Both the position numbers and the translations under genes were made by a program. This document shows positions 1-64,000 of a stretch of 64,000 bases of DNA, in pieces. Source of the stretch: Gemmatimonadota bacterium (GTDB lineage Bacteria > Gemmatimonadota > Gemmatimonadetes > Gemmatimonadales > Gemmatimonadaceae); the NCBI GenBank assembly GCA_003134685.1, contig PLCA01000002.1, positions 397,966 through 461,965 on the forward strand, written 5' to 3'. The notes below the pieces were generated by a model. It was not told the origin of the DNA, did not search any database, and worked only from the letters and a program-made list of their open reading frames with translations. Position 1 is the first letter of the stretch. Every line of letters starts with the position of its first letter.

Positions 1-150
1 AGCCGTGTCGATAGAAGGATCATTGTTCCCAAGCGAGTCTCCCGTTTTGGCTATACGATCAATCTCGGGCGGCCGATAGGCTTGGCCATTGCGATGGTGC
101 TTGTTGCGGTGATTTTGGGAATCATCATTACCAGTGTATTTGGCCACTAG
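1..150 (+). CDS. C-terminal fragment of a membrane protein (DUF5808-like)
   Basis: The window opens inside this gene; frame 1 runs without a stop to TAG at 148-150, giving 49 residues. A basic stretch (DRRIIVPKRVSRFGYTINLG) precedes one strongly hydrophobic helix and a short tail ending SVFGH. The VPKR...GYTINLGRP pattern resembles the small DUF5808 family, but too little is visible to be sure. The peroxiredoxin gene starts 25 bp later on the same strand, so the two may be cotranscribed. Confidence 0.5.
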   Translation, partial: SRVDRRIIVPKRVSRFGYTINLGRPIGLAIAMVLVAVILGIIITSVFGH

Positions 151-174
151 AAAGAACTATTGCGGAGTGTAGCC

Positions 175-645
175 ATGATCCGTGAAGGCGAACAGGCACC
201 CAATTTCTCGCTTGAGGCGGACGACGGAACCACCGTAACCCGCGATTCCCTGGCGGGAAAGAACGTCGTCCTCTTCTTCTATCCGAAGGACAACACGACC
301 GGCTGCACGCAGGAAGCGTGCGATTTTCGCGACGCGTTTCCGCGATTCGGGAAGATCGATGCCGTGGTGATCGGAGTGAGCCCGGATGGTCTCGAGTCGC
401 ACCGGAAATTCAAGAAGAAGTTCCAGCTCCCCTACCTGCTCCTGGCAGACGAGAAGCACGAGCTCGCCGACAACTTCGGCATCTGGAAGGAGAAATCCAT
501 GTATGGGCGCAAGTACATGGGCTTCGAGCGCACCACGGTGATCGTCGATCGCAAAGGGCGGGTCGCGCGCATCTTTCCAAAGGTCAAGATTCCCGGGCAC
601 ATCCAGGAAGTGGAAAAGACTGTGCGTGGGCTGCATAATACCTGA
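175..645 (+). CDS. bcp: Peroxiredoxin, BCP/PrxQ type
   Basis: A 156-residue thiol peroxidase that reduces hydrogen peroxide and alkyl hydroperoxides in the cytoplasm using thioredoxin-type reductants. The thioredoxin-like fold shows the family core YPKDNTTGCTQEACDF, with the peroxidatic Cys at residue 44 and a second Cys at 49, the spacing expected for atypical 2-Cys BCP. Length matches the family. I chose ATG 175 over the in-frame TTG 160 because GGAG lies 7 bases upstream of ATG 175 and the protein then begins MIREGEQAPNF, as is typical. A small coiled-coil gene follows on the same strand. Confidence 0.93.
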   Translation: MIREGEQAPNFSLEADDGTTVTRDSLAGKNVVLFFYPKDNTTGCTQEACDFRDAFPRFGKIDAVVIGVSPDGLESHRKFKKKFQLPYLLLADEKHELADNFGIWKEKSMYGRKYMGFERTTVIVDRKGRVARIFPKVKIPGHIQEVEKTVRGLHNT

Positions 646-672
646 CTTCGGAACCTACAAAGGGGACAAGAC

Positions 673-855
673 ATGGCAGGGGCGACACTCAGGAACCAAG
701 TGAGGATCATCGCAAACGAAAAGAGAATACTCCGGAACCAGAGACAGCACGCGGCGATAATCCGCAATCAACGCAACATAATTCGGAACCAGCAGGCGAT
801 TATCAAGAATCAGAAGAAGATCCTGGCGACTCTGGGCAGAAAGCTCGCGAAATAA
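673..855 (+). CDS. Small basic repeat protein with NQxxII repeats
   Basis: Sixty residues, very basic, built from a roughly seven-residue repeat [RK]NQxxII (RNQVRII, RNQRQHAAII, RNQRNII, RNQQAII, KNQKKIL). The periodicity implies one continuous amphipathic helix or coiled coil. A good ribosome site (AAAGGGGACAAG) precedes ATG 673, which supports a real gene despite its size. It sits 27 bp after the peroxiredoxin gene on the same strand. I do not recognise a function; nucleic-acid binding or self-assembly would fit the charge and periodicity, but that is inference. Confidence 0.7.
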   Translation: MAGATLRNQVRIIANEKRILRNQRQHAAIIRNQRNIIRNQQAIIKNQKKILATLGRKLAK

Positions 856-883
856 CCTGCCGGGCGGAAAGGCCGCGTAGTTC

Positions 884-1213
884 CTAGCGCGCGTCGATTA
901 CCAGGTCGATTGCGCTGGTGTAGAATCGCCAATCTGCGATCTCCTTGTCGACCGCTCCCCTTCCCGCGGTCGTAAGCTCATAAATCCTCGCGATCCGATT
1001 ATTCGTGGTCGTTCGCCAGTAGGAGTTCAACCAACCACGATTCTCGAGTCGATGGAGGGCGGGGTAGAGAGATCCCTGCCCGATGCTGAACGCGCCCTGC
1101 GACATTTGTCGAATGCGCTCGCTGATACCCCAACCATGCACGGGTTCGAGCGCCAGCGCCTTTAGAATCAGCAGATCCAGCGTGCCCTGCATGACATCTA
1201 CGGTTTGTGGCAA
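884..1213 (-). CDS. PadR-family transcriptional regulator
   Basis: A 109-residue protein that is essentially one PadR winged-helix domain. It opens MQGTLDLLILKALALEPVHGWGI, then has the recognition region SIGQGSLYPALHRLENRGWL and the wing IARIYELTTAGR, all family hallmarks. PadR proteins bind operator DNA as dimers and usually repress nearby transporter or stress genes. The start used is TTG 1213; ATG 1192 (beginning MQGTLD) is the alternative. The gene is divergent from the outer-membrane protein gene at 1383, the most likely local target besides itself. No operator could be identified by eye. Confidence 0.9.
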   Translation of the reverse strand: MPQTVDVMQGTLDLLILKALALEPVHGWGISERIRQMSQGAFSIGQGSLYPALHRLENRGWLNSYWRTTTNNRIARIYELTTAGRGAVDKEIADWRFYTSAIDLVIDAR

Positions 1214-1305
1214 TTCCTGTCTCTCCTGTCGAAGTGAAAGGGGAGTATGGCTGTTTGTTCATCATTGCGCAAGGAAAATCCCACCACTACATTGGCGCAC
1301 TCTGT

Positions 1306-1330
1306 CGGCCGCCAGCAGGCGGCGGCCGTT
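1306..1330. other. GC-rich hairpin between padR-like gene and OMP gene
   Basis: A short inverted repeat (GGCCGCC-AGCA-GGCGGCGGCC) lies in the 169-bp divergent intergenic region between the PadR gene and the gene at 1383. There is no T-tract, so it is not a clear terminator. It could be a regulatory or transcript-stabilising structure. Confidence 0.35.
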
Positions 1331-1382
1331 TGCAGCAACCCCTGATCGGGTCCTTCCGATCCCAACCTCATGCCGTCCAGCC

Positions 1383-2291
1383 ATGATGCCCAAAAGAGCA
1401 ATGCGATGGTTGATTCTCGTCGCGATCTGCGCCTCGTCCGCGAGCGCTCAGACGATCGACGACGGAATCATGATGCCGAAGCGAACGCTGAGCGTGGGCG
1501 TTCTCTACGCCCACGACAGTTGGGATCATTATTGGGAAGGATCTCTGAAGCGAACGAACGGGAACATCGGCACGCTGACGACCGAGAGCATTACGTGGGT
1601 CGGGGGATACGCCATCACCGACAGGCTCGGCCTCATTGCGAGTCTGCCCTACATCCGGACCCACGCCAGCCAGGGCGTGCTGCACGACCTGAGCGGCCGT
1701 CAGGATCTGACACTCGCCGCGAAGTTCAAGCTTCTCAGCACCGGCCCCGGCAGGTATGGCACGTTCAGCGCGTTGGCCGAGGCCACGGGCGCTATTCCGA
1801 CGAGTGACTACACTCCGGACTTTTACCCGCTGTCCATTGGGACCGCGGGCCGTCGCGCGACCGGACATCTCATGATGAACTTCCACTCCAACTCGGCGTG
1901 GTTCGCCAACGCATCCGCTGCCTACATGTGGTGCGCCAATGTGAGGCTCAATCGGAACTCGTACTACACCGACGGTCAGTTGTACCTGACGAATCAAGTC
2001 GTGATGCCGAATGTGCTCGACTACACGCTCACTGCGGGTATCGACCGGGGGAATTGGCGCATTCCTGTCTCCCTTGTCCAGCAGCGCACGCTCGGCGGCG
2101 GTGACATCCGTCGCCAGGACATGCCATTCGTCTCGAATCGAATGGATTTCGTGAAGCTGGATGGCGAGGTGATGTATGCATTGCCAGGAAACCTTTCGAT
2201 CAACCTCGGCGCTGCTCACGTCCTGAGCGGCCGAAATGTCGGGCAGTCCACGACCTTCACATCAGGATTGTTCTATGCGTTCCATCTATAG
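1383..2291 (+). CDS. Outer-membrane beta-barrel protein, putative
   Basis: A 302-residue exported protein. It has an N-terminal signal peptide (MRWLILVAICASSASA, cleavage near AQT) followed by alternating hydrophobic/polar segments rich in Tyr, Gly and aromatic belts, ending in an aromatic C-terminal strand (GLFYAFHL), as outer-membrane barrels do. It resembles the loosely defined barrels annotated as transporter or phenol-degradation meta-pathway proteins. ATG 1383 begins MMPKRAMRW just before the signal peptide; the longer upstream frame is not supported. The next gene starts inside or just after its 3' end, so the pair is probably cotranscribed. Substrate unknown. Confidence 0.75.
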   Translation: MMPKRAMRWLILVAICASSASAQTIDDGIMMPKRTLSVGVLYAHDSWDHYWEGSLKRTNGNIGTLTTESITWVGGYAITDRLGLIASLPYIRTHASQGVLHDLSGRQDLTLAAKFKLLSTGPGRYGTFSALAEATGAIPTSDYTPDFYPLSIGTAGRRATGHLMMNFHSNSAWFANASAAYMWCANVRLNRNSYYTDGQLYLTNQVVMPNVLDYTLTAGIDRGNWRIPVSLVQQRTLGGGDIRRQDMPFVSNRMDFVKLDGEVMYALPGNLSINLGAAHVLSGRNVGQSTTFTSGLFYAFHL

Positions 2292-2313
2292 TCGCAGTGG
2301 CGGTTGGCTGAAG

Positions 2314-3864
2314 ATGTCCAATCGGCGGCCCCTTCTACTGGGGGTAATTTCGGTAGCAGCGGCACTTGCTGCCGGCGGCTGCGACAAATCCATAGGACCG
2401 TTCGAAGTGCTTCCGCCGCTCAAGCCATCCAGTCTGGAACCGACGGCGGGGTCATGGCGCATGATCCTCCTGACCGGTCCGAGTCAAATCGCCGTTGCCG
2501 CACCAACGCCGGTAGCGTCCGCCGCGTACACGGCGGAGCTGGATGCCATCAAGGCGAGCCAGGCGAATCTTACCGACGCACAGCGGCAGGCGATTGCGTA
2601 TTGGAGTGGCGGCGGCGTGATGCGCTGGAACCAGATCCTCCGAGAGCTGGTCGCGCGCTACAATCTTCCCCCGGCACCGAAGGACGAGGGCGGGTATCCC
2701 GTCCCAGACGCCGAGAATCCGTTCGGCGATCCAGCTTTCCCCTTTGCCAACCCCGTGTACGCGGCCCGTGCCTATAGCTACGTGAGCGCTGCGCAGTACG
2801 ACGCGCTGAAGTCCGCGTGGTACTGGAAGTTTCAATACAACCGTCTGTCGCCCGCGAGAAACGACAACGCGGTCACCGCGCTGATGCCGGTGACTGACTT
2901 GCCTTCGTATCCCTCAGAGGAAGCGGTGATATCGGGCGTAACGGTCGAGATGCTGAAATCACTGTTCCCGGCGGCGGTGGAAGAAGTCACACTGAAAGCG
3001 GCGGAACAGCGCAACGCCGCGCTCTGGTCCGGCAAGGCGACCGCCAGCGACCTGGCGGCCGGACTGGCGCTCGGGAAATCCGTGGCGGCCGTCTTTCTCG
3101 CCCGGGCTGGGGCTGACGGTATGCGGACGGCCGGGGGATCGCCGGTGCTATGGAAGGCGCTCGCCGACTCTGCTACGGCGCGCGGAGAAGTCGCATGGAT
3201 TAGTCGTGACATCCCCGCCCGTCCACCCATGCTTCCATTGTTCGGTCAGGTGCGCGCGTGGAACATGACGCCCGCGGATATCGTCGCTGAGCGTCCGCCA
3301 CCGCCGCCGTCGACCGGCTCGCAGCAGATGAAAGATGAGACGGCCGAAGTAAAGCAAACGGTCGAGCATCTCACGAGCGCACAGCTCGCGATCGCTCAGA
3401 AGTGGAACGACGGCGCCGGAACGTATTCTCCGCCGGGACACTGGAACGATGTCGCACTCGAATATGTGCGGGACTCGAAATTCAGCGAAGTGCGGGCGGC
3501 GCGGGTTTTCGCCCTGCTGAACATGGCTATGCACGATGCGGGAGTCGGATGCTGGGAGGCCAAGTTCCACTACTTCAATCCCCGTCCGTCGCAGCTGGAT
3601 CCGACCATCAAGACCGAGATCGGACTTCCAAATTTCCCGTCATATACCTCTGGCCATTCGACCTTTTCGGCAGCCGCCGCGTCGGTACTGTCGTACCTGT
3701 TTCCGAGCGGGGCCGCGAGCTTTGCCTCGATGCGCGACGAGGCGGGGATATCCAGGTTGTACGGAGGCATTCACTACCGTAGTGATATCGAAGCCGGCAA
3801 GCTGCACGGCGCGCGCATTGCCGGCTACACCCTGACCTTTGCCCAGAGCGACGGCGCTCCCTAA
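2314..3864 (+). CDS. Vanadium haloperoxidase / PAP2-superfamily lipoprotein
   Basis: A lipoprotein of about 516 residues. The signal sequence MSNRRPLLLGVISVAAAL ends in a lipobox-like AAGGC, placing it at the membrane on the periplasmic side. The C-terminal third carries the PAP2/vanadate-binding signature of bacterial vanadium haloperoxidases: FNPRPSQ, then FPSYTSGHSTFSAAAA, then SRLYGGIHYRSDIEAGKLHG (Arg, Ser-Gly-His, Arg-His-Asp elements). The family either oxidises halides with peroxide or acts as an acid phosphatase; the sequence alone cannot decide. ATG 2275 overlaps the barrel gene and is an alternative start. A proline run (RPPPPPSTG) links the two helical halves. Confidence 0.85.
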   Translation: MSNRRPLLLGVISVAAALAAGGCDKSIGPFEVLPPLKPSSLEPTAGSWRMILLTGPSQIAVAAPTPVASAAYTAELDAIKASQANLTDAQRQAIAYWSGGGVMRWNQILRELVARYNLPPAPKDEGGYPVPDAENPFGDPAFPFANPVYAARAYSYVSAAQYDALKSAWYWKFQYNRLSPARNDNAVTALMPVTDLPSYPSEEAVISGVTVEMLKSLFPAAVEEVTLKAAEQRNAALWSGKATASDLAAGLALGKSVAAVFLARAGADGMRTAGGSPVLWKALADSATARGEVAWISRDIPARPPMLPLFGQVRAWNMTPADIVAERPPPPPSTGSQQMKDETAEVKQTVEHLTSAQLAIAQKWNDGAGTYSPPGHWNDVALEYVRDSKFSEVRAARVFALLNMAMHDAGVGCWEAKFHYFNPRPSQLDPTIKTEIGLPNFPSYTSGHSTFSAAAASVLSYLFPSGAASFASMRDEAGISRLYGGIHYRSDIEAGKLHGARIAGYTLTFAQSDGAP

Positions 3865-3914
3865 CGACCGTAACCGGCCGTGATCAGATTGAGGGCATTG
3901 GGAGGGTGACGCGC

Positions 3915-4499
3915 ATGCACGCGAAACGGCTCACACCGATCCTGAATGTCTCGGACATGCAGGAGAGCTTTGCCTGGTTCGAGAAGCTTGGATGGAAGAA
4001 GGGTTGGGAATGGGGTAAGCCGCCAACGTTTGGCGGTGTATTTTCCGGCCATTGCGAGATTTTTCTCTGCCACGACGGTCAGGGCGGCCGAAGCAAGCGC
4101 CCACTTTCGCCGATTATCGGATTCGATGGCGCCGACTCGGCGGATCCGAGTGTGTGGATGTCGATCTGGGTCGAAGACGTCGACGCCGTACATCGGCATT
4201 GCGTGGAGCAGAATTTGGAAATCGTCTGGCCGCCGACCAACATGCCGTGGAATGTTCGCGAGATGCACGTGCGACACCCCGACGGCCATGTCTTCAGGAT
4301 CAGTCGGGGATCGAGGAAGAGTACGTTGAACATCTTGCGCGACCGCCTGCAGAAAATGTTGCGAGCCGTCGATGTTCTATTTCACGGGGAAGCAACCGGT
4401 ACCGCCGCCTTCCTGCCGTCGTCGATCCCGAAGCCGAGCATGATAGTCCCAAGTACAAGCGCCGCCGATGTGAAGAGGGGGACTGTCCTCCCGAAATGA
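3915..4499 (+). CDS. VOC-family (glyoxalase/bleomycin-resistance fold) protein with long tail
   Basis: Residues 1 to about 135 form a single-domain VOC protein (RLTPILNVSDMQESFAWFEKLGW at the start; FGGVFSGHCEIFL; EMHVRHPDGHVFRIS at the end), of the type often annotated as a bleomycin-resistance or glyoxalase-like protein. ATG 3915 follows GGGAGG by 8 bases, better than GTG 3906. After the fold ends (RISRGSRK) the frame stays open for about 55 more residues and overlaps the convergent MFS gene by 118 bp. Family members normally stop near that point, so the tail is probably non-conserved and may result from a lost stop codon or a frameshift. Confidence 0.75.
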   Translation: MHAKRLTPILNVSDMQESFAWFEKLGWKKGWEWGKPPTFGGVFSGHCEIFLCHDGQGGRSKRPLSPIIGFDGADSADPSVWMSIWVEDVDAVHRHCVEQNLEIVWPPTNMPWNVREMHVRHPDGHVFRISRGSRKSTLNILRDRLQKMLRAVDVLFHGEATGTAAFLPSSIPKPSMIVPSTSAADVKRGTVLPK

Positions 4500-5623
4500 T
4501 CGTAGGAAAACCCCGCCCACAACGGAATGATCACCCGCGACAATCCGCCGAACGTCTGCTGCACTCCCATGTAGAGTCCGCGCTCTCTGCTCGAGATCAC
4601 GCGCGACAACATCGAGGTCACGCACGGAAACGTGAATGCGGTGCCGAGTGGGATCAGTGCCACGGCGATCGCCAGCCCGAAATAGCCGCGGGCGAGAGGA
4701 AGCGTCGCCAACCCTGTCGCGAGAAGGGCGAGGCCGATTCGCGAGAGCTGTGCTTCCCCGTAGCGATCCACCATCCGTCCCAGAATGCCGGCGCGCGTGA
4801 TAACCGAGATCACGCCGACATACGTATAGAAGATCCAGATCTTGTCTTTGCTCACACCAAATCTGTCGGCGAGAAACAGGGCAAGGATCGCCATCAATCC
4901 CGAGAACGCGCCCATCGCAATCGCGTAAATCCAGATCAGTCGCGGGGCGGGCTCGCCCGCGTGCGTGATCACGTGGGCAATGACAGTGCGCGAGGCGCGC
5001 GGCTTCTTCTCGTGCGCTTCTGTCATGTCGCGTGATTCGCGCAGGAACTTCCAGGCGAAGAAAATGTTTACCAGACACAAGCTGGCGGCCGCGAGGCCAG
5101 GCCCGCTCCGACCAAATTTCAGGGCCACCCCTCCCAGCGCCGGTCCGATCGCGACGCCGACGTTCGTCGCGGCGGAAAGCCAGCCGAGTGCCTTGGCGCG
5201 ATTGTCGGGCTCGACCGAGTCAGCGACGTATGCCTGAATGACGCCGACCGTCCCTCCACCTGCACCCTGAACGACGCGCGAAAGCAACAGCAGCCAGATC
5301 GAAGTCGCGTACGCGAAAACGACGTAAGCGAAGCACGCAGCGGTGAGTCCGACGAGCAGAGCGGGCCGCCTGCCGTAGCGATCGGAGAATCTTCCCCAGA
5401 CGGGAGCGCTGAGGAGCTGCGCTGCGGTAAACGCGCTCATGAGAATCGCGACTTCGAAGCCGCCGCCTCCCATCTCGCGGGCGTAGAAGGGCATGAGCGG
5501 GATGATCATCAGCAATCCCACCATGTCCACGAAGTTCGTGATGATCAGCACGAACAACTTGCCGCTCGCAACCCTCGACACCCGCCCGCTCACCGCCGAC
5601 GCTTTCCCGCGCAGAGGCGACAA
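4382..5623 (-). CDS. MFS transporter, TetA-like drug/solute efflux type
   Basis: A 413-residue major-facilitator protein with twelve predicted hydrophobic segments and the loop 2-3 signature GRFSDRYGRRP, plus the motif-C-like GPALGG region. Family members move drugs or small solutes in exchange for protons across the inner membrane. It starts at TTG 5623, immediately after the TAG of the upstream permease, with GGAGGA six bases before. It is therefore the last gene of the nucleoside-type ABC operon and may handle a related substrate (inference). Its 3' end overlaps the convergent VOC gene. Confidence 0.88.
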   Translation of the reverse strand: MSPLRGKASAVSGRVSRVASGKLFVLIITNFVDMVGLLMIIPLMPFYAREMGGGGFEVAILMSAFTAAQLLSAPVWGRFSDRYGRRPALLVGLTAACFAYVVFAYATSIWLLLLSRVVQGAGGGTVGVIQAYVADSVEPDNRAKALGWLSAATNVGVAIGPALGGVALKFGRSGPGLAAASLCLVNIFFAWKFLRESRDMTEAHEKKPRASRTVIAHVITHAGEPAPRLIWIYAIAMGAFSGLMAILALFLADRFGVSKDKIWIFYTYVGVISVITRAGILGRMVDRYGEAQLSRIGLALLATGLATLPLARGYFGLAIAVALIPLGTAFTFPCVTSMLSRVISSRERGLYMGVQQTFGGLSRVIIPLWAGFSYDHFGRTVPLFTSAALVLGTIMLGFGIDDGRKAAVPVASP

Positions 5624-6493
5624 CTAGTCCTCCACCCTGCCCAGAGCGGCCGGAGGAATCGCCCTGCCAACCACGCCGGCGAGCGCGATGATCACGAGCG
5701 CGTATGGAATCATCTCGATGAACTGCGACGGGATCGCGTGACTTCCCTGCAATTGTATCTGGAGCGTCTCGGCGGCCGCGAACAACAGGCACGCAAGCGC
5801 GGCGCGAATGGGATCCCATCGCCCGAAGATCACCGCCGAGATTGCGATGAATCCGCGGCCCGCCGTCATTTGGTCGGTGAACTGATGCTGATCGAGCGCG
5901 AGATAAACACCACCCAGCGCCGCCAGCATTCCCGATAACGCCACCGCGGCGTATCGCACGCGCTTCACGCTCACTCCGACGCTCTCGGCAGCGTCGGGAT
6001 GCTCGCCCACCGCGCGGACGCGCAAGCCGAACGGCGTCTTGTAGATCACGAATGCCATGACAGGCGCGACGATAATCCCGAGCCAGAGCAGCGGATTGTC
6101 GAAGCCCGCCATGTTGATGTTTCCGCCGAAGCCAGCAACGCGCGGTGAATTGGAGGAGCTGGCAAAGAACAGCTTGAGGAAAAATCGCGTGACGCCGATC
6201 GCGAGCAGATTGATCGCGACGCCAACGACGACCTGATCAGCGCGATAACGGATCGTGGCGACGGCGTGAATGAGCGCGAAAATCAATCCGCCCAAGACGC
6301 CCGAGAGTACGCCGACCCACGGGCTTCCCGAGTAGTTGGTGCCGAGCACGGCGGCGAACGCGCCGCTCAGCATGAACCCCTCGAGCGTGAGGCTGACGAT
6401 GCCGGCGCGCTCCGCAACGACTCCACCGCTGGCGGCGAACAGATACGGAATGGCGATCCGGATCATCTGGGTCACGAACGAAATCGGATTCAC
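5624..6493 (-). CDS. ABC importer permease, BMP/nucleoside type (second permease)
   Basis: A 289-residue polytopic inner-membrane protein of the branched-chain amino acid/nucleoside permease family. The diagnostic start AAGGVVAERAGIVSLTLEGFML-type segment (here FAASGGVVAERAGIVSLTLE) is characteristic of the NupQ/YufQ subgroup that pairs with a BMP-family binding protein. It overlaps the upstream permease gene by 4 bp and abuts the MFS gene, showing tight translational coupling. With the preceding three genes it forms a complete importer, likely for nucleosides; the substrate is inferred from family context. Confidence 0.9.
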   Translation of the reverse strand: MNPISFVTQMIRIAIPYLFAASGGVVAERAGIVSLTLEGFMLSGAFAAVLGTNYSGSPWVGVLSGVLGGLIFALIHAVATIRYRADQVVVGVAINLLAIGVTRFFLKLFFASSSNSPRVAGFGGNINMAGFDNPLLWLGIIVAPVMAFVIYKTPFGLRVRAVGEHPDAAESVGVSVKRVRYAAVALSGMLAALGGVYLALDQHQFTDQMTAGRGFIAISAVIFGRWDPIRAALACLLFAAAETLQIQLQGSHAIPSQFIEMIPYALVIIALAGVVGRAIPPAALGRVED

Positions 6494-7602
6494 GCGTCGC
6501 TCCGGCCGCGGGCGCCGCGCAGAATTCGTCGCACTTCAGGCACGGCTGTAGCCACCGCGATGATGACGACGCCCTGGAGGACATCCATCATCTGCTTTGG
6601 CACGAACGCGTGAATCGCCAGGCCACCCTGCGAGAGGGTCGCGAAGAAAAATGCGGCGATGATGACCCCGAATGGATGATTGCGCCCAACCAGCGCGACC
6701 GCGATTCCCAGGAATCCCGCGCCGCTGGCGAAGCCGTCCTCGTAATAGTGCTTGTAGCCGAGGACATAGTTGATTCCGCCCATCCCCGCGATGACGCCCG
6801 AAAATGTGAGAGCGCGCATCCATACCCGGTTGACGCTGATGCCGCCGTACTCCGCCGTCTGCGGCTGGAGTCCGACCGCGCGAAGCTCGTATCCGCCGCG
6901 CGCGCGAAAGAGATAGAACCACACAGCGATGGCCACCAGCACGGCAACGATCAGAGCCAGATTTGCCGCTGATCCGTGGAAGCGCGAATCGATGTCCGCG
7001 AGCCGCGGGAGAACGCCGGCGTGGATCTCCGGAGTGTGCAGCGTCTCCGGCACGTGCAGATGCCCGGCGATAAACCAGTTGAGGAGCGCTAGCACGATGA
7101 AGTTGAGCATGATCGTGACGATGACTTCGTGCGCGCCGAATCTGGTCTTGAGATAGGCTGGAACCGATCCGACGACTCCGCCTGCGAACCCGGCGGCGAT
7201 CATGCAAACGAGAAGCGCGAGGGCAAGCGGAGTTCCCCCCGGAAGTACAAGCCCGGTCAGCGCGGCCGCGAATCCTCCCGCCGCGAGCTGGCTCTCTGCT
7301 CCGATGTTGAACAGGCCGGCGCGCAACCCGAACGAGACCGCCAGGCCCGTGAACGCGAGAGTCGTCGCCTTGTACAGAACCTGGCCGAATCCGTAAGCGT
7401 TACCCCACGTTCCCTCCAGCAGCATGCGATAGACCGCCGCCGGCGACTGGCCGTAGCTCAGAATCAGTAAATCGCCGCAGATGAGCGCGACGAGCAGCGC
7501 GACCAGCGGCGGAATGAGCGCCTCCTCGGCGCGTTCTCGCCAGGGTGCCGCGGTAAACGTCGGCTGAACGCCTTTGGCTTCCACTAGCGGGGACGCGCTC
7601 AC
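6490..7602 (-). CDS. ABC importer permease, BMP/nucleoside type (first permease)
   Basis: A 370-residue membrane protein of the NupP/YufP subgroup, with a cytoplasmic N-terminus, about nine hydrophobic helices and the family loop RFGAHEVIVTIMLNFI. It begins with GTG 7602, which overlaps the TGA of the ATPase gene, and its 3' end overlaps the second permease. The 1:1 pairing of a longer (about 370) and a shorter (about 290) permease after a double ATPase is the standard layout of BMP-dependent nucleoside importers. Confidence 0.9.
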   Translation of the reverse strand: MSASPLVEAKGVQPTFTAAPWRERAEEALIPPLVALLVALICGDLLILSYGQSPAAVYRMLLEGTWGNAYGFGQVLYKATTLAFTGLAVSFGLRAGLFNIGAESQLAAGGFAAALTGLVLPGGTPLALALLVCMIAAGFAGGVVGSVPAYLKTRFGAHEVIVTIMLNFIVLALLNWFIAGHLHVPETLHTPEIHAGVLPRLADIDSRFHGSAANLALIVAVLVAIAVWFYLFRARGGYELRAVGLQPQTAEYGGISVNRVWMRALTFSGVIAGMGGINYVLGYKHYYEDGFASGAGFLGIAVALVGRNHPFGVIIAAFFFATLSQGGLAIHAFVPKQMMDVLQGVVIIAVATAVPEVRRILRGARGRSDA

Positions 7603-9167
7603 GCGGTGTTGCCTTTCTTGGTGCCGATCATGTATTCGCCGAGCACTTCTTCGCTCGCCTCGGCGGCGGGCATCACCACGGCGAATTTGCCGCGGTACAT
7701 CACCGCGACTCGGTCGGAGAGCGCGAGCACTTCGTTGAGCTCCGCGCTGACGAGAAGGATCGCCTTTCCCTGTGCGCGAGCATCGAGCAATTGCTGGTGA
7801 ATGAACTCGATCGCGCCGACATCAACACCGCGTGTTGGCTGCGAGGCGAGGAGCACGGAAAATTCACGTCCCATTTCCCGGGCGACGACGACTTTCTGCT
7901 GGTTGCCACCCGACAGAGAGCGCGCGGTGAGAACGGGATTGGGAGGCCTGATGTCGAACGACGAGATCTCCTGCATCGCGTTCTCCATCACGCGCGTGCT
8001 GTCGATGATGCCGCGACTCGAGAAATGTTTCTGCACGCCGAGAATCAGGTTGTTGGCGACGGTGTACTCGAGAATGAGTCCGCGCCGTTGCCTGTCCTCG
8101 GGGATGTGCGAGAGGCCAGCATCGTGGCGCTGCGCGACGCTGCGGCGCGTGATGTCGGCGCCATCGATCAGAATCTCGCCGGCGAAAACCGGTCTCAGGC
8201 CGGCGAGCGCTTCAATCAGCTCGGTTTGCCCGTTTCCCTCGACGCCAGCGATGCCGAATATCTCGCCTGGTCTCACGGTGAAGCTGACGCCGTCTATGAC
8301 GCGGATGCCGCGCGATCCCATGACAATGAGACTCCGCGCTTCGAGGCCTTTATCGGGCGGCCCGGTGGGACGACCGCTAGGCTGCACTCGCTTTCCCGCG
8401 GAGAGCGAAACTTCGCGGCCGACCATGAGTCGGGCGATTTCCGCCGGCGTCGTTGCCGAAGTCTTGACGCGCGCCACCGTCTGGCCCGCGCGCATCACGG
8501 TGATCGTGTTCGAAATCTCAACGACTTCATCGAGCCTGTGGGTGATGAGCACGATCGTGTCGCCCTTGTCGCGCAGGCGGCGGAGCACTGTCCACAGCTC
8601 GCGCACCTCGGGCGGAGACAGGACTGCCGTGGGCTCGTCGAGAACGAGAATTCTGGCGCCGCGGAACAGCACCTTCAGAATCTCGACTCGCTGTGCCTCA
8701 CCGACTGACAAGTCGGAGATGAGTCTTTCCGGCGCGATAACGAGCCCGGTTTCGTTCGAAAGCTTGCGCACATCATCGGCGGCATGCTTGTAGTCGAGAA
8801 CGATCCCACGAGTCTTCGGCTCGGCCCCCAGCACGAGATTCTCAGCTACCGAAAGCGTCGGCACCAGCATGAAGTGCTGGTGAACGATGCCGATTCCCGC
8901 CGCTATTGCCTCATTGGTCGACCATCCCGTCACATCGCGGCCGTTGACCTCGACGTGTCCCGAGTCCGGCTTCATCAAGCCGCCGAGTATGCGCATGAGC
9001 GTGGATTTGCCGGCGCCGTTCTCGCCGACGAGGGCGTGGATCTCGCCGGGCATCACCTCCACCGACGCGCCGCGATTCGCTCTGATGGCGCCGAACGATT
9101 TGTCGATCCCGTCCATCCGGATCGCGGGGACAACCGAGGCGGACTTCGGAGCAGCGCCGCTGATCAT
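7599..9167 (-). CDS. ABC importer ATP-binding protein with two NBDs (nucleoside type)
   Basis: A 522-residue protein containing two ABC nucleotide-binding domains. Domain 1 has Walker A GENGAGKST and signature LSVGEAQR with Walker B LVLDEPTAVLS. Domain 2 has a degenerate Walker A (GVEGNGQTE) and the signature LSGGNQQK, as usual in sugar/nucleoside-type fused ATPases (RbsA/YufO-like). It energises the two permeases encoded immediately downstream. The start overlaps the end of the binding-protein gene (ATGA). Confidence 0.93.
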   Translation of the reverse strand: MISGAAPKSASVVPAIRMDGIDKSFGAIRANRGASVEVMPGEIHALVGENGAGKSTLMRILGGLMKPDSGHVEVNGRDVTGWSTNEAIAAGIGIVHQHFMLVPTLSVAENLVLGAEPKTRGIVLDYKHAADDVRKLSNETGLVIAPERLISDLSVGEAQRVEILKVLFRGARILVLDEPTAVLSPPEVRELWTVLRRLRDKGDTIVLITHRLDEVVEISNTITVMRAGQTVARVKTSATTPAEIARLMVGREVSLSAGKRVQPSGRPTGPPDKGLEARSLIVMGSRGIRVIDGVSFTVRPGEIFGIAGVEGNGQTELIEALAGLRPVFAGEILIDGADITRRSVAQRHDAGLSHIPEDRQRRGLILEYTVANNLILGVQKHFSSRGIIDSTRVMENAMQEISSFDIRPPNPVLTARSLSGGNQQKVVVAREMGREFSVLLASQPTRGVDVGAIEFIHQQLLDARAQGKAILLVSAELNEVLALSDRVAVMYRGKFAVVMPAAEASEEVLGEYMIGTKKGNTA

Positions 9168-10201
9168 CTGCTGCTGGGCACCTTGATGCGTCCAGCGATT
9201 ATCTCCTGCTTGAGCTCCTCGACGCGGGCATGCACGCTGTCGGGGATGAGCGCGCGATTGCGATTGTCGTAGATGTATCCGACGCCGCCTTCCTTCAATC
9301 CAAAGGAGTAAATGCCTCCCTTGAACGTGTGATTCTGCACCCTGCTGATCGCATCGAACGTCACGGTGTTCACGCCTTTCACCATCGACGTGAGAACGTG
9401 CCCCGGCGCCTCGTCGTTTTGATCGGAATCCACTCCAATGGCGAGCTTGTTGGTCGCGCGCGCAGCCTCGAACACACCCTGTCCGGTCGAGCCGGCCGCG
9501 TGAAAGATCACCTCGACGCCCTGGTTGTACTGGCTGAGCGCGAGCTCCTTGCCCTTGCCTGGATTCTTAAACGCGTCGGGCGTGACTCCCGCGTATTGCG
9601 CGATGATCTGGCAGTCGGGACACACCTTTTTCACTCCGGCGCGGTAGCCCGCCTCGAATTTGTGGATGAGCGGAATATCCATTCCGCCCACGAATCCGAC
9701 TTTCTTCGAGTGGCCAACGAGAGCCGCCAACGCGCCGACGAGGTAAGACCCCTCTTCCTCCCGAAATTTGAGCGCCGCGACATTCGGTGGCGGAGGGATC
9801 ACGTTTCCGTTCGCGTCAGTCGCCAGCGCATAGTCGATTCCCGCGAACGCCGTGTTCGGATACTCCTTGGCGAGATTGGCGAGATCGTCGGTGAAGATGA
9901 AGCCGACACCGATGACCAGATTCATTCCCTCGGCCGCCAGCAGTCTCAGTCCGGCCTCGCGATCGGCTCCCTCGCCGGGCTCGATGAAACGGATATTGGA
10001 GCCGAGCATCCTGGTGGCGCTGTCGGCGCCGGCGTAGGCGCCGTCATTGAACGACTTGTCGCCCCGGCCGCCGACGTCCAGGACGATTCCGATGCGAACG
10101 GACGATGTCTCCTTTCCCTCGGCCTTGGCGCTCCGACGGGTGAAAAGGAGCGCAATGTGTACGGCGAGCAGGAGGGACGTGACGAGGATCAGCTTTCTCA
10201 T
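9164..10201 (-). CDS. BMP-family (PnrA/TmpC-like) substrate-binding protein
   Basis: About 345 residues. The N-terminal hydrophobic segment MRKLILVTSLLLAVHIALLF directs export but has no lipobox Cys, so the protein is either soluble or anchored by an uncleaved helix. The mature part matches the BMP family of nucleoside-binding proteins (GRGDKSFNDGAYAGA near the start; FAGIDYAL; GFVGGMDIPLIHKFEAGY; IFHAAGSTGQGVFEAA; GVDSDQND). I prefer ATG 10201 because the upstream extension runs through a tandem repeat and is not signal-like. It is the first gene of the minus-strand operon BMP-ATPase-permease-permease-MFS. Confidence 0.9.
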   Translation of the reverse strand: MRKLILVTSLLLAVHIALLFTRRSAKAEGKETSSVRIGIVLDVGGRGDKSFNDGAYAGADSATRMLGSNIRFIEPGEGADREAGLRLLAAEGMNLVIGVGFIFTDDLANLAKEYPNTAFAGIDYALATDANGNVIPPPPNVAALKFREEEGSYLVGALAALVGHSKKVGFVGGMDIPLIHKFEAGYRAGVKKVCPDCQIIAQYAGVTPDAFKNPGKGKELALSQYNQGVEVIFHAAGSTGQGVFEAARATNKLAIGVDSDQNDEAPGHVLTSMVKGVNTVTFDAISRVQNHTFKGGIYSFGLKEGGVGYIYDNRNRALIPDSVHARVEELKQEIIAGRIKVPSSR

Positions 10202-10246
10202 CTGAACAGAAGAATCGCCCAGAACACAGTGCCTTGCAAGCCGAAT

Positions 10247-10314
10247 GGCGGCTGTCAGCGTTGCGCAGAACACTACCCGTGGCGGCTGTCAGCGTCGCGC
10301 GGAACACTATACGC
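10247..10314. repeat. Two tandem copies of a 34-bp unit
   Basis: Two head-to-tail copies of a 34-bp unit starting GGCGGCTGTCAGCG (10247-10280 and 10281-10314) with a few mismatches. They lie in the 158-bp divergent region between the BMP gene and nadB, so they overlap the region where both promoters should be. Confidence 0.8.
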
Positions 10315-10359
10315 GCGGCCCCCTTTCAATCGGTTCATGCGGGCCATTGATTTCAGTGC

Positions 10360-11871
10360 ATGGCCGAGCGGATACGGACGCGCTTTCTCGTGGTGGGGAG
10401 CGGAGTTGCTGGACTTCACACCGCATGGCGCGCTTCCGCGGACAGCGACGTGATGGTGCTGACCAAACGATCGCTTTTCGACAGCGCCACGGCGTATGCC
10501 CAGGGCGGAATAGCGGCCGCACTCGGCGCAGGTGATTCGCCCGAGCTGCATCGCCAGGATACGCTCGCCGCCGGCGCTGCGCTCTGCGACGCGAAGGCGG
10601 TTGAGGTCCTGGTCGAGGAAGGACCCGCGCGGGTGCGCGAGCTGGCGACGGCCGGCGCGCACTTCGATCTCGAGCCCGGGGGAAACTTCAAGCTGGGCCG
10701 CGAGGCGGCGCACTCCCGGCGGCGGATCGTCCACGCGCACGGAGATCAGACCGGGGCCGAGGTCGCGCGCACGCTGATCAAGCGGGTGAAGGAGAGCGAG
10801 CGGATCAAAGTGCTGGAGAAGGCACGTATTCTCGATCTCATTATAGAGAACGGTGTTGTTTTCGGGGTAAAGGCCGCAGTCGCAGGCAAACCGGTCGAGA
10901 TCATCGCCGATGCGACGGTGCTGGCGACCGGAGGTTGTGGGCAGGTCTATCGATATACCACGAACCCGGAGGTGGCGACCGGCGATGGATACGCGATAGC
11001 ACACCGAGCCGGTGCCAAGCTGGCGGACATGGAGTTTGTGCAATTCCATCCGACCGCACTCGATACGCCGGAGAATCCGCTGCAATTGATCTCGGAAGCG
11101 GTGCGTGGCGAGGGCGCGGTGCTTCTCAACGAAGAGGGCGAGCGATTCATGCTCAAGAAGCATCGACTCGCTGAGCTGGCTCCTCGCGATGTCGTGGCTC
11201 GCGAGATTTTTCGTCAGAAAGCGGGTGGCAGGCGGGTCTGGCTTGATGCGCGGAAGCTGGGCCGCACTTTCGAGAAGCGCTTCCCGGGGATTTTCGCCAT
11301 CTGTCGCGCGCGCGGTGTCGATCCCTCGAAAGATCTGATTCCCGTCACTCCGGCAGTGCACTATATGATGGGAGGAATCGTGACCGACCTGCGCGGTCGC
11401 ACGAGTCTCAACCGATTGTACGCGTGCGGGGAAGTCTCACGAACCGGAGTGCACGGCGCCAACCGACTCGCATCGAACTCGCTGCTGGAAGGGCTCGTGT
11501 TCGCGGAGCGGGTCGCGCGCGACATGATCGACACGAAGCCGCTGACGACACCTCCGCGCAAGAAAAACTGGGAGGTTCCGGTGCTACGCGACCGCGGCGC
11601 GGCGCAGGTCGCCGCCGACAGCATCCGGCAGGTGATGTGGGACTACTGCGGAATCGATCGCAGCGCCAAGGGGCTGAGACTCGGGCACGCCAAGCTCACA
11701 GAGATCGAGTCTCGGCTGCCGCAGGGAGCGACTGAGGAGGCGAACATGGTACAGACATCACTGCTCATTGCAGATGCTGCGCTGTTGAGAAAGGAGTCGC
11801 GCGGAGGCCATTTTAGAAGTGATTTTCCGCGCGCGAAACGAAAGTGGAGCGGCAAGCACATCGAATGGTAA
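10360..11871 (+). CDS. nadB: L-aspartate oxidase
   Basis: A 503-residue FAD enzyme that oxidises L-aspartate to iminoaspartate, the first step of de novo NAD synthesis. The N-terminal Rossmann motif VVGSGVAGLHTA, the SFDSATAYAQGGIAAA-type segment (LFDSATAYAQGGIAAAL), the catalytic-region EFVQFHPTAL and the late HYMMGGIVTDLRGRTS...ACGEVSRTGVHGANRLASNSLLE are those of NadB rather than succinate dehydrogenase. It heads a plus-strand operon nadB-nadA-nadC and overlaps nadA by 7 bp. Confidence 0.95.
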   Translation: MAERIRTRFLVVGSGVAGLHTAWRASADSDVMVLTKRSLFDSATAYAQGGIAAALGAGDSPELHRQDTLAAGAALCDAKAVEVLVEEGPARVRELATAGAHFDLEPGGNFKLGREAAHSRRRIVHAHGDQTGAEVARTLIKRVKESERIKVLEKARILDLIIENGVVFGVKAAVAGKPVEIIADATVLATGGCGQVYRYTTNPEVATGDGYAIAHRAGAKLADMEFVQFHPTALDTPENPLQLISEAVRGEGAVLLNEEGERFMLKKHRLAELAPRDVVAREIFRQKAGGRRVWLDARKLGRTFEKRFPGIFAICRARGVDPSKDLIPVTPAVHYMMGGIVTDLRGRTSLNRLYACGEVSRTGVHGANRLASNSLLEGLVFAERVARDMIDTKPLTTPPRKKNWEVPVLRDRGAAQVAADSIRQVMWDYCGIDRSAKGLRLGHAKLTEIESRLPQGATEEANMVQTSLLIADAALLRKESRGGHFRSDFPRAKRKWSGKHIEW

Positions 11872-12881
11872 ATACGACGGACAACCGGTACGCAGGGCTG
11901 CAGGAAGAGATCAGGCACCTCGCGAGAGAGCGCAATGCCGTGATCATCGCGCACAACTACGAGCGCGCCGAGGTTCAGGACGTCGCGGATTTCGTCGGCG
12001 ACTCGCTCGGGCTGAGCCGCGAGGCCGCCAAGACGAAAGCCGACGTAATTGTCTTTTGCGGCGTTCATTTCATGGCGGAGACGGCGGCAGTGCTTTCGCC
12101 ACAGAAGACCGTGCTGCTTCCTGACCTCGCGGCCGGATGCTCGCTTGCTGCGACCATCAATGCCGCCGAGTTGCGGGAGTGGAAGGCGGAGCATCCAGGC
12201 GCCGTCGTGGTGTCGTACGTCAACACGACCGCCGAAGTAAAGGCGGAAAGCGACTACTGCTGCACATCCGGCAACGCCGTCGAGATCGTGAACTCCATTC
12301 CCCTCGACCAGGAAATCCTCTTTCTCCCAGACATGTTCCTCGGCGCGCACGTGCGGCGCATCAGCGGCCGCAAGAACATGCACGTGTGGATGGGCGAATG
12401 TCATGTGCACGCCGGGATCGACCCCGAGGACATCAGGCTCCAGCGCGCGGCGCATCCCGGTGCGGAGTTCCTGATTCACCCTGAATGCGGCTGCGCCACC
12501 AGTGTCGTCGAGGCCGTATCGGCCGGAGACATCGATCCGGTGGGTGTTCAGATCCTTTCGACCGAAGGGATGATCAAGCGTCCGAAGAATTCTCCAAACG
12601 ACGAATTCATCGTCGCGACCGAAGTCGGAATCCTGCATCGACTTCGGCGTGAGAATCCGACCAAGACGTTTTACCCCGCCAACCCCGACGCAGTGTGCGC
12701 GTTCATGAAGGTGACCACGCTCCCGAAAGTATTGAGCTCGCTGCAGCGGATGGAGCACCGCATCACGGTGCCACCGGAGATTGCCGAGCGGGCGCGTCGC
12801 GCCATCGAGCGGATGGTAGCGATCGGCGGTCAGACGCCGCTTTCACCTGCTCCGGAAGCCGCGGAAGATCCCGGAGAATGA
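11865..12881 (+). CDS. nadA: Quinolinate synthase
   Basis: A 338-residue [4Fe-4S] enzyme condensing iminoaspartate with dihydroxyacetone phosphate to quinolinate. Cys residues in the positions used as cluster ligands are visible in VFCGVHFMAETA, WMGECHVHAG and HPECGCATSVVE. Other family blocks (AHNYERAEVQDVADFVGDSL; LLPDLAAGCSLA) are intact. ATG 11865 begins MVNTTDNRYAG and overlaps the nadB stop, so translation is coupled; the in-frame upstream ATG 11844 is less likely. The 3' end overlaps nadC (ATGA). Confidence 0.95.
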   Translation: MVNTTDNRYAGLQEEIRHLARERNAVIIAHNYERAEVQDVADFVGDSLGLSREAAKTKADVIVFCGVHFMAETAAVLSPQKTVLLPDLAAGCSLAATINAAELREWKAEHPGAVVVSYVNTTAEVKAESDYCCTSGNAVEIVNSIPLDQEILFLPDMFLGAHVRRISGRKNMHVWMGECHVHAGIDPEDIRLQRAAHPGAEFLIHPECGCATSVVEAVSAGDIDPVGVQILSTEGMIKRPKNSPNDEFIVATEVGILHRLRRENPTKTFYPANPDAVCAFMKVTTLPKVLSSLQRMEHRITVPPEIAERARRAIERMVAIGGQTPLSPAPEAAEDPGE

Positions 12882-13780
12882 GCAAGCGGCGGGAAAGTGA
12901 GCTCGCCGCGCATGGGTTAGTGCGTGAGGAAGGGCTGCGATTTCCGCTAACCAAGAAGGAGCTCACTGCAATCGTCGCGGCCGCATTACTGGAAGACGAC
13001 ACGCGGCATGACATCACGACCGCGGCAACCGTAACGTCGAACCGACGAGCAAGGTGCAACGTCGTGGCGAGGCAGGCGGGAGTGCTCGCCGGCCTGCCGC
13101 TCGGGTGCGAGGCGTTTGAGCAGCTGAACCCGGCCGTGACGATCCGAATCGAGCACGCGGATGGAACGCACGTCGAACCACAGACTCCGGTGATGTTCCT
13201 GTCCGGCCACGCGCGCGGATTGCTTTCCGCCGAGCGTGTGGCGCTCAATTTCATACAGCGCCTGTCGGGAATCGCCACAATGACGGCGCGATATGTCGAG
13301 GCGATAGCGGGGACGGGCGCACACATCCTCGACACGCGGAAGACGACCCCATTGCTGCGTCGCCTCGAGAAATACGCCGTTCGCGCGGGCGGAGGACTCA
13401 ATCACCGCATGGATCTGGCTTCGGCCGTTCTGATAAAGGACAATCACCTCGCGGCGGTCGATGGCGATGTCGCTCTCGCAGTGAGTCGCGCGCGGGCCCT
13501 GGCTCCAGCGGGGATCAAGATCGAAGTGGAATGCGACACGCTCGAGCAGGTTCGCGCCGCGATCGGCGCGGGTGCCGACATCATCATGCTCGACAACATG
13601 CAGCTAATGGAGCTACGCGAGGCGGTAAAGTTGGTGGATGGCCAAGCGGTAACTGAAGCTTCCGGCGGAATCACGCTCGACACCGTTCGCTTCATTGCGG
13701 AGACGGGGGTGGATTGGATCTCGGTTGGCGCGTTGACGCATTCAGCGCCGGCGCTCGATCTCGCACTGGATTTCGATTGA
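12878..13780 (+). CDS. nadC: Nicotinate-nucleotide pyrophosphorylase (carboxylating)
   Basis: A 300-residue quinolinate phosphoribosyltransferase, third enzyme of the NAD operon; it converts quinolinate and PRPP to nicotinate mononucleotide with CO2 release. Family blocks: EDDTRHDITT near the start, ERVALNFIQRLSGIATMT, DTRKTTPLLRRLEKYAVRAGGGLNHRMDL, ADIIMLDNM, and the C-terminal EASGGITLDTV...GVDWISVGALTHSA. The start overlaps the nadA stop and the 3' end overlaps the zinc-ribbon gene (TGATG). Confidence 0.95.
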   Translation: MSKRRESELAAHGLVREEGLRFPLTKKELTAIVAAALLEDDTRHDITTAATVTSNRRARCNVVARQAGVLAGLPLGCEAFEQLNPAVTIRIEHADGTHVEPQTPVMFLSGHARGLLSAERVALNFIQRLSGIATMTARYVEAIAGTGAHILDTRKTTPLLRRLEKYAVRAGGGLNHRMDLASAVLIKDNHLAAVDGDVALAVSRARALAPAGIKIEVECDTLEQVRAAIGAGADIIMLDNMQLMELREAVKLVDGQAVTEASGGITLDTVRFIAETGVDWISVGALTHSAPALDLALDFD

Positions 13781-13932
13781 TGCCGGGGGAAGTCTGCGAC
13801 GTCTGCGGCTCGACCAACATCAAGGAGATCAAGTGCAAGCTGATCTGTCAGAACTGTGGGACGATTTTGAGGAGCTGTGCCGATCTCGGAGCAATCACGC
13901 CTTCAATTGAGGTGAATCGAAATGGATCGTAG
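13780..13932 (+). CDS. Small zinc-ribbon protein
   Basis: A 50-residue protein dominated by a zinc ribbon: CxxC at residues 6 and 9, and CxxC at 23 and 26 (CDVCGS...CQNCG), with extra Cys at 19 and 33. It starts within the nadC stop codon and ends 11 bp inside the amidase gene, so it is part of the coupled nad operon. Peptides of this type often follow metabolic genes; the role is unknown. Metal binding is inferred from the motif. Confidence 0.75.
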   Translation: MPGEVCDVCGSTNIKEIKCKLICQNCGTILRSCADLGAITPSIEVNRNGS

Positions 13933-15565
13933 AAACTTCGTGAGGCTCGGTGCCATCGCTGGCGCGATGGCAGTCCGCGGAAAGCCGCTGGCGGGTCAGG
14001 CACTAGTGAATGGAGAAGGAGCCCCGTCGCTTGGTGCCACGCGTTTTGCCATTAGCCCATTCGCGCTTGAGGAGGCGACGCTCGCCGATCTTCAGGCCGG
14101 GATGGCGGCGGGGACGATGACCGCGCGATCCATCACGCAGCAGTATCTCGATCGCATCGCCGAGCTGGATCGGCAGGGTCCGACTCTGCGCCACGTACTG
14201 GAGACAAATCCGGATGCGCTCTCGCTCGCCGATTCGCTGGACCAGGAGCGGAAGGCGGGCAAAGTTCGCGGTCCTCTGCATGGTGTTCCGATCCTGCTCA
14301 AGGACAACATAGATACCGCCGACCGGATGACGACCACCGCGGGATCGCTGGCGCTGGCGGGATCGATTCCGCTCCAGGACGCATTCATCGCGGCCAAGCT
14401 CCGGGCGGCGGGCGCAATTCTCCTCGGAAAAACGAATCTCAGCGAGTGGGCGAACTTCCGTTCGACGCATTCCTCCAGCGGCTGGAGCGGACGTGGAGGT
14501 CAGGCAAAGAACCCGTACGTGCTCGATCGGAATCCGTGCGGCTCTAGCTCGGGATCTGGCGGAGCGGTATCGGCGAACCTCTGCGCCGCGGCGATAGGAA
14601 CTGAGACAGACGGCTCGATCGTTTGCCCATCGTCCGCCAACGGCATCGTCGGAATCAAGCCAACGCTGGGGCTCGTGAGCAGAGCGGGAATCATCCCGAT
14701 TGCGCACAGTCAGGACACGTCCGGCCCAATGGCGCGAACGGTAAGAGACGCGGCGATCATGCTCAACGTGCTGGCGGGGATCGACCCCCGTGACCCCGCG
14801 ACATCAGCCGGCCACTCGCGTGGCCAGCTGGATTACACCAGGTACCTGGACCCGAACGGATTACGCGGCGCGAGAATCGGGGTCGCGCGAACCAAGTTCT
14901 TCGGTTATAGCGATGTCACCGACAAAGTCATCAATGATGCGATCGAGGGCATGAAGGCGCAGGGCGCGGTGATCGTGGATCCCGCCAACATCGCGACCGC
15001 CGGAAAGTTCGACGACAGCGAGTTCGACGTCCTCCTCTACGAGTTCAAGGCCGATCTCAACAAGTATCTCGCCTCACTCGGCCCCAAGGCGCCGGTGAGG
15101 ACGCTGAAGGACATCATCGCCTTCAACGACCAGCACAAGGATACGTCGATGCCGTGGTTCGGCCAGGAGATCATGATCCAGGCTCAGGCGAAAGGTCCGC
15201 TCACTGAAAAGAAATATCTGGCCGGCCTCGCCAAGGATCTCAAGATGTCGCGGGTGGATGGGATTGATGCTACCATGAACAAGTACAAGCTCGACGCAAT
15301 CGTGGCGCCGACCGGAAGTCCGGCGTGGGTCACAGATCTGGTCAACGGGGATCACTTCTCCGGCGCGAGCTCGACACCCGCGGCAGTCGCGGGCTACCCG
15401 AACATCAACGTGCCTGCCGGGTTCTCTCACGATCTTCCGATCGGCATTTCCTTTTTCGGGAGTGCGTACAGCGAGCCGACGCTGATCAAGATTGCTTACG
15501 CATACGAGCAGGCGACCAAGCATAGACGGGCGCCGACGTTCATCCCGACGCTAGGGGCAGAGTAG
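13922..15565 (+). CDS. Amidase (amidase-signature family), Tat-exported
   Basis: A 547-residue amidase-signature hydrolase. The Ser-cisSer-Lys catalytic elements are visible: PILLKDNID (Lys), NPCGSSSGSGGAVSANL and IGTETDGSIVCPSSANGIVGIKPT. The N-terminus MDRRNFVRLGAIAGAMAV is a twin-arginine-type signal, so the enzyme probably works in the periplasm. Members hydrolyse aliphatic, aryl or peptide amides; substrate unknown. It starts inside the 3' end of the zinc-ribbon gene; being last in the nad operon, it might process a nicotinamide-like amide, but that is speculation. Confidence 0.9.
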   Translation: MDRRNFVRLGAIAGAMAVRGKPLAGQALVNGEGAPSLGATRFAISPFALEEATLADLQAGMAAGTMTARSITQQYLDRIAELDRQGPTLRHVLETNPDALSLADSLDQERKAGKVRGPLHGVPILLKDNIDTADRMTTTAGSLALAGSIPLQDAFIAAKLRAAGAILLGKTNLSEWANFRSTHSSSGWSGRGGQAKNPYVLDRNPCGSSSGSGGAVSANLCAAAIGTETDGSIVCPSSANGIVGIKPTLGLVSRAGIIPIAHSQDTSGPMARTVRDAAIMLNVLAGIDPRDPATSAGHSRGQLDYTRYLDPNGLRGARIGVARTKFFGYSDVTDKVINDAIEGMKAQGAVIVDPANIATAGKFDDSEFDVLLYEFKADLNKYLASLGPKAPVRTLKDIIAFNDQHKDTSMPWFGQEIMIQAQAKGPLTEKKYLAGLAKDLKMSRVDGIDATMNKYKLDAIVAPTGSPAWVTDLVNGDHFSGASSTPAAVAGYPNINVPAGFSHDLPIGISFFGSAYSEPTLIKIAYAYEQATKHRRAPTFIPTLGAE

Positions 15566-15582
15566 AGGTACGTTCGCGTGGC

Positions 15583-15813
15583 TGGCATACACAATACCGA
15601 AGCAGGGGGCCGTTAGCTGACTACGCTACGTAGCTCGGAGCCTTCATATTGGCGTTAGGGTCGCGCGACTTGAAATCGCGCGACTTCGATTATCATCGGC
15701 GTTTCGTAGGCACGTGAGACTCTGACTCTGCAATTCCATACGCCGCCGGAAGGGCTCCGGGCGATATAGCTGCAAAGCTTACGGCTCCCTGCTTCGGTTT
15801 TGTGGATGCCAGC
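15583..15813. repeat. Intergenic pair of inverted repeats (about 38 bp arms)
   Basis: The 258-bp gap between the amidase and acyl-CoA dehydrogenase genes holds two diverged inverted copies of a 38-bp unit. The left arm is near 15583-15622 (GGCTGGCATACACAATACCG...) and the right arm near 15777-15813 on the opposite strand (GCTGGCATCCACAAAACCG...). Between them a direct repeat of TCGCGCGACTT occurs twice (about 15660-15690). Both arms read in frame as AGIH[NK]TEAG[GS]R, which suggests fragments of a dispersed coding or repeat sequence. No credible gene was found. Confidence 0.6.
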
Positions 15814-15823
15814 GGGGGAAGCT

Positions 15824-17593
15824 CTATTCTTCCATGATAGCATCAGATACGAAGTAGCCCTTCCCATCTCGTACGAACCCAGCGATCCCGCGGCGCGTGT
15901 TGTCGGTCTCCTCTTCGCGGGAGTCCAGCAACTTTCGACTCGAGCTAAAGCGGCGCCCCGCTTCGATGCAGAACAGATCGCACAGCGCGATTTCGCGTTC
16001 GCACGGTTCGACGCCGCGCTCGTCGATGAGACTCTGAGTCCGCGCGATCACTGCCGCCGTCGCAAATAGATCGATCGCCATGTCCGCCAGCCGCTCGAGC
16101 ATGAGCTGGCTGTCCACTATCTGCTCGCGATGGCGGATGACCAGACGATCGGTCGCCGAGCCAAGCTCGGCCACGTGCTGCTCGAAGTATTCCTTGTGCT
16201 TCTTGAGCCGATCATGGAGCTCGATGTCGAGCGTCGATGTTTGACCGAGTCGAAGCTTCACTCGTGAAGTGGCGTATCCACTCAGCAGTCCGAGATTGCG
16301 CAAAGGCCGCCGCAGGGCCGACCCGACTTCCTTGAGAGCCTCGGCCGGCGCCTGAACTCCGTTCAGCGCGATGAACAGGCGCAAAACCTCGTTCGCGCCC
16401 TCGAATATCCGATTGATGCGGGAGTCGCGGAGCATTCGCTCATACGGATACGGCTTCACGTACCCGCGTCCTCCGGCTAGCTGGACCATTTCGTCGGCGG
16501 CTCGCCACACCATCTCGCTGGCGAACACCTTCGCGCACGCAGCCTCGAGCGAGAAATCATTGTCGCCCCGATCAACCAGCGACGCGAGAATCCCGAGCAT
16601 CGAGTCGGAAGCGTAAATCTCGCTCGCTATCCGCGAGAGCTTGCGCTGAGTGATCTCGAAGTCCGCCAGCGGATGCCCGAACTGCACGCGCTGCTCGGCG
16701 TACGACGCCATCTGATTCAGGGTACGCTTAGTGCCGCCGGTGCATCCCGCCGCGAGAGTGAGTCTGCCGGCATTGAGCACGTGCACCGCGACGCCGAATC
16801 CGCGGCCCACGGCGCCGAGCAGATGATCGACGGGAACCTCGAGCGCCTCGTAGCTCAGCTCCGCCTGTGTCGAGCCGCGGATGCCGAGCTTATGCACGGT
16901 GCCGACAATCTTGAACCCCGGCATGTCGGGGCGGATCAGAAAGGCGGTCATGCGCGGAACGGTTTCGCCGCGGCGCTCGACGAGCGCCTGCGCGAAAGTC
17001 GCAATCACGCCAGCGCGATGGCCATTCCCGATCCAGATCTTCCGTCCGTTGAGCCGCCAGTGCGACTCATCCTTGCTCAGCGTCGCGGTCGTTTTGATGT
17101 TTTGGGCATCCGATCCGACATCCGGCTCGGTCAGCGCGTACGCGGCAAGAAAATCACCGCGCGCAAGCGGCGGCAGATAGCGCTCCTTCTGCTCATCGTC
17201 CCCGTGCAGCACGATCGCCTTGGAGCCAAGTCCGCAGTGGACGCCGACGAGAACGGCAAGCGATGCGTCGACTGCGGACAACGTCTCGAAGACTCGCGCG
17301 TACGCGGACGACGACAGCTCCAGCCCACCGTACTTCTTCGGAATTGTGAGCCCCAGCATCCCCGCCTCGGCAAAAGCGCGGATGACATTCTCGGGGATCG
17401 TCTCTTCCTCGTCGAACTTCGCGGAGTCGATCAGATCGCTCTCCATCTCGCGGAGGCTCTTGATCAGGCGGCGGACGGTGCGCGCCTCGTCGGCGTTCCG
17501 TTCATCGAGCGGGCGCGGATATGGAAAGAGAAGCGAGTCGAGGACTACACCCGCGAAGATCCCGCGGGTGAACGATAATGTCTGCTCAGCCAC
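15824..17593 (-). CDS. Acyl-CoA dehydrogenase, long-chain type with C-terminal extension
   Basis: A 589-residue FAD-dependent acyl-CoA dehydrogenase, first step of fatty-acid beta-oxidation. Family blocks: ALTEPDVGSDAQNIKT (flavin/acyl contact), WIGNGHRA, GRGFGVAVHVLNAGRL, the signature LAGGRGYVKPYPYERMLRDSRI and the catalytic-Glu segment RIFEGANEVLRLF. About 170 residues follow the core, as in VLCAD/ACAD9-like and FadE-type membrane-associated enzymes. GTG 17593 is the start. A small membrane-protein gene lies 38 bp upstream on the same strand. Confidence 0.9.
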   Translation of the reverse strand: MAEQTLSFTRGIFAGVVLDSLLFPYPRPLDERNADEARTVRRLIKSLREMESDLIDSAKFDEEETIPENVIRAFAEAGMLGLTIPKKYGGLELSSSAYARVFETLSAVDASLAVLVGVHCGLGSKAIVLHGDDEQKERYLPPLARGDFLAAYALTEPDVGSDAQNIKTTATLSKDESHWRLNGRKIWIGNGHRAGVIATFAQALVERRGETVPRMTAFLIRPDMPGFKIVGTVHKLGIRGSTQAELSYEALEVPVDHLLGAVGRGFGVAVHVLNAGRLTLAAGCTGGTKRTLNQMASYAEQRVQFGHPLADFEITQRKLSRIASEIYASDSMLGILASLVDRGDNDFSLEAACAKVFASEMVWRAADEMVQLAGGRGYVKPYPYERMLRDSRINRIFEGANEVLRLFIALNGVQAPAEALKEVGSALRRPLRNLGLLSGYATSRVKLRLGQTSTLDIELHDRLKKHKEYFEQHVAELGSATDRLVIRHREQIVDSQLMLERLADMAIDLFATAAVIARTQSLIDERGVEPCEREIALCDLFCIEAGRRFSSSRKLLDSREEETDNTRRGIAGFVRDGKGYFVSDAIMEE

Positions 17594-17631
17594 TCAGATG
17601 GGTCGCTCTGACGACGAGGTTCGAGTACCGT

Positions 17632-18071
17632 TCACGCCGATGAGGGCACTGCGTCGCGCCGCTTCAGCCAGCGCCAGTGGATGCCGAACAGGGCAGCGGC
17701 GAGCACAATGAGAAGGAGATTGCCGACGAGCGAGCGAGTCGCGCGAAAGCGCGCGTTCCCCGTTGCGGTCTCACGCTCGGCGTCGTAAAGACGTCGCAGC
17801 GCGGAGTCGGATGCCGCGGTGTCAACTGCTACTTTGACGGGAGCTACACTCGCGGGCATTGGACCAGCCTGGGCGCGCATCCCGGCCTGATTTTTCATCT
17901 CCACCTTGTACACCTCGAAGTTCGTGAGCGTTCTCCCCATTCTGGTGCCCTCCGCGCGAATGGGATCGCTCAGATCGATCGCGGCATCGACGACCTGTTT
18001 GATGGCGATCAGCATCACGATGACCGTGATGAGACAAACCGCGTAGCCGTACGTCTGCGAAATGCGATTAT

Positions 18072-18084
<13 letters not shown>
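17632..18084 (-). CDS. Small two-helix membrane protein, unknown function
   Basis: A 150-residue protein with one hydrophobic helix near the N-terminus (about residues 13-30, [15 protein letters not shown]) and one near the C-terminus (about 117-137, [17 protein letters not shown]), separated by a polar, probably periplasmic, helical segment. The start ATG 18084 overlaps the 3' end of the DUF255 gene by 13 bp, implying coupling. I do not recognise the family. Confidence 0.7.
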
Positions 18085-20156
<2,072 letters not shown>

Positions 20157-20243
20157 GCTTCCAATGAAGCTATCATCGACCAAAGCGGGTAGTGTCGGCA
20201 ATCTTGACTGCGCGTCCCGCGCACTCTAGCCTTAAGCAATTCA

Positions 20244-20309
20244 CTGTGGCGATGGAGTTCGCCCTCAAGTACCGCAGAGTATCAGCGGTTGATGACTCCT
20301 GCTCGGCCT
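20244..20309 (+). promoter_or_regulatory. Fluoride riboswitch aptamer (crcB motif)
   Basis: The conserved crcB-motif pieces are visible in order: GGCGATGGAGTTCGCC at 20248-20263, the hairpin ACCGC-AGAGTATCA-GCGGT at 20271-20289, and TGATGACTCCTGC immediately after. Fluoride riboswitches bind F- through Mg2+ and raise expression of fluoride-resistance genes. The next gene downstream is a cation/proton antiporter, and crcB itself lies 2.2 kb further on, which strongly supports the call. No covariance search was run. Confidence 0.9.
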
Positions 20310-20336
20310 AGGCCGGAGCGGGAGTTTTTGTTTTTT
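20295..20336 (+). terminator. Intrinsic terminator acting as riboswitch expression platform
   Basis: A stem of ACTCCTGCTCGGCC (20295-20308) with GGCCGGAGCGGGAGT (20311-20325) is followed by a run of T bases to 20336. The 5' arm reuses the ACTCC at the 3' end of the fluoride aptamer, so fluoride-bound aptamer and terminator should be mutually exclusive. This is the usual ON-switch attenuation layout (inference from overlap). Confidence 0.88.
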
Positions 20337-20381
20337 CCACCCGCTCCCCGTGTGCCGCCAACACGTAAACAGGGAGCTTCG

Positions 20382-21572
20382 ATGGATTCCAACGTCTGGC
20401 TGGTCGCAAGTGTGTGGATGGGCCTGGCCCTCCTGGCGAGCATCATCTCCATCAGAATCGGAATCTCGGTCGCACTGATCGAGATCGCTGTTGGAATTCT
20501 TGCAGGAAATCTGTTCGGAATCCACAGCGCACCGTGGATCGATTTTCTGGCCACGTTCGGCTCCGGGCTCCTCACGTTCCTGGCTGGGGCGGAGATCGAT
20601 CCGGCCTCTCTGCGGCGCCACCTGAAGCCCGCCCTTACGATTGGGGCCGTGAGCTTTCTAATTCCTTGTCTTGCAGCGGGCGCGTTCGCTTACTGGGTCG
20701 CCCACTGGGATCGACAAGCCTCCTACATCGCCGGGATTGCCCTTTCGACGACTTCAGTGGCCGTCGTTTACGCGGTGATAATCGAAACGGGCCTGAGCAG
20801 GTCCGAGCTCGGCAAGCTCATTCTCGCCGCCTGCTTCGTCACCGACTTCGGGACGGTCCTCGCGCTGGGCATCATCTTCGCGAATTTCAACGGATGGTTG
20901 GCTCTGTTCGTGGGCGTCACCGCGATCGTTCTCTGGTACCTGCCGCGGCTCACGCGCTTTGTCATCAGGACCGTGGGCCACCGCATCAGCGAGCCTGAGG
21001 TCAAGTTCGTCTTCCTGATTCTCTTTTTGCTCGGTGGATTGGCCAAGGTCGCGCAGAGCGAGGCCGTTCTTCCCGCGTATCTGGTGGGACTCGTCATCGC
21101 CGGAGTTTTTGTCAACGATCGAATCCTGATGGACCGGATGCGCTCGATCGCGTTTTCGATTCTCACTCCGTTCTACTTCATCAAAGCCGGCCTCTATGTT
21201 TCGCTTCCAGCCGTGGCGACAGGCGCCCTCTTGATCGCCGCCTTTCTCGCGGTCAAGATGATTTCAAAAATCGCCGGCGTGATGCCGCTCACCGTGTTGT
21301 TCCGGTTCGACAAAAAGGACGGGATTTACACGACGCTGCTCATGTCGACTGGACTAACGTTCGGAACCATCTCGGCGCTGTTCGGCCTCACGAACAAAAT
21401 CATCAGTCAGGGTCAGTACACGATTCTGGTGACGACGGTCATCGGGAGTGCGATCGTGCCCACACTTATCGCCCAGAGATTCTTCCAGCCCGCGGGACCT
21501 CGCTTCGAGACAACCGAAGAAGACATCGAAACGATGAGTCCACCCGAGTCAAGCCTGCAGCGTCTTCCATGA
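20382..21572 (+). CDS. Cation:proton antiporter (CPA2/Kef-like), fluoride-riboswitch controlled
   Basis: A 396-residue inner-membrane protein with about twelve hydrophobic helices and the CPA2 architecture (FGSGLLTFLAGAEIDPASL; ALSTTSVAVVYAVI; ACFVTDFGTVLALG with the Asp expected in the ion-binding core; VNDRILMDRM). ATG 20382 follows AGGGAG by 5 bases. Its leader holds the fluoride riboswitch, so it is probably induced by fluoride and may export F-/H+ or restore cation/pH balance. Which of these holds is not visible. Antiporters of this class are known riboswitch partners. Confidence 0.88.
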   Translation: MDSNVWLVASVWMGLALLASIISIRIGISVALIEIAVGILAGNLFGIHSAPWIDFLATFGSGLLTFLAGAEIDPASLRRHLKPALTIGAVSFLIPCLAAGAFAYWVAHWDRQASYIAGIALSTTSVAVVYAVIIETGLSRSELGKLILAACFVTDFGTVLALGIIFANFNGWLALFVGVTAIVLWYLPRLTRFVIRTVGHRISEPEVKFVFLILFLLGGLAKVAQSEAVLPAYLVGLVIAGVFVNDRILMDRMRSIAFSILTPFYFIKAGLYVSLPAVATGALLIAAFLAVKMISKIAGVMPLTVLFRFDKKDGIYTTLLMSTGLTFGTISALFGLTNKIISQGQYTILVTTVIGSAIVPTLIAQRFFQPAGPRFETTEEDIETMSPPESSLQRLP

Positions 21573-21953
21573 CCCCGTTACGTCGAGCGACCAGTCGTCC
21601 GGCTGTTCTTCTTCGGTGTTGTGTGGGCGGTACATGATTACCTTCACTCGCTCGAGCGTGATCAGACCGCCACCAACCATCTTGTCCAATTCAGGCAGTA
21701 TCGCCTTGATATTATCCTCGGTTTCGACGCATTCGACGACGATCGGAAGGTCGAGCGACAGCTCCAGAAATTTCGCCGTATGAATGCGGCTGCTTGCGCC
21801 GAAAGCCATGATTCCCTTGGTGACAGTCGCCCCGGCGTAGTGCCGCTTCCTGAGCAGCTGGACGATCGCCCAATACAAGGGCTCACCTTCGTACTTGTCT
21901 CTCTCCCCGATATGAATCCGCATCAGAACACGTTCGCCCTTAAATCCGTGCAT
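21549..21953 (-). CDS. DUF190 protein associated with CrcB
   Basis: A 134-residue protein of the DUF190 family (VLMRIHIGERDKYEGEPLYWAIVQLLR; GATVTKGIMAFGA; LPIVVECVETEDNIKAILPELDKMV). It has a ferredoxin-like PII-related fold and commonly travels with CrcB fluoride channels. It is on the opposite strand to its neighbours, overlapping the 3' end of the antiporter gene by 24 bp, and is divergent from the gene at 22021. A role as a regulatory or accessory subunit of fluoride export is inferred from association. Confidence 0.9.
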   Translation of the reverse strand: MHGFKGERVLMRIHIGERDKYEGEPLYWAIVQLLRKRHYAGATVTKGIMAFGASSRIHTAKFLELSLDLPIVVECVETEDNIKAILPELDKMVGGGLITLERVKVIMYRPHNTEEEQPDDWSLDVTGSWKTLQA

Positions 21954-22020
21954 ACCGCCTCCTCTCTCCTACGATTGCTACTCTTCCGCGGAGCCCTCAG
22001 GAAGATATCGGTATCGGCGC

Positions 22021-22455
22021 ATGAGTAGTCAACAGGCACGGCTCAACGACAACCAGATCCGGCATGTTCTGTCGGTCATGTCGCAGGTGGACTCCGTGCT
22101 GTCCACTATTGAACGGTTGGCGGATTCATCCGACTCACCGTTCGCGCGTGAAGCCAGCGACCTCTCAGCGGAAGAGCGCAAGGCCATTCAGGATCTCGTC
22201 GCGGCGCTCAGATCGAGAATGACAAGCGTATTGGCCACGCTAGGCATTCCCTCGGCGCGCAAAGACATGTCGGCCCGGTGGAGCATCGAATCCGCGCTAC
22301 GGGTCGCCGACGTATCCTTCAGTGACCTCGGGGGCCGACGCCTCCAGGGCTATGGAGATCTCGACCCGGCGACAGCCGACCTCGTGGCGACGCTATCGGT
22401 CGAATTGCGACGCATCACCGAACAGGGAATATTCATGCTCCGGCAACGCCCGTAG
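22021..22455 (+). CDS. Helical protein of unknown function upstream of crcB
   Basis: A 144-residue, mainly helical, soluble protein (MSSQQARLNDNQIRHVLSVM...). It has heptad-like hydrophobic spacing in the first half and no cysteines, signal peptide or membrane segment. It lies 13 bp before the crcB start and 67 bp from the divergent DUF190 gene, so it probably belongs to the fluoride locus. I do not recognise the family. Confidence 0.65.
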   Translation: MSSQQARLNDNQIRHVLSVMSQVDSVLSTIERLADSSDSPFAREASDLSAEERKAIQDLVAALRSRMTSVLATLGIPSARKDMSARWSIESALRVADVSFSDLGGRRLQGYGDLDPATADLVATLSVELRRITEQGIFMLRQRP

Positions 22456-22468
22456 ATATCAACTTCTG

Positions 22469-22858
22469 ATGATCCTATTCCTGATTGCAGTGGGCGGCGC
22501 GGTGGGGTCAGCGCTGCGCTATCTGATCGGCGGTGCGGTCCAACGCTCGAGCGCCAGCGGTTTTCCGGTCGGGACGATGTTCGTCAACGTCGCCGGCTGC
22601 TTTCTCATAGGCGTGTTCGTACGCTATTTGCTCAACATGCAGACCTCAGCCGAATTGCGAGCGCTGCTGGTCGTTGGATTCTGCGGCGGCTTCACCACAT
22701 TCTCGACGTTCAGCTTCGAGACAGTGGGTTTGATAGAGGGCGGTGAATATGCGCGCGCCGCGACCTACATTCTTGGAAGCGTCGTGCTTTGCGTGCTGGC
22801 GACTTTTGCGGGCATGGCCGCTGTGAGCGCGATTGCGGGCGCGAGTAATGCCAGGTGA
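22469..22858 (+). CDS. crcB: Fluoride channel CrcB/Fluc
   Basis: A 129-residue, four-helix membrane protein forming a dual-topology dimeric F- channel that exports fluoride. Hallmarks: GGAVGSALRYLIG at the start, GTMFVNVAGCFLIG, and the pore signature GFCGGFTTFSTFSFE. ATG 22469 gives the canonical length; the longer frame overlaps the upstream gene and is not membrane-like. It is cotranscribed with the helical protein; control by the riboswitch at 20244 would need readthrough across DUF190 antisense sequence, so a separate promoter near 21954-22020 is possible. Confidence 0.96.
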   Translation: MILFLIAVGGAVGSALRYLIGGAVQRSSASGFPVGTMFVNVAGCFLIGVFVRYLLNMQTSAELRALLVVGFCGGFTTFSTFSFETVGLIEGGEYARAATYILGSVVLCVLATFAGMAAVSAIAGASNAR

Positions 22859-22915
22859 TCCTGCCTGCTGGTCCCACCTCTTTACGATGACGAAAACGCA
22901 AATGAGCCTGAGCCA

Positions 22916-24352
22916 ATGACCAAATCAACTAAAGCTGTTCGTGGCGCGAGCAAAACCGCTCGTGGCAACACAACCATTCCGGCGGATCTCGAGAGATTTC
23001 TCTCCGACAACGACCCCGGGATCCACAACGAGCTGTTCGAGTTTCTCCGCATCCCGAGCGTCAGCGCGAAGTCGGACCACAACGCTGACACGAGACGCGC
23101 GGCCGAGTGGGTGAAGGCATCGCTCGACAAGATCGGCGTGCCGGCGAAGATCTATCCCACCGCCGGCCACCCCGTCGTCGTCGGCGAATGGCGAAACGCG
23201 CCCGGAGCGCCGACCGTCCTCATCTACGGCCATTACGACGTTCAGCCGGCCGAGCCGCTCGAGCTCTGGACATCGCCGCCGTTCGAGCCGACAGTGCGCG
23301 ACAAAAAGATCTTCGCGCGTGGATCCGTCGACGACAAAGGTCAAATCTTCCTCCATATCAAAGCGCTCGAGGCGCACCTCGCCACGCGAGGGACGCTTCC
23401 CATCAATGTCGTCGTGATCGTTGAGGGCGAAGAAGAGATTGGTAGTGAAAACCTGGCGGCGTTCGTCGCGGAGCAGAGGAATCTGCTCAAGGCCGACGCG
23501 GTCGTGATCTCCGATTCGGCGATGTTCGCGCCGGGGCTGCCGTCGATTCTCTCTTCACTGCGCGGACTGGCGTACTTCGAGATCAACGTTCAGGGCCCGA
23601 AGGGCGATCTGCACTCGGGCAGCTACGGCGGCGCTGTCGTCAATCCGGCAATGGCGCTCGCGCGCATCCTCGCGACGTTCCACGACAAGGACGGCCACAT
23701 TGCGATTCCCGGCTTCTACAAAAAAGTGCGGGCGTGGGATCCGAAGATCCGGAAGCAGATGCGCTCACTTCCGTTCAGCGACAAGACTCTCATGAAAGAG
23801 ACAGGCGTCAACGCGCTCGGCGGCGAGAAGGGCTACACCACTCTGGAGAAGCTCTGGATTCGTCCTACCTGCGAGGTGAATGGCCAGCTCAGTGGATACA
23901 CGGGCGAGGGCGCAAAAACGGTCCTGCCCGCCAAGGCGATGGCGAAGGTGAGCTGCCGTCTCGTTCCCGATCAGGATCCTGCTGAGATCGAGAAGCTGAT
24001 GAAAGCGCACGTGGCGAAGGTTGCACCGAAGGGGGTGAAGGCCACCGTTCAGGCTCTGCACGGCGGACGCCCGTGGCGCGCCGAGCTTAATGGGCCGATC
24101 TATGACGCGGCGCGGCGAGCGTTACGCGCGGCGTTCGGGAAGGAACCCGTAATCACCGGGGAAGGCGGCTCTATTCCCGTCGTCGGCGACTTCGAGCGCA
24201 TACTCGGCGCGCCGGTTCTCCTCGTGGGCTTTGGACTGCCAGGCGAAAATGCGCATGCGCCCGACGAGTGGATGGGCGAAGAAAATTTCAGGCTCGGCAT
24301 GCGCGCCATGGCCACCCTTTGGGACGAGTACGGAGCAAGCGGCAGGTCCTGA
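22916..24352 (+). CDS. M20-family metallopeptidase / dipeptidase
   Basis: A 478-residue zinc hydrolase of the M20 family (carnosinase/CPG2-like dipeptidases). Metal-binding blocks: VLIYGHYDVQPAEP (His and Asp), ARGSVDDKGQ (bridging Asp), VEGEEEIGS (general base Glu-Glu) and the late GFGLPGENAHAPDEW (His). The intervening lid domain contains QGPKGDLHSGSYGG. Length fits cytosolic non-specific dipeptidases. The first 25 residues are basic and poorly conserved. The patatin gene follows 17 bp downstream. Confidence 0.92.
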   Translation: MTKSTKAVRGASKTARGNTTIPADLERFLSDNDPGIHNELFEFLRIPSVSAKSDHNADTRRAAEWVKASLDKIGVPAKIYPTAGHPVVVGEWRNAPGAPTVLIYGHYDVQPAEPLELWTSPPFEPTVRDKKIFARGSVDDKGQIFLHIKALEAHLATRGTLPINVVVIVEGEEEIGSENLAAFVAEQRNLLKADAVVISDSAMFAPGLPSILSSLRGLAYFEINVQGPKGDLHSGSYGGAVVNPAMALARILATFHDKDGHIAIPGFYKKVRAWDPKIRKQMRSLPFSDKTLMKETGVNALGGEKGYTTLEKLWIRPTCEVNGQLSGYTGEGAKTVLPAKAMAKVSCRLVPDQDPAEIEKLMKAHVAKVAPKGVKATVQALHGGRPWRAELNGPIYDAARRALRAAFGKEPVITGEGGSIPVVGDFERILGAPVLLVGFGLPGENAHAPDEWMGEENFRLGMRAMATLWDEYGASGRS

Positions 24353-24369
24353 CCTTGCCGCGGTCTCCG

Positions 24370-26619
24370 ATGAACGCCCCGGTCTCGAGGATGTTCATGC
24401 GCGCGACGGCCTCGCGCGCGCTCGTCGCGCTCCTTCTGATTTCTCCGATCTGGGCGCGGAGCGAGGCGCAGTCGCCAGCTCAATCAGCGTGCCCAGCCAC
24501 GAGTGTCGGCAAGGTCGCACTGGTCCTGCCGGGCGGCGGTGTCAAAGGAATGGCGCACGTTGGCGTGATCAAGATGCTCGACTCGCTCGGAATCGTGCCC
24601 GACATCGTGGTCGGCACCAGCATGGGCGCCTTCGTTGGTGGGATGTACGCGAGCGGTTATTCGGGCGCCGAGATCGAGCGCTTGACCCGGCAGTACAGTA
24701 TCGGTGCGTACATCGGGCGGTACGCGCCGCGCGGGCCACGCGCGTTCGCGATTTCTGGTGCTTCGGGGGCATCGTTGCTTGGCAGCCAGCTGCCCGGCGA
24801 GCCGACGCCCATCATGCTGCTGCGGCAGGACAACGGAACGTTCGTCGTGGCGACGAGCCTTGCCGATGAAGGCGCGATCAATCTCCTGTTGAGCGCTCTA
24901 CTCGTGCGCGGTGACCTGATCGCGCGCGGCAGTTTCGATTCACTTCCGATTCCGTTTCGCGCCGTGGCCACGGATCTTCACACCGGAGTGCGGGTGACGC
25001 TCGATCATGGCGATCTGGCGCAAGCCATCCGTGCGAGTGTCGCCATCCCGTTCGTCTTCGAGCCGGTGACTATTGATGGCCGACAGCTGGTGGATGGCGG
25101 ACTCAGCGAGAATGTCCCCGTGCGCCTCGCGCGTGAGCTCGGTGCCACGCGTGTCATCCTGTCGCGTCTCGATGGCAGCGGTACCAATGACAGCACCTCG
25201 AGGGGCGCGGCCGCGGGGGGAACGCTCGACATGTTGATAGATCGCATCTTCCTCGATGCCCATCCTCCACTCGGGCCAGGCGACGTCGAGGTGAGCACGA
25301 ATGTCTCGGACATAACCAACCTCGATTTCTCGCCGGGCGTTGTCGCCCAACTAATCGAGCGTGGAGCCGCCGCTGCCCGCGCAATTCCGGCGTCGTCATG
25401 CCTGCCACGTCGCGCACGAGTTGCGCATCTCCTTCCTCCGGTGTCGTCCGCAATCGTCACACAGAACGCGGTCCCGGGCGCCGCGAATCTTCTTCGAAGT
25501 GCCGTCCGGCCATCCGGGTCGCGACTGCCGGCGTGGGTTCGACAGTCTTCGCCGAGTCCCGCCCCTGACACCGCTCGCCTTGCGCTGGACACCGTTCAGG
25601 CACGCCTGGCTCATGCGGGAACGTCCGGCAGCCTGCGAGCGCTCTGGCTCTCGCCGCAACGCGCCACCGGCGACTCGGTCGCGTTTGATCCGATCATACG
25701 ATGGGCGGATGAGCGCACGATTGGGGCGGGAGCGGCTTACGACAACAATCTCGGTGCTCAGGCCTGGGTCGCGATCGCCAATCGACACGCCATTCTTCGC
25801 CGGGGATTTCCAGCGCTGGAGAGCGGTGGCCGACTCACACTGGGAACTCGACGTCAGGAGGGTTTCATATCCCTTCGACGATCGGACACCGACGTGACGT
25901 ATTCCGTCAGTCCATTCGCCTTGCTCATGGTGGGTCGGGAGAGCGAGCCTTTCTTTGCCGAAGGTCCAGGCGGAGTGTCCACCCAGGTCGAGCTGCCGAC
26001 CGCGTCGGATCAACTGCTGGAGCTCGGTATGGACGTGCCTATCAATGCAAAGTGGACGGTGCAGACGGGAGCGCTGGTTCGGCGATGGCACGGCGGACTC
26101 ACGGATACAGCACGCACGCCGACGCCGATAGGCGTGGCGTTACGAGTCGATCATGCCGACGACACGAAACCGCAGTTCGGCCGGCTGGATCTGGAATGGA
26201 ATCAGCGCTATAAACGAGCGAGCGCGCATTTCTCGCTGCTTACCAACACCCCCTTCGCACGATTCACCAGCACACTTCGCGCGGGCGCAGCGAGTGTCGA
26301 AGCGCCTTACAGCGCGTGGTTCCTGTTGGGCGGAACCGACGGCTTTCCGGGTCTGAACGTGGGCGAGTCAATCGGGACATGGGCTGCATCATACATGCTC
26401 GATGGCGCGCATCATCTTTACGGACCGCTGAACACACAAGTCACGGCGATGACGGGTACGGTGAGCAGGAACGCCAGCCGCGCGTTCGGAGGTGCGTGGC
26501 TGTTCGGTGCGCGGGTCGGCATCGGCGCGGACTCGCCAATCGGACCGGTCCGTCTTCAGTACGGGCTCTCGGCCAACGGGCGTCGACAATGGTTCGCGCG
26601 CATCGGTCGCTGGATCTGA
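24370..26619 (+). CDS. Patatin-like phospholipase with C-terminal beta-barrel
   Basis: About 749 residues. A signal peptide (MFMRATASRALVALLLISPIW) is followed by a patatin hydrolase domain: oxyanion GGGVKG, nucleophile GTSMG and the catalytic Asp motif VDGGLSEN. The C-terminal 350 residues are barrel-like (alternating strands ending QWFARIGRWI), as in PlpD-type surface patatins (type Vd autotransporters) and NTE-family proteins fused to Omp85-like barrels. It should act at or outside the outer membrane on phospholipids. A second in-frame ATG at 24391 sits closer to the signal peptide. Confidence 0.9.
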   Translation: MNAPVSRMFMRATASRALVALLLISPIWARSEAQSPAQSACPATSVGKVALVLPGGGVKGMAHVGVIKMLDSLGIVPDIVVGTSMGAFVGGMYASGYSGAEIERLTRQYSIGAYIGRYAPRGPRAFAISGASGASLLGSQLPGEPTPIMLLRQDNGTFVVATSLADEGAINLLLSALLVRGDLIARGSFDSLPIPFRAVATDLHTGVRVTLDHGDLAQAIRASVAIPFVFEPVTIDGRQLVDGGLSENVPVRLARELGATRVILSRLDGSGTNDSTSRGAAAGGTLDMLIDRIFLDAHPPLGPGDVEVSTNVSDITNLDFSPGVVAQLIERGAAAARAIPASSCLPRRARVAHLLPPVSSAIVTQNAVPGAANLLRSAVRPSGSRLPAWVRQSSPSPAPDTARLALDTVQARLAHAGTSGSLRALWLSPQRATGDSVAFDPIIRWADERTIGAGAAYDNNLGAQAWVAIANRHAILRRGFPALESGGRLTLGTRRQEGFISLRRSDTDVTYSVSPFALLMVGRESEPFFAEGPGGVSTQVELPTASDQLLELGMDVPINAKWTVQTGALVRRWHGGLTDTARTPTPIGVALRVDHADDTKPQFGRLDLEWNQRYKRASAHFSLLTNTPFARFTSTLRAGAASVEAPYSAWFLLGGTDGFPGLNVGESIGTWAASYMLDGAHHLYGPLNTQVTAMTGTVSRNASRAFGGAWLFGARVGIGADSPIGPVRLQYGLSANGRRQWFARIGRWI

Positions 26620-27623
26620 TTAAAGGAGTTCGTATCAGCGCGTTCGGAATTCTCTGGCGGGCAGCCGTCTTGTATCTGGGTTGGGCCGCGGTGTGGCCTA
26701 CCAGCGTGAGCTCGCTTGGACCTCACCCGAAACCAGCGGGTGATTACGAAGCAGGTACGCAGCTTGTACAAGTTTTTCAACACGCCGACTCAGCCGTCGC
26801 GATTGGTGGGGCGACGATCATCCTCGTCCACGGTCATCGCACGCCGCGAGCGTTCGTGTTGTTCCACGGCCTGACAAACTCGCCACGTCAATTCACCAAG
26901 CTTGCCGCCACGCTCTATGACGGTGGTGACAACGTGTTCGCCCCCAGACTTCCCGAGCACGCGCTTCGTGGAGCAACTACCGCCGACCTCGGGCGACTGA
27001 CAGCGGAGTCACTGCGGGATGTCGCGGACGCCGCGATCGATCTTGCGAGCGGCCTCGGCGACACCGTCGTCGTGCTCGGAGTAAGCCTCGGTGGAAACGT
27101 GGCCGCGTGGACCGCGCAGTTTCGCTCGGTGAATCGAGTGGTGATCGTCGCTCCCGCACTCGGGCTTTCGCACATGTCGACCGTCGTCGAGACGCCGGTC
27201 ATGAATCTCATGTTGCGCGTGCCCAATTATTCGAAGAAGGAAACTGCCGACACTCTGCGCCCCGATCGTGAGCTGGGTTGGAGCACACGCGGGGTCGGGC
27301 AGATGCTCCGGCTTGGTGCGGCCATTCGTCGTGCCGCGGACAAGCACGCATCCGGAGCGCGCGACATTCGTGTGCTCGTGAACGCGCACGACCGGACCGT
27401 CAACCGTGACGCCATCGACGAGCTGGTGGAGCATTGGTCCGCCACCGGTGGGCACGTGTCGATGTTCGAGCTGGCGGACTCCCTTCGCCTGCCGCACGAC
27501 ATTGTTGATCCGGACGAAGCCACGGGCAACACGAAGGTAACGTACCCGGTCATCCTCTCCCTTCTCTACGGGTTGACACCGCCAGCGAACCTAGGAGTAC
27601 GTGTTACGCGGCCTTCACCCTGA
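26589..27623 (+). CDS. Alpha/beta hydrolase, membrane-anchored
   Basis: About 344 residues: a short N-terminal hydrophobic helix (FGILWRAAVLYLGWAAVWP) followed by an alpha/beta hydrolase domain with FVLFHGLTNSPRQF (oxyanion region), nucleophile elbow VLGVSLGGN and late VLVNAHDRTVN and LPHDIV (Asp and His positions). It looks like a carboxylesterase/monoacylglycerol-lipase-type enzyme. The start is uncertain: ATG 26589 overlaps the patatin gene by 31 bp, whereas the best ribosome site (AAAGGAG, 26622-26628) has no standard start codon after it. Likely in an operon with the patatin gene, suggesting a shared role in lipid turnover. Confidence 0.82.
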   Translation: MVRAHRSLDLIKGVRISAFGILWRAAVLYLGWAAVWPTSVSSLGPHPKPAGDYEAGTQLVQVFQHADSAVAIGGATIILVHGHRTPRAFVLFHGLTNSPRQFTKLAATLYDGGDNVFAPRLPEHALRGATTADLGRLTAESLRDVADAAIDLASGLGDTVVVLGVSLGGNVAAWTAQFRSVNRVVIVAPALGLSHMSTVVETPVMNLMLRVPNYSKKETADTLRPDRELGWSTRGVGQMLRLGAAIRRAADKHASGARDIRVLVNAHDRTVNRDAIDELVEHWSATGGHVSMFELADSLRLPHDIVDPDEATGNTKVTYPVILSLLYGLTPPANLGVRVTRPSP

Positions 27624-27679
27624 TCGTGCATGACTACGCTTCATCGCCATCCGGGATCCGCTGGGGCGAAGGCGCACTG

Positions 27680-28426
27680 CTAGAGATCCAATAGCAGCTC
27701 GGAAGTTCTGGCGAGCTCGGAAGGTGTAACCTCCTCGAGGCAATCCGGGGAATCGTTGCGCGAGTTGTTGACCAGTGTGGAGATCGGGAAAAACGCCAGT
27801 TCGTCATTCTTGTGGTATGCCGACTTGCTGAGCAGCTCGAGCTGTCCGTGCTTCTGCTGCGGGTCGAGCCACTCCTCGTAGGATTCCGGCGCAAGAAGGA
27901 CCGCCATGCGGTCGTGGAACTGGCTGTACCAGTCGTCCGCATCTTTGACGATGACTGTGCTCGACCACAGTTCTTCACCGCCCGAGCTGTCCTGCCAGCG
28001 ACTCCACAGCCCGGCCATCGCGAACGGAATGCGGTCTCTATGCCGAATGAGGTAGGGGACCTTGCGTCTCTTCTCTCCCACCCATTCGATGATGCCGTCG
28101 ACCACGACCAGGCAGCGCTGGTGGCGCCACGACTGCTGAAAAGTGGGCGCCGACGCAACCGTCTCGATCCTCGCGTTGAAGGTGGAGTATTGCGAGTCGA
28201 ACGCGACGACGTCATCCCTGTTATCGAGCTTCGACGGGATGAGATTCCAGTGCATCGTCCGCAGAACCCTTTCCTTCAGGAAGGGATCGTAGTAGACGGC
28301 CGGAATGTCCTCGTGAGGATTCAGGTTGTAGCGCGGCTTCCAGTCGCTCGGGACGAACTTCTTCGTGTAGCCGTAGAGTTTCTCGGTAATCCCGTCGGGA
28401 TTGATGACAGTGGCGCGTCCGCACAT
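27680..28426 (-). CDS. SOS-response-associated peptidase, HMCES/YedK family
   Basis: A 248-residue protein that crosslinks to abasic sites in single-stranded DNA through its N-terminal Cys2 (MCGRA), protecting the genome. Other family residues are visible: RYNLNPHEDIPAV, the active-site segment STFNARIETV, VVVDGIIEW (usually FYEW) and FHDRMAVLLAP with the conserved His. It is divergent from the AidB-like gene 93 bp away, so the two DNA-damage-linked genes may share a control region. Confidence 0.95.
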   Translation of the reverse strand: MCGRATVINPDGITEKLYGYTKKFVPSDWKPRYNLNPHEDIPAVYYDPFLKERVLRTMHWNLIPSKLDNRDDVVAFDSQYSTFNARIETVASAPTFQQSWRHQRCLVVVDGIIEWVGEKRRKVPYLIRHRDRIPFAMAGLWSRWQDSSGGEELWSSTVIVKDADDWYSQFHDRMAVLLAPESYEEWLDPQQKHGQLELLSKSAYHKNDELAFFPISTLVNNSRNDSPDCLEEVTPSELARTSELLLDL

Positions 28427-28518
28427 AAGCCAACGCTATTTAATGTCGCGGCAAAGGGCCAGTGGGTTAACTTGCGAACGTGGTGAGCTTCTCCGGCGAG
28501 AGGGCAATAGAGGATCTT

Positions 28519-30189
28519 ATGTCCGAGTTCGTTCAGGATCCGCCAAGGCTCGGCAATCAGTACGACGACGACGCGCTTCTCCGCGCGTATCTGCGCTGGC
28601 GATTGCCAGCGAACATGCTCGCCGAGGTCGAGCCGGATCTCCGACGGCTCGGCCATCGCGCCGCCACGGATATTCTGGCGCTGGGCGAATCGGCGGAGGC
28701 ATCGCCACCGCGTCACGTTCCATACGACGCATGGGGACATCGCGTTGACCGGATCGAGACGAGCGATGCCTGGCGCGAGCTCGATCGTATCTCCGCAACC
28801 GAAGGCATTGTGGCGACTGCCTATGAGCGCAGGCATGGACCGCGCTCGCGCATTCATCAGTTCGCGAAACTGTACCTCTTTGCCCCCTCGTCCGCGCTCT
28901 ACAGCTGTCCGCTCGCCATGACCGACGGCGCGGCCAGGTTTCTGGAGGTTCACGGCGACAAGAGCATGCAACCGGTGCTCGCGCATTTGATTTCACGCGA
29001 TCCGAGCGAGTTCTGGACTTCCGGCCAGTGGATGACCGAGCGGACCGGCGGCTCCGACGTTGGAAGCACGTCGACGATTGCAGCGTGTGAGGAAGGTGAC
29101 TCCTACAGCCTCTACGGCTCGAAGTGGTTCACGTCTGCCACGACCTCGCAGGTCGCCATGACACTGGCGCGCATTGAAGGCGCGCCGGCTGGAAGTCATG
29201 GGCTGAGCGTGTTTCTCATCCATCTGCGCGGCAATGACGGACTGCTCCGCAACATTCGAATCGAGCGTCTCAAGGACAAGCTGGGCACGCGTGCACTCCC
29301 GACCGCCGAGCTGACACTGGAAGGCACGCCAGCGCAGCTGGTAGGCGGCGCGGGCGATGGGGTCCGCAAGATTGCCACGCTGTTCAATGTCACGCGGGTG
29401 TACAACGCCGTGGCGGCAGTGGCGGGCATGCGGCGCGCAATCGCGCTGGCGAGCGATTTCGCCCGGAGGCGGCGTGCATTCGGGAAACTGCTAGTCGAGC
29501 ATCCACTGCACGTCGGAACGCTGGCCGAGATGCAACTGGAGCTGCGCGCCGCTTTTCTCCTGGCCTTTCGCGTCGTCGAGCTGCTCGGTAAAGACGAGTG
29601 TGGCGACGCGACCGAATCCGAATTGAAGCTGCTGCGATTTCTGATTCCGGTGGCGAAGCTTTACACCGCGAAGCAGGCGATAGCGGTCGCGAGCGAAGCG
29701 CTCGAGGCGTTCGGCGGCGCCGGCTACCTGGAGGACAGCGGACTTCCTCGTCTGCTGCGAGACTCGCAGGTGCTGTCGATCTGGGAGGGCACGACGAACA
29801 TCCTCAGCCTGGATGCGCTGCGAGCGGTTGAGAGGGGCGATGTACTTGCCGAGTGGACGTCTGACGTAAGGCGCCGGTTGAGCGGTCTCAAGGTGACCGC
29901 ACTGTCATCGTGTGCCGAACGGACGTTGAGTGCGGTGCAACGAATCGAGCAATACGCTGAGCGGGCGGCTAGCGCCGGAAGCGAATTTCAGCAGGCGGGC
30001 GCGCGCAGGTTTGCTTTTGCGATCGCGCGCACCGAGGCGGCCGCGCTGCTCATCGAACACGGAAATGCTCAGGCAGATCAGGTTGCGGTGACGGCCGCCA
30101 GGCGGTGGTGCGCGCGAGAATTGGCCCTGCTCACGGAAGCCGACGCGGAATATCGTGCGGGCTCGGTCGCTCTCGAACGAGGTGGTTAG
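28519..30189 (+). CDS. AidB-like acyl-CoA dehydrogenase family protein
   Basis: A 556-residue flavoprotein of the acyl-CoA dehydrogenase superfamily, closest in pattern to the AidB branch: GQWMTERTGGSDVGSTST, LYGSKWFTSATTSQVAM, LKDKLGTRALPTAEL, and the late GAGYLEDSGLPRLLRDSQVLSIWEGTTNILSLDALR. AidB proteins are linked to the alkylation (Ada) response and bind DNA and FAD. Its position beside an HMCES gene supports a DNA-damage role, though a metabolic role is also possible. ATG 28519 follows AGAGGA; the longer frame from 28480 is less likely. Confidence 0.85.
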   Translation: MSEFVQDPPRLGNQYDDDALLRAYLRWRLPANMLAEVEPDLRRLGHRAATDILALGESAEASPPRHVPYDAWGHRVDRIETSDAWRELDRISATEGIVATAYERRHGPRSRIHQFAKLYLFAPSSALYSCPLAMTDGAARFLEVHGDKSMQPVLAHLISRDPSEFWTSGQWMTERTGGSDVGSTSTIAACEEGDSYSLYGSKWFTSATTSQVAMTLARIEGAPAGSHGLSVFLIHLRGNDGLLRNIRIERLKDKLGTRALPTAELTLEGTPAQLVGGAGDGVRKIATLFNVTRVYNAVAAVAGMRRAIALASDFARRRRAFGKLLVEHPLHVGTLAEMQLELRAAFLLAFRVVELLGKDECGDATESELKLLRFLIPVAKLYTAKQAIAVASEALEAFGGAGYLEDSGLPRLLRDSQVLSIWEGTTNILSLDALRAVERGDVLAEWTSDVRRRLSGLKVTALSSCAERTLSAVQRIEQYAERAASAGSEFQQAGARRFAFAIARTEAAALLIEHGNAQADQVAVTAARRWCARELALLTEADAEYRAGSVALERGG

Positions 30190-30193
30190 CCCG

Positions 30194-30631
30194 TCAGCCG
30201 ATCCGCTCTGCCAGCTCGACGATGATCCCCTCGGGGCCGCGGACGTAGCAGAGCCGATAGCTGTCCTCGTAGCGCTCCAGCTCGCCGACGAGCTCAGCGC
30301 CGCGGGCTCGCAGGCCGGCGACGACGGCGTCGATGTTTTCGACGGCGAATGCGACGTGGCGGATGCCCGGTGTGTTCGCCGGCGCGTGCTGGTCGCCGCC
30401 CTGGGTCGACGGCGTGTGGAATTTCGTCAGCTCGAGTCGTCCGTGGCCGTCCGGGGTCCGCAGCATCGCGATGTCTGCCCGGACGCCGTCAAGCCCCACG
30501 ACGCGGTCAACCCAGCGGCCCTCAACCGGACCCTCGCCCTGCAGCTCGAGTCCGAGTTTGACGAAGAACTCGGTTGCGGCCGCGAGGTCGTCAACCACGA
30601 TGCCGACGTGCTCCATCCGCTTGATCGTCAT
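30194..30631 (-). CDS. VOC-family protein (glyoxalase / methylmalonyl-CoA epimerase-like)
   Basis: A 145-residue single-domain VOC protein: MEHVGIVVDDLAAATEFFVKLGL at the start, LELTKFHTPS, GIRHVAFAVENIDAVV and the C-terminal YVRGPEGIIVELAERIG. Metal-ligand positions (His near the start, Glu in LELTKF, His in IRHVAF, Glu in IIVELAE) are all present, so it is probably an active metalloenzyme. Substrate not determinable. It is convergent with the AidB-like gene (4-bp gap) and borders the cassette array. Confidence 0.88.
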   Translation of the reverse strand: MTIKRMEHVGIVVDDLAAATEFFVKLGLELQGEGPVEGRWVDRVVGLDGVRADIAMLRTPDGHGRLELTKFHTPSTQGGDQHAPANTPGIRHVAFAVENIDAVVAGLRARGAELVGELERYEDSYRLCYVRGPEGIIVELAERIG

Positions 30632-30671
30632 GTGCTCGATGGTAAGGAATCCAGGTTCGAGCCGCGGGAAG

Positions 30672-30854
30672 TTAGGTGGTGCGGCGCGGAACGAGCAGAA
30701 CTATGGCAGCCCACAGCGTGGCAAAGGGGATACCCGACATCGATGGAGTCATGACCAACGACGCGGCAACAAGGCCAAGGGCGACGCGTTGCGGGCCGCG
30801 GTCTGGGCGAAACATCAGCGAATTCAACTGAAGAAAGAAACGGTGCCCAATCAT
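30672..30854 (-). CDS. Cassette-encoded small membrane protein
   Basis: Sixty residues from ATG 30854, with a hydrophobic stretch across residues 24-55 (VALGLVAASLVM...FATLWAAIVLLV) that could form one or two membrane helices. The start lies 22 bp after the R' end of the attC at 30876 on the minus strand, the usual cassette geometry. The stop TAA forms part of an R''-like ACCTAAC box, also typical of cassettes. No complete attC follows, so this may be the decayed end of the array. Function unknown. Confidence 0.55.
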   Translation of the reverse strand: MIGHRFFLQLNSLMFRPDRGPQRVALGLVAASLVMTPSMSGIPFATLWAAIVLLVPRRTT

Positions 30855-30875
30855 ACGCGGAATATATGTGTCCAC

Positions 30876-30966
30876 CGAACGCCTTGGTTTAGCTGCAAGC
30901 ACACTATCACCGTTGCGGCGAAGCCGCATCCGAAAAGTGCTTGTCTGCTGCAACGTTCGTTAGGCC
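30876..30966 (-). repeat. attC site 1 (integron cassette recombination site)
   Basis: Read on the minus strand: R'' GCCTAAC, L'' CGTTGCAGC, a variable arm with the GCGGC/GCCGC hairpin, L' GCAGCT, then a degenerate R' (GGCGTTCGG). It is close to identical to attC 7 and attC 8 in the core (AAGTGCTT, ATGCGGCT). Orientation was set by matching to the well-known aadA attC (CTAAC...GTTCAAGC...GCTTAACTC...GCGTTAG), which appears on the minus strand here. Confidence 0.82.
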
Positions 30967-31023
30967 GCGGTGCGACGTCGCACGGACCGTCGTCCCCGAT
31001 TGATCGTCAGCTTCGGCCCCTCG

Positions 31024-31395
31024 TTAGGGGGACCCGTTGGGATCAAGACCCTTTATTGGGCGATATGAATACGCGAGCATGCCGAGGTTGAGGATCCCCA
31101 CAATCACCGCCGATAATGCGATTCTCCGGCGGACTAGCGTTGCTAGAATCATCGCCAGCAGGAGAACAAATGAAGTGAGCCGTGAGGATCGGCGACTCCG
31201 TCTTAGCGAGGCGGCCATCTGATCATATTTTTGCAGCATCGATCGTGGCTCAAAGCCCACCTGCAGACCCTCCCTATAGGCACACAGCTCGACACGCTTG
31301 CGAATCGTCTCTGCATGGTCGCGAGGAATGGCGGTCCCATGCGGAGTCGTCCAATTCGCGAACACCTCGGTGCTGGCCACCCATTCATAGCGCAC
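31024..31395 (-). CDS. Cassette-encoded membrane protein, unknown (second gene)
   Basis: A 123-residue product from GTG 31395: a soluble N-terminal half (RYEWVASTEVFANW...) followed by two hydrophobic helices (about residues 75-92 and 96-112). The same frame is open upstream to about 31498 and reads protein-like (PFFVVYQESGSRLDVDFQ), but contains no ATG, GTG or TTG. The true start may therefore be non-standard, or the gene may be joined to its upstream neighbour by a frameshift. The stop is 58 bp before attC 1. Function unknown. Confidence 0.55.
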   Translation of the reverse strand: MRYEWVASTEVFANWTTPHGTAIPRDHAETIRKRVELCAYREGLQVGFEPRSMLQKYDQMAASLRRSRRSSRLTSFVLLLAMILATLVRRRIALSAVIVGILNLGMLAYSYRPIKGLDPNGSP

Positions 31396-31451
31396 ACGAA
31401 GTGGGACGCGCTGAAAGTCAACGTCGAGGCGGGAGCCAGACTCTTGGTAGA

Positions 31452-31766
31452 CTACGAAGAACGGCTTTTCGCTTTCTGAGCGACTTGTGATCGTTCAGTC
31501 CCCGATAGCGAAAATCCGAAATACTGCGCCAGTCCACTTCTAAGTGATGGCCAGATCGCGGAAATGAGCGCTCCTGCAAGTATGAACCCGACGACATAGA
31601 AGGAAAGGAGTCTGATTTCTTCCGGTGAGACCGGCGCAATGTGTCCGCCCCTTGCAATGAAAAACAGACCTCTCAAAACGCCGACTACGATACACAGCAC
31701 GCCGACGGCGCCGCCTGTAAGCGAGCCAACTAGGATCCGCTTCAATAGATCATTTTGAGGGTGCAT
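31452..31766 (-). CDS. Cassette-encoded two-helix membrane protein, unknown (first gene)
   Basis: A 104-residue protein with two hydrophobic segments (about residues 11-37 and 53-70) and a basic, Ser-rich tail. ATG 31766 is 19 bp past the R' end of attC 2 on the minus strand, the standard cassette start geometry. It shares its cassette with the gene at 31024-31395, so this is a two-gene cassette. I do not recognise the family. Confidence 0.6.
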   Translation of the reverse strand: MHPQNDLLKRILVGSLTGGAVGVLCIVVGVLRGLFFIARGGHIAPVSPEEIRLLSFYVVGFILAGALISAIWPSLRSGLAQYFGFSLSGTERSQVAQKAKSRSS

Positions 31767-31784
31767 TCAATACTATTGCGTCGG

Positions 31785-31876
31785 CCTAACGCCCGAGTTA
31801 AGCTGCGAGCGGATTCAACCACTGCGAGCGAAGCGAGCTTCCAAAGACCGCTCGTCAGCTTCAACGATTAGTTAGC
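31785..31876 (-). repeat. attC site 2
   Basis: Minus-strand reading: R'' AGCTAAC, L'' around TTGAAGCTGA, a long variable region with the CGCTTCGCTCGC hairpin, L' GCAGCTTAAC, R' GGGCGTTAGGC. R' carries the conserved GCGTTAGG with the G/TT crossover. It separates the 31913 gene (upstream cassette) from the two-gene cassette. Confidence 0.87.
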
Positions 31877-31912
31877 TAGCCGGCACACCAGTGTGCGCCC
31901 GAAGGTGCTCGA

Positions 31913-32401
31913 CTAGAGCGTGAGCGGCGGGCGGCCGCGGGAAGGAAGGATTCGCACGCGCGCGCTGGCCGCATCGGCGGCGGCTTCGAGAGTAATGCCG
32001 ACGTTGATCGCGTACTCCGTAGCCCAGTGCAGGAACTCGTCGCGACTCATCTCACACTGCGATGTCCCCGACTCGAACCGGATCGGCCTGTGCTCGACGC
32101 CGAGCGCGGCGAGCTTGTCCGCGTAGTACTGCACCTGGTTGGCGACTCCATGCCTGACTACCTGTTTGCGCTCTTCGTCCAACGTGTCGATCGACCATAG
32201 CCCGAGCATTCCTGGCTCGAGGAGCGGCGCCACCAGCAGGGGCTTCGCTAGAGCACCGAGCCTCGTCCGCGTGCTGACCCAATCGAGGCGCTCGCCGCCA
32301 GGCCACAGGAGCCACAAGTCTGGCGCCTGCGGTACGTCGGGGCGTGCGTACGATTGGGCGCGCCGGACGATCTGAAGGGTGAGTTCCGCGCCAGTGTCCA
32401 T
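31913..32401 (-). CDS. Cassette-encoded protein of unknown function
   Basis: A 162-residue soluble protein with no signal peptide or membrane helix. It starts MDTGAELTLQIVRRAQSYARP; the middle contains LDEERKQVVRHGVANQVQYYADKLAALGVEHRP and the end is basic. ATG 32401 lies about 20 bp past the R' of attC 3 and the stop is about 37 bp before attC 2, so gene and attC form a complete cassette. I do not recognise the family. Confidence 0.6.
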   Translation of the reverse strand: MDTGAELTLQIVRRAQSYARPDVPQAPDLWLLWPGGERLDWVSTRTRLGALAKPLLVAPLLEPGMLGLWSIDTLDEERKQVVRHGVANQVQYYADKLAALGVEHRPIRFESGTSQCEMSRDEFLHWATEYAINVGITLEAAADAASARVRILPSRGRPPLTL

Positions 32402-32421
32402 CGAGTAGATCCGTGTGGCTA

Positions 32422-32520
32422 GCTAACGCCGAGCTAAGCTGCAAAGGAATCAAATAAGAGTTTGCGGCGCAGCCGCAAACAATTCAATAGATCCTTTGTC
32501 AGCTTCAGCGTTCGTTAGAT
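32422..32520 (-). repeat. attC site 3
   Basis: Minus-strand reading: R'' ATCTAAC, L'' GAACGCTGAAGCTGA, a hairpin TTTGCGGCTGCGCCGCAAA as variable terminal structure, L' GCAGCTTAGC, R' GGCGTTAGCT. It marks the boundary between the cassette holding the wHTH/HEPN operon and the 31913 cassette. Confidence 0.87.
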
Positions 32521-33001
32521 GACCGGCACGTGATCCATGATCGGTCGAGGCGGAGATCATCAAGGAATCCTGCCCGCGGAACGAGACGCAGACGGGGAAC
32601 GTTGATGTCCCGTTCAAGAACATCCGGGTATCGCTCCCACAGTACACCATCGTGTGGCCCAGTCCCTCACGGGAAGCGGTCCGAATCAAGCAGTCATCCA
32701 ACGCAATCATTAAGCGAACCGACGGTTGCAAGTCGAGCAACATCAGAATCGGGAATGCGAGACGGACTGGGTGCCTGTGCTGAGGACAGCGGTTCTTGCG
32801 CTCCAGGCACGGATCGCTGCTCGGTAAAGCTACCGCCGTCATGCCGACGCCGACGTGGATCTGTTCCAGATACGCGATGGCGTCACGAACGCTCGCGGCG
32901 GGATAGCGACAACTCCGCTCCTCACGCACTTCAACCGACGGCACGGTCGTGCTTACATTCAGGGACAGCCCTGACGTGGGAGTTCCGCGCAGTCGTCGCA
33001 C
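32450..33001 (-). pseudogene. Chimeric ORF: inverted copy of the 5' end of the 33399 gene fused to unrelated sequence
   Basis: An open frame of 183 codons from GTG 33001. Residues corresponding to EVREERSCRYPAASVRDA through GMTAV duplicate the N-terminus of the wHTH gene at 33399 with a single Arg-to-Cys change; the underlying DNA (32832-32932) matches 33417-33517 inverted at 100 of 101 positions. The ATG of the original is ACG here. After the repeat the frame enters unrelated sequence and ends inside attC 3. It is best read as a recombination remnant, although the downstream part (about LQPSVRLMIALDD to the stop) could be a cassette gene that lost its own start. Confidence 0.6.
32832..32932 (-). 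repeat. 101-bp inverted repeat, left copy
   Basis: The reverse complement of 33417-33517 with one mismatch (C/T in GAGT[C/T]GTCG). Weaker similarity continues about 15-20 bp further toward the start codon side. The 484 bp between the copies contain the whole upstream region of the three-gene operon. Confidence 0.95.
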
Positions 33002-33072
33002 GGACAGTGGGGTTCCTCAGCGCGGTCAGGCACGCTTCGGCATTCACTGTAGTCACCGCGCACTATAGCCGC

Positions 33073-33108
33073 TCCTAATTATGAAAAGCGTTCAATTATT
33101 CGTTAGGC
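33073..33108 (-). repeat. Degenerate, minimal attC-like hairpin
   Basis: Minus-strand reading begins with a good R'' box (GCCTAAC) and GAATAATTGAACGC, resembling L'', but the second half is reduced to TCATAATTAGGAG, with an R'-like ATTAGG lacking GCGTT. CCTAA and TTAGG ends pair. At 36 bp it is shorter than usual attC sites, so it may be an eroded cassette boundary. Confidence 0.4.
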
Positions 33109-33398
33109 CGTCCATATCGACACATTGGCCGTCAACAGCGCGGCTCCCATTGCAGTGGTTAACTCCTTAATAATCAATAAGATATAACTAGTGGCGTCCA
33201 CGGAGAAGGCTAATACATGGCTCTGGCAGTCTGATCATGGCGCACAGTCGTTTTGTTCCAATCTATGGGCGCCGATGCTGAGCTATAGAACAATGGGTTC
33301 GCTAGATCGCCCGCATCGCTATGCGAGCAAATAAAGCGGCAGGCCTTGACAAACTAGCCTTGGAACGCGACCTTCTAGGTCCACCCACGGGAGTGAGA
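33109..33398 (+). promoter_or_regulatory. Upstream region and candidate promoter of the three-gene cassette operon
   Basis: This 290-bp stretch is visibly more AT-rich than its neighbours and has no gene. A candidate sigma70-type promoter is TTAACT (33159-33164), 18 bases, TATAAC (33183-33188). A second TTGACA at 33346 lacks a clear -10 partner. GGGAG precedes ATG 33399. Because the operon runs against the attC orientation it cannot use an integron Pc promoter and needs its own. Confidence 0.45.
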
Positions 33399-34160
33399 AT
33401 GACCGGGCCGTCTAGTGAAGTGCGTGAGGAGCGGAGTCGTCGCTATCCCGCCGCGAGCGTTCGTGACGCCATCGCGTATCTGGAACAGATCCACGTCGGC
33501 GTCGGCATGACGGCGGTGTCTCGGGAGACAATGGTTCAGGCGCTCGGGCATTCTAGCGTGAATGGCGCCTCGAAGGCGAAGCTGGCGGTTCTCCGCCATT
33601 TCGGGCTGCTCGACCGTGAGGGTGAGCGCTACCGCATTTCGGAGTTAGGAAAGCGTGTAGTTATTCCTAGGTCCGATGCCGAGCGGGACGCGGCCACCGT
33701 CGATGCCGTGAGGCAGCCCGCTCTGTTTCAGGAGTTGGGGGCTACGTTCGATCAACAGCGCCTTCCGGCAATGCTTGCGAATGTCATTGCGCGTGACTTC
33801 GGCGTGACTGCTCAGGCGAGCGCGGAAGTCGCTGATGTGTTTACTCGAAGTGCTGAGCAAGCCGGACTACTCATCGATGGCGTATTGAGGTGGACCGGAG
33901 AGCGCGACCAGGCTGCTGGGACGGACACTTCACCTGAGCGTCTCGAACGTCATCAGAGCACGGCACAGTTGAGCTCTGAGCGTGCCCTTTCCGCGGCCGA
34001 CGGGACAGAGTCCTATACCATCCCGCTCGATAGCCGGGGCAAAAAGGCGCTCATCCACATTCCGGTTCCGACTGCGTCGAAGGACCTCGACCGGATCGCA
34101 GCGTGGGTCAGCTACATGCGCAGCGTGGTTTCAGACGACGCTGAACCCTCGACCGAGTGA
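33399..34160 (+). CDS. wHTH protein A of a three-gene cassette operon (candidate defence system)
   Basis: A 253-residue protein. Residues 17-85 look like a winged helix (YPAASVRDAIAYLEQIHVGVG; ALGHSSVNGASKAKLAVLRHFGLLDREGERYRISELG). A helical middle follows (about 90-165, ending VFTRSAEQAGLL), then a polar Ser/Asp-rich linker and a short beta-rich C-terminal segment (SYTIPLDSRGKKALIHIPVP). Protein C has the same order of segments, so A and C are probable paralogues. ATG 33399 has GGGAG 6 bases upstream. The gene for B follows after 13 bp. Protein fold resembles DUF5343-like wHTH proteins; function unknown. Its 5' end is duplicated in inverted orientation at 32832-32932. Confidence 0.75.
   Translation: MTGPSSEVREERSRRYPAASVRDAIAYLEQIHVGVGMTAVSRETMVQALGHSSVNGASKAKLAVLRHFGLLDREGERYRISELGKRVVIPRSDAERDAATVDAVRQPALFQELGATFDQQRLPAMLANVIARDFGVTAQASAEVADVFTRSAEQAGLLIDGVLRWTGERDQAAGTDTSPERLERHQSTAQLSSERALSAADGTESYTIPLDSRGKKALIHIPVPTASKDLDRIAAWVSYMRSVVSDDAEPSTE
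33417..33517 (+). repeat. 101-bp inverted repeat, right copy (inside protein A gene)
   Basis: Encodes EVREERSRRYPAASVRDA through GMTAV of protein A. It matches the left copy (32832-32932, minus strand) at 100 of 101 bases, in the same reading frame relative to the two open frames. Confidence 0.95.
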
Positions 34161-34173
34161 GCTGCGAAGTCTC

Positions 34174-35151
34174 ATGTCTTCGTCCTCGCGCCAGTTCACG
34201 TTGAAGTTCTCGCCAGTCTCGATCGAAACGCTGATCGAGACTGTTGAGGCAATAGCCGCTCATCCAAACGCTAGCCGTGATTCCGCTGCGCGCTTCGCTG
34301 GGCTTGGAACATCAACGGTTGGGAAGGCGATTCCGCTTCTTATCGCATTTGGCCTAGTCGAATCAAATGGGTCGGGTCTGCGTTGCACGGAGCCAGCTAT
34401 CCGTCGCGGAGTCGCTGATACGATGGTACGGCAAGCGATTCGTCGAGCGCTTGTTGCATATCGCCCTTTTGAGGTCCTGTGTGAAGGGCTTGCCCTGGGC
34501 GAGAGCGCAACAGAGGCGATCCGCAAGGCATCCGTCATCTTAGGCATTGAGAAGAGCGACTTGGATCGCTTCGATTTTCTCATCAAGCTCGGTGTCGACC
34601 TGTCACTTCTCCGCGAAGTCGACGGCGTAGTGGAGCTTGCACCTGAAGTCACTCCGGCGGCCACTGCACATGGCCCGTTCATTACGTCGAATGACGTCGA
34701 GTCCGAAGTAAAGTCACGTCTCTACGTCGCCGGACGGATCGGGCGCGATGCCTTCAACGCCCTTGATGACAGGGATCGCGGGTTGCTCGCTTCATCGCTT
34801 CTCTCGATTAGTGCCAAGCCCTCGGAGGCGGTGGAGCAGGCAGGGCAGACGACAGAGAACTATCTACGAGAGCTCTGCGGAAAGCGTGGGCTAGCAGCGG
34901 AAGCTGCAAAGCAAAACGGTGCCGGTCAGCTCGCGTCACTTCTCGCGTCAAAAGGCATCATTCACAGCCATCAGGTGAAGCTCGTCGATACGGTCGGCGC
35001 GCTGCGCAATGCGAAGGTACACCACAAAGACAAGAAGACCCTCGTCCCGTGGCAAATCACAGAAGAGGGTGCCCTCGCGTCATTCTTTGCCGCGGTAACT
35101 GCAATCAAGTCAATCGAAAGCTACCTCAATACAGGATCGCAGATCTTATGA
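34174..35151 (+). CDS. wHTH-HEPN-like protein B of the cassette operon (candidate effector)
   Basis: A 325-residue protein. Residues 12-75 resemble a winged helix (SPVSIETLIETVEAIAAHPNASRDSAARFAGLGTSTVGKAIPLLIAFGLVES), and 75-165 a helical domain as in A and C. The C-terminal 110 residues are helical, reading NYLRELCGKRGL...LASLLASKGIIHSHQVKLVDTVGALRNAKVHHKDKK. RNAKVH (278-283) fits the HEPN R-x4-6-H signature, and the surrounding pattern resembles Abi_C/HEPN-type abortive-infection domains, which are often metal-independent RNases. It would therefore be the toxic effector; this is inference from one motif. It starts 13 bp after A and its stop overlaps the start of C (ATGA). Confidence 0.75.
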   Translation: MSSSSRQFTLKFSPVSIETLIETVEAIAAHPNASRDSAARFAGLGTSTVGKAIPLLIAFGLVESNGSGLRCTEPAIRRGVADTMVRQAIRRALVAYRPFEVLCEGLALGESATEAIRKASVILGIEKSDLDRFDFLIKLGVDLSLLREVDGVVELAPEVTPAATAHGPFITSNDVESEVKSRLYVAGRIGRDAFNALDDRDRGLLASSLLSISAKPSEAVEQAGQTTENYLRELCGKRGLAAEAAKQNGAGQLASLLASKGIIHSHQVKLVDTVGALRNAKVHHKDKKTLVPWQITEEGALASFFAAVTAIKSIESYLNTGSQIL

Positions 35152-35867
35152 CGACACCCATTGCTACAAACAAGACGAAGAGTCCCGCTACTCCGTCGTA
35201 CGGTTTGAAGGATTCCTATGCCGACGCGAAGAAGTTGTACGCGAAATTTAGCCATGCGTCCTTTTCGGCCCCCGAAATTGCATCAGCGCTCGGGATGTCG
35301 TCGTCCTCAAGCTCGTTTACGAAGCGTGTGTTCTCTTTGATCGAGTATGGGCTACTTGATCGCGTCGGTGATAAGTTCACGGTGTCGAAGACGTTTCATA
35401 CGCTAGATCAGAGCGACTCGGCGAAGCCGGACTTCCAGCGTGCCGCGATGTCAGCGATTCGCCGCTCGACGGTCTTCTTGGAGATCCTAGCAGACTTTAA
35501 GTCCAAGCTTCCGCCCGAAGACGTAGTTGCACAGCGTCTCGAACGTGAGCGCGGATTCAACGCAGATCGCGCGAAAGACGTGGCGCGAGTACTCCAAAGT
35601 TCCCTGATTTTTGCGGGGGTCATCGATGCGAACAACAACATCCTGCCAGTGCGCGACGTCGACCCTCAGCCAAGCGTCGATCAAGCTGGCACCGGTGGCG
35701 ACCAGGAGGCCGCGGCGACGGCACCAAGCGTCGGTTCGATAGCTGGGCTTCGCAGGACTGAGGTTCCGCTATCGGACGGTCGGATCGCCGTCGTTCAATA
35801 CCCGCACGATCTTTCCTCGGGAGAGGCAACGAAAATTGGAAAGGTGCTGGCTGCTCTCGTTGATTGA
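35148..35867 (+). CDS. wHTH protein C of the cassette operon
   Basis: A 239-residue protein paralogous to A: a winged-helix segment (residues about 22-85, SYADAKKLYAKFSHASFSAPEIASALGMSSSSSSFTKRVFSLIEYGLLDRVGDKFTV), helical middle (DVVAQRLERERGFNADRAKDVARVLQSSLIFAGVI), polar linker and a beta-rich C-terminus (RRTEVPLSDGRIAVVQYPHDLSSGEATKIGKVLAALVD). ATG 35148 overlaps the stop of B, so translation is coupled. The stop lies 125 bp before attC 5. A and C may be regulators or sensors controlling B; function unknown. Confidence 0.75.
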   Translation: MTTPIATNKTKSPATPSYGLKDSYADAKKLYAKFSHASFSAPEIASALGMSSSSSSFTKRVFSLIEYGLLDRVGDKFTVSKTFHTLDQSDSAKPDFQRAAMSAIRRSTVFLEILADFKSKLPPEDVVAQRLERERGFNADRAKDVARVLQSSLIFAGVIDANNNILPVRDVDPQPSVDQAGTGGDQEAAATAPSVGSIAGLRRTEVPLSDGRIAVVQYPHDLSSGEATKIGKVLAALVD

Positions 35868-35991
35868 GAGTCCTGCCGTTCAACGGCCGTTGGTGGTCGA
35901 AGCCGATGACTCCGAGTCTTGCCTATCCTTCTCGGTCCATAACCATCTCGACGATATCAAGCCCCATCTACAAACGACCTCTCTGTGGTCA

Positions 35992-36088
35992 TCTAACGCC
36001 CAAGTTCAGCTGCGAGCGATTCTACCATAGCTGCGATCAACCTCAATTCCTTAAAGCCAGCGCTCGTCTGCTGCAACGTTCGTTAGAT
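35992..36088 (-). repeat. attC site 5
   Basis: Minus-strand reading: R'' ATCTAAC, L'' GAACGTTGCAGCAGACGAGCGC, variable region, L' TCGCAGCTGAAC, R' GGGCGTTAGAT. Both simple-site boxes are consensus. It closes the cassette of the 36106 gene and opens the cassette that contains the reversed wHTH/HEPN operon. Confidence 0.9.
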
Positions 36089-36105
36089 AGCAGGAGCGTC
36101 GACCT

Positions 36106-36720
36106 CTAGTTCCGAACGCGTCGAGCGCAATAATAACCCTTGTCGCCCACGACGATTCCCCATGGCTCGAAGGTGCCTTTGAACCCATCCGCGTCAATCT
36201 GTTTCACAATCATCCCAGTTCCACCGCCATCCTCCCCCATAACGTCATCGCGCCGATTACCGACTGTGTGCAGCAGTAAAGCAATCCAGTTTCGCATCCG
36301 CTGGCCGGTAGTCTTTGAGATCGGTGCATCGAGCAAAACAGGCGGATAAATCGGGTCGACCCCACTATGCAGGAGCTCAATCCGAGCCGGCGTAAAGTTT
36401 CCTGAATCTCGAACCATAACGCCGTAGAGCGGGTGGGTGACCGTGTCGCCTACAGCTGGCCGCTTGTGCTCGTTCGGTGAAGAGTCGCGCATCGATGCTT
36501 TCCAAAGAAATAGTCGAAGTCTCGCGCTCTCACGATGCTGGCCCGATGTGCTAATCCACTGAACCCGATATTCGCCAGTCATTGTTAGCGGGTCCCAATC
36601 AGGAGCAATGGTTGACTTGGCTGTGCTGTCGCAGGCCTGCGCGTAAAGCTGATTAGTGCCGCTTGGCAATAAAGCGGCGAGCAGGCAGATGTCGAGGAGA
36701 GACTTCATTCGCCAAAGCAT
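36106..36720 (-). CDS. Cassette-encoded secreted protein of unknown function
   Basis: A 204-residue product with a signal peptide (MKSLLDICLLAALLPSG, cleavage near YAQA). The mature part contains a beta-rich domain (LTMTGEYRVQWIST; RLRLFLWKAS; HPLYGVMVRDSGN) and ends in a globular segment GFKGTFEPWGIVVGDKGYYCARRV. ATG 36720 sits 11 bp after an isolated R' box (GTTAGAT, 36731-36737) and the stop is 17 bp before attC 5, so it is a complete cassette in standard orientation. I do not recognise the family. Confidence 0.65.
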   Translation of the reverse strand: MLWRMKSLLDICLLAALLPSGTNQLYAQACDSTAKSTIAPDWDPLTMTGEYRVQWISTSGQHRESARLRLFLWKASMRDSSPNEHKRPAVGDTVTHPLYGVMVRDSGNFTPARIELLHSGVDPIYPPVLLDAPISKTTGQRMRNWIALLLHTVGNRRDDVMGEDGGGTGMIVKQIDADGFKGTFEPWGIVVGDKGYYCARRVRN

Positions 36721-36730
36721 ATGTGCTGCT

Positions 36731-36737
36731 ATCTAAC
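36731..36737 (-). other. Isolated attC/attI-type R' box
   Basis: CTAGTTAGATAGC on the minus strand contains a GTTRRRY box 11 bp upstream of the 36720 start. The rest of an attC or attI site to its right (36738-36840) is not convincing, and no integrase gene follows. It probably marks the original upstream end of this array block. Confidence 0.45.
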
Positions 36738-37214
36738 TAGTAATTGTACTGCGTGCTTATACTGCGGAGAAACGACAAATGCCGCAACGGGTTCGGGTGA
36801 TATTAATTCAGCGCTTGTCGCATCGTGGGCGTAAGTCCTTCCCTGGAACCCGCTTGGGGATTCACAAAATCGGCGGAGGTCAGTGTTATCTTGCGAAAGA
36901 GTTGCAGTATAGCAATGCGTGGAATTGGGGACGGATCGTAGTTCGCGGAAGTAGGGACCAGGCCCGGCCTACGCAACCGCTGCGAATCAGAGTCGATCCG
37001 CCGGACTCGTCACGCCAAGTCCACCACGGTTGAGAACGTGCGTGTAGATCATTGTCGTCTGCAGCCATGGTCAAGCCGGAGAGCCCGTCGCCACGCACTG
37101 ACTCGAACCATGTTGCCGCTGCCGCCGCATTATCGCAGCATATAGCGCGACCGCAACTTACTAGAATCGTCGTGCCGCTTCAGAGTGAAGACTGAAACCA
37201 AGGGTGAGGCCCTC
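36738..37214. other. Intergenic region without recognisable gene
   Basis: About 475 bp between the cassette block and nagB. Short open frames on both strands (for example 36779-37033) have no ribosome site, family resemblance or domain-like composition. No integrase, attI or terminator was recognised. The promoter of nagB should lie near its right end. Confidence 0.5.
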
Positions 37215-37997
37215 ATGGAAGTAGTCATCAAGCAGAATTACAACGAGATGAGCAAACTGGCGGCGCAGATGGTCGCCGAGCTGCTCAACACCAAGCCCAA
37301 CGCCGTGCTCGGCATGGCGACGGGCTCCACACCGCTCGGGCTATACCAGGAGCTGGTGCGAATGTACCAGCGGGGTCAGCTCGACTTCTCACGCGTGATG
37401 ACGTTCAATCTGGATGAATACGTCGGCCTCCCCGGCAATCACCCGCAGAGTTACGCCTACTTCATGCAGGAGAATTTCTTCAAGCACGTGAACGTCCAAC
37501 CTCAGAACATCAACGTCCCCTCCGGCACGACCAGTAACTATCCGGCGTTCTGCGACTGGTATGAAAAACGAATCGCGGAGAGCGGCGGGATCGACCTTCA
37601 GATACTCGGCATCGGCAGTGACGGTCACATTGCGTTCAACGAGCCGACGAGCTCGCTCAGCTCGCGGACTCGTCTTAAAACGCTGTCGAAGCAAACGATC
37701 GACGACAACGCGCGATTCTTCGAGCGGCGCGAAGACGTGCCGGTGTATGCAATCACGATGGGAGTCGGCACGATCCTGGAGGCGCGCCAGCTGTTACTGG
37801 TCGCGAGCGGAAAATCGAAGGCGAGGGCGATTGCGCAGGCGGTGGAGGGGCCGGTGACCAGCATGGTGACCGCGAGCGCGCTGCAATTGCATCTCGACGC
37901 GACCGTCTTCGCCGACGAGGACGCGGCGTCGGAGCTGACGATGCGCGACTACTACGAGTTCATCTACGCGGCCAAGCCGGCGGCACCCAAGACGTAG
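37215..37997 (+). CDS. nagB: Glucosamine-6-phosphate deaminase
   Basis: A 260-residue enzyme that isomerises and deaminates glucosamine-6-phosphate to fructose-6-phosphate and ammonia in amino-sugar catabolism. Family blocks are intact: LGMATGSTPLGLYQELV, VMTFNLDEYVGLPGNHPQSY (catalytic Asp) and LGIGSDGHIAFNEPTSS (His and Glu). ATG 37215 follows GTGAGG; the earlier GTG 37185 adds a non-conserved leader. This core metabolic gene lies between the two cassette blocks. Confidence 0.95.
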   Translation: MEVVIKQNYNEMSKLAAQMVAELLNTKPNAVLGMATGSTPLGLYQELVRMYQRGQLDFSRVMTFNLDEYVGLPGNHPQSYAYFMQENFFKHVNVQPQNINVPSGTTSNYPAFCDWYEKRIAESGGIDLQILGIGSDGHIAFNEPTSSLSSRTRLKTLSKQTIDDNARFFERREDVPVYAITMGVGTILEARQLLLVASGKSKARAIAQAVEGPVTSMVTASALQLHLDATVFADEDAASELTMRDYYEFIYAAKPAAPKT

Positions 37998-38032
37998 CTG
38001 GCTGCTCCCTCTCTCAATATCTGGAGGTCGTC

Positions 38033-38340
38033 ATGGTTGGGCTCTCCGCACTGTGGATGCCGATCGTCGTATCGGCGGTGTTCGTGTTCATCGCGCTTGC
38101 GATCATTCATGGGATGCTGGGCTGGCACAAGGGCGACATGGCCGCCGTCCCCGGCGAGGCGAAGGTCATGGAAACGCTGCGCGGCCTGAACGTGCAGCCG
38201 GGGGACTATCGCTTCCCGTTCTCCAACAGCGTGGATGAGATGAAAACGCCGGAGTGGGACGAGAAGATGAAGCAGGGTCCCGTGGGCATCATTACGCCCT
38301 GATCACCGGCGCGACATTCGGCTGGCTGTGGCCGCACTAG
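38033..38340 (+). pseudogene. Membrane protein gene with internal deletion
   Basis: The 89-codon frame 38033-38302 encodes an N-terminal membrane helix (LWMPIVVSAVFVFIALAIIH) and a soluble segment ending DEKMKQGPVGIITP. Family members I recall (about 150-160 residues) continue with several more helices and end ...GTFGWLWPR. Here the downstream sequence, shifted in frame, reads LITGATFGWLWPH and stops at 38340. The pattern implies loss of roughly 70-80 codons in the middle plus a frameshift. The N-terminal part may still be translated: GGAGG precedes ATG 38033. Confidence 0.55.
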
Positions 38341-38355
38341 CTAGCAAGCCCGATG

Positions 38356-38905
<550 letters not shown>

Positions 38906-38988
38906 TACGTAAGAGTATTGCCGATGGTGTAGCGTAGCAAACTATGCCCTTCACCCCCGCCGCCCTCCGCTTTTTCGATGCTCGTTGC

Positions 38989-39087
38989 TGGCTAACGCCT
39001 TAGCTCAGTTGCGAGCGAGCCAAGTAAAAGCGCATGCGGAGCATGCGCAAACCTTAAATCGCTTGACAACTGCAGCGTTCGTTAGCT
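38989..39087 (-). repeat. attC site 6
   Basis: Minus-strand reading: R'' AGCTAAC, L'' GAACGCTGCAGTTGTCAAGCG, a GCGCATGCTCCGCATGCGC hairpin, L' TCGCAACTGAGC, R' AAGGCGTTAGCC. It closes the cassette of the 39170 membrane protein. Confidence 0.88.
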
Positions 39088-39169
39088 GGCGACCTCGTGA
39101 TGCTTGTCTGCTCTGGCGGGACGCTGCCGCCTGACGCGGTCCACGATCTGGTCGGTCGGCGCAACCTGT

Positions 39170-39703
39170 TCAAGTCCGAACCGCTCTGCGCGGTTCCGAC
39201 GCGATCGTCCCGCTCACGGGCACAGAGTCGAATGGCAGACTCGAAGTCGGCCCCGGCGATCCGCGAGACACTGCGCGCGCGAGAAAGGCGCCTGCGGAAA
39301 ACCCGACGAACCCCAGGAATGCCATATGGTGCCATGCCCATGGTCCCCCCAGCCAGCCAGCAGTAAGTCCCGCGGCGAGCCCCACGTTTGTGCAGAGGAG
39401 TAATCTGCCCAATGCCACGCGGCGAAGTGCACTGAATGCGACGAGTGTTCCCAAGACAGAACCGGCGACGCCCGCCGCAAAGCCGTATTCAACCGCCATC
39501 AACGCGACTTGCGCCCCGCCCATTGGCTCGGTCGGCGTCAACACCGCAGCAGCGATGAGCGCAGCGACTCCGCCGGCGACTGCTCCGCCGAGCGCGCTCA
39601 GACCTCCAACGATCGCCACTGCAATACCTCGCGGAGAGTTCACTGCTACTCGCAGAGTATTGATCGGCGAACCATCATCTGACCAGGTCATGTTCCTTCC
39701 CAT
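39170..39703 (-). CDS. Cassette-encoded polytopic membrane protein, unknown
   Basis: A 177-residue, Gly/Ala-rich protein with about four hydrophobic segments (residues 26-50, 65-92, 98-115, 125-142) and a polar, Pro/Ser-rich tail. The start at 39703 lies 19 bp after the R' of attC 7, so it is in standard cassette orientation; M5 is an alternative start. I do not recognise the family. Confidence 0.65.
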   Translation of the reverse strand: MGRNMTWSDDGSPINTLRVAVNSPRGIAVAIVGGLSALGGAVAGGVAALIAAAVLTPTEPMGGAQVALMAVEYGFAAGVAGSVLGTLVAFSALRRVALGRLLLCTNVGLAAGLTAGWLGGPWAWHHMAFLGFVGFSAGAFLARAVSRGSPGPTSSLPFDSVPVSGTIASEPRRAVRT

Positions 39704-39721
39704 AGTAGGAGCGCGATCGCC

Positions 39722-39810
39722 AGCTAACGCTCAAGTTCAGCTGCAAGCTCAGTACAACTTGCGGTGTAGCCGCATCCGAAAAGTGTTTGGCAGCTGCAAC
39801 GGTGTTAGGC
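39722..39810 (-). repeat. attC site 7
   Basis: Minus-strand reading: R'' CGCCTAAC, L'' CCGTTGCAGCTGCC, variable arm with ATGCGGCTACACCGC, L' GCAGCTGAACTTG, R' AGCGTTAGCTG. It shares most of its length with attC 1 and attC 8. It closes the toxin-antitoxin cassette. Confidence 0.88.
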
Positions 39811-39824
39811 GTCGCCGTTGGGTG

Positions 39825-40025
39825 TTAGCTCGCCTTACGCTTAGCGATTAACGCACGAACTTTCGCCACGAGGTCCACCGGCACATTCATCGATGTGTGG
39901 GTCGTTGCCTGGTAAGCCAACTCGTCCGCTTCCACGGCCTCGTTGTCAGTTTGTGCGTCGTAATGTTCAGCGACTCGTTTGACGCGAGCTTCGTCCCGTC
40001 CTCTGGGCAGACTTGATTTGCTCAT
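39825..40025 (-). CDS. Antitoxin of a toxin-antitoxin cassette
   Basis: A 66-residue, charged, helical protein (MSKSSLPRGRDEARVKRVAEHYDAQTDNEAVEADELAYQ...MNVPVDLVAKVRALIAKRKAS), typical of small antitoxins paired with RelE/BrnT-fold toxins. The C-terminal VPVDLVAKVRALIAKR is the common helix that neutralises the toxin or binds DNA. ATG 40025 overlaps the stop of the upstream toxin frame (ATGA). The stop is 15 bp before attC 7, so the pair fills one cassette. Confidence 0.75.
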   Translation of the reverse strand: MSKSSLPRGRDEARVKRVAEHYDAQTDNEAVEADELAYQATTHTSMNVPVDLVAKVRALIAKRKAS

Positions 40026-40303
40026 TGCTTCTTCTTACGTCGCCGTTTCAGAGCGCGTAAGGCCTTGGCTCCAAACTCCAAGGCTGTGACAACAAAGACG
40101 AGTCGGGCTCTGGGTCTGCAACATAGACTACCCTACTGATAACGCCCATTTCTGGTCTGCCCGACAGCGACTCTGCTTCCATCGCGACCGGCCCTGTCTT
40201 CTGCGGGCCGTTGTGAGACTTCTTCAGCATCCGTCTCTGTGACGTGATGACGATGGATATGCGGTTCGCCACTTTCTGGATCGGGACAGAACCGAATGTG
40301 CAT
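40022..40303 (-). pseudogene. BrnT/DUF4258-like toxin gene with two compensating frameshifts
   Basis: From ATG 40303 the frame reads MHIRFCPDPESGEPHIHRHH, EAEEV-like TDAEEV, EDRAGRDGSRVAVGQTRNGRYQ and then stops. The expected continuation (RVVYVADPEPDS) is in the next frame for about 38 bp. The last part (VFVVTALEFGAKALRALKRRRKKK) returns to the first frame and overlaps the antitoxin start. One inserted and one deleted base explain the pattern. The parts together match small toxins of the BrnT/DUF4258 type, so the toxin is probably inactive while the antitoxin is intact. Confidence 0.7.
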
Positions 40304-40363
40304 CAGGCATAGTGTCCTGCAATTAGGCCAGGGCCTAGAGCCGCGAAAGACTGCGTATGCGTA

Positions 40364-40456
40364 CGCCTACCGCCCAAGTTCAGCTGCAAGCACACTATCA
40401 CCATCGCGGCGTAGCCGCATCCGAAAAGTGCTTGTCAGCTGCAACGTTCGTTAGAT
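40364..40456 (-). repeat. attC site 8
   Basis: Minus-strand reading: R'' ATCTAAC, L'' GAACGTTGCAGCTGAC, AAGCACTTTTCGGATGCGGC arm, L' GCAGCTGAACTTG, R' GGGCGGTAGGC. The R' box has GGT instead of GTT at the crossover, so recombination here may be impaired. It is nearly identical to attC 1 in the central 60 bp. Confidence 0.85.
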
Positions 40457-40624
40457 GGTCGAGCGATGACGTTGACATCATAGTCCGTCTTCGCGAGGTG
40501 ACCGCCACGCGTCGAATCGTTGCGCTGCCTCGGCGCGCGCGAATTCATTCTCATAGAACAAATCCGCCCCGCCATCATAGGGTGCGTACGCCTGTCCCGA
40601 GTCGAGCGAGACGAGAACGCATCG

Positions 40625-43600
40625 CTAGAAACGCCACTCTCTAATCAGAAACGCCCCGAACGCGCTGGTCGTCGCGACGGTCTGATCCCGCTGCAGCGTC
40701 GGCTCTCGCAGCAGGTAGCGCGTGTCCACGCCCGTCTCGAGCCGATACCCGCCCATGCCGCCGAAGCGATGGACGACTTGCACGCCCGGCCTCACCAGCG
40801 CATTCGGATCGAGCGGTGAATTGACAGCCACGAACGTGTGCGACTTGACGTACTTCCCGAACTCGAACTGAGTCCCGCGCAGAAAGTTGCCGACGTCGGT
40901 CTGCACGTCCGCGGGAGTGATCGTGAACACGTCGGCGCCCAATGAGCGAGCCGCCTGACCGGCCGCCTGGTCGGTGACGACTCCAAGCGCGATACCCGCG
41001 AGCTGGCGGCTCGCGAGCGCCGCGCCCGCACCCACGAGGTTCGAGCCACCACTGCCGTTGGTGAGGCCCGAGCCCTCGAGCTGAACGAGCGACGACGACG
41101 ATTGCCCGAACGCGAGATAGCTAAGCAAGTCGCTCTGAGGAATCGGCGGCTGTGCGTCGCTCGTGAGTGAGATGTTGGGACTATGCAGCGTCCCGCCGAC
41201 GACGATCTGAATGTTGATGGCTTCCCGGTTCGGCTGCTTCACTACGTACTGAGCCGTTCCCTGCAACGTCGGATTCAGCTCCGTGGAATTGATGAATGTT
41301 GCCGAGCCGCGCTTGATATCGAATCTGCGGGTCATGAAAGTGTATTCGCCGAGCTCGCTCAGAAGCACACCGTCCAGCACCAGCGTCTCCTTGGCGCGAT
41401 TCACGTGAATGGCCAGATCACCATCGCTGTACACTTCGACATTCGCTTCCAGTGAGCGCACGAACACGTCGCGATCCACTCGCAGCGTCACATCCGCGCG
41501 CAGATTCGCCAGCAGCGGCGACTGGGTGGGAAAGAGCTCGCGATCTGCCATGATCGCCGTGTCCAGCACGCTGAAGATCGCGGGGTCGCCCTGGCCGACG
41601 AGGTTCTTATTGTCCGAGGGAGGGATATAGACGAAGCCCTGGCGGATGCGGACGTCACCGGTCACGTGCGCATCCTTGAATGGCCCGACCATCACCAGGT
41701 TCGCGCTCACCGTGAGCTGTCCACGTTGGTTGTTGAGAACCTGCGCGTTCTGCGTCTGGAGCTTGAGATTGAAGCTCGGCGCGCTAAGCGCACCGACGCC
41801 GATCCCACCCGTGAGAACGATGCGCCCCTTACTGTAGGCGGCAACCGAATCGATCACGACCGTGTCGCCCAGCATCCTGATCGATGCTTCGATCTGGCTG
41901 AGATTGATTCCGGCTTGCACCACCCGCGCCGCGCCCTGGTGAAGCCCGAACTGTCCGGTTAGCTGCGGCCGATTGAGACTGCCACCAACCTTGAACGAGC
42001 CGCTCGCGTGACCCTTCATGTTGGAGACATACTGGCTGAACTGCGGCATCACATCGAGGGGCAGGCTGTCGGCGTTGATGTTGAGTGCGATCTGCCTGTC
42101 AGCGGGAAATCTGGATCCCGTCACGCCAGTGAGCGCAAGATTGATCGGCACCGTTCCTTCGGCGATCAGGAATGGCGGTTTGCCCGCGCGCATGGCTTCT
42201 GCGCGGCCCGTCAGTGTCTGGTTCGCGTAATCCACGTTGCCGTGCACCTCGGGCACGGTACCGCCGTTGTAGACGAGATCAGTCGCGCCGAACGCACCCT
42301 TGAACTGTGGATTGGCAAGCGTGCCAGTCGCGTGGATGTTGAGCGAGATCAGACCCTTCGCGTTGATGTCGCTCTCCGTGAGCGCGATTACGTTGCCGAC
42401 GTTCAGGTTGTCGACAGCGATATCGAGATTGGCGTTGCCCTCCTTGGGCAAGGAGCCGTTCACGTAAATGCGACCGTTCACGCCGTTGCGCAGCTCGAGG
42501 TGCTCTACATCCGCGCCTGCCTGGCCCCAGTGTATTGCCGCAGGGCCGGTGCTGGCCCACACGCTCGTATCGAACTGGAGCTTGAGTGTATTGAGTGTCA
42601 GCGCGTTGCGGAGCTTGTCGAGCGTGAACGCGGCATCGGCGGAGAAGGTGAGATCGTTGTCCTGATTGACGACGAGCTGCAGAGTCCCGTTGGGCTTCTG
42701 GTACGTGAGCTTGCCACCAATGCTGTCAAAGGCAAAGCCGGCGGCGTGAAGGTTCCTGGCCTGCGCGTTGACTTTCACCTGCGACTGTGGCGTCCACGCA
42801 TTGATCCAGTCATAATCGGCGGTGAATGAGCCGATCGTGTTTCCACGCGCGACGATGTTGGTGCCCGACGCTGTTCCTTTCGCCGTGAAGTCCGTGATGT
42901 TGCCGGTGGCCACTCCATCTGCCCGCACTGTTCCGGCAATATCGTTTTTGCGGACCGTCGCTGGAGTATCGACCACTGTGCGCGGCAGCGCTCTCCCAGT
43001 CACCGCGCGCTCGACCTCCGTCGCGCGAGCGACCCGCGAGGAATCAGCTTTGGCTTTGGCAATGCGACTTGCCAGAATTCCGGGACGCGGACGAATGAGG
43101 GACGTGTCCGTCGAGATCAGGCCCGCAAAACGGGAAAGCGAATCAATGGCTACGTGATACGACAACGTGCCGCTGTGGGCCGAGGTCATCCCCATCGTGC
43201 CCTTTGCCTCGACGATCCCCTGAGGCAGACCAACCGCCAGCGTGTCGATAGTCGCGAGTCCGTCGGCGACAGCGACCCTGACGTTTGCGCTATCCACTGA
43301 AACAGTATCGATGGAAGACGCGGCCACCTTCGCCACCAGCTGCGCCTGCATCGTTGCTGGAACAAATCCGCGACCACTCGCCGTACCAACCGCGGTAAGC
43401 GAAGTCCGCGGAGCTTTTGCTACCGCTGCGCCGGCGTTGAACGCCCTCGTATTGAATGCGAGATTGTAGCCTGCCTCCTTGCTGTGAAGATCCATCGTTC
43501 CGCGCAGATCCAGAAAGCCACCGTCGGGGAAAGTGAGCTGCGTGTTGAGGGCGAGGTCGTTTTCATATCCCTTTAGGCGTACCGGTCCGCTCGCGCTGCC

Positions 43601-45295
43601 AATCAATCCGACGGTCGGCATGTAGCGGCCGAGTGCCGCGAGCGCCAGCGGATGCATCGTGGCATCGACGTCGTACCAGGGCATGCCGCGCGCGCGCATC
43701 GCCGCGCGGCCAGTCGCGTGCGTCACCGCTCCGTTCTCGACCTCCGTGACGTCACCCTGCGCCGTCATGATTTCCGCCGAGGAGCCGTTCAAGGTGGCAG
43801 TGCCGGTCATTGTGCCATTTAGCTTGAGCGTCGGCGCGAGGGCCTTTGCCAGGTTCATTTGCAGCGGCAGCATCCGCACGTGCAGATCCCGCGCGGTGAA
43901 AATCCCCTTGGACAATCCCATCACGCCGACCGCCACGAGGTGGCTTCGCCCCGAGAGCCCGTCGTCCACTACGACGTCGCCGTTCACGTTCAGCGAGTGC
44001 TCTCCGCCGTCAAATGTCGCTTTCCCGGTCAGCGTCAGCGGTCGCGGGAATGTCATCGTCGGAAAGAGCCGCGTCAGCAGTCGAGTATCGAGATTGGCGA
44101 AGGCGAGATTCGCATCACGGTACGCGAGCGTGTCGGTCACCGTCGCCTCGATCTTTCCGGCGATGTGCGACTTCTCGAGCGTCACGTCCATGTTCTGGGC
44201 GAGATACACACTCTTGCTGCCGGTCCAGTCCAGCCCGAAGTCGAGCTTTCCTGATCCGTCTTCGGGAAGATTGGGCATCGCCCAGCGAATGTCGGCGGTC
44301 CGCACGGGATCACCGTGTAAGCGCAGATGCATGTCGCCCGATTCCATCAGGTAGCGTCCGTCGCCACTCGCCTTCGTGCCGGGAAACGTTACCCGCGCTC
44401 CCTTCCACCACACCGAATCGCTGGTGAAATCGAACGAGCCGGTCAGGCCTCTCACGTCGGCAACGGGAGGACGGAACGGCTCGGCGATCATCTTCAGCGC
44501 GGCGACATCGATCAGCCGAGACTTGTATGCTGGGTCTTCGAGGCGGACGAGCGGAAACAATCCGTTGATGCTGTGAAAGCTCGACTCTTTCTGATAACCC
44601 CTGACGACCTGGAGAATCTTGAGTCTGCCATTCGGCCCGAGGGCAACTCGAACCTTGTCGGCGCGCTCGGCGGGAGTGGCGCTGCCGGGATCCCACGGCG
44701 ATCGCACAGTGAGATTTCCGTTGACCACGGTAACGTTGCTGAAGCGGACCCACGTTCCCCACCCGGCGCTTTTCACTCCGGCGCGCGTAACCGTGTCGCG
44801 CGGAAAGATCCGATCGTAGTTCCATTTCCCGCCCGGCTGCTTGTCGATCACGATGATCGGGCGGGCAAGCTTCACATCGTTGAATTCGAGCTTCTTGCCA
44901 CGAAGCGTCATGAGGCTGTACTTGGCCGAGATCTCGTCCACGTTGACGAACGGAGCGCGGGCGCTGTCGGTGATCACGACATCGTGCAGCGTGATTCCGT
45001 GCAGGAGATTTCCGGTGACGCTGCCGATGTGGATGATGCCGTGACTGTTGTTCTGAATCAGCCCCAGGACGTAGCGGCGAATGCGCTCGCGACCCCAGTC
45101 GCTGTTAGTGACCAGATAGGCGGCGCTGACCAGCAGCAACGCCACCACCACCAACCCTGCGATCAGCCGGACCCACCACTTTTTAGAATGCTTCGCCAAT
45201 GGAAAGGTGTAGGACGATCCGGTTGAGGATCCCCCCACCTTTGGTGGGCGAATAGGTTCGGTGCTGTTGAAGGGTGACCAGCGTCGTTTGGCCAT
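40625..45295 (-). CDS. tamB: TamB-like translocation and assembly module protein
   Basis: A protein of about 1556 residues: an N-terminal membrane anchor (about residues 42-62, VRLIAGLVVVALLLVSAAYLV), a very long repeated beta-rich region (AsmA-like start, many alternating strands) and the C-terminal DUF490 domain (GVQVVHRFGGMGGYRLETGVDTRYLLREP). TamB/YhdP-type proteins span the periplasm as a beta groove and move lipids or help barrel assembly. It lies directly downstream of an Omp85 gene, the standard TamA-TamB pairing. The start is uncertain: ATG 45295 overlaps the barrel gene by 113 bp; TTG 45199 gives a shorter leader. Confidence 0.9.
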   Translation of the reverse strand: MAKRRWSPFNSTEPIRPPKVGGSSTGSSYTFPLAKHSKKWWVRLIAGLVVVALLLVSAAYLVTNSDWGRERIRRYVLGLIQNNSHGIIHIGSVTGNLLHGITLHDVVITDSARAPFVNVDEISAKYSLMTLRGKKLEFNDVKLARPIIVIDKQPGGKWNYDRIFPRDTVTRAGVKSAGWGTWVRFSNVTVVNGNLTVRSPWDPGSATPAERADKVRVALGPNGRLKILQVVRGYQKESSFHSINGLFPLVRLEDPAYKSRLIDVAALKMIAEPFRPPVADVRGLTGSFDFTSDSVWWKGARVTFPGTKASGDGRYLMESGDMHLRLHGDPVRTADIRWAMPNLPEDGSGKLDFGLDWTGSKSVYLAQNMDVTLEKSHIAGKIEATVTDTLAYRDANLAFANLDTRLLTRLFPTMTFPRPLTLTGKATFDGGEHSLNVNGDVVVDDGLSGRSHLVAVGVMGLSKGIFTARDLHVRMLPLQMNLAKALAPTLKLNGTMTGTATLNGSSAEIMTAQGDVTEVENGAVTHATGRAAMRARGMPWYDVDATMHPLALAALGRYMPTVGLIGSASGPVRLKGYENDLALNTQLTFPDGGFLDLRGTMDLHSKEAGYNLAFNTRAFNAGAAVAKAPRTSLTAVGTASGRGFVPATMQAQLVAKVAASSIDTVSVDSANVRVAVADGLATIDTLAVGLPQGIVEAKGTMGMTSAHSGTLSYHVAIDSLSRFAGLISTDTSLIRPRPGILASRIAKAKADSSRVARATEVERAVTGRALPRTVVDTPATVRKNDIAGTVRADGVATGNITDFTAKGTASGTNIVARGNTIGSFTADYDWINAWTPQSQVKVNAQARNLHAAGFAFDSIGGKLTYQKPNGTLQLVVNQDNDLTFSADAAFTLDKLRNALTLNTLKLQFDTSVWASTGPAAIHWGQAGADVEHLELRNGVNGRIYVNGSLPKEGNANLDIAVDNLNVGNVIALTESDINAKGLISLNIHATGTLANPQFKGAFGATDLVYNGGTVPEVHGNVDYANQTLTGRAEAMRAGKPPFLIAEGTVPINLALTGVTGSRFPADRQIALNINADSLPLDVMPQFSQYVSNMKGHASGSFKVGGSLNRPQLTGQFGLHQGAARVVQAGINLSQIEASIRMLGDTVVIDSVAAYSKGRIVLTGGIGVGALSAPSFNLKLQTQNAQVLNNQRGQLTVSANLVMVGPFKDAHVTGDVRIRQGFVYIPPSDNKNLVGQGDPAIFSVLDTAIMADRELFPTQSPLLANLRADVTLRVDRDVFVRSLEANVEVYSDGDLAIHVNRAKETLVLDGVLLSELGEYTFMTRRFDIKRGSATFINSTELNPTLQGTAQYVVKQPNREAINIQIVVGGTLHSPNISLTSDAQPPIPQSDLLSYLAFGQSSSSLVQLEGSGLTNGSGGSNLVGAGAALASRQLAGIALGVVTDQAAGQAARSLGADVFTITPADVQTDVGNFLRGTQFEFGKYVKSHTFVAVNSPLDPNALVRPGVQVVHRFGGMGGYRLETGVDTRYLLREPTLQRDQTVATTSAFGAFLIREWRF

Positions 45296-47408
45296 TAACG
45301 GTATTTTCGGTTACAACTGGCAGGGATTCCGTAGAACCCGGGTTCAGGCCTATATCGGCACGGATCGGGCCTACAGGAGAATGGTACCGCACCCCGAACC
45401 CGGGAGTTATGGCCGCCCTTTGGCGGGGAAGGGTCGGATTGGTCTTCTGGCGGACGATTCCGGCGTCCACGAAGACCGCCCCAATGAGGTCACGCCACAC
45501 CGGAAAACGCCCCTCCACACTCCCCTCCGCCACGAAATTCCCGCCCAGCGGGCGCGGATCGAAATCGCGGTCCTTGAGCGTCGCCAGGTTGGGATTGCAC
45601 TGGGTGACGTCGGTTCCGGACGTGCACGCAACGTTCAAACTGTCGTGCGACTGGAGTGAGGCGAGGGGAATCGTGAGGACCCGTGGTCCGAGCTGATTCT
45701 CGCCGAAGCCACGCACCGAGTGCGATCCTCCGGCGTAGAAACGTTTTCTCGGGTGAAGGATTCCGTCATCCAGATTTGCGTCGACACCGACCGCCTGCGA
45801 CGTGCTGCCGAGCGGGCTGACCCAGCCGATGCGGACGTGCGCGCCGATCGCGCCGCGCTTTCGAACCTGAGCGAATGCGGCACCATCGAGGGTCGCACGG
45901 TTGTAACGGAAATCGGATAGCGTGAACGCCGACGCGTGCTCAGCGCTCGCATTGGCGCGGTATCCCTTAGTAGGAGAGAAGGGATCGTTGGTGCGGTCGA
46001 TTCCCGACGTGAGAGTGATTGGCGAGAGCCGCTGATTGCCGCGCAGCGCTTGGAGAGTAGACGTGTCACACACTCCGTAGTTGATGCAGAAGTACACGTC
46101 GCCCGCGTCGACCTCGCTGATCTCGAACCGGTAGTTCAAGCTCGCGGGCGCGCGCTCCGCCAGATCCCGCGTGAAGGTAAGACTCGTTCCGTAGCCGCGA
46201 TCGACGTAGATACCTGGCGCGCTGCGACGATGCGTGAACAGGCTCAGCGCCAGCACGTTGTGAGGCGATCCGAACCAGGGCTGGCGCAGATCGATGCTCG
46301 CGTTGTAGGTCGGGGCGAAGTAGCGCGCGAGGGCGCTCGTCTGCGGGACTGATGCATTGTGGAAGATGCCGCGGTTGTTGAGTGAGCTGGCGAAAAGATT
46401 TCCGACCACACCCTGCACGTCGAGGCGTCGGGCGCCCCCCAGAAAATCGTAGTGTGTGAAGCGCGCCTCTAACTGGACGAAATCGATCGTGTTGAATCCG
46501 GCGCTCATGCGCGCCTCCCGCGGTGGCGACTCCTGTACGGTGACGACGACCACCTTAGCCGAGTCGGGAGTGGCAATGTCGATGGGCGGGCGCGCCTCGA
46601 TGGCGGCTCGCCGGAACAGATTCGATTCGTACAGCGCGCGCTGGCTTCGCAGCATCTCGGAGCGGAGGAAGATGTCGCCAATGTGGAAGGTCAGCGATTT
46701 CCGGATCGTACGCTCGCTCACGTCATCGTTGCCGGTGACCACGATGTCTTCCACCGTCGTCTTGTATTTCGGATTGAGCGTGAGAGTAACGACGGCCGTC
46801 CTCGCGGCGGTATCGACCACGACCGACGTATCCACCTCGGCGTCCGCATATCCCTTGTCGAACAGGGCCGTTTGGAGGAACACGCGCGACGTGTCGAGCC
46901 TGATCAGATTGAGCGGACCGTTCTTGCCCAGCGCGACCCTGCGGGCGATCTCCCTCTGCGAGAGCAGGGTTGGTGTCGGCTGGTTGATGATGACGTTCGA
47001 GACGATCGTCGGTGGACCTTCCTTGATCAGGAACGTGACCCCGACCTGGCTGCGCCCCCTCTGAACCACCACCGTATCAACCTCGGTATCGCGGTAGCCG
47101 CGCTTCCAGTAGAAGACGCGGACGCGGAGCAAATCGCGCTCGAGCTCTTTATGATCGAGGTATTTCTTCGTGTAGAAGTACTTCGACTTCGTGATCCAGC
47201 AGAACGGCGTGACGATGAGGCTATTGCAGTGCGAAGAGGAAGTGTAAATGTTCTGAAGCAGATCGGTTTGCTTCATCACCTTCACGCCCTTGAGCGTGAG
47301 GTTGACTACCTCGGGATGGAGATTCGCAACGGGCTGGACATCCTGAGCCGCGAGCAAAGCAGGAACAAATAGGAGTGCGCCGGCTATCGCGGCGCGGAGA
47401 AGCTGCAA
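45183..47408 (-). CDS. Omp85-family outer membrane assembly protein (BamA/TamA-like)
   Basis: About 741 residues. A signal peptide (LLRAAIAGALLFVPALLAAQ) is followed by POTRA domains (LTLKGVKVMKQTDLLQNI; KEGPPTIVSNVIINQPTP; LNPKYKTTVEDIVVTGNDDVSERTIRKSL) and a 16-stranded barrel containing the Omp85 motif VRGFGENQLG and ending VLHLSIGEAF. It inserts barrels or works with TamB in the outer membrane. The open frame continues upstream into rho; TTG 47408 just after the rho stop is my tentative start because it places the signal peptide at the N-terminus. It is sandwiched between rho and tamB on the same strand. Confidence 0.88.
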   Translation of the reverse strand: MQLLRAAIAGALLFVPALLAAQDVQPVANLHPEVVNLTLKGVKVMKQTDLLQNIYTSSSHCNSLIVTPFCWITKSKYFYTKKYLDHKELERDLLRVRVFYWKRGYRDTEVDTVVVQRGRSQVGVTFLIKEGPPTIVSNVIINQPTPTLLSQREIARRVALGKNGPLNLIRLDTSRVFLQTALFDKGYADAEVDTSVVVDTAARTAVVTLTLNPKYKTTVEDIVVTGNDDVSERTIRKSLTFHIGDIFLRSEMLRSQRALYESNLFRRAAIEARPPIDIATPDSAKVVVVTVQESPPREARMSAGFNTIDFVQLEARFTHYDFLGGARRLDVQGVVGNLFASSLNNRGIFHNASVPQTSALARYFAPTYNASIDLRQPWFGSPHNVLALSLFTHRRSAPGIYVDRGYGTSLTFTRDLAERAPASLNYRFEISEVDAGDVYFCINYGVCDTSTLQALRGNQRLSPITLTSGIDRTNDPFSPTKGYRANASAEHASAFTLSDFRYNRATLDGAAFAQVRKRGAIGAHVRIGWVSPLGSTSQAVGVDANLDDGILHPRKRFYAGGSHSVRGFGENQLGPRVLTIPLASLQSHDSLNVACTSGTDVTQCNPNLATLKDRDFDPRPLGGNFVAEGSVEGRFPVWRDLIGAVFVDAGIVRQKTNPTLPRQRAAITPGFGVRYHSPVGPIRADIGLNPGSTESLPVVTENTVNGQTTLVTLQQHRTYSPTKGGGILNRIVLHLSIGEAF

Positions 47409-47424
47409 CGGTGAGGCGGTCGGC

Positions 47425-49185
47425 CTACAGACCTTCCAGCAGCGCGTCGTTGCTTGGCGTCGCTGCGATGCGTTTGATGAGCCATTCCATCGCCGAGCTG
47501 GATGGCATCTGTTGAAGGCCGCGTCTGAGTGTGTAGACATGCTCTAGCTGATCGGGACGAAAGAGCTTGTCTTCACGACGCGTGCCGCTGGTCGCGACAT
47601 CGATCGCCGGGAAGATTCGTTTCTCGGAAAGCGAGCGATCGAGCTTGATCTCGCAGTTGCCGGTGCCCTTGAACTCCTCGAAGATGACGTCGTCCATCCG
47701 CGATCCGGTCTCGACGAGCGCGGTCGCGATGATGGTAAGGGAACCTCCCCCGTGCTCGGGTGCGACAGAGCGGGCCGAGCCGAAGAAGGCCTTTGGTTTC
47801 GCCATAGCCGAGGAGTCCAGACCACCTGAGAGGGTACGGCCGGTGCCACGCTCAACGGTGTTGTAAGCGCGCGCCATGCGGGTAATGGAATCCAATACGA
47901 TGACGACATCCTTGCCTAGCTCCACGAGTCTGCGGGCCCGCTCGAGCACCATCTCGGTCACATCGGTGTGCCGAACGGCGGGCATGTCGAAGCTGGAGGC
48001 AACAACCTCGCCATAGCCCCAGGTGATCATCTCGCTCACTTCTTCGGGGCGCTCGTCCACGAGCAGAACGAGGAGGGCGGCCTGGGGATGGTTGATCGCC
48101 ACGCCTTCGACGATCGCCTGGAGAAGCATGGTCTTGCCGGCGCGTGCCGGGGCGACGATGAGCGCGCGCTGGCCGTACCCGATTGGCGCGATCAGATCGA
48201 TCGCTCGGCGGGTAAGCTCCGGTCCGGTCTTCGCGGGTTTCCCCGTCTCGAGCTTCAGCTTGCGCTCGGGATACGACGCGGTGAGAGAGCCGAAGTCAGG
48301 ACGCCTTGCCGCGGCCTCCGGATCGGCTCCGTTGATTTCCTTGGCGTCGACGACGACTACGCGATTGCGATGATCGTGCCCGGTGGTGGCGAGCACCTGA
48401 TCGCCGCGGCGCAGCATGTACTGGCGCATGACCTGTGTCGGCACGTACGCGTCACCCGGCTCGGCGAGGTAGCTGTTCGCGGCGCGACGAATGAAGCCGC
48501 CCTCGCGCTGCGGATCAAACCACCCCGTGGTTTCGCCATCCGGAATGACAGGAGCGACTGGCGCACGCGATGCCTGCTCCGTTCCGCTGCCGCCGCTACC
48601 GCCGCCTCCTCCGCCTCCGCCTCCTCCGCCGCCACTGCCACTGCCTCCTCCTCCGCGTGGTCCGCCCTGCGGGCGCTGCCTGCCGCGTCCGCGCTGATTG
48701 CGGCCGCGTCTTCCGTTGTTGCGGTTGTCGCCGCGCTCACCGGGATGTCGTTGATTGCCATCGCGCTGCTGCTGGCCGCCTCTCTCTCCGCCGCCCCTTT
48801 CACCGCCGCCCCTTTCACCGCCGCCCCTTTCACCGCCTCCCGATGTCTGCGGATTGTACGGAGCCTGCTGTTGCTGCTGTGGGGAAGCGCCTGAGTCGCT
48901 CGATCCATTGGGCGAATCGTCCGCGCCGGAATTGGATTCGGAATTCGCCGCCACGCTGGGCGCGGCATCGGGAGGTGGAGTAGGAATGGGAGAAGGGATG
49001 GCTGGTGATGTCATATTGTCGCGCGCGTCGGGTAATTGCGCTGCGTCTGGGGTGGTTGTCAAAGGATCCATGGGCTCCAGGTACGGATCTACATCACTGT
49101 AGGATTCGGAGAGTGGAGTTTGTGGTTGATCGCCGGAAGGACGAGACCTCCGGCCGCGACGAAAAGGACGTCGACGTTCGCTCAT
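47425..49185 (-). CDS. rho: Transcription termination factor Rho with long disordered N-terminus
   Basis: A 586-residue protein. Residues about 1-215 are low complexity (Pro/Ser/Gln-rich, four GGGER repeats, RG-rich, a run of about 12 Gly). Then comes the RNA-binding cold-shock-like domain ([38 protein letters not shown]) and the ATPase core with Walker [13 protein letters not shown], Walker [18 protein letters not shown]-loop GALDSSA-type segment ([16 protein letters not shown]) and R-loop/secondary-site elements ([11 protein letters not shown]). The helical Rho_N domain is not evident. Disordered N-terminal inserts are known in several phyla and can promote RNA binding or condensation. Confidence 0.95.
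48787..48843. repeat. 15-bp tandem repeats within rho
   Basis: About four tandem copies of a 15-bp unit (CCGCCGCCCCTTTCA on the plus strand) encode GERGG/GGGER repeats in the disordered part of Rho. In-frame units of this type can expand or contract without breaking the gene. Confidence 0.85.
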
Positions 49186-49486
49186 GCAGTTGTGGTGTGG
49201 CTGAGAAGAAAAGTGCTGCTCGAATGGCTCACGTGCACCGCGGCTTAAAACTCACGCGATTACCGGAACCCTATTCTGTATGGAATGGCGCGCTGCTAGG
49301 CTGCGCTGGTGCAAGAATGGTACTATCGACAGCCGGAATTGTCCAGCAACAATTGAATGGTAGGCTCCTGCGCGGGGAAAGTCCAGCAGCTTTTTCTTAG
49401 AGTGGAGATTTTGCAGCTACCTTTGTGGCGTACGATACCAAGCATGCCTCCCACGCGTATGACCGCCCCGAACGAATCACCGACGC
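49186..49486. other. Divergent intergenic region between rho and TPR gene
   Basis: A 301-bp region without a credible gene. It must hold the promoter of the rho-barrel-tamB transcript (minus) and of the TPR-CMD pair (plus). AT-rich stretches near 49335-49415 are compatible with minus-strand promoters or a rho leader, but no clear -35/-10 pair stands out. Confidence 0.4.
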
Positions 49487-49954
49487 ATGACTGAAGCGCA
49501 CGCATCTCCGACCAGCGAAGAGCTGGTTGATCCGCTGCCCGCTCTCGAGCGCGCGGTGGCCGAGCGTCCAGATGACGCCAAAGCGCTCGTCGCGCTGGCG
49601 AATCACTACTGGCTGATCGGCGCCGGCCCGGAACCAGTGGGTGATCTCGCCTCGCGCGCGATTGCATCCGATCCCGAGAACAGGGCCGCCTGGCATCTGT
49701 GGGCGCTGGCGGAATCGAATCCGAGGGAGCGCGTTGCGCGCTGGCAGCAGGTATCGTCACGCTTCCCGGAGGACCAGCTCGCGAAGGCGAATCTTGCCGA
49801 CAACGCGGCGAGTCTGGCGGGCGCGGAGCATGACTACCAGGCGGTCGATCTCGCGATCGAGACCTACGAAGAATTGCTGGCGACGGCCGAGCACCCTGAT
49901 CAACGCGCCGCGCTGGAGAAGGCGATCAAGACGCTCAAGGGGTGGAGTTTTTGA
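49487..49954 (+). CDS. TPR-repeat protein
   Basis: A 155-residue soluble helical protein with degenerate tetratricopeptide repeats (LPALERAVAERPDDAKALVALANHYWLIGAGPEPVGDLASRAIASDPENRAAWHLWALAE, and a C-terminal YQAVDLAIETYEELLATAEHPDQRAALEKAIKTL). TPRs mediate protein-protein contacts. The gene overlaps the next one by 13 bp, indicating coupling. Partner unknown. Confidence 0.75.
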   Translation: MTEAHASPTSEELVDPLPALERAVAERPDDAKALVALANHYWLIGAGPEPVGDLASRAIASDPENRAAWHLWALAESNPRERVARWQQVSSRFPEDQLAKANLADNAASLAGAEHDYQAVDLAIETYEELLATAEHPDQRAALEKAIKTLKGWSF

Positions 49955-50385
49955 CTCGGAAGAATCCGAAAAGAAAGCGTACAAAGGCGCTGAGTTCATC
50001 GTCGGTGGAGAGCCGCGACGCAAAGCCGCACGAGCATGGTACTTCGCTCGAGGAGTTCCGTCACTTCCGGGAGCGACTGAACGCTGAAATCCTCGGCGAG
50101 GGAAACCTCGTCATCAACCGATTCTTCGCGCTCGACACTCGTACCTACGAAGCGGGCGCGCTCGACGTCAGGACGAAGGAGCTGCTCGGCCTCGTCGCAT
50201 CCCTGGTGCCGAGGTGTGATGACTGCGTGACGTATCATCTCACTCGCTGCGCCGAGGAGCGCGTCTCGCGTGCCGAGATCTTCGAGTCGCTCTCTATCGG
50301 TCTCATCGTTGGCGGGTCTATTGTGATTCCGCATCTTCGGCGCGCTGTTGATAGGTGGTCTGAGCTCGAGCGTCTCGCGCGCTAG
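49942..50385 (+). CDS. Carboxymuconolactone decarboxylase/AhpD-like protein
   Basis: A 147-residue protein with a basic, disordered N-terminus (about 45 residues) and a CMD/AhpD helical domain: ALDVRTKELLGLVASLVPRCDDCVTYHLTRCAEERVSRAEIFESLSIGLIVGGSIVIPHLRRA. The CxxC plus His signature (CDDCVTYHL) is that of AhpD-type disulfide reductases or peroxidases rather than true decarboxylases. GTG 49942 overlaps the TPR stop. A likely role is antioxidant defence (inference). Confidence 0.87.
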   Translation: MEFLTRKNPKRKRTKALSSSSVESRDAKPHEHGTSLEEFRHFRERLNAEILGEGNLVINRFFALDTRTYEAGALDVRTKELLGLVASLVPRCDDCVTYHLTRCAEERVSRAEIFESLSIGLIVGGSIVIPHLRRAVDRWSELERLAR

Positions 50386-50439
50386 CCTTGTGCAGCGCGC
50401 GGAATTCTTGGATTGTCGCGCGCGGTCGGCGCGGGGTGT

Positions 50440-50909
50440 CCTCTTCGGGAGCTCTCGCCTGTAGCTTCGTCGTGCGGCTCGCTACACCGCGCCGCCTTGC
50501 AGCGGCGCTGGCTCCGGCCGCTCCCTCAGAGGACACCCCTTGCCTCCTGCCTGAGACTTGTAACAGCACGTGCACCAGAAGTTTCGCGCGCGAGCACTCT
50601 CAGCTCAGAAGCCATTCTCCGCGCGCCTAAGCGCTCGGACGCGGCGGAGCCGCGAGGCCCGCGACCGAAAAGCGCGACACGTACATCTCTGACGCTACCC
50701 GCAAGGCCCCGGCGCGCGAGCGCGCCGCGGTACTATCGCACACGCGGCGCGAAGCGCCGCGTGCAGTTACGAAACCCGTTGGGAAGGAGGGTGAGGGTGT
50801 CCTCTGAGGGAGCGGCCGGAGCCAGCGCCGCTGCAAGGCGGCGCGGTGTAGCGAGCCGCAAGGCGAAGCGCGGGTGCCCGCTTACGGGCAGGAAGAGCTC
50901 CCGAAGAGG
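50440..50909. repeat. Giant palindromic intergenic element A
   Basis: Most of the gap between the CMD and deacetylase genes is an imperfect palindrome. Perfect 66-bp arms lie at 50473-50538 and 50795-50860 (TGCGGCTCGCTACACCGCGC and so on), and outer 16-bp arms at 50440-50455 and 50894-50909 (CCTCTTCGGGAGCTCT). The 256-bp centre holds further GC hairpins (for example CGCGGCGCGAAGCGCCGCG near 50744). No gene is supported. It is related to element B at 54312-54741. Confidence 0.9.
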
Positions 50910-50955
50910 ATATCCTCGCCCGACTGACCGGCGATGGTATCAGTAACTGCGCGAC

Positions 50956-52143
50956 TTATTTCTTCGCGCCAGCTGTTGCCGCAGTAGCTGCCGACGGCTT
51001 CGCGACGACTGCTGGATTGCCGTCGGAGATGTACGCGTTGCCCGATTTCTCGAGCTTGTCGATCATGGCCCCGATCGCGTTCCCGATCACCTGAATGCGC
51101 GGAGTCATGCCGGGGTTGAACGCCGGATCGTACGGGCTCCGCATCGGCCCACCCGCTACCTCGAACACGACCGGCCACTCGTAGCTCACCGTCTTGCCGG
51201 TCTTGGGATTCGTCCACGATCCCTTGCTCGCCAGCGCGCGATTCTTCGGCCACAACCCCTGCGGCAGCGCCATCGATCTGATCTTGTAGCCCGGCACCGC
51301 TGAATCGATCGCCAGTGCGTTGCGCGCGATCTGCTCCTGAACGATCGCATCGGAGAACTTGCTCAGCTGCGCGTGCCACACCGTGTGATCGCACAGCTCG
51401 AACCCGTTGTCGGCGAGCCACTTCACCTTCCGGAATCTCCAGTTCGATTTCTGCCCCTGAATTCCGCGATCGCCGAAGAAGTTGTGTCCCGCGTTCGCCC
51501 CGTTGAGAAGACAGTACACGGACTTGTTATTCCAGTCGGGATGCGTCTTCTTGAAATCGAGCCAGATCCCCATTCCGCTGGTCGGATCTATCTCGAGCGT
51601 CCCGTTGTTGTCGATGTAGCGGAACTGCTCGGGAGAGGCGTCATCAAAAACAAAGACCACCGGTGACAATCCCCTCGGAAGATTCAGCTTCTTGTCGAGC
51701 ACATCCGACATGTTCACCGGCCGGTAACCGCGACTGTAAAGAAGCTCCAGATCCTTCCTGAACTGGCCGCGCTCGCGCGCGTAATCACTATTGTGGTCGG
51801 TGATCAAGTGATATTCCAGCACCATTATTCGTCCCATCTCATTGGGAACGCGATTCGGGTTTGCTGTACCTGATTGCGTAGCGCCTGAAGCTGGTGCGGC
51901 GGCCAGGCCCGCCGTATTGGCAGCGGAACCAGCCGCTGGACTTTCCGTAGTGGAAACTGGACCCGTTGCGGCGCGTGAGGTGTCTGATGTACCAGCATTC
52001 TGAGCCGGCACGCTCGCGACGGTAGTCGAGACGGCGCCATTACTGTTCGTGGCGGACGGTGAGCTCGCGGCGGAAGCCGAATTCGCACCGACCTTGCAAG
52101 CGGACACAACGAAAACGAAAGAGACGAGGACAGAACGATACAT
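50956..52143 (-). CDS. Polysaccharide deacetylase-like lipoprotein
   Basis: A 395-residue lipoprotein (MYRSVLVSFVFVVSACKVG, lipobox VVSAC) with a 75-residue Ser/Thr/Ala-rich linker followed by a NodB-type domain: MVLEYHLI, VVFVFDDASPEQ (the catalytic/metal Asp pair) and ELCDHTVWHAQLSKFSD (H-x3-H metal site). Such enzymes deacetylate peptidoglycan or surface polysaccharide. It starts only 15 bp from the divergent PBP1A gene, so their promoters must overlap each other's coding regions; a joint cell-wall role is likely. Confidence 0.82.
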   Translation of the reverse strand: MYRSVLVSFVFVVSACKVGANSASAASSPSATNSNGAVSTTVASVPAQNAGTSDTSRAATGPVSTTESPAAGSAANTAGLAAAPASGATQSGTANPNRVPNEMGRIMVLEYHLITDHNSDYARERGQFRKDLELLYSRGYRPVNMSDVLDKKLNLPRGLSPVVFVFDDASPEQFRYIDNNGTLEIDPTSGMGIWLDFKKTHPDWNNKSVYCLLNGANAGHNFFGDRGIQGQKSNWRFRKVKWLADNGFELCDHTVWHAQLSKFSDAIVQEQIARNALAIDSAVPGYKIRSMALPQGLWPKNRALASKGSWTNPKTGKTVSYEWPVVFEVAGGPMRSPYDPAFNPGMTPRIQVIGNAIGAMIDKLEKSGNAYISDGNPAVVAKPSAATAATAGAKK

Positions 52144-52158
52144 TTTTCCCGAGTACTG

Positions 52159-54261
52159 TTGGAGATAAAGGCGAGACGCCGCGCGATCCTGCTCGGCCTG
52201 TTCGCTACATGTATTCTAGCGGTTTACTTCACGGATGTGTGGCTGGTGACGTGCGGCTTCGACGGCTGCCCGACGCCTCGCGCCATCCAGAACTTCGAGC
52301 CCGATCAGGGTGGCCGCATCCTGGACCGCTACAACCGCCTCATCGGGCGGCTGCAGCTCGTCCGGCGCATCAACGTTCCTCTGAAATCTGTCCCTGTGTT
52401 CGTTCAGCAGGCCTTCATCGCGACCGAAGACCGCCGGTTCTACCAGCACGGCGGACTCGACTGGCGCGGATTCGCTCGCGCTCTCATCACGAATCTGAAA
52501 GCCGGCCGCACGCGCGAAGGATTCAGCACCATCACGATGCAGGTGGCGCGCAACACCTTCGCGGTTCGAAAGTATCCGCCCCGGTCACTCCGGCAGAAGC
52601 TGGCGGAGCTCCGGCTGTCGCGATTGATCGAGGGTTCTCTCACCAAGCAGCAGATCCTCGAGCTGTACTTCAACGTCATCTACATGGGCAATGGCGTGTA
52701 CGGCGTAGAGGCAGCAAGCAGAGATCTTTTTGGCCGAAGCGTCAATCAGCTGACCCTGCCTCAGGCCGCGATGCTGGCCGCGCTTCCGAAAGCTCCGTCG
52801 GCATACACTCCGCGCCGCCACCCGGACCGCGCGCTCAATCGGCGCAATCTCGTGCTGAGCCTCATGGTCAAGGAAGGATACGTCTCGGCGAACAGACTGC
52901 CGGGACTCCAGGCGCAGCCGCTCCGAATCGCGCGCGACGAGTATAGGCCGCAGGACCCGAACGATTCATATGCGCTCGACGCGGTGCGCGCGAAAGTCGA
53001 TTCGATCATCCAGAGCGGAGGTGCCGATGTCGTCGATCTCACCGTTCGGACAACACTGGATCGCAACGCCCAGATCGCCGCCGATCGCGCGGTTCGACGC
53101 CAGGCCGCCTCGATCCAGTCGGAGACGGGTCGTCGCGCTCTGATACAGGGCGCGATGGTAGGCATCGATCCGCGGACCGGCGAAATCCGCGCACTCAGCG
53201 GGGGGCGACAGTACGAGCGCGGCAACTTCAACCGCGCGCTGCTCGCGCATCGCCAGCCCGGCTCCGCGTTCAAGCCGTTCGTGTATGCCGCGGCGATGGC
53301 CGCGGGATATACGCCTTCGTCCGAAGTGGATGACGATCCCATCGACGTCATTCAGGGACGCGACGTCTGGTCGCCGTCCAACTACGGTGACGAATATTTT
53401 GGACGAATCACCTTCCGCAAGGCGCTGATCAAATCGGCCAACGCCGCCACGGTGCGCGTCAGTCAGGCGGTTGGCATTCCGCGAATTATCGAGACCGCGC
53501 ACAAAAACGGAATCGTCAGCCCGCTCCCCAACGTCCCATCGATGGCGCTCGGCTCTGTCGAAGTGACGCCGATCGAGCTCGTGGCCGCGTACGCGCCGTT
53601 TGCGAATGGTGGACATAAGGTCACAGCGTGGCTCGTGCGAAGCATCTCCACCTCTGACGACGTTCCCATCTGGATTGCTCCGGAACCCGAGCGGAATCCC
53701 ATCCAGGTGATGGATCCTCGCGATGCCTATCAGGTGACGTCGATGCTGCAGTCGGTCGTCGACTACGGCACCGGCAAGGTCGTGCGCGATGATGGGGTGA
53801 AAGGACTCGTTGCGGGCAAAACCGGAACGACGAACAGCGGCACGGATGTCTGGTTCGTCGGCTACACGCCGACGATCGTCGCGGCGTTCTGGTTCGGCTT
53901 CGACAATCCCGCCCCAATCAGCGGCGACGCATCGGGCGGCAGGCTCGCCGCGCCCGCGTGGGTCGACTTCTACCAGAATGGCTGGCGCGAGTACGCATCA
54001 CCGAATGCATGGAACCCACCGGTCGGAATGGTGGAGCGCATCATCGACCCGACGACCGGATACCTGGCGACCGAATGGTGCCCGGTGTCGCGCAACGAGT
54101 ACTACAAGCCCGAGCGGGAGCTACCGACGATCCCGTGCCCCGAGCACGGCCCTGACACAGGCAACGATCAGAACAACGGAGACTGGCAGAACCAGCGCGA
54201 CTGGTCGAACGATTTCGGCAAGAAAATCAGCAAAGCGCTCGGCAAGATTTTCAAATTCTGA
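52159..54261 (+). CDS. Bifunctional penicillin-binding protein 1A
   Basis: A 700-residue class A PBP. Membrane anchor at residues 9-29; GT51 glycosyltransferase with catalytic Glu90 in IATEDRRFYQHGG and GFSTITMQVARN; transpeptidase with PGSAFKPFVY (Ser-x-x-Lys near 368), SANAATVRVSQ (SxN) and VAGKTGTTNSGTDVWFVGYTP (KTG near 554). It polymerises and crosslinks peptidoglycan. TTG 52159 is the only plausible start before the anchor. The tail is Asn/Asp/Trp-rich. It is divergent from the deacetylase gene and flanked by the two giant palindromes. Confidence 0.93.
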   Translation: MEIKARRRAILLGLFATCILAVYFTDVWLVTCGFDGCPTPRAIQNFEPDQGGRILDRYNRLIGRLQLVRRINVPLKSVPVFVQQAFIATEDRRFYQHGGLDWRGFARALITNLKAGRTREGFSTITMQVARNTFAVRKYPPRSLRQKLAELRLSRLIEGSLTKQQILELYFNVIYMGNGVYGVEAASRDLFGRSVNQLTLPQAAMLAALPKAPSAYTPRRHPDRALNRRNLVLSLMVKEGYVSANRLPGLQAQPLRIARDEYRPQDPNDSYALDAVRAKVDSIIQSGGADVVDLTVRTTLDRNAQIAADRAVRRQAASIQSETGRRALIQGAMVGIDPRTGEIRALSGGRQYERGNFNRALLAHRQPGSAFKPFVYAAAMAAGYTPSSEVDDDPIDVIQGRDVWSPSNYGDEYFGRITFRKALIKSANAATVRVSQAVGIPRIIETAHKNGIVSPLPNVPSMALGSVEVTPIELVAAYAPFANGGHKVTAWLVRSISTSDDVPIWIAPEPERNPIQVMDPRDAYQVTSMLQSVVDYGTGKVVRDDGVKGLVAGKTGTTNSGTDVWFVGYTPTIVAAFWFGFDNPAPISGDASGGRLAAPAWVDFYQNGWREYASPNAWNPPVGMVERIIDPTTGYLATEWCPVSRNEYYKPERELPTIPCPEHGPDTGNDQNNGDWQNQRDWSNDFGKKISKALGKIFKF

Positions 54262-54311
54262 CCCCAGCTTTGAGCGGTGTGGTTCGAGAAATCTCGGTTT
54301 GGGTCGAGTCG

Positions 54312-54741
54312 GTGGATCCCCTTCGGCACCCTGCCCGCTAACGCGGGCACCCGCGCTCGCTTGGTCGGAGCCCCTAACTACGCTCCCTCGCGCTCGCTTT
54401 GCAAAGCGGCCTACGAGGACCCACCGCCTCTCCCGCACGGATCTCTGCGATCCAAGAAGCCCGTGCAACGAGTGACTCAGACTGAATTCTCGCCCGGGCT
54501 TTGCTCGCGCGTGTTTGACTTCTTGCTCGGAGATCGTGCCGGAAGACTGCGCTGGCACTGGAGGGCGCTGCGCCGCCCGCGCGCTTCGCGCGCGTGCAGT
54601 TACGGAGCCGTACGGGAGAGGCGAGCTGTCCTCGTAGGCGCTTCCCAAAACGAGCGCGAGGAGGAGACCCGCGACTGAGCGGAGCGAAGGAGCGCAGTTA
54701 GGGGCTCCGACCAAGCGAGTGTAGCGCCGAAGAGGATACCT
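54312..54741. repeat. Giant palindromic intergenic element B
   Basis: Arms CTCGCTTGGTCGGAGCCCCT...at 54356-54379 pair perfectly with 54696-54719; outer GGATCCCCTTCGGC pairs with GCCGAAGAGGATACC; a further inner pair involves GGCCTACGAGGAC and GTCCTCGTAGGCG. It shares with element A (in inverted orientation) the edge TATCCTCTTCGG, the CCTGCCCG...CGGGCACCCG hairpin and the internal GTGCAGTTACG next to a GC-rich hairpin. No gene is supported in 54262-54772. Confidence 0.85.
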
Positions 54742-54772
54742 CGCCTCGACCCGAGCAGAGATCTCTAGGAAA

Positions 54773-56029
54773 CTAAACGACGCCGAGAAAGTCTCGGGGC
54801 GACGCAGCGAACCCAGGGAAGATCCGGTCGAGTGCGCGGGCTCCGAGATGGTGTTGCACGACCTCAGCGAAGACCGAACGGAAGTCAGTCGTGAGTGCGA
54901 GGTCGCGGCCCTCATAAAGCTGCTCCTGCTCGAGGCCCGGCCACTTCCCGTGCACTTTGCCGCCCTTCACCTGCCCGCCGATCACGAATAGCGCGCCGGC
55001 GTGACCGTGATCCGTCCCGCGATTTCCGTTCTCCCTCGCCATCCGTCCGAACTCCGACATCGTGAGAATCACGACATCGTCCATCCTGTCGCCAAGGTCG
55101 GTGACGAGCGCCGCGATCGATCTGGAGAAATCGTCGAGCCGCTGCGCCAACTGACCCGTCGCCCCGCCCTGATTCACGTGCGTGTCCCAGCCGCCGACAT
55201 CGGCGAACGCGATCTCGAGTCCGACGTTGGCCTTGATCAGCTGCGCGATCTGCAGCAGCCGCTGGCCGAACTGCGATCTCGGGTACTCGGCGTTGTTCTG
55301 CGGCAGATATTTCTGTGGGTTCGCCGAGCGCAGCATCTTGACCGCGTCGAACATCTCGGCGCCTGTTCCGTGCACGAGATCCGCGGATCCCGTGCGGTAC
55401 AATGCTTCGAGACGCTCCGCCGAGCTGCCGGTGGCGCGCACGCTGAATTCGTCGAGGCTGTTCATCGCGACAGTCGCGCTCGGCCCTTCGAGAATCCGCG
55501 GCGTCTGCGGCGTCAGTGATACGGCGCGGAAGGGAGTCTTGGCGAGGTTGCACTCGTCGCACGTCCCCTTCACGGCGAGATAGCGATTGAGCCAGCCGTC
55601 CGCCGTTCCCTTGTTGTCGGGCGTGCCCGTCTCCATGTAGTCCTGCGCATCGAAGTGCGAGCGCGTGGTGCTCGGACTGCCCACGGCGTGAATCGGCGCG
55701 AGCATCTTCCGATCGTATAGAGGCTTGAGCGGCGCGAGCGCGGGGTGCAGTCCAAAGAATCCGTCGAGATCGATCGCTCCGCCCTCGGCGCTCCGCGACG
55801 GCTGTGGGATCGCAATCGAGGGGCGCATCCCATAGTACGCCCGCTCGCCGTGGGGGACGACGATGTTGAGCGCATCGGCGGCTCCGCGCTGGAAGAGACA
55901 GATCAGCACCTTTCCCTTGGGCGCGTTCACCAGCTCCATCCCAAACGCTGTGCGCCGGAGAAAGCTCGGGCTCAATCCCATCGTCACGAGCGCCAGTGCG
56001 CCCGACTTCATGAATGCTCTGCGTTCCAT
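54773..56029 (-). CDS. DUF1501 family protein, Tat-exported
   Basis: A 418-residue protein with a twin-arginine-type signal (MERRAFMKSGALALVTMGLS) and the DUF1501 fold related to alkaline phosphatase/sulfatase superfamily enzymes: ICLFQRGAADALNIVVPHGE, FFGLHPALAPLKPLYD, TRSHFDAQDYMETG, GGWDTHVNQGGATGQLA, VVILTMSEFGRMARENGNRGTDHGHAG. These genes always accompany DUF1800 genes, as here (67 bp downstream of one). Function unresolved; a role in processing an exported substrate is suspected. ATG 56029 places the signal at the N-terminus. Confidence 0.9.
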   Translation of the reverse strand: MERRAFMKSGALALVTMGLSPSFLRRTAFGMELVNAPKGKVLICLFQRGAADALNIVVPHGERAYYGMRPSIAIPQPSRSAEGGAIDLDGFFGLHPALAPLKPLYDRKMLAPIHAVGSPSTTRSHFDAQDYMETGTPDNKGTADGWLNRYLAVKGTCDECNLAKTPFRAVSLTPQTPRILEGPSATVAMNSLDEFSVRATGSSAERLEALYRTGSADLVHGTGAEMFDAVKMLRSANPQKYLPQNNAEYPRSQFGQRLLQIAQLIKANVGLEIAFADVGGWDTHVNQGGATGQLAQRLDDFSRSIAALVTDLGDRMDDVVILTMSEFGRMARENGNRGTDHGHAGALFVIGGQVKGGKVHGKWPGLEQEQLYEGRDLALTTDFRSVFAEVVQHHLGARALDRIFPGFAASPRDFLGVV

Positions 56030-56111
56030 TTCAACTACCCCCAATTGCCAACTGAGAACTCATACCCGTGCTGATCTGCGCTCCACGCGCCAGCGAAGCG
56101 TGCGAAGCTTG

Positions 56112-58049
56112 TTAGTGCCGCTGAAACTCCGGCGAACCCAGCGCGAGTCCCACGATCTGCGAGAGTCCGGTGAGCTGCGGAATGTTTGCAAAGCCGCGTC
56201 CCTGAAGTGCTCCGCCTTTCCCGCCCTGATTCTGATTGCGCTGAGCGCGCGCTGCATTCTGTCCATTGGCACCGTCCGCCATTGCTTCTCCCGACATCCC
56301 TGAATCAGGATTTGCCTCGGCGGGTGCCATGTTCTGTATTCCCTTCACCCCCGCGCCATTGGCGAGCATCGGATGCTCGCCCGAGAGCAGCACCGCGCGC
56401 GTATCGGGCGACACCATGCCATTCAGTATCGTCGCGACGACTGCATCCACCTGCTTGTCGCGCGGCGCCGAGCCGATCGTGTCGAGCGCGGGCAACGCGC
56501 GGATGTCGGCACCGGGTAGACGTCCTGCCGCGGCCGCCATTCCGAAATTGATTCGATTCAGAATCGCGCCCGTATTCATCCACGACTCGCCGGTCTCGGG
56601 CCAACCGTTGGGCGCCTGGTGTCCGAAGATCGGCTCTCCGAGATACGCTATCACCTGTGCGGTGCGCGGTGTGCTGTCGGGCACGGCGTTGAGAGCGCGC
56701 ATCGCGCTCACGACTACCTCGAACGGCGATTTAACCTTGCTGCGAAATGCCTGCTGCGAGAAAAACTCGGGCGAAGTAACGATCGAGCGCAGGACCTCGC
56801 GAATATCGCCGTCGGTCGCCATATAAACCTGAGCTGCGTGATCGACCAGCGCCTTCGATGGAGAATCGCTCACGAAGCGGCGCGCCAGCTTGAACGAGAT
56901 GAAGTGCGCCGTGGCCGGACTCTTCGCCAGGATGTCGAGCACATCTTCGGCGTCTTCCATCCCGCGGCCCGCGGCGAGCTTGTGGCCGAGCACCAGCTTC
57001 TCGCCCGCGTCGTGCACCTGCGGACGGAAAATGAAGCCGCCGCCCTGTGCGGGAGGCTTGATCGTCCAGCCGGTGAAGGCGCGCGCGACGTTGATCACGT
57101 CCTGCTGTGTGTATCCACCGTCGACGCCCAATGTGTGCAGCTCGAGCAGCTCGCGCCCGTAGTTCTCGTTCAGTCCCTGACGCTTCCGCTGCTGCTGCTG
57201 TTGTTGCTGCCGCTGTCTCTGCTGCCCGGCTCGCATGACTCCCATGATCCCGCCAAATCCGCCTCTGCCGAGCGGTCGAGCCCGGGGGAACTCGTTCTGT
57301 GCATTGAGCGTCGGCCGACTGCTGTCAGCCATGCTGCGCGCGTTGTCCAGATAGAAGAGCATCGCCGGGCTCTGCGCCACCGCTTCGAGCAGGCCGCGGA
57401 ACTTCCCGAGCGCGCGTGGGCGAATGACGTTCTGATCGAAATCGACGAGGTAGTATGGCTCGGGCGCGCCCTTCGCCGCGTAGATGTTGAAGTGGTTCTC
57501 CCAGAAATCGGTCATGACTTCCTGGAGCTGCCGCTCGCTCGCCACCGCCCGCGCCGCGCGCGATGACTGGAGCTGTGTCACCACCTGGCGGCGCGAATTG
57601 CCCTGCTGCTGCTGCTGCCGCATCTGCGCGACCTCATCCGCTGTCATCGCCTTTGTCGTGTCCGCACGGTCGCGCTTCACTTCTTTGCGCTGTTGCTGCT
57701 GTTCGGCGTATTGCTTCAGGAGATCGTTCTGATTCTGGTCGAGCGCGGAATAGTTCCGGACGAACGCGGTCATCGCGTCATCGTTGATCTTTTCGGGTTG
57801 GAGCTGCTGATCGATCCATTTGTCGAGACCGATCGCGCGAACCTTGAGGATGTCGCCGGGTTTCGCGCCGAAGGTGAGGCGATTCAATGCCTGGATTATC
57901 TGCTGGTCGGCGGGGAGCTCGCGTACATCGGAGCGCGCTATAACGGTTTTCGCCGGTGTCTTCGCACCGGTTTTCTGCGCAAATACGCCAACGGGTGCGA
58001 CGCTCAGGAGCATCGCCGCGGCCATTCCGATCAGTTTTGTGATACGCAT
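56112..58049 (-). CDS. DUF1800 family protein, secreted
   Basis: A 645-residue protein with a signal peptide (LIGMAAAMLLSVAPVGVFA) and a DUF1800 domain: ALNRLTFGAKPGDILKVRAIGLDKWIDQQL, NYGRELLELHTLGVDGGYTQQDVINVARAFTGW, RRFVSDSP, APNGWPETGESWMNTGAILNRINF. Gln-rich tracts interrupt it (QQQQRKE, QQQQQQRKRQ). It precedes the DUF1501 gene on the same strand and is divergent from the kinase gene (144-bp gap). Function unknown beyond the conserved pairing. Confidence 0.9.
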   Translation of the reverse strand: MRITKLIGMAAAMLLSVAPVGVFAQKTGAKTPAKTVIARSDVRELPADQQIIQALNRLTFGAKPGDILKVRAIGLDKWIDQQLQPEKINDDAMTAFVRNYSALDQNQNDLLKQYAEQQQQRKEVKRDRADTTKAMTADEVAQMRQQQQQGNSRRQVVTQLQSSRAARAVASERQLQEVMTDFWENHFNIYAAKGAPEPYYLVDFDQNVIRPRALGKFRGLLEAVAQSPAMLFYLDNARSMADSSRPTLNAQNEFPRARPLGRGGFGGIMGVMRAGQQRQRQQQQQQQRKRQGLNENYGRELLELHTLGVDGGYTQQDVINVARAFTGWTIKPPAQGGGFIFRPQVHDAGEKLVLGHKLAAGRGMEDAEDVLDILAKSPATAHFISFKLARRFVSDSPSKALVDHAAQVYMATDGDIREVLRSIVTSPEFFSQQAFRSKVKSPFEVVVSAMRALNAVPDSTPRTAQVIAYLGEPIFGHQAPNGWPETGESWMNTGAILNRINFGMAAAAGRLPGADIRALPALDTIGSAPRDKQVDAVVATILNGMVSPDTRAVLLSGEHPMLANGAGVKGIQNMAPAEANPDSGMSGEAMADGANGQNAARAQRNQNQGGKGGALQGRGFANIPQLTGLSQIVGLALGSPEFQRH

Positions 58050-58193
58050 TTTCTCCCTCGCAGCGTGCTGTAGAGTAGACGCGCGCCTCGGCTGGACGTT
58101 AATCCCGTCTGTGTGCGATCTAACGCGGGTGCCAACCTTCTGCCCCCTTCTGCTATCTAATAGGCTGACAGGTTTGCAGACCCTAACTCCTCA

Positions 58194-59636
58194 ATGTCCT
58201 CTATCTCCGATCGCCTGCTTTCCGCTCTTGGCGGATCCTACACCATTGAGCGTGAGCTCACTGGCGGCGGGATGGCTCACGTGTTCGTGGCCGAAGACCA
58301 TGATCTTGGGCGCAAGGTCGTCATCAAGATTCTCCCGCCTGAGCTGGCAGCGAGCGTATCGGCTGAGCGTTTTCGTCGCGAGATACTAACGGTCGCGAGA
58401 CTGCAGCACCCCCACATTGTCCCGATACTCAAAGCGGGAGAATTAGACGGACTTCCGTATTTCGTGATGCCGTACGTCGACGGCGAGTCGATCGACATCA
58501 GGCTGCGCCGTAGCCGCACGCTCGGTGTTCGCGAGACACTCGGCATCATGAAGGATGTGGCGCGCGCGCTTGCGTTCGCGCACGAGCACGACGTCGTGCA
58601 CCGCGACATCAAGCCCGGCAACGTTCTCCTCGCCGCCGGTTCCGCGACCGTCACGGACTTCGGGGTCGCGAAGGCGCTGTCGTCCGCGCGCAGGTCAGGC
58701 GAGAAGGGCGCCGGGCTCACGAACACGGGGATGTCGCTGGGCACCATTCTCTACATGGCGCCGGAACAGGCGGCGGGTGATCCCGACATCGATGGGCGGG
58801 CGGATATTTATTCGCTCGGAATCACCGCGTACGAGATGCTCGCCGGCGCCGCTCCATTCGCGAATCTCGGTCCGCGCGAGATGCTGACGGCGAGGCTCAC
58901 TCTTCCGCCGCCGCCGCTCTCGACGATCCGGAAGGATGTGCCCGCGGGCCTGGAGCGACTGATCGCGCGCTGTCTGGCGATCGATCCAGCCGATCGTCCA
59001 CAGACCGCGACTGCGCTCGTCGAAGCGCTGGAGGAGCCGGAGACATTCAGCGGGTCGTTCGCGTCGTCGGCTCCGAAAATGGCGCGTCACGGATCCCGGG
59101 TGAAACGCGCGGTGATCGGCGCGCTGGCCCTGGTCGGAGCGATTGTCGTCAGCGCCGGGGTCTATGAGAGACTGCACGCTGGCAATTCATCCGTTCAAGC
59201 GGAGTCGACGACCAACGCCCGCTTCCCGGTCAATCTCGGCGTCATCGCGGTGCTGCCGTTCGTGAATCTGGGGGCCGATTCCACGAACGCCTATCTCGCG
59301 ACCGGCCTGACGAATGCTGTCGCAGGCAAGTTGATGAGGACGGAGGGCCTGCGCGTTCTCGCGCCCGGCCGCCCGCGCTCAGTGAAGCGTCGCAGCGACA
59401 CCGCCAGCACCGCCAACGTCTCGGCGCGTCTCGTGCTCGAGGGAACGGTGGAGCGCATTGGCGACAGGCTGCGCGTGACCGCGCGTCTGAGCAACACCGA
59501 TGACGACGTGATGCAGTGGGCGGACGTGTTCGACCGGGATGTCAAAGACATCTTCGCCGTCGAGGATGAGATCGCGGAAGCGATCGTCGCGTCGGTCACT
59601 CCGATGGCGGGGCAAAGGAAGGGAAGCCCCGGGTAA
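58194..59636 (+). CDS. Membrane Ser/Thr protein kinase with periplasmic TolB-like domain
   Basis: A 480-residue PknB-type kinase: Gly-rich loop ELTGGGMAHVF, Lys45 in VVIKIL, catalytic Asp138 in VVHRDIKPGNVL, TDFGVAKAL, and YMAPEQAAGDPDIDGRADIYSLG. A membrane helix follows near residue 305-325 (VIGALALVGAIVVSAGVY), then a periplasmic domain opening IAVLPFVNLGADSTNAYLATGLTNAVAGKLMRTEGLRVLAP, the TolB/FlgO-like N-terminal fold common on kinases in Gemmatimonadota and Acidobacteria. It presumably senses an envelope signal. No substrate is evident nearby. Confidence 0.93.
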   Translation: MSSISDRLLSALGGSYTIERELTGGGMAHVFVAEDHDLGRKVVIKILPPELAASVSAERFRREILTVARLQHPHIVPILKAGELDGLPYFVMPYVDGESIDIRLRRSRTLGVRETLGIMKDVARALAFAHEHDVVHRDIKPGNVLLAAGSATVTDFGVAKALSSARRSGEKGAGLTNTGMSLGTILYMAPEQAAGDPDIDGRADIYSLGITAYEMLAGAAPFANLGPREMLTARLTLPPPPLSTIRKDVPAGLERLIARCLAIDPADRPQTATALVEALEEPETFSGSFASSAPKMARHGSRVKRAVIGALALVGAIVVSAGVYERLHAGNSSVQAESTTNARFPVNLGVIAVLPFVNLGADSTNAYLATGLTNAVAGKLMRTEGLRVLAPGRPRSVKRRSDTASTANVSARLVLEGTVERIGDRLRVTARLSNTDDDVMQWADVFDRDVKDIFAVEDEIAEAIVASVTPMAGQRKGSPG

Positions 59637-59717
59637 CCTTGCGCCTGTGGCGGTCACGGCGGATATAATTCGGGCTAGCGGGAAGTGGTACTTCGGACCA
59701 ACCACCACACACCACCC

Positions 59718-60743
59718 ATGACAAAATTCGCGAACATCCTCGAGACCGTCGGCAACACGCCTGTCGTCAAAATCGGCAAGCTCGCGCCGCCGAACGTCAA
59801 CCTCTACGTCAAGATCGAAGCGTTCAATCCGCTTGGCTCGGTGAAAGATCGCCTCGCCCTCGGCATCATCGAGGACGCCGAGCGTCGGGGCGCGCTCAAG
59901 CCGGGACAAACCGTTGTCGAAGCGACGAGCGGCAACACCGGCATCGGACTCGCCATGGTGTGCGCGCAGAGGGGCTATCCACTCGTGGTCACGATGGCGG
60001 AGTCCTTCAGCATCGAGCGGCGCAAGCTGATGCGCTTCCTCGGAGCGAAGGTCGTTCTGACCCCCGCCGCCGAGGGCGCGACGGGGATGGTAAGGAAAAC
60101 GATCGCGCTCGCGAAGAAAAATGGATGGTTCTATACGCGGCAGTTCGAGAACGAGGCGAATGCCGAGTACCATTCGCGAACGACGGCGAGAGAGATCATC
60201 GCCGATTTTGCCGGTGAGCGGCTGGACTACTGGGTTACGGGCTTCGGAACCGGCGGGACGCTCAAAGGAGTCGGTCGCGTGCTCGCGAAGGAGCGGCCTG
60301 AGGTGAAGGTCGTAGTCTCCGAGCCGGCCGACGCGCCGATGCTCACCAGCGCCACGCCGCAGGAGCGGGAGTCCGACGGCTCACCAAAGTCGCGCCACCC
60401 GGCATGGAAGCCACATCCGATCCAGGGCTGGAGCCCCGACTTTATCGCGAAGCTCACAGGTGATGCCGTGGACATGGGTATCGTCGATCAGGTCATCACG
60501 ATTCCAGGACCCGTGGCGATGCAGTGGAGCAGGCAGCTCGCGATGAACGAAGGAATCTTCGTCGGCACGTCCTCCGGTGCCACGTTCGCCGCCGCACTCG
60601 AAGTCTGCAAAGGCGCGCCGAAGGGGACGACCATTCTCTGCATGCTTCCCGACACCGGCGAACGCTATCTCAGTACTCCGCTGTTCGGTGACATCCTGGC
60701 GGAAATGAACGCGGATGAGCTCGCGATTTCCAGCATGGCCTGA
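59718..60743 (+). CDS. cysK: Cysteine synthase A (O-acetylserine sulfhydrylase)
   Basis: A 341-residue PLP enzyme making cysteine from O-acetylserine and sulfide. Family blocks: ILETVGNTPVVKI, EAFNPLGSVKDRLAL (PLP Lys), EATSGNTGIGLAMVCA (substrate loop), GFGTGGTLKGVGRVL (phosphate cup), EGIFVGTSSGATFAAAL and the C-terminal MLPDTGERYLSTPLF. ATG 59718 starts MTKFANILETVGNTP. A roughly 20-residue insert (SATPQERESDGSPKSRHPAWK) precedes the HPIQG motif. The response-regulator gene follows 18 bp downstream. Confidence 0.95.
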   Translation: MTKFANILETVGNTPVVKIGKLAPPNVNLYVKIEAFNPLGSVKDRLALGIIEDAERRGALKPGQTVVEATSGNTGIGLAMVCAQRGYPLVVTMAESFSIERRKLMRFLGAKVVLTPAAEGATGMVRKTIALAKKNGWFYTRQFENEANAEYHSRTTAREIIADFAGERLDYWVTGFGTGGTLKGVGRVLAKERPEVKVVVSEPADAPMLTSATPQERESDGSPKSRHPAWKPHPIQGWSPDFIAKLTGDAVDMGIVDQVITIPGPVAMQWSRQLAMNEGIFVGTSSGATFAAALEVCKGAPKGTTILCMLPDTGERYLSTPLFGDILAEMNADELAISSMA

Positions 60744-60761
60744 CCCATTCGATCTCCCACC

Positions 60762-61715
60762 GTGGCTAAGCAAAAACTCCTGATCGTGGACGACGAGATA
60801 ACCGTCGCCAGAGGCCTCGAGACGCGGCTCACGAAGCTCGGGTACGAGGTGACTGGCATAGCCTCGTCCGGGGATGAGGCCAGCGCGATGACGGCCCAGG
60901 CGGCGCCGGACTTGATGCTGATGGACATCAAGCTACGCGGCGATATGAGCAGCGTTGGGACCGGTGAGCGTCGCAGGTACGGGAAGATCCCGGTCGTCTT
61001 CATGATCGCTGAGGCGGACGAAGCAAACCTGCCGCCGGCCAGCGTGAATGATCCCTATGACTACGTCGTCAAGCCGGGCACGGATCGGGAGTTGCGCGCC
61101 ATCATCGAGCTTGCTCTGCGCAAGCAAGGAGCGGCGAACGCGGTCCATGAAATCGAAGATCACTTCTTCTCCGCCTCGATCGACATGCTCTGCCATCTCG
61201 ACTTCGACGGACACTTCAAGCGGCTCAATCCGGCGTGGGAGCGAACACTCGGCTTCACTGTCGAGGAGCTGATGTCGCGGCCGTTCATCGAGTTCGTGCA
61301 CCCGGATGATCGCGCGCGCACGCTGAAGCAGAACGCCCTCGTCAGAGCGGGCGGCAAAGCGCTCGCCTTCGAGAATCGCTATCTCTGCAAGGATGGCTCG
61401 TTCCGATGGTTTCACTGGAATGCGGCGTCGGATTCCGCCGACCGCGTCATCTACTCCATGGCGCGTGACATCACCGCAGCAAAGCAGGCGGAGGAAGAAC
61501 GCGAAAAGCTGGTGCGGGAGCTGCAGACCGCGCTGGCCGAGCTAAATACCTTGCGCGAGATATTGCCGATCTGCTCGTATTGCAGAAAAATCCGTGACGA
61601 CGAGAACTACTGGCACACGGTCGAGAACTACATCTCCCGGCACACGTCAACCCAGTTCAGCCACAGCATCTGTCCGAGCTGCATGGCGACTGAGTTCGAG
61701 TCACAGGCTCGATAA
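60762..61715 (+). CDS. REC-PAS response regulator with Cys-rich output segment
   Basis: A 317-residue protein. The receiver domain (1-120) has LLIVDDE, phospho-acceptor Asp in LMLMDIKLRG and the Lys in YVVKPG, but the usual Thr/Ser after strand 4 is replaced (VVFMIAEADE), which may weaken switching. A PAS domain (about 130-250) follows, then a short coiled coil (AEEEREKLVRELQTALAELNTLREIL) and a Cys-containing tail (ICSYCRKIRDDENYWHTVENYI...SICPSCMATEF) with two CxxC pairs likely to bind metal. This tail recurs in diguanylate-free PAS/REC proteins; the output is unknown. Start GTG 60762. Confidence 0.88.
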   Translation: MAKQKLLIVDDEITVARGLETRLTKLGYEVTGIASSGDEASAMTAQAAPDLMLMDIKLRGDMSSVGTGERRRYGKIPVVFMIAEADEANLPPASVNDPYDYVVKPGTDRELRAIIELALRKQGAANAVHEIEDHFFSASIDMLCHLDFDGHFKRLNPAWERTLGFTVEELMSRPFIEFVHPDDRARTLKQNALVRAGGKALAFENRYLCKDGSFRWFHWNAASDSADRVIYSMARDITAAKQAEEEREKLVRELQTALAELNTLREILPICSYCRKIRDDENYWHTVENYISRHTSTQFSHSICPSCMATEFESQAR

Positions 61716-61802
61716 ATTGGAACGCAAACCAAAAAAAGCGCTCGCAACGCCGTTTCCAACTCGATACTTTGGGAGTCTAATAGTTACAACCCGAGGATTC
61801 CT

Positions 61803-61830
61803 TGCAGGAGCGGTCTAGTCCGCTCCTGCA
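61803..61830. terminator. Perfect hairpin downstream of response regulator
   Basis: TGCAGGAGCGG-TCTAGT-CCGCTCCTGCA, an 11-bp perfect stem, lies 88 bp after the REC-PAS gene and 50 bp before the next start. It lacks a T-tract on the plus strand, so it is a terminator or barrier only by position and strength. Confidence 0.5.
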
Positions 61831-61880
61831 GTCTGTCACGTATACTGGCGACGAGTCGCCGCAGGTCGAAGGAGCCGAGT

Positions 61881-62672
61881 GTGAGGCTGGGCAAATATCT
61901 GAAGAACGGACTGATCGGCGCTTTCGCCATGATCCTGGCTGGCGGGCGCTTCATTCCCGGAGCGGACGGGCACGCTTCGGCTTTGTTTGGGCCGGCCACA
62001 CTGATGGCTGGCACTCGCTCGGTGGTCTCAGTCGACGAGACAGCGAGGGAAGGTCTTCTCGCGAAGAGCAGTGCCGCGCTTCGCGCCTTCGCGGGGGCGG
62101 TGCGCCCACTAAGTCATCCAATGGCGCTCGAGTCCGCGTTCCACAGTTACTTCGCCTTCGAAGCCGCGCATCCCGACGAGGTGAGGAAGCCGTTGTTGTA
62201 CTTTGTCGACTACGGATTGCCGAGCACCGAGCCGCGCGGCTACATCTTCGACATGCGGGCGCTGACGATTCTCGAAGGCCCATTCGCGGTCGCCCACGGC
62301 CGTGGATCGTCGCGGACACAATATGGTATCCCGACCCGCTTCTCGAATTCGCCGGGCAGCGCCGCGACCTCGCTCGGGCTTTACCTCGCGGAGCACACCT
62401 ACGCGTTCCATGGCCACACTGGTGGGCGGTCGTACAGCTCCATCGGACTGCGCCTGAAAGGTGTGTCCGGAAACTTCAACGACAACGCACTCGCGAGGGG
62501 CGTCGTGGCTCACGGCGCGCCCTATGTGACCGCGGTCAGAGCTGGACGGAGTGAGGGTTGTCCCGCGATGGAACAGGGGCGCGCTCAGCGCGTGCTTCCG
62601 GAACTCGCAGATGGCGGCATGGTGTTTCTCTTCGCGCCGAACCAGGAATGGATGGCGGTCTCGGCGAATTAG
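61881..62672 (+). CDS. Murein L,D-transpeptidase catalytic-domain family protein
   Basis: A 263-residue exported protein with an N-terminal hydrophobic segment (LIGAFAMILAGGRFI). The C-terminal 160 residues match the PF13645-type murein L,D-transpeptidase family: YFVDYGLPSTEPRGYIFDM, VAHGRGSSRTQYGIPTRFSNSPGSAATSLGLY, YAFHGHTGGRSYSSIGLRLKGVSGNFNDNALARGVVAHGAPYV and the catalytic-Cys segment AGRSEGCPAMEQ. It probably makes 3-3 crosslinks or attaches envelope proteins. GTG 61881 is the start. Confidence 0.87.
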   Translation: MRLGKYLKNGLIGAFAMILAGGRFIPGADGHASALFGPATLMAGTRSVVSVDETAREGLLAKSSAALRAFAGAVRPLSHPMALESAFHSYFAFEAAHPDEVRKPLLYFVDYGLPSTEPRGYIFDMRALTILEGPFAVAHGRGSSRTQYGIPTRFSNSPGSAATSLGLYLAEHTYAFHGHTGGRSYSSIGLRLKGVSGNFNDNALARGVVAHGAPYVTAVRAGRSEGCPAMEQGRAQRVLPELADGGMVFLFAPNQEWMAVSAN

Positions 62673-62715
62673 GCCGCGAACAAACCGTGACCCAGGCGGA
62701 ACAGGAGCTCGCTGA

Positions 62716-63291
62716 ATGACGGATCGCCATCGCTGCGCCTGGGCGGAAGGCGACCAGCTGATGCGCGCCTATCATGACGAGGAATGGGGCGTCCCCCAGC
62801 TCGACTCCCGCATGCTATGGGAAATGTTGATGCTGGAAGGATTCCAGGCCGGCCTGGCCTGGATCATCGTGCTGCGAAAACGAGAGGCGTTCCGCAAAGC
62901 CTTCGCCGGATTCGACCCGAAGAAAGTCGCTCGATTCAGCGAGGCGAAAATAGAACGCTTGATGGCCGACACCGGCATCATCCGCGCGCGGGCCAAGATC
63001 GAAGCGACGATCCGGGGCGCTCAGATCTTCCGCGAGATGGAAGACCGGGGTGAGAGCTTCAGCGACTTCTGCTGGTCTTTCACCGACGGCAAGGTGGTGA
63101 AGGGCGACGGCCGCAGCGCGATCGCAACGTCGCCCCTGTCCGAGCAAATCTCCAGGGAGATGAAGCGCCGCGGCTTCAAGTTCGTCGGCCCGACGATCGT
63201 CTATGCCTGGATGCAGGCCGTCGGCATCGTCAACGACCATTCCAGCAGCTGCTTCCGGCGCGCTCAGGTCAACGATCTAAAATCCGCATAA
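62716..63291 (+). CDS. tag: DNA-3-methyladenine glycosylase I
   Basis: A 191-residue base-excision repair enzyme that removes 3-methyladenine. Family features: RCAWAEGDQLMRAYHDEEWGVP at the start (zinc Cys and His), LWEMLMLEGFQAGLAWIIVLRKREAFRKAF, GIIRARAKIEATIRGAQIF and FKFVGPTIVYAWMQAVGIVNDHSSSCFRR (zinc His and Cys). The usual SW..L near residue 47 is AWIIVL here. Length is normal. It adds to the DNA-alkylation theme of the window (AidB-like, HMCES). Confidence 0.95.
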   Translation: MTDRHRCAWAEGDQLMRAYHDEEWGVPQLDSRMLWEMLMLEGFQAGLAWIIVLRKREAFRKAFAGFDPKKVARFSEAKIERLMADTGIIRARAKIEATIRGAQIFREMEDRGESFSDFCWSFTDGKVVKGDGRSAIATSPLSEQISREMKRRGFKFVGPTIVYAWMQAVGIVNDHSSSCFRRAQVNDLKSA

Positions 63292-63356
63292 CAAACCCTG
63301 GATCAACTTCGGTCCACTGATCTTCAGCCATCACGGGTGAGAAGGTTCAGTTTCTG

Positions 63357-63887
63357 CTACCGCTTCCGCTTGGACGCAAACTCTCCGGTCGGCGGGCCTT
63401 CGACAAAGTTCACGTCCCAGGCGCCGTCGACGGTTATGAACAGCACGGTGCCCTCGTTGGGCTTCGTCCACGCCTCATGCACCATCTTCGCGGGCATGAA
63501 GTTGAAGGAGCCCGGCCCGAGCTCGATGCGCTTCCCGGCCGAGTCCATGACGAACGTTCCACTCACGATCGTGTGCGTCTCGTTGGCGGTGTGCCAGTGC
63601 TTGGAGACGTGGAAATCGCGCGGCACGCGGAGCAGGAGCTGTGTCGCATGCGACGACGGGTCGACGCGAAGGATCGAGATCTCTGGGGAACGCGCGCCAA
63701 GTTTGGGAAAGATTCGTTGCCACCGAACGGCGTGATACTTCACGAACTCCGGCGCGGCGGCGTTGGCCGCGCGAGGGCTAGGAGCGGTACCGGTTCCTTG
63801 CGCGGCGATCGCTACCGGCGCGGCTAGAGCAATTCCGTTTGTCAGACCCCAAAATATGATGGCCGTGAAAGACCTGGACGAATGCAT
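63357..63887 (-). CDS. Secreted cupin-domain protein
   Basis: A 176-residue protein with a signal peptide (FTAIIFWGLTNGIALAAPVAIAAQ) and one cupin barrel: LLLRVPRDFHVSKHWHTANETHTIVSGTFVMD (His-x-His...Glu-x3-His-like metal site) and RIELGPGSFNFMPAKMVHEAWT (second motif with His). It probably binds a metal in the periplasm; activity unknown. GGAGG precedes ATG 63887. A half attC site lies just upstream on the same strand. Confidence 0.82.
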   Translation of the reverse strand: MHSSRSFTAIIFWGLTNGIALAAPVAIAAQGTGTAPSPRAANAAAPEFVKYHAVRWQRIFPKLGARSPEISILRVDPSSHATQLLLRVPRDFHVSKHWHTANETHTIVSGTFVMDSAGKRIELGPGSFNFMPAKMVHEAWTKPNEGTVLFITVDGAWDVNFVEGPPTGEFASKRKR

Positions 63888-63909
63888 CTGAACCTCCTCG
63901 GAGAATCGT

Positions 63910-63944
63910 CAAAGGTGCTTGTCGGCTGCTACGTACGTTAGGCC
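63910..63944 (-). repeat. Half attC site (R''-L'' side only)
   Basis: Minus-strand reading: GCCTAAC (R''), GTACGTAGCAGCCGACAAGCACCTTT. It matches the R''-L'' half and adjoining AAGCACTT of attC 1, 7 and 8 closely, but the L'/R' half is missing; the cupin leader begins instead. This places another cassette boundary 23 kb from the main array, at the window edge. Confidence 0.65.
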
Positions 63945-64000
63945 CACGCCTTCATTTGCCTCTCATTCCCGAGGATCGCCACTGAACTGTCGGACAAAGT

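Follow-up and report, generated by a model that had tools for sequence, protein, structure and literature searches.

Three kinds of described system come closest to the locus presented here. In hsdS-type inversion loci such as spnIII of Streptococcus pneumoniae, a long, near-identical coding repeat is common to an expressed gene and a truncated copy in inverted orientation, and at spnIII inverted repeats of 85 bp and 333 bp recombine without RecA (PMC6620402). When inverted arms are homogenised, whether by template switching or by gene conversion, a tract of near-identity results that is flanked by diverged homologous sequence; in yeast, template switching homogenises inverted arms that are much shorter than those described below (arms of at least 7 bp and spacers of at most 70 bp in the yeast screen, vs ~100 bp and 484 bp here; PMC8604942). 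CALIN, or decayed chromosomal integrons, carry two or more clustered attC sites in the same orientation and no intact integron integrase.

The present locus shares features with all three. Within a 64,000-nt window (the whole stretch of DNA analysed, from contig PLCA01000002.1 of a Gemmatimonadota bacterium), a 101-bp stretch near the start of gene A, the first gene of an operon of three (A, B and C), is repeated in inverted orientation upstream as a partial copy, A' (Table 1).

The inverted repeat lies within a single integron cassette

When the genome was searched with a covariance model (R1) derived from repeated sequences of the window, 27 attC sites were found. Eight of these lie in the window at 30873-40457, all on the plus strand, with starts at 30873, 31783, 32420, 35990, 36742, 38989, 39721 and 40364. 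No match to the integron integrase model TIGR02249 above cut-off was found genome-wide and, given the integrase remnant downstream of the operon (Table 1), the integrase seems to have been lost from this cassette array. The array resembles a CALIN: its attC sites are clustered, share one orientation and have conserved ends and arms able to fold, its cassettes are of unknown function, and just an intI remnant lies nearby. Unlike a CALIN, it includes a large cassette (three genes, ~3.57 kb) in which a fragment of the first gene is repeated in inverted orientation; this one cassette encloses both arms together with the A-B-C operon. The initial annotation had described the repeat as flanking the operon's upstream region. 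The setting had been missed: what was taken for an upstream region is the 5' portion of a cassette in an integron array. A candidate for a second cassette boundary at 33102 (CGTTAGGC) was rejected, since it yielded neither an attC-like match nor a fold. Of note, the same genome contains more attC arrays, on contig C4 (about 266-282 kb) and on contig C1 (474-476 kb).

Table 1. Coordinates of the cassette, its genes and the inverted repeat in the window
Feature	Position	Strand	Description and basis
attC, left cassette bound	32420..32521	+	Model R1, 81.9 bits; folded arm pairing
A'	32832..32932	-	Inverted copy of gene A codons ~7-40, 100/101
A' diverged continuation	32933..32956	-	17/24; ACG opposite the ATG of gene A
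Spacer	32933..33416		484 bp, 5' region of the operon; inverts if the arms recombine
Gene A	33399..34160	+	253 aa, winged-helix-like, weakly similar to CARF-associated HTH
Right arm of the inverted repeat	33417..33517	+	Within gene A
Gene B	34174..35151	+	325 aa, N-terminal part winged-helix-like
Gene C	35148..35867	+	239 aa, distantly paralogous to gene A (26%)
attC, closes the cassette	35990..36089	+	Model R1, 79.4 bits
Integron-integrase C-terminus remnant TTMIYTHVLNRGGLGVTSPADRL	36990..37061	-	24 residues, TIGR02249 positions 292-315, from translation

Realignment of the two arms confirmed what had initially been reported of their position, their 100 matches in 101, the length of the spacer between them and their common reading frame, which is that of gene A. 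The arms match in register and in inverted orientation, with a lone mismatch (in gene sense, C in gene A and T in A'), and a search of all 16 contigs of the genome (3.63 Mb) confined the arm sequence to these two sites. A' indeed carries ACG at the place of the ATG of gene A, as had been noted. The start codon proposed for gene A, ATG 33321, did not hold: its likelier start is ATG 33399, which is preceded by an SD-like ribosome site, GGGAG. Gene A is presumably expressed from this ATG in the present orientation.

The operon and its relatives

The similarity of gene A to PF24744 (E 0.0012) fell below the cut-off. Sampling of 297 other genomes of the phylum yielded relatives in eight, the nearest being 38% identical, and none of these eight distant homologues has an inverted partial copy beside it. 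For gene B, no relatives were found in the 297 other phylum genomes, plasmids, PDB, Pfam, NCBIfam or PADLOC, and its structure model (mean pLDDT 43.5) is usable at residues ~15-95 only. None of the three genes matched the defence-system models of PADLOC or those of NCBIfam. As far as each gene was searched for in plasmids, phages, viral contigs and genome contigs, no relatives of gene A or B were returned; in the collections searched with back-translated peptides, such a search reaches close relatives only. From the location of the operon in a cassette array, a role in host defence or regulation would be a guess.

Eighteen congeners contain no copy of the cassette, and their matches comprise attC sequence and one short match. 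As the cassette itself is missing there, its absence says little about inversion.

A step in identity points to homogenisation of an older copy

The near-identity of the arms ends abruptly. Outward of the arms there is zero continuation of similarity; inward, a further 24 nt match at 17/24 (71%), with no similarity beyond. The two levels of identity are clearly distinct (100/101 vs the adjoining 17/24; Fisher p = 3e-5), and the similarity of the 24-nt flank has a P of about 6e-6 in register; in a gapped local alignment its score was reached in 46 of 2000 shuffles, which is only moderately significant. Such an abrupt drop in identity within seemingly real homology suggests that A' is an older copy, the core of which was later homogenised. 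On the truncated side, homology and homogenised tract end together, as expected if the tract reached the end of the homology. Thus, the inverted repeat is most likely a recombination scar. We consider it probable that the 5' end of gene A was duplicated head-to-head, that the duplicate was truncated and that its core was recently homogenised, although the case for an older copy leans mainly on the 24-nt flank. That the gene A homologues examined have no inverted partial copy beside them also speaks for this reading.

In the course of events that we propose, the beginning of gene A would first have been duplicated head-to-head; this inverted copy would have been truncated at codon ~40 and have diverged from gene A, the 24-nt flank being a leftover of this divergence. 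The remaining ~100 bp of A' would then recently have been overwritten by the corresponding stretch of gene A, or have overwritten it, either by gene conversion or by a polymerase switching templates between the inverted arms. This order (duplication, truncation, homogenisation) is our inference, as would be any assignment of the donor arm. Counting against it, none of the relatives shows an intermediate stage.

Two other origins of the identity were weighed. Conservation of the protein was rejected: A and A' agree at every third codon position of the arm (~33 codons), so that silent sites are identical as well and selection at the protein level cannot explain the match. Alternatively, 101 bp of gene A could have been duplicated in inverted orientation in one step, by a template switch or a microhomology-mediated event, with a coincidentally similar flank, or the repeat could be an assembly error. 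The abrupt stop of identity at 33517/32832 would fit a one-step duplication, but the P of the flank in register speaks against coincidence, and all four arm borders join unique, differing sequence, unlike a fold-back assembly artefact. We therefore regard this explanation as very unlikely and retain that of an older, homogenised copy.

A' itself is probably a non-functional relic. Outside the arm (32450-32830), its frame looks non-coding, with a score of -0.11 per codon as against +0.06 to +0.11 for genes A, B and C. This, with the lack of a family match, led us to reject A' as a genuine minus-strand gene. Counting against a relic, the frame is open across 183 codons, and low coding potential is also seen in some likely cassette genes.

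Inversion of the spacer as an alternative

Recombination between the arms could also make the locus an invertible ON/OFF switch. Here, homologous recombination, RecA-dependent or -independent, would flip the spacer, a leader without a start would silence the operon, and a second flip would restore it. At 101 bp, the arms are long enough for this, judging by the spnIII repeats. When the spacer was inverted in silico, the frame of gene A stayed open and received a leader without ATG, its own ATG and GGGAG being replaced. A switch is therefore conceivable, and the present orientation looks to be ON, as inversion would strip gene A of its start and ribosome site.

The assembly shows one orientation of the spacer only, however, and no recombinase gene lies at the locus, whereas site-specific invertible promoters have a cognate recombinase encoded nearby. 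Genome-wide, there is no serine recombinase (PF00239), and seven matches to the tyrosine recombinases (PF00589) are all on contigs other than that of the locus, C1. The absence of the cassette from the sampled congeners, and of the arrangement from gene A homologues, likewise weighs against a switch. The comparison with hsdS-type loci is similarly partial: long inverted repeats do occur in an expressed and a truncated copy (the expression of gene A being assumed), but the spacer carries a leader, that is, a 5' region and not alternative protein domains, so that inversion would remove the start of gene A and swap in no useful alternative gene end. Overall, a switch function is possible but unsupported, and flipping as an ON/OFF mechanism seems unlikely. 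The initial annotation had set a recombination scar or gene conversion beside the switch; the mosaic of the arms and their flank favours that alternative, and the switch lacks direct support.

Possible folding of a read-through transcript

The repeat might instead act in RNA. A transcript reading through from upstream cassettes would fold the arms into a 101-bp duplex that occludes the start of gene A, thereby limiting translation to transcripts initiated within the spacer. The duplex has a predicted energy of -230 kcal/mol; pairing of the arm is complete in the read-through transcript (unpaired 0.01 vs 0.32), where the SD-start region is also less accessible (unpaired 0.27 vs 0.52). Array cassettes can, moreover, have internal promoters (PMC8618304). 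Yet any 101-bp inverted repeat would be expected to fold in the same way, and the duplex is hence not evidence of function. In addition, a simple consensus scan of the spacer, which covers promoters of the sigma-70-like type only, found none, and the homogenised core begins 18 nt past the ATG. We find such an insulator decidedly unlikely, and the homogenised older copy remains the preferred reading.

More broadly, a cassette might carry its own switch, in that a truncated inverted copy of its first gene flips the operon start or folds onto it in read-through RNA, and expression of a possibly costly operon would be confined to transcripts from its own promoter or to some of the cells; we rate this as rather improbable. 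Were flipping or silencing to occur, the cassette would govern its own expression after insertion into an array, with bearing on how costly cassettes (for example, those of defence) persist. If it is instead a scar, the repeat illustrates clearly, on a small scale, how inverted arms become homogenised within an integron cassette.

Other inverted pairs in the genome

About 180 kb of the genome was also compared with itself for inverted pairs lying within one region (at least 40 nt at 80% identity or more). The repeat with its flank appeared as a 125-nt inverted match, well outside what chance would produce (self-BLAST, E = 4.7e-48), and the only other pairs at these thresholds were of 88 nt, part of a dispersed intergenic repeat, and of 58 nt. 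A GC-rich intergenic inverted structure with 88-nt arms (92% identity) lies at 50430-50920 in the window; it is a member of a dispersed repeat family with about a dozen other sites across the genome.

Follow-up and report, generated by a model that had tools for sequence, protein, structure and literature searches.

Inverted pairs of large hairpins behind genes of one Gemmatimonadaceae genus occupy largely inherited sites and differ in their tips

The window, a stretch of 64,000 nucleotides of Gemmatimonadaceae DNA, contains two giant palindromes, elements A and B, which we tentatively interpret as members of an extragenic BIME/REPIN-like element family of one Gemmatimonadaceae genus. A full element of this family is an inverted pair of large hairpin units, usually situated close behind a stop codon, and each unit is a hairpin in which a common stem base (TGTCCTC / GAGGACA) holds a tip of about 85 to 115 nt. 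Stems and tips covary, folding is asymmetric between the strands, and at fixed sites whole tips have been swapped or lost. The interpretation is a joint one that would also include former spread of the pairs, gene conversion between copies, and an RNA cap at transcript ends.

The presence of giant palindromes flanking the deacetylase-PBP1A gene pair had been proposed in a sequence-only reading, and both are real. A has exact arms of 66 bp (50473-50538 / 50795-50860), as proposed, and exact outer arms (50439-50455 / 50894-50910) of 17 bp rather than 16. The exact 24-bp arms of B (54356-54379 / 54696-54719) were also found, nested in 36-nt arms of 94% identity, but its outer arms, which had been taken to match, pair imperfectly. 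The RNA folds of A and B lie far below those of dinucleotide shuffles (z of −19 and −14), and none of 100 shuffles equaled either. All the edge and internal motifs thought to be common to the two were recovered: GTGCAGTTACG, the edge motif TATCCTCTTCGG, and the CCTGCCCG hairpin. The suggestion that A is inverted relative to B, however, does not simply hold, because GTGCAGTTACG is present in both on the plus strand, as a direct repeat; each element is inverted-symmetric within itself. A and B have stems and edges in common and unrelated tips, A being alpha/alpha and B beta/beta (mean identity between alpha and beta tips, 52%), and it is because both tips of an element are of one class that each pair reads as a giant palindrome. 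The exact pattern of the CCTGCCCG hairpin occurs genome-wide only in A and B, so it was rejected as an independent repeat; hairpins resembling it occur in some tips of congeners. The parts of both elements and the neighboring genes are listed in Table 1.

Table 1. Parts of elements A and B and the adjacent genes, in window coordinates
Feature	Position	Strand	Remarks
Carboxymuconolactone decarboxylase family (PF02627), upstream neighbor	50005..50385	+	stops ~40 nt before A
A left unit, outer stem-base strand, ends TGTCCTC	50424..50443	.	
A left tip, class alpha	50444..50528	-	minus, the spacer-to-outside strand, folds better
A spacer, 276 nt	50529..50804	.	inner stem strands of both units at its ends; contains GTGCAGTTACG
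A right tip, class alpha	50805..50905	+	mini-hairpin inside
Mini-hairpin GGGTGCCCGC..GGGCAGG within A right tip	50872..50892	+	C1:448837-448857
A right unit, outer stem-base strand, starts GAGGATA	50906..50933	.	
Polysaccharide deacetylase (PF01522), convergent neighbor of A	50956..52143	-	
PBP1A-like transglycosylase/transpeptidase	52159..54261	+	stops ~39 nt before B
B left unit, outer stem-base strand	54300..54321	.	
B left tip, class beta	54322..54414	-	typed over 54354-54394; altered by mini-hairpin
Mini-hairpin GGGTGCCCGC..GGGCAGG within B left tip	54330..54352	-	C1:452295-452317
B spacer, 219 nt	54415..54633	.	inner stem strands at its ends; contains GTGCAGTTACG
B right tip, class beta	54634..54731	+	
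B right unit, outer stem-base strand	54732..54760	.	
DUF1501 protein (PF07394), convergent neighbor of B	54773..56044	-	

Elsewhere in the window, the sole exact inverted pair of at least 14 bp within 700 bp lies at 32832-33517. It is an inverted repeat of about 102 bp (32832-32933 / 33416-33517), exact save for a break near 32911, which by sequence does not belong to the A/B family; one arm resembles an inverted copy of the gene start near 33400.

The sequence-only reading had allowed that A and B might be unique to the window, and many relatives were found in the genome. The host genome (G000; 3.63 Mb in 16 contigs) was queried with both elements and with one of class gamma, and the 23 places obtained were fetched and read. 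Eighteen contain elements (two in L068), one contains a remnant (L076, C1 at ~94.3 kb), and four (L077, L079, L080, and L104) proved on reading to hold none. Including A and B, there are 21 readable elements with 40 units, 19 elements having two units and two (L074 and L075) having one; this count covers the copies within reach of the search, which strongly diverged ones would escape. Five elements (L074, L067, L078, L071, and L063) lie within ~35 kb of contig C5 (~408.6-444.0 kb).

Based on sequence, the tips fall into three common classes, alpha (~85 nt), beta (~98 nt), and gamma (~112 nt), and at least four rare types are present in relatives: delta (G014), epsilon (G005), zeta (G009), and eta (G016). 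Tips of one class are on average 71-88% identical, those of different classes 50-56%. All 48 typed pairs, the eta pair being left out, are inverted around the spacer with the identical outer side outward. Of the two-unit elements of the host, nine (seven besides A and B) have both tips of one class, and the other 10 combine two classes. The spacers between tips measure 131 to 276 nt and have recurrent short motifs at their edges; the outer ends form inverted repeats, like the terminal inverted repeats of a MITE, and by eye neither foot of the hairpins, outer or inner, shows a constant tag such as the GTAG or CGTC of REP sequences. General homogenization between the two arms of an element was considered, with a mixed result: the left and right tips of A are 81% identical, lower than in all 11 comparisons of its left tip with alpha tips elsewhere, and in B, L073, and L103 the partner tip is likewise not the nearest relative. 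For L071, L072, and L078 the partner tip is among the closest, equaled by one, three, and two of 16 other tips, respectively, so that arm correction, although not general, may have acted on gamma pairs.

All 21 elements lie outside the genes called with a purpose-made simple codon-usage caller, with L102 overlapping one called end by 6 nt. Eleven are located between convergent genes, eight between tandem genes, and two between divergent genes. The convergent arrangement accounts for 11 of the 51 adjacent gene pairs in the window, A and B counted, and its excess among the elements gave binomial P values of 0.002 to 0.008 across three backgrounds. In seven of the eight tandem cases the element is closer to the stop codon than to the next start; the eighth, L074, is about midway.

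The positions of the elements are largely inherited across the genus. We compared the flanks of 51 loci from seven congeners, drawn from hit lists, with those of the element loci in the host, and 43 of them proved to be host element sites with flank blocks ~71 to 97% identical, a proportion that describes the sampled loci and not the inherited share of all elements. By congener, the numbers were 17/17 (G014), 9/9 (G002), 4/4 (G016), 5/6 (G009), 4/7 (G017), 3/6 (G005), and 1/2 (G008). The 17 loci of G014 represent 16 sites, one being split by a contig end, and two of the 17 hold an end fragment only; two of the 43 correspond to the remnant site L076. Several draft contigs end in elements (the end of G014:C128 and the starts of G002:C107, G014:C165, and G014:C200), and copy numbers in the congener drafts are therefore probably too low.

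In a collection of named genomes, 13 stretches contain an exact 20-mer of the beta tip, 11 of them titled Gemmatimonadaceae, Gemmatimonadales, or Gemmatimonadetes and two 'unidentified bacterium isolate 29'; the 20-mer occurs in none of the viral contigs, which gives no link to viruses. DNA searches with A matched 8 of 18 congeners and, weakly, 1 of 42 other genomes, and those with a beta/gamma element matched 10 of the 18 congeners. A covariance model of the alpha unit matched 8 of 148 family genomes, namely 7 of the 14 listed members of the genus and 1 of 134 others (marginal, E of 0.005). In Rfam, the A-B region gave two matches far below the cutoff (E of 5.1 and 6.2), of which one, RtT, fell on the right unit of B; the elements of 15 further loci gave no match. 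No description of such a paired-hairpin family turned up in searches of an open-access library.

At these inherited sites the tips are not constant. Between the host and G014, 29 tips at 15 sites were scored: 17 were kept (83-98% identical over their length), four swapped, five lost, two truncated, and one unreadable. The swaps in G014 are alpha to delta in the left tip of A, alpha to gamma in its right tip, alpha to gamma in the left tip of L064, and beta to alpha in L075. The losses concern L062 right, L067 left, L070 left, L102 left, and L103 right, the truncations L061 right and L078 left, and L064 right is masked by N. In the alignments the breakpoints of the replacement fall at TGTCCTC and GAGGACA, with the stem and the flanks still matching; in L075 the right outer flank appears to be partly exchanged too, which fits gene conversion. 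Other congeners differ in the same manner. Site L078 is gamma/gamma in the host and beta/beta in G002, G016, and G017, and site L102 is gamma/gamma in the host and beta/beta in G009. Site A carries an epsilon and a beta tip in G005 and a collapsed hairpin of class alpha in G009. At site B, the right unit is missing from G009, a mini-hairpin is present in G010, a scar is left in G002, and there is no element in G014. Between PBP1A and DUF1501 at the last of these (L106), a short open frame starting ATGTCATCG is present.

An element in G005 (L191), sitting behind a normal intrinsic terminator, has counterparts with different tips in G010 and G008; the site is without an element in G000, G014, G002, G009, G016, and G011, has other sequence in G017, and gave no match in G004. 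This is best read as a probable insertion in the ancestor of the G005/G010/G008 clade, loss in the other genomes being the less likely alternative. At site L071, G014 retains only the joined outer edges, and G009 and G010 have one unit; the G014 locus was rejected as an empty site and is a deletion scar instead. A check for the target-site duplications expected of a MITE met a scar at L071 in G014 and, at L191, ends that could not be fixed. Some further sites are more complex. About 1 kb of extra gene-like sequence is present at the L071 site in G016 (L216) and G011 (L221), flanked by element outer edges in G016. L068 of the host (C11, ~148.3-150 kb) has the order element, gene, element, and L187 of G017 has one element between the outer flanks of these two, as if a gene had come or gone along with a second element.

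The structure of the units is supported by covariation. At stem positions 7-15, the strands of the 40 host units match above reshuffled partners with z values of 3.5 to 6.9, and adding 68 congener units raised these to 6 to 13; both sets are inflated by kinship among the units. The host units were placed without a choice of register, two being shifted by one base, whereas the congener part is biased because its register was chosen to maximize stem matches. The outer and inner stem strands are imperfect complements: position 17 is paired in only 20% of the 40 units, with one mismatch dominant, and by eye it is part of one or two 2×2 loops, GA opposite GA on the strand reading from the spacer to the outside. 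In the tips, RNAalifold found double changes preserving base pairing at 21 of 43 pairs for alpha, 6 of 13 for beta, and 9 of 24 for gamma, from alignments in which 27 of 30 alpha, 42 of 45 beta, and 30 of 30 gamma units were kept; the six units removed by hand include the right unit of A, and typed tips covering <72% of the reference had been removed earlier.

Folding is also strand specific. The spacer-to-outside strand folds on average 6.5 kcal/mol lower than its complement, against +1.0 expected from shuffles; it is lower in 29 and below the shuffled expectation in 35 of the 39 units compared, one unit containing N being left out. By class, the mean difference is −9.2 (alpha), −15.2 (beta), and only −0.3 (gamma); taken by themselves, gamma tips favor the opposite strand by 4.6. 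The asymmetry of gamma units holds only relative to composition. At stem positions 2-15, A-C on the complement (G-U on the favored strand) outnumbers the reverse 85:23 (32:9 in the host), or 60:23 (18:9) when the dominant position 6 is excluded; outside the stem the wobble counts are mixed or reversed (positions 20 and 26). One alpha loop is GNRA (GCAA, GCGA, GAAA, or GTAA) in 23 of 27 units. Covariation, strand-specific folding, and GNRA loops lend partial support to the earlier proposal of large structured RNAs, as far as predicted folds can indicate.

According to the interpretation that we prefer, the pairs would once have spread as non-autonomous mobile DNA through an activity for which no enzyme was found, and would now be mostly inherited. 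Tips would be exchanged by ectopic gene conversion between copies with common stem bases and short flanks, which we infer to be the most likely process behind the exchange. Read-through transcripts would fold the spacer-to-outside unit into a stable RNA, protecting the 3′ end, and the folded unit would keep convergent genes apart; the inverted arrangement of the pair places one unit in this orientation on each strand. The most likely effect of the elements would be a structured RNA where read-through transcripts end.

Several observations count against the RNA part of this model. The strand asymmetry and GNRA loops could also fit folded single-stranded DNA, and for gamma tips by themselves the opposite strand is the better-folding one. 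Divergent genes flank two of the elements, and L074, a single unit, is antisense to the genes on both sides. The losses in G014 have no preference of orientation: L070 keeps the wrong unit and L062 the right one. By eye, none of the 40 outer flanks shows, after the hairpin, a T run of the kind that makes an intrinsic terminator, and at the L191 site a terminator is there already. Finally, the tips are 91.8% conserved, compared with 87.0% for fourfold sites and 94.2% for sequence left intergenic by the caller, a class that probably contains missed genes; as the tips are no better conserved than this class, we make no claim of constraint on them.

A possible but somewhat less probable explanation is that the elements are selfish miniatures, broadly REPINs or MITEs, that have no role for the host and in which the hairpin serves as the single-stranded DNA substrate of a trans-acting transposase, since lost or unrecognized, and the places behind genes are tolerated insertions. 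The BIME-like pairing of imperfect strand-specific hairpins agrees with this explanation, and so does the asymmetry with DNA energies, by which the spacer-to-outside strand is lower in 37 of 39 units. Units are often lost, one element has collapsed completely to a scar, and L191 is a probable clade-specific gain. Against it, Y1_Tnp (PF01797) gave no match at E of 0.001 in G000, G002, G005, G009, G014, and G017; within the genus it was found in G006, G015, and G016, of which G016 has elements, and 9 of the 10 congeners with beta/gamma-element matches are without it, G016 alone having both. Mobilization by a RAYT, as in REPINs, was accordingly rejected for the host, which has no PF01797 match; the element-bearing G016 has one. 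Moreover, most sampled sites are common to several species, and insertion of a whole element does not explain the exchange of a tip on a kept stem. The MITE-like family proposed in the sequence-only reading is thus borne out in its dispersal, with 21 readable elements and one site that looks like a clade-specific gain, and is opposed by the 43 of 51 congener loci at host sites and by a host without a Y1_Tnp gene.

It is also conceivable, although we think it unlikely, that the elements represent a new class, a 'socket and plug', in which a covarying stem base at an inherited site takes alternative RNA folds of ~100 nt that are exchanged as cassettes between sites, perhaps by an active and dedicated process. 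If so, the genome would redistribute a small set of RNA folds over fixed gene 3′ ends. 

Palindromic repeats are usually taken for mobile DNA or short stabilizers of mRNA, and here the sites are largely inherited across species and the tips replaced wholesale on the same stem, which separates the site from its cargo. This provides a natural experiment, orthologous genes with differing RNA folds behind them, by which it becomes testable whether such repeats affect the preceding genes and how tips with only short common ends are swapped.

That the spacers carry promoters driving two outward small RNAs, one per unit and antisense to the 3′ ends of convergent neighbors, appears improbable: the better-folding strand of both units does point outward from the spacer, and short motifs recur at the spacer edges, but no promoter-like motif was seen by eye in the aligned edges, spacer length varies widely, and single units exist. 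Recombination between A and B that would flip the 3.8-kb cell-wall segment, an idea of the sequence-only reading to which inverted stretches common to A and B (25 nt at most, 84% identity) lend something, is very improbable, given the unrelated tips of A and B and the orientation of the window in all 16 congener loci holding both genes of a pair (11/11 for PBP1A and DUF1501, which are convergent, and 5/5 for the deacetylase with the upstream neighbor of A).

Several known systems come close to the BIME/REPIN-like family that we favor. Fungal mitochondria contain double-hairpin elements with two hairpins per mobile element; compared by description, these differ in residing in organelle genomes, and we know of no tip exchange on inherited sites among organelle hairpin repeats. 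REP/BIME sequences are described as pairs of imperfect, inversely oriented hairpins joined by a linker that varies, extragenic and dispersed, with conserved stem mismatches, strand specific, mostly behind genes and often convergent ones, and with loop variants on a common stem (PMC8266576, PMC3733652). The present family resembles them in its extragenic inverted pairs with a linker (48/48 pairs) and in the conserved mismatch at position 17 of a strand-specific hairpin. It differs in having units of ~130-150 nt or more (tips alone, ~85-115 nt) rather than 20-40 nt, ~20 elements rather than hundreds, exchange of whole folds of ~100 nt rather than small loop variants, and a host without a Y1 transposase. 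REPINs are described as having an inverted doublet for their unit, singlets that appear to be remnants, and compensatory changes (PMC3116915), and doublets, singlets, and compensatory changes are all present here; however, the doublets are ~450-600 bp instead of the ~100 described there, the host has no RAYT-type gene, and the sites are largely common across the genus. The CGTC REP families are described as inverted dimers behind genes with no dedicated transposase (PMC3733652), as is also the case here; their stems of 8-9 bp and loops of 4-5 nt are far smaller than those of this family. Because the size and transposase features fail, we do not file the family as a member of BIMEs or REPINs; by analogy, its architecture works most like that of a BIME or REPIN several times larger.
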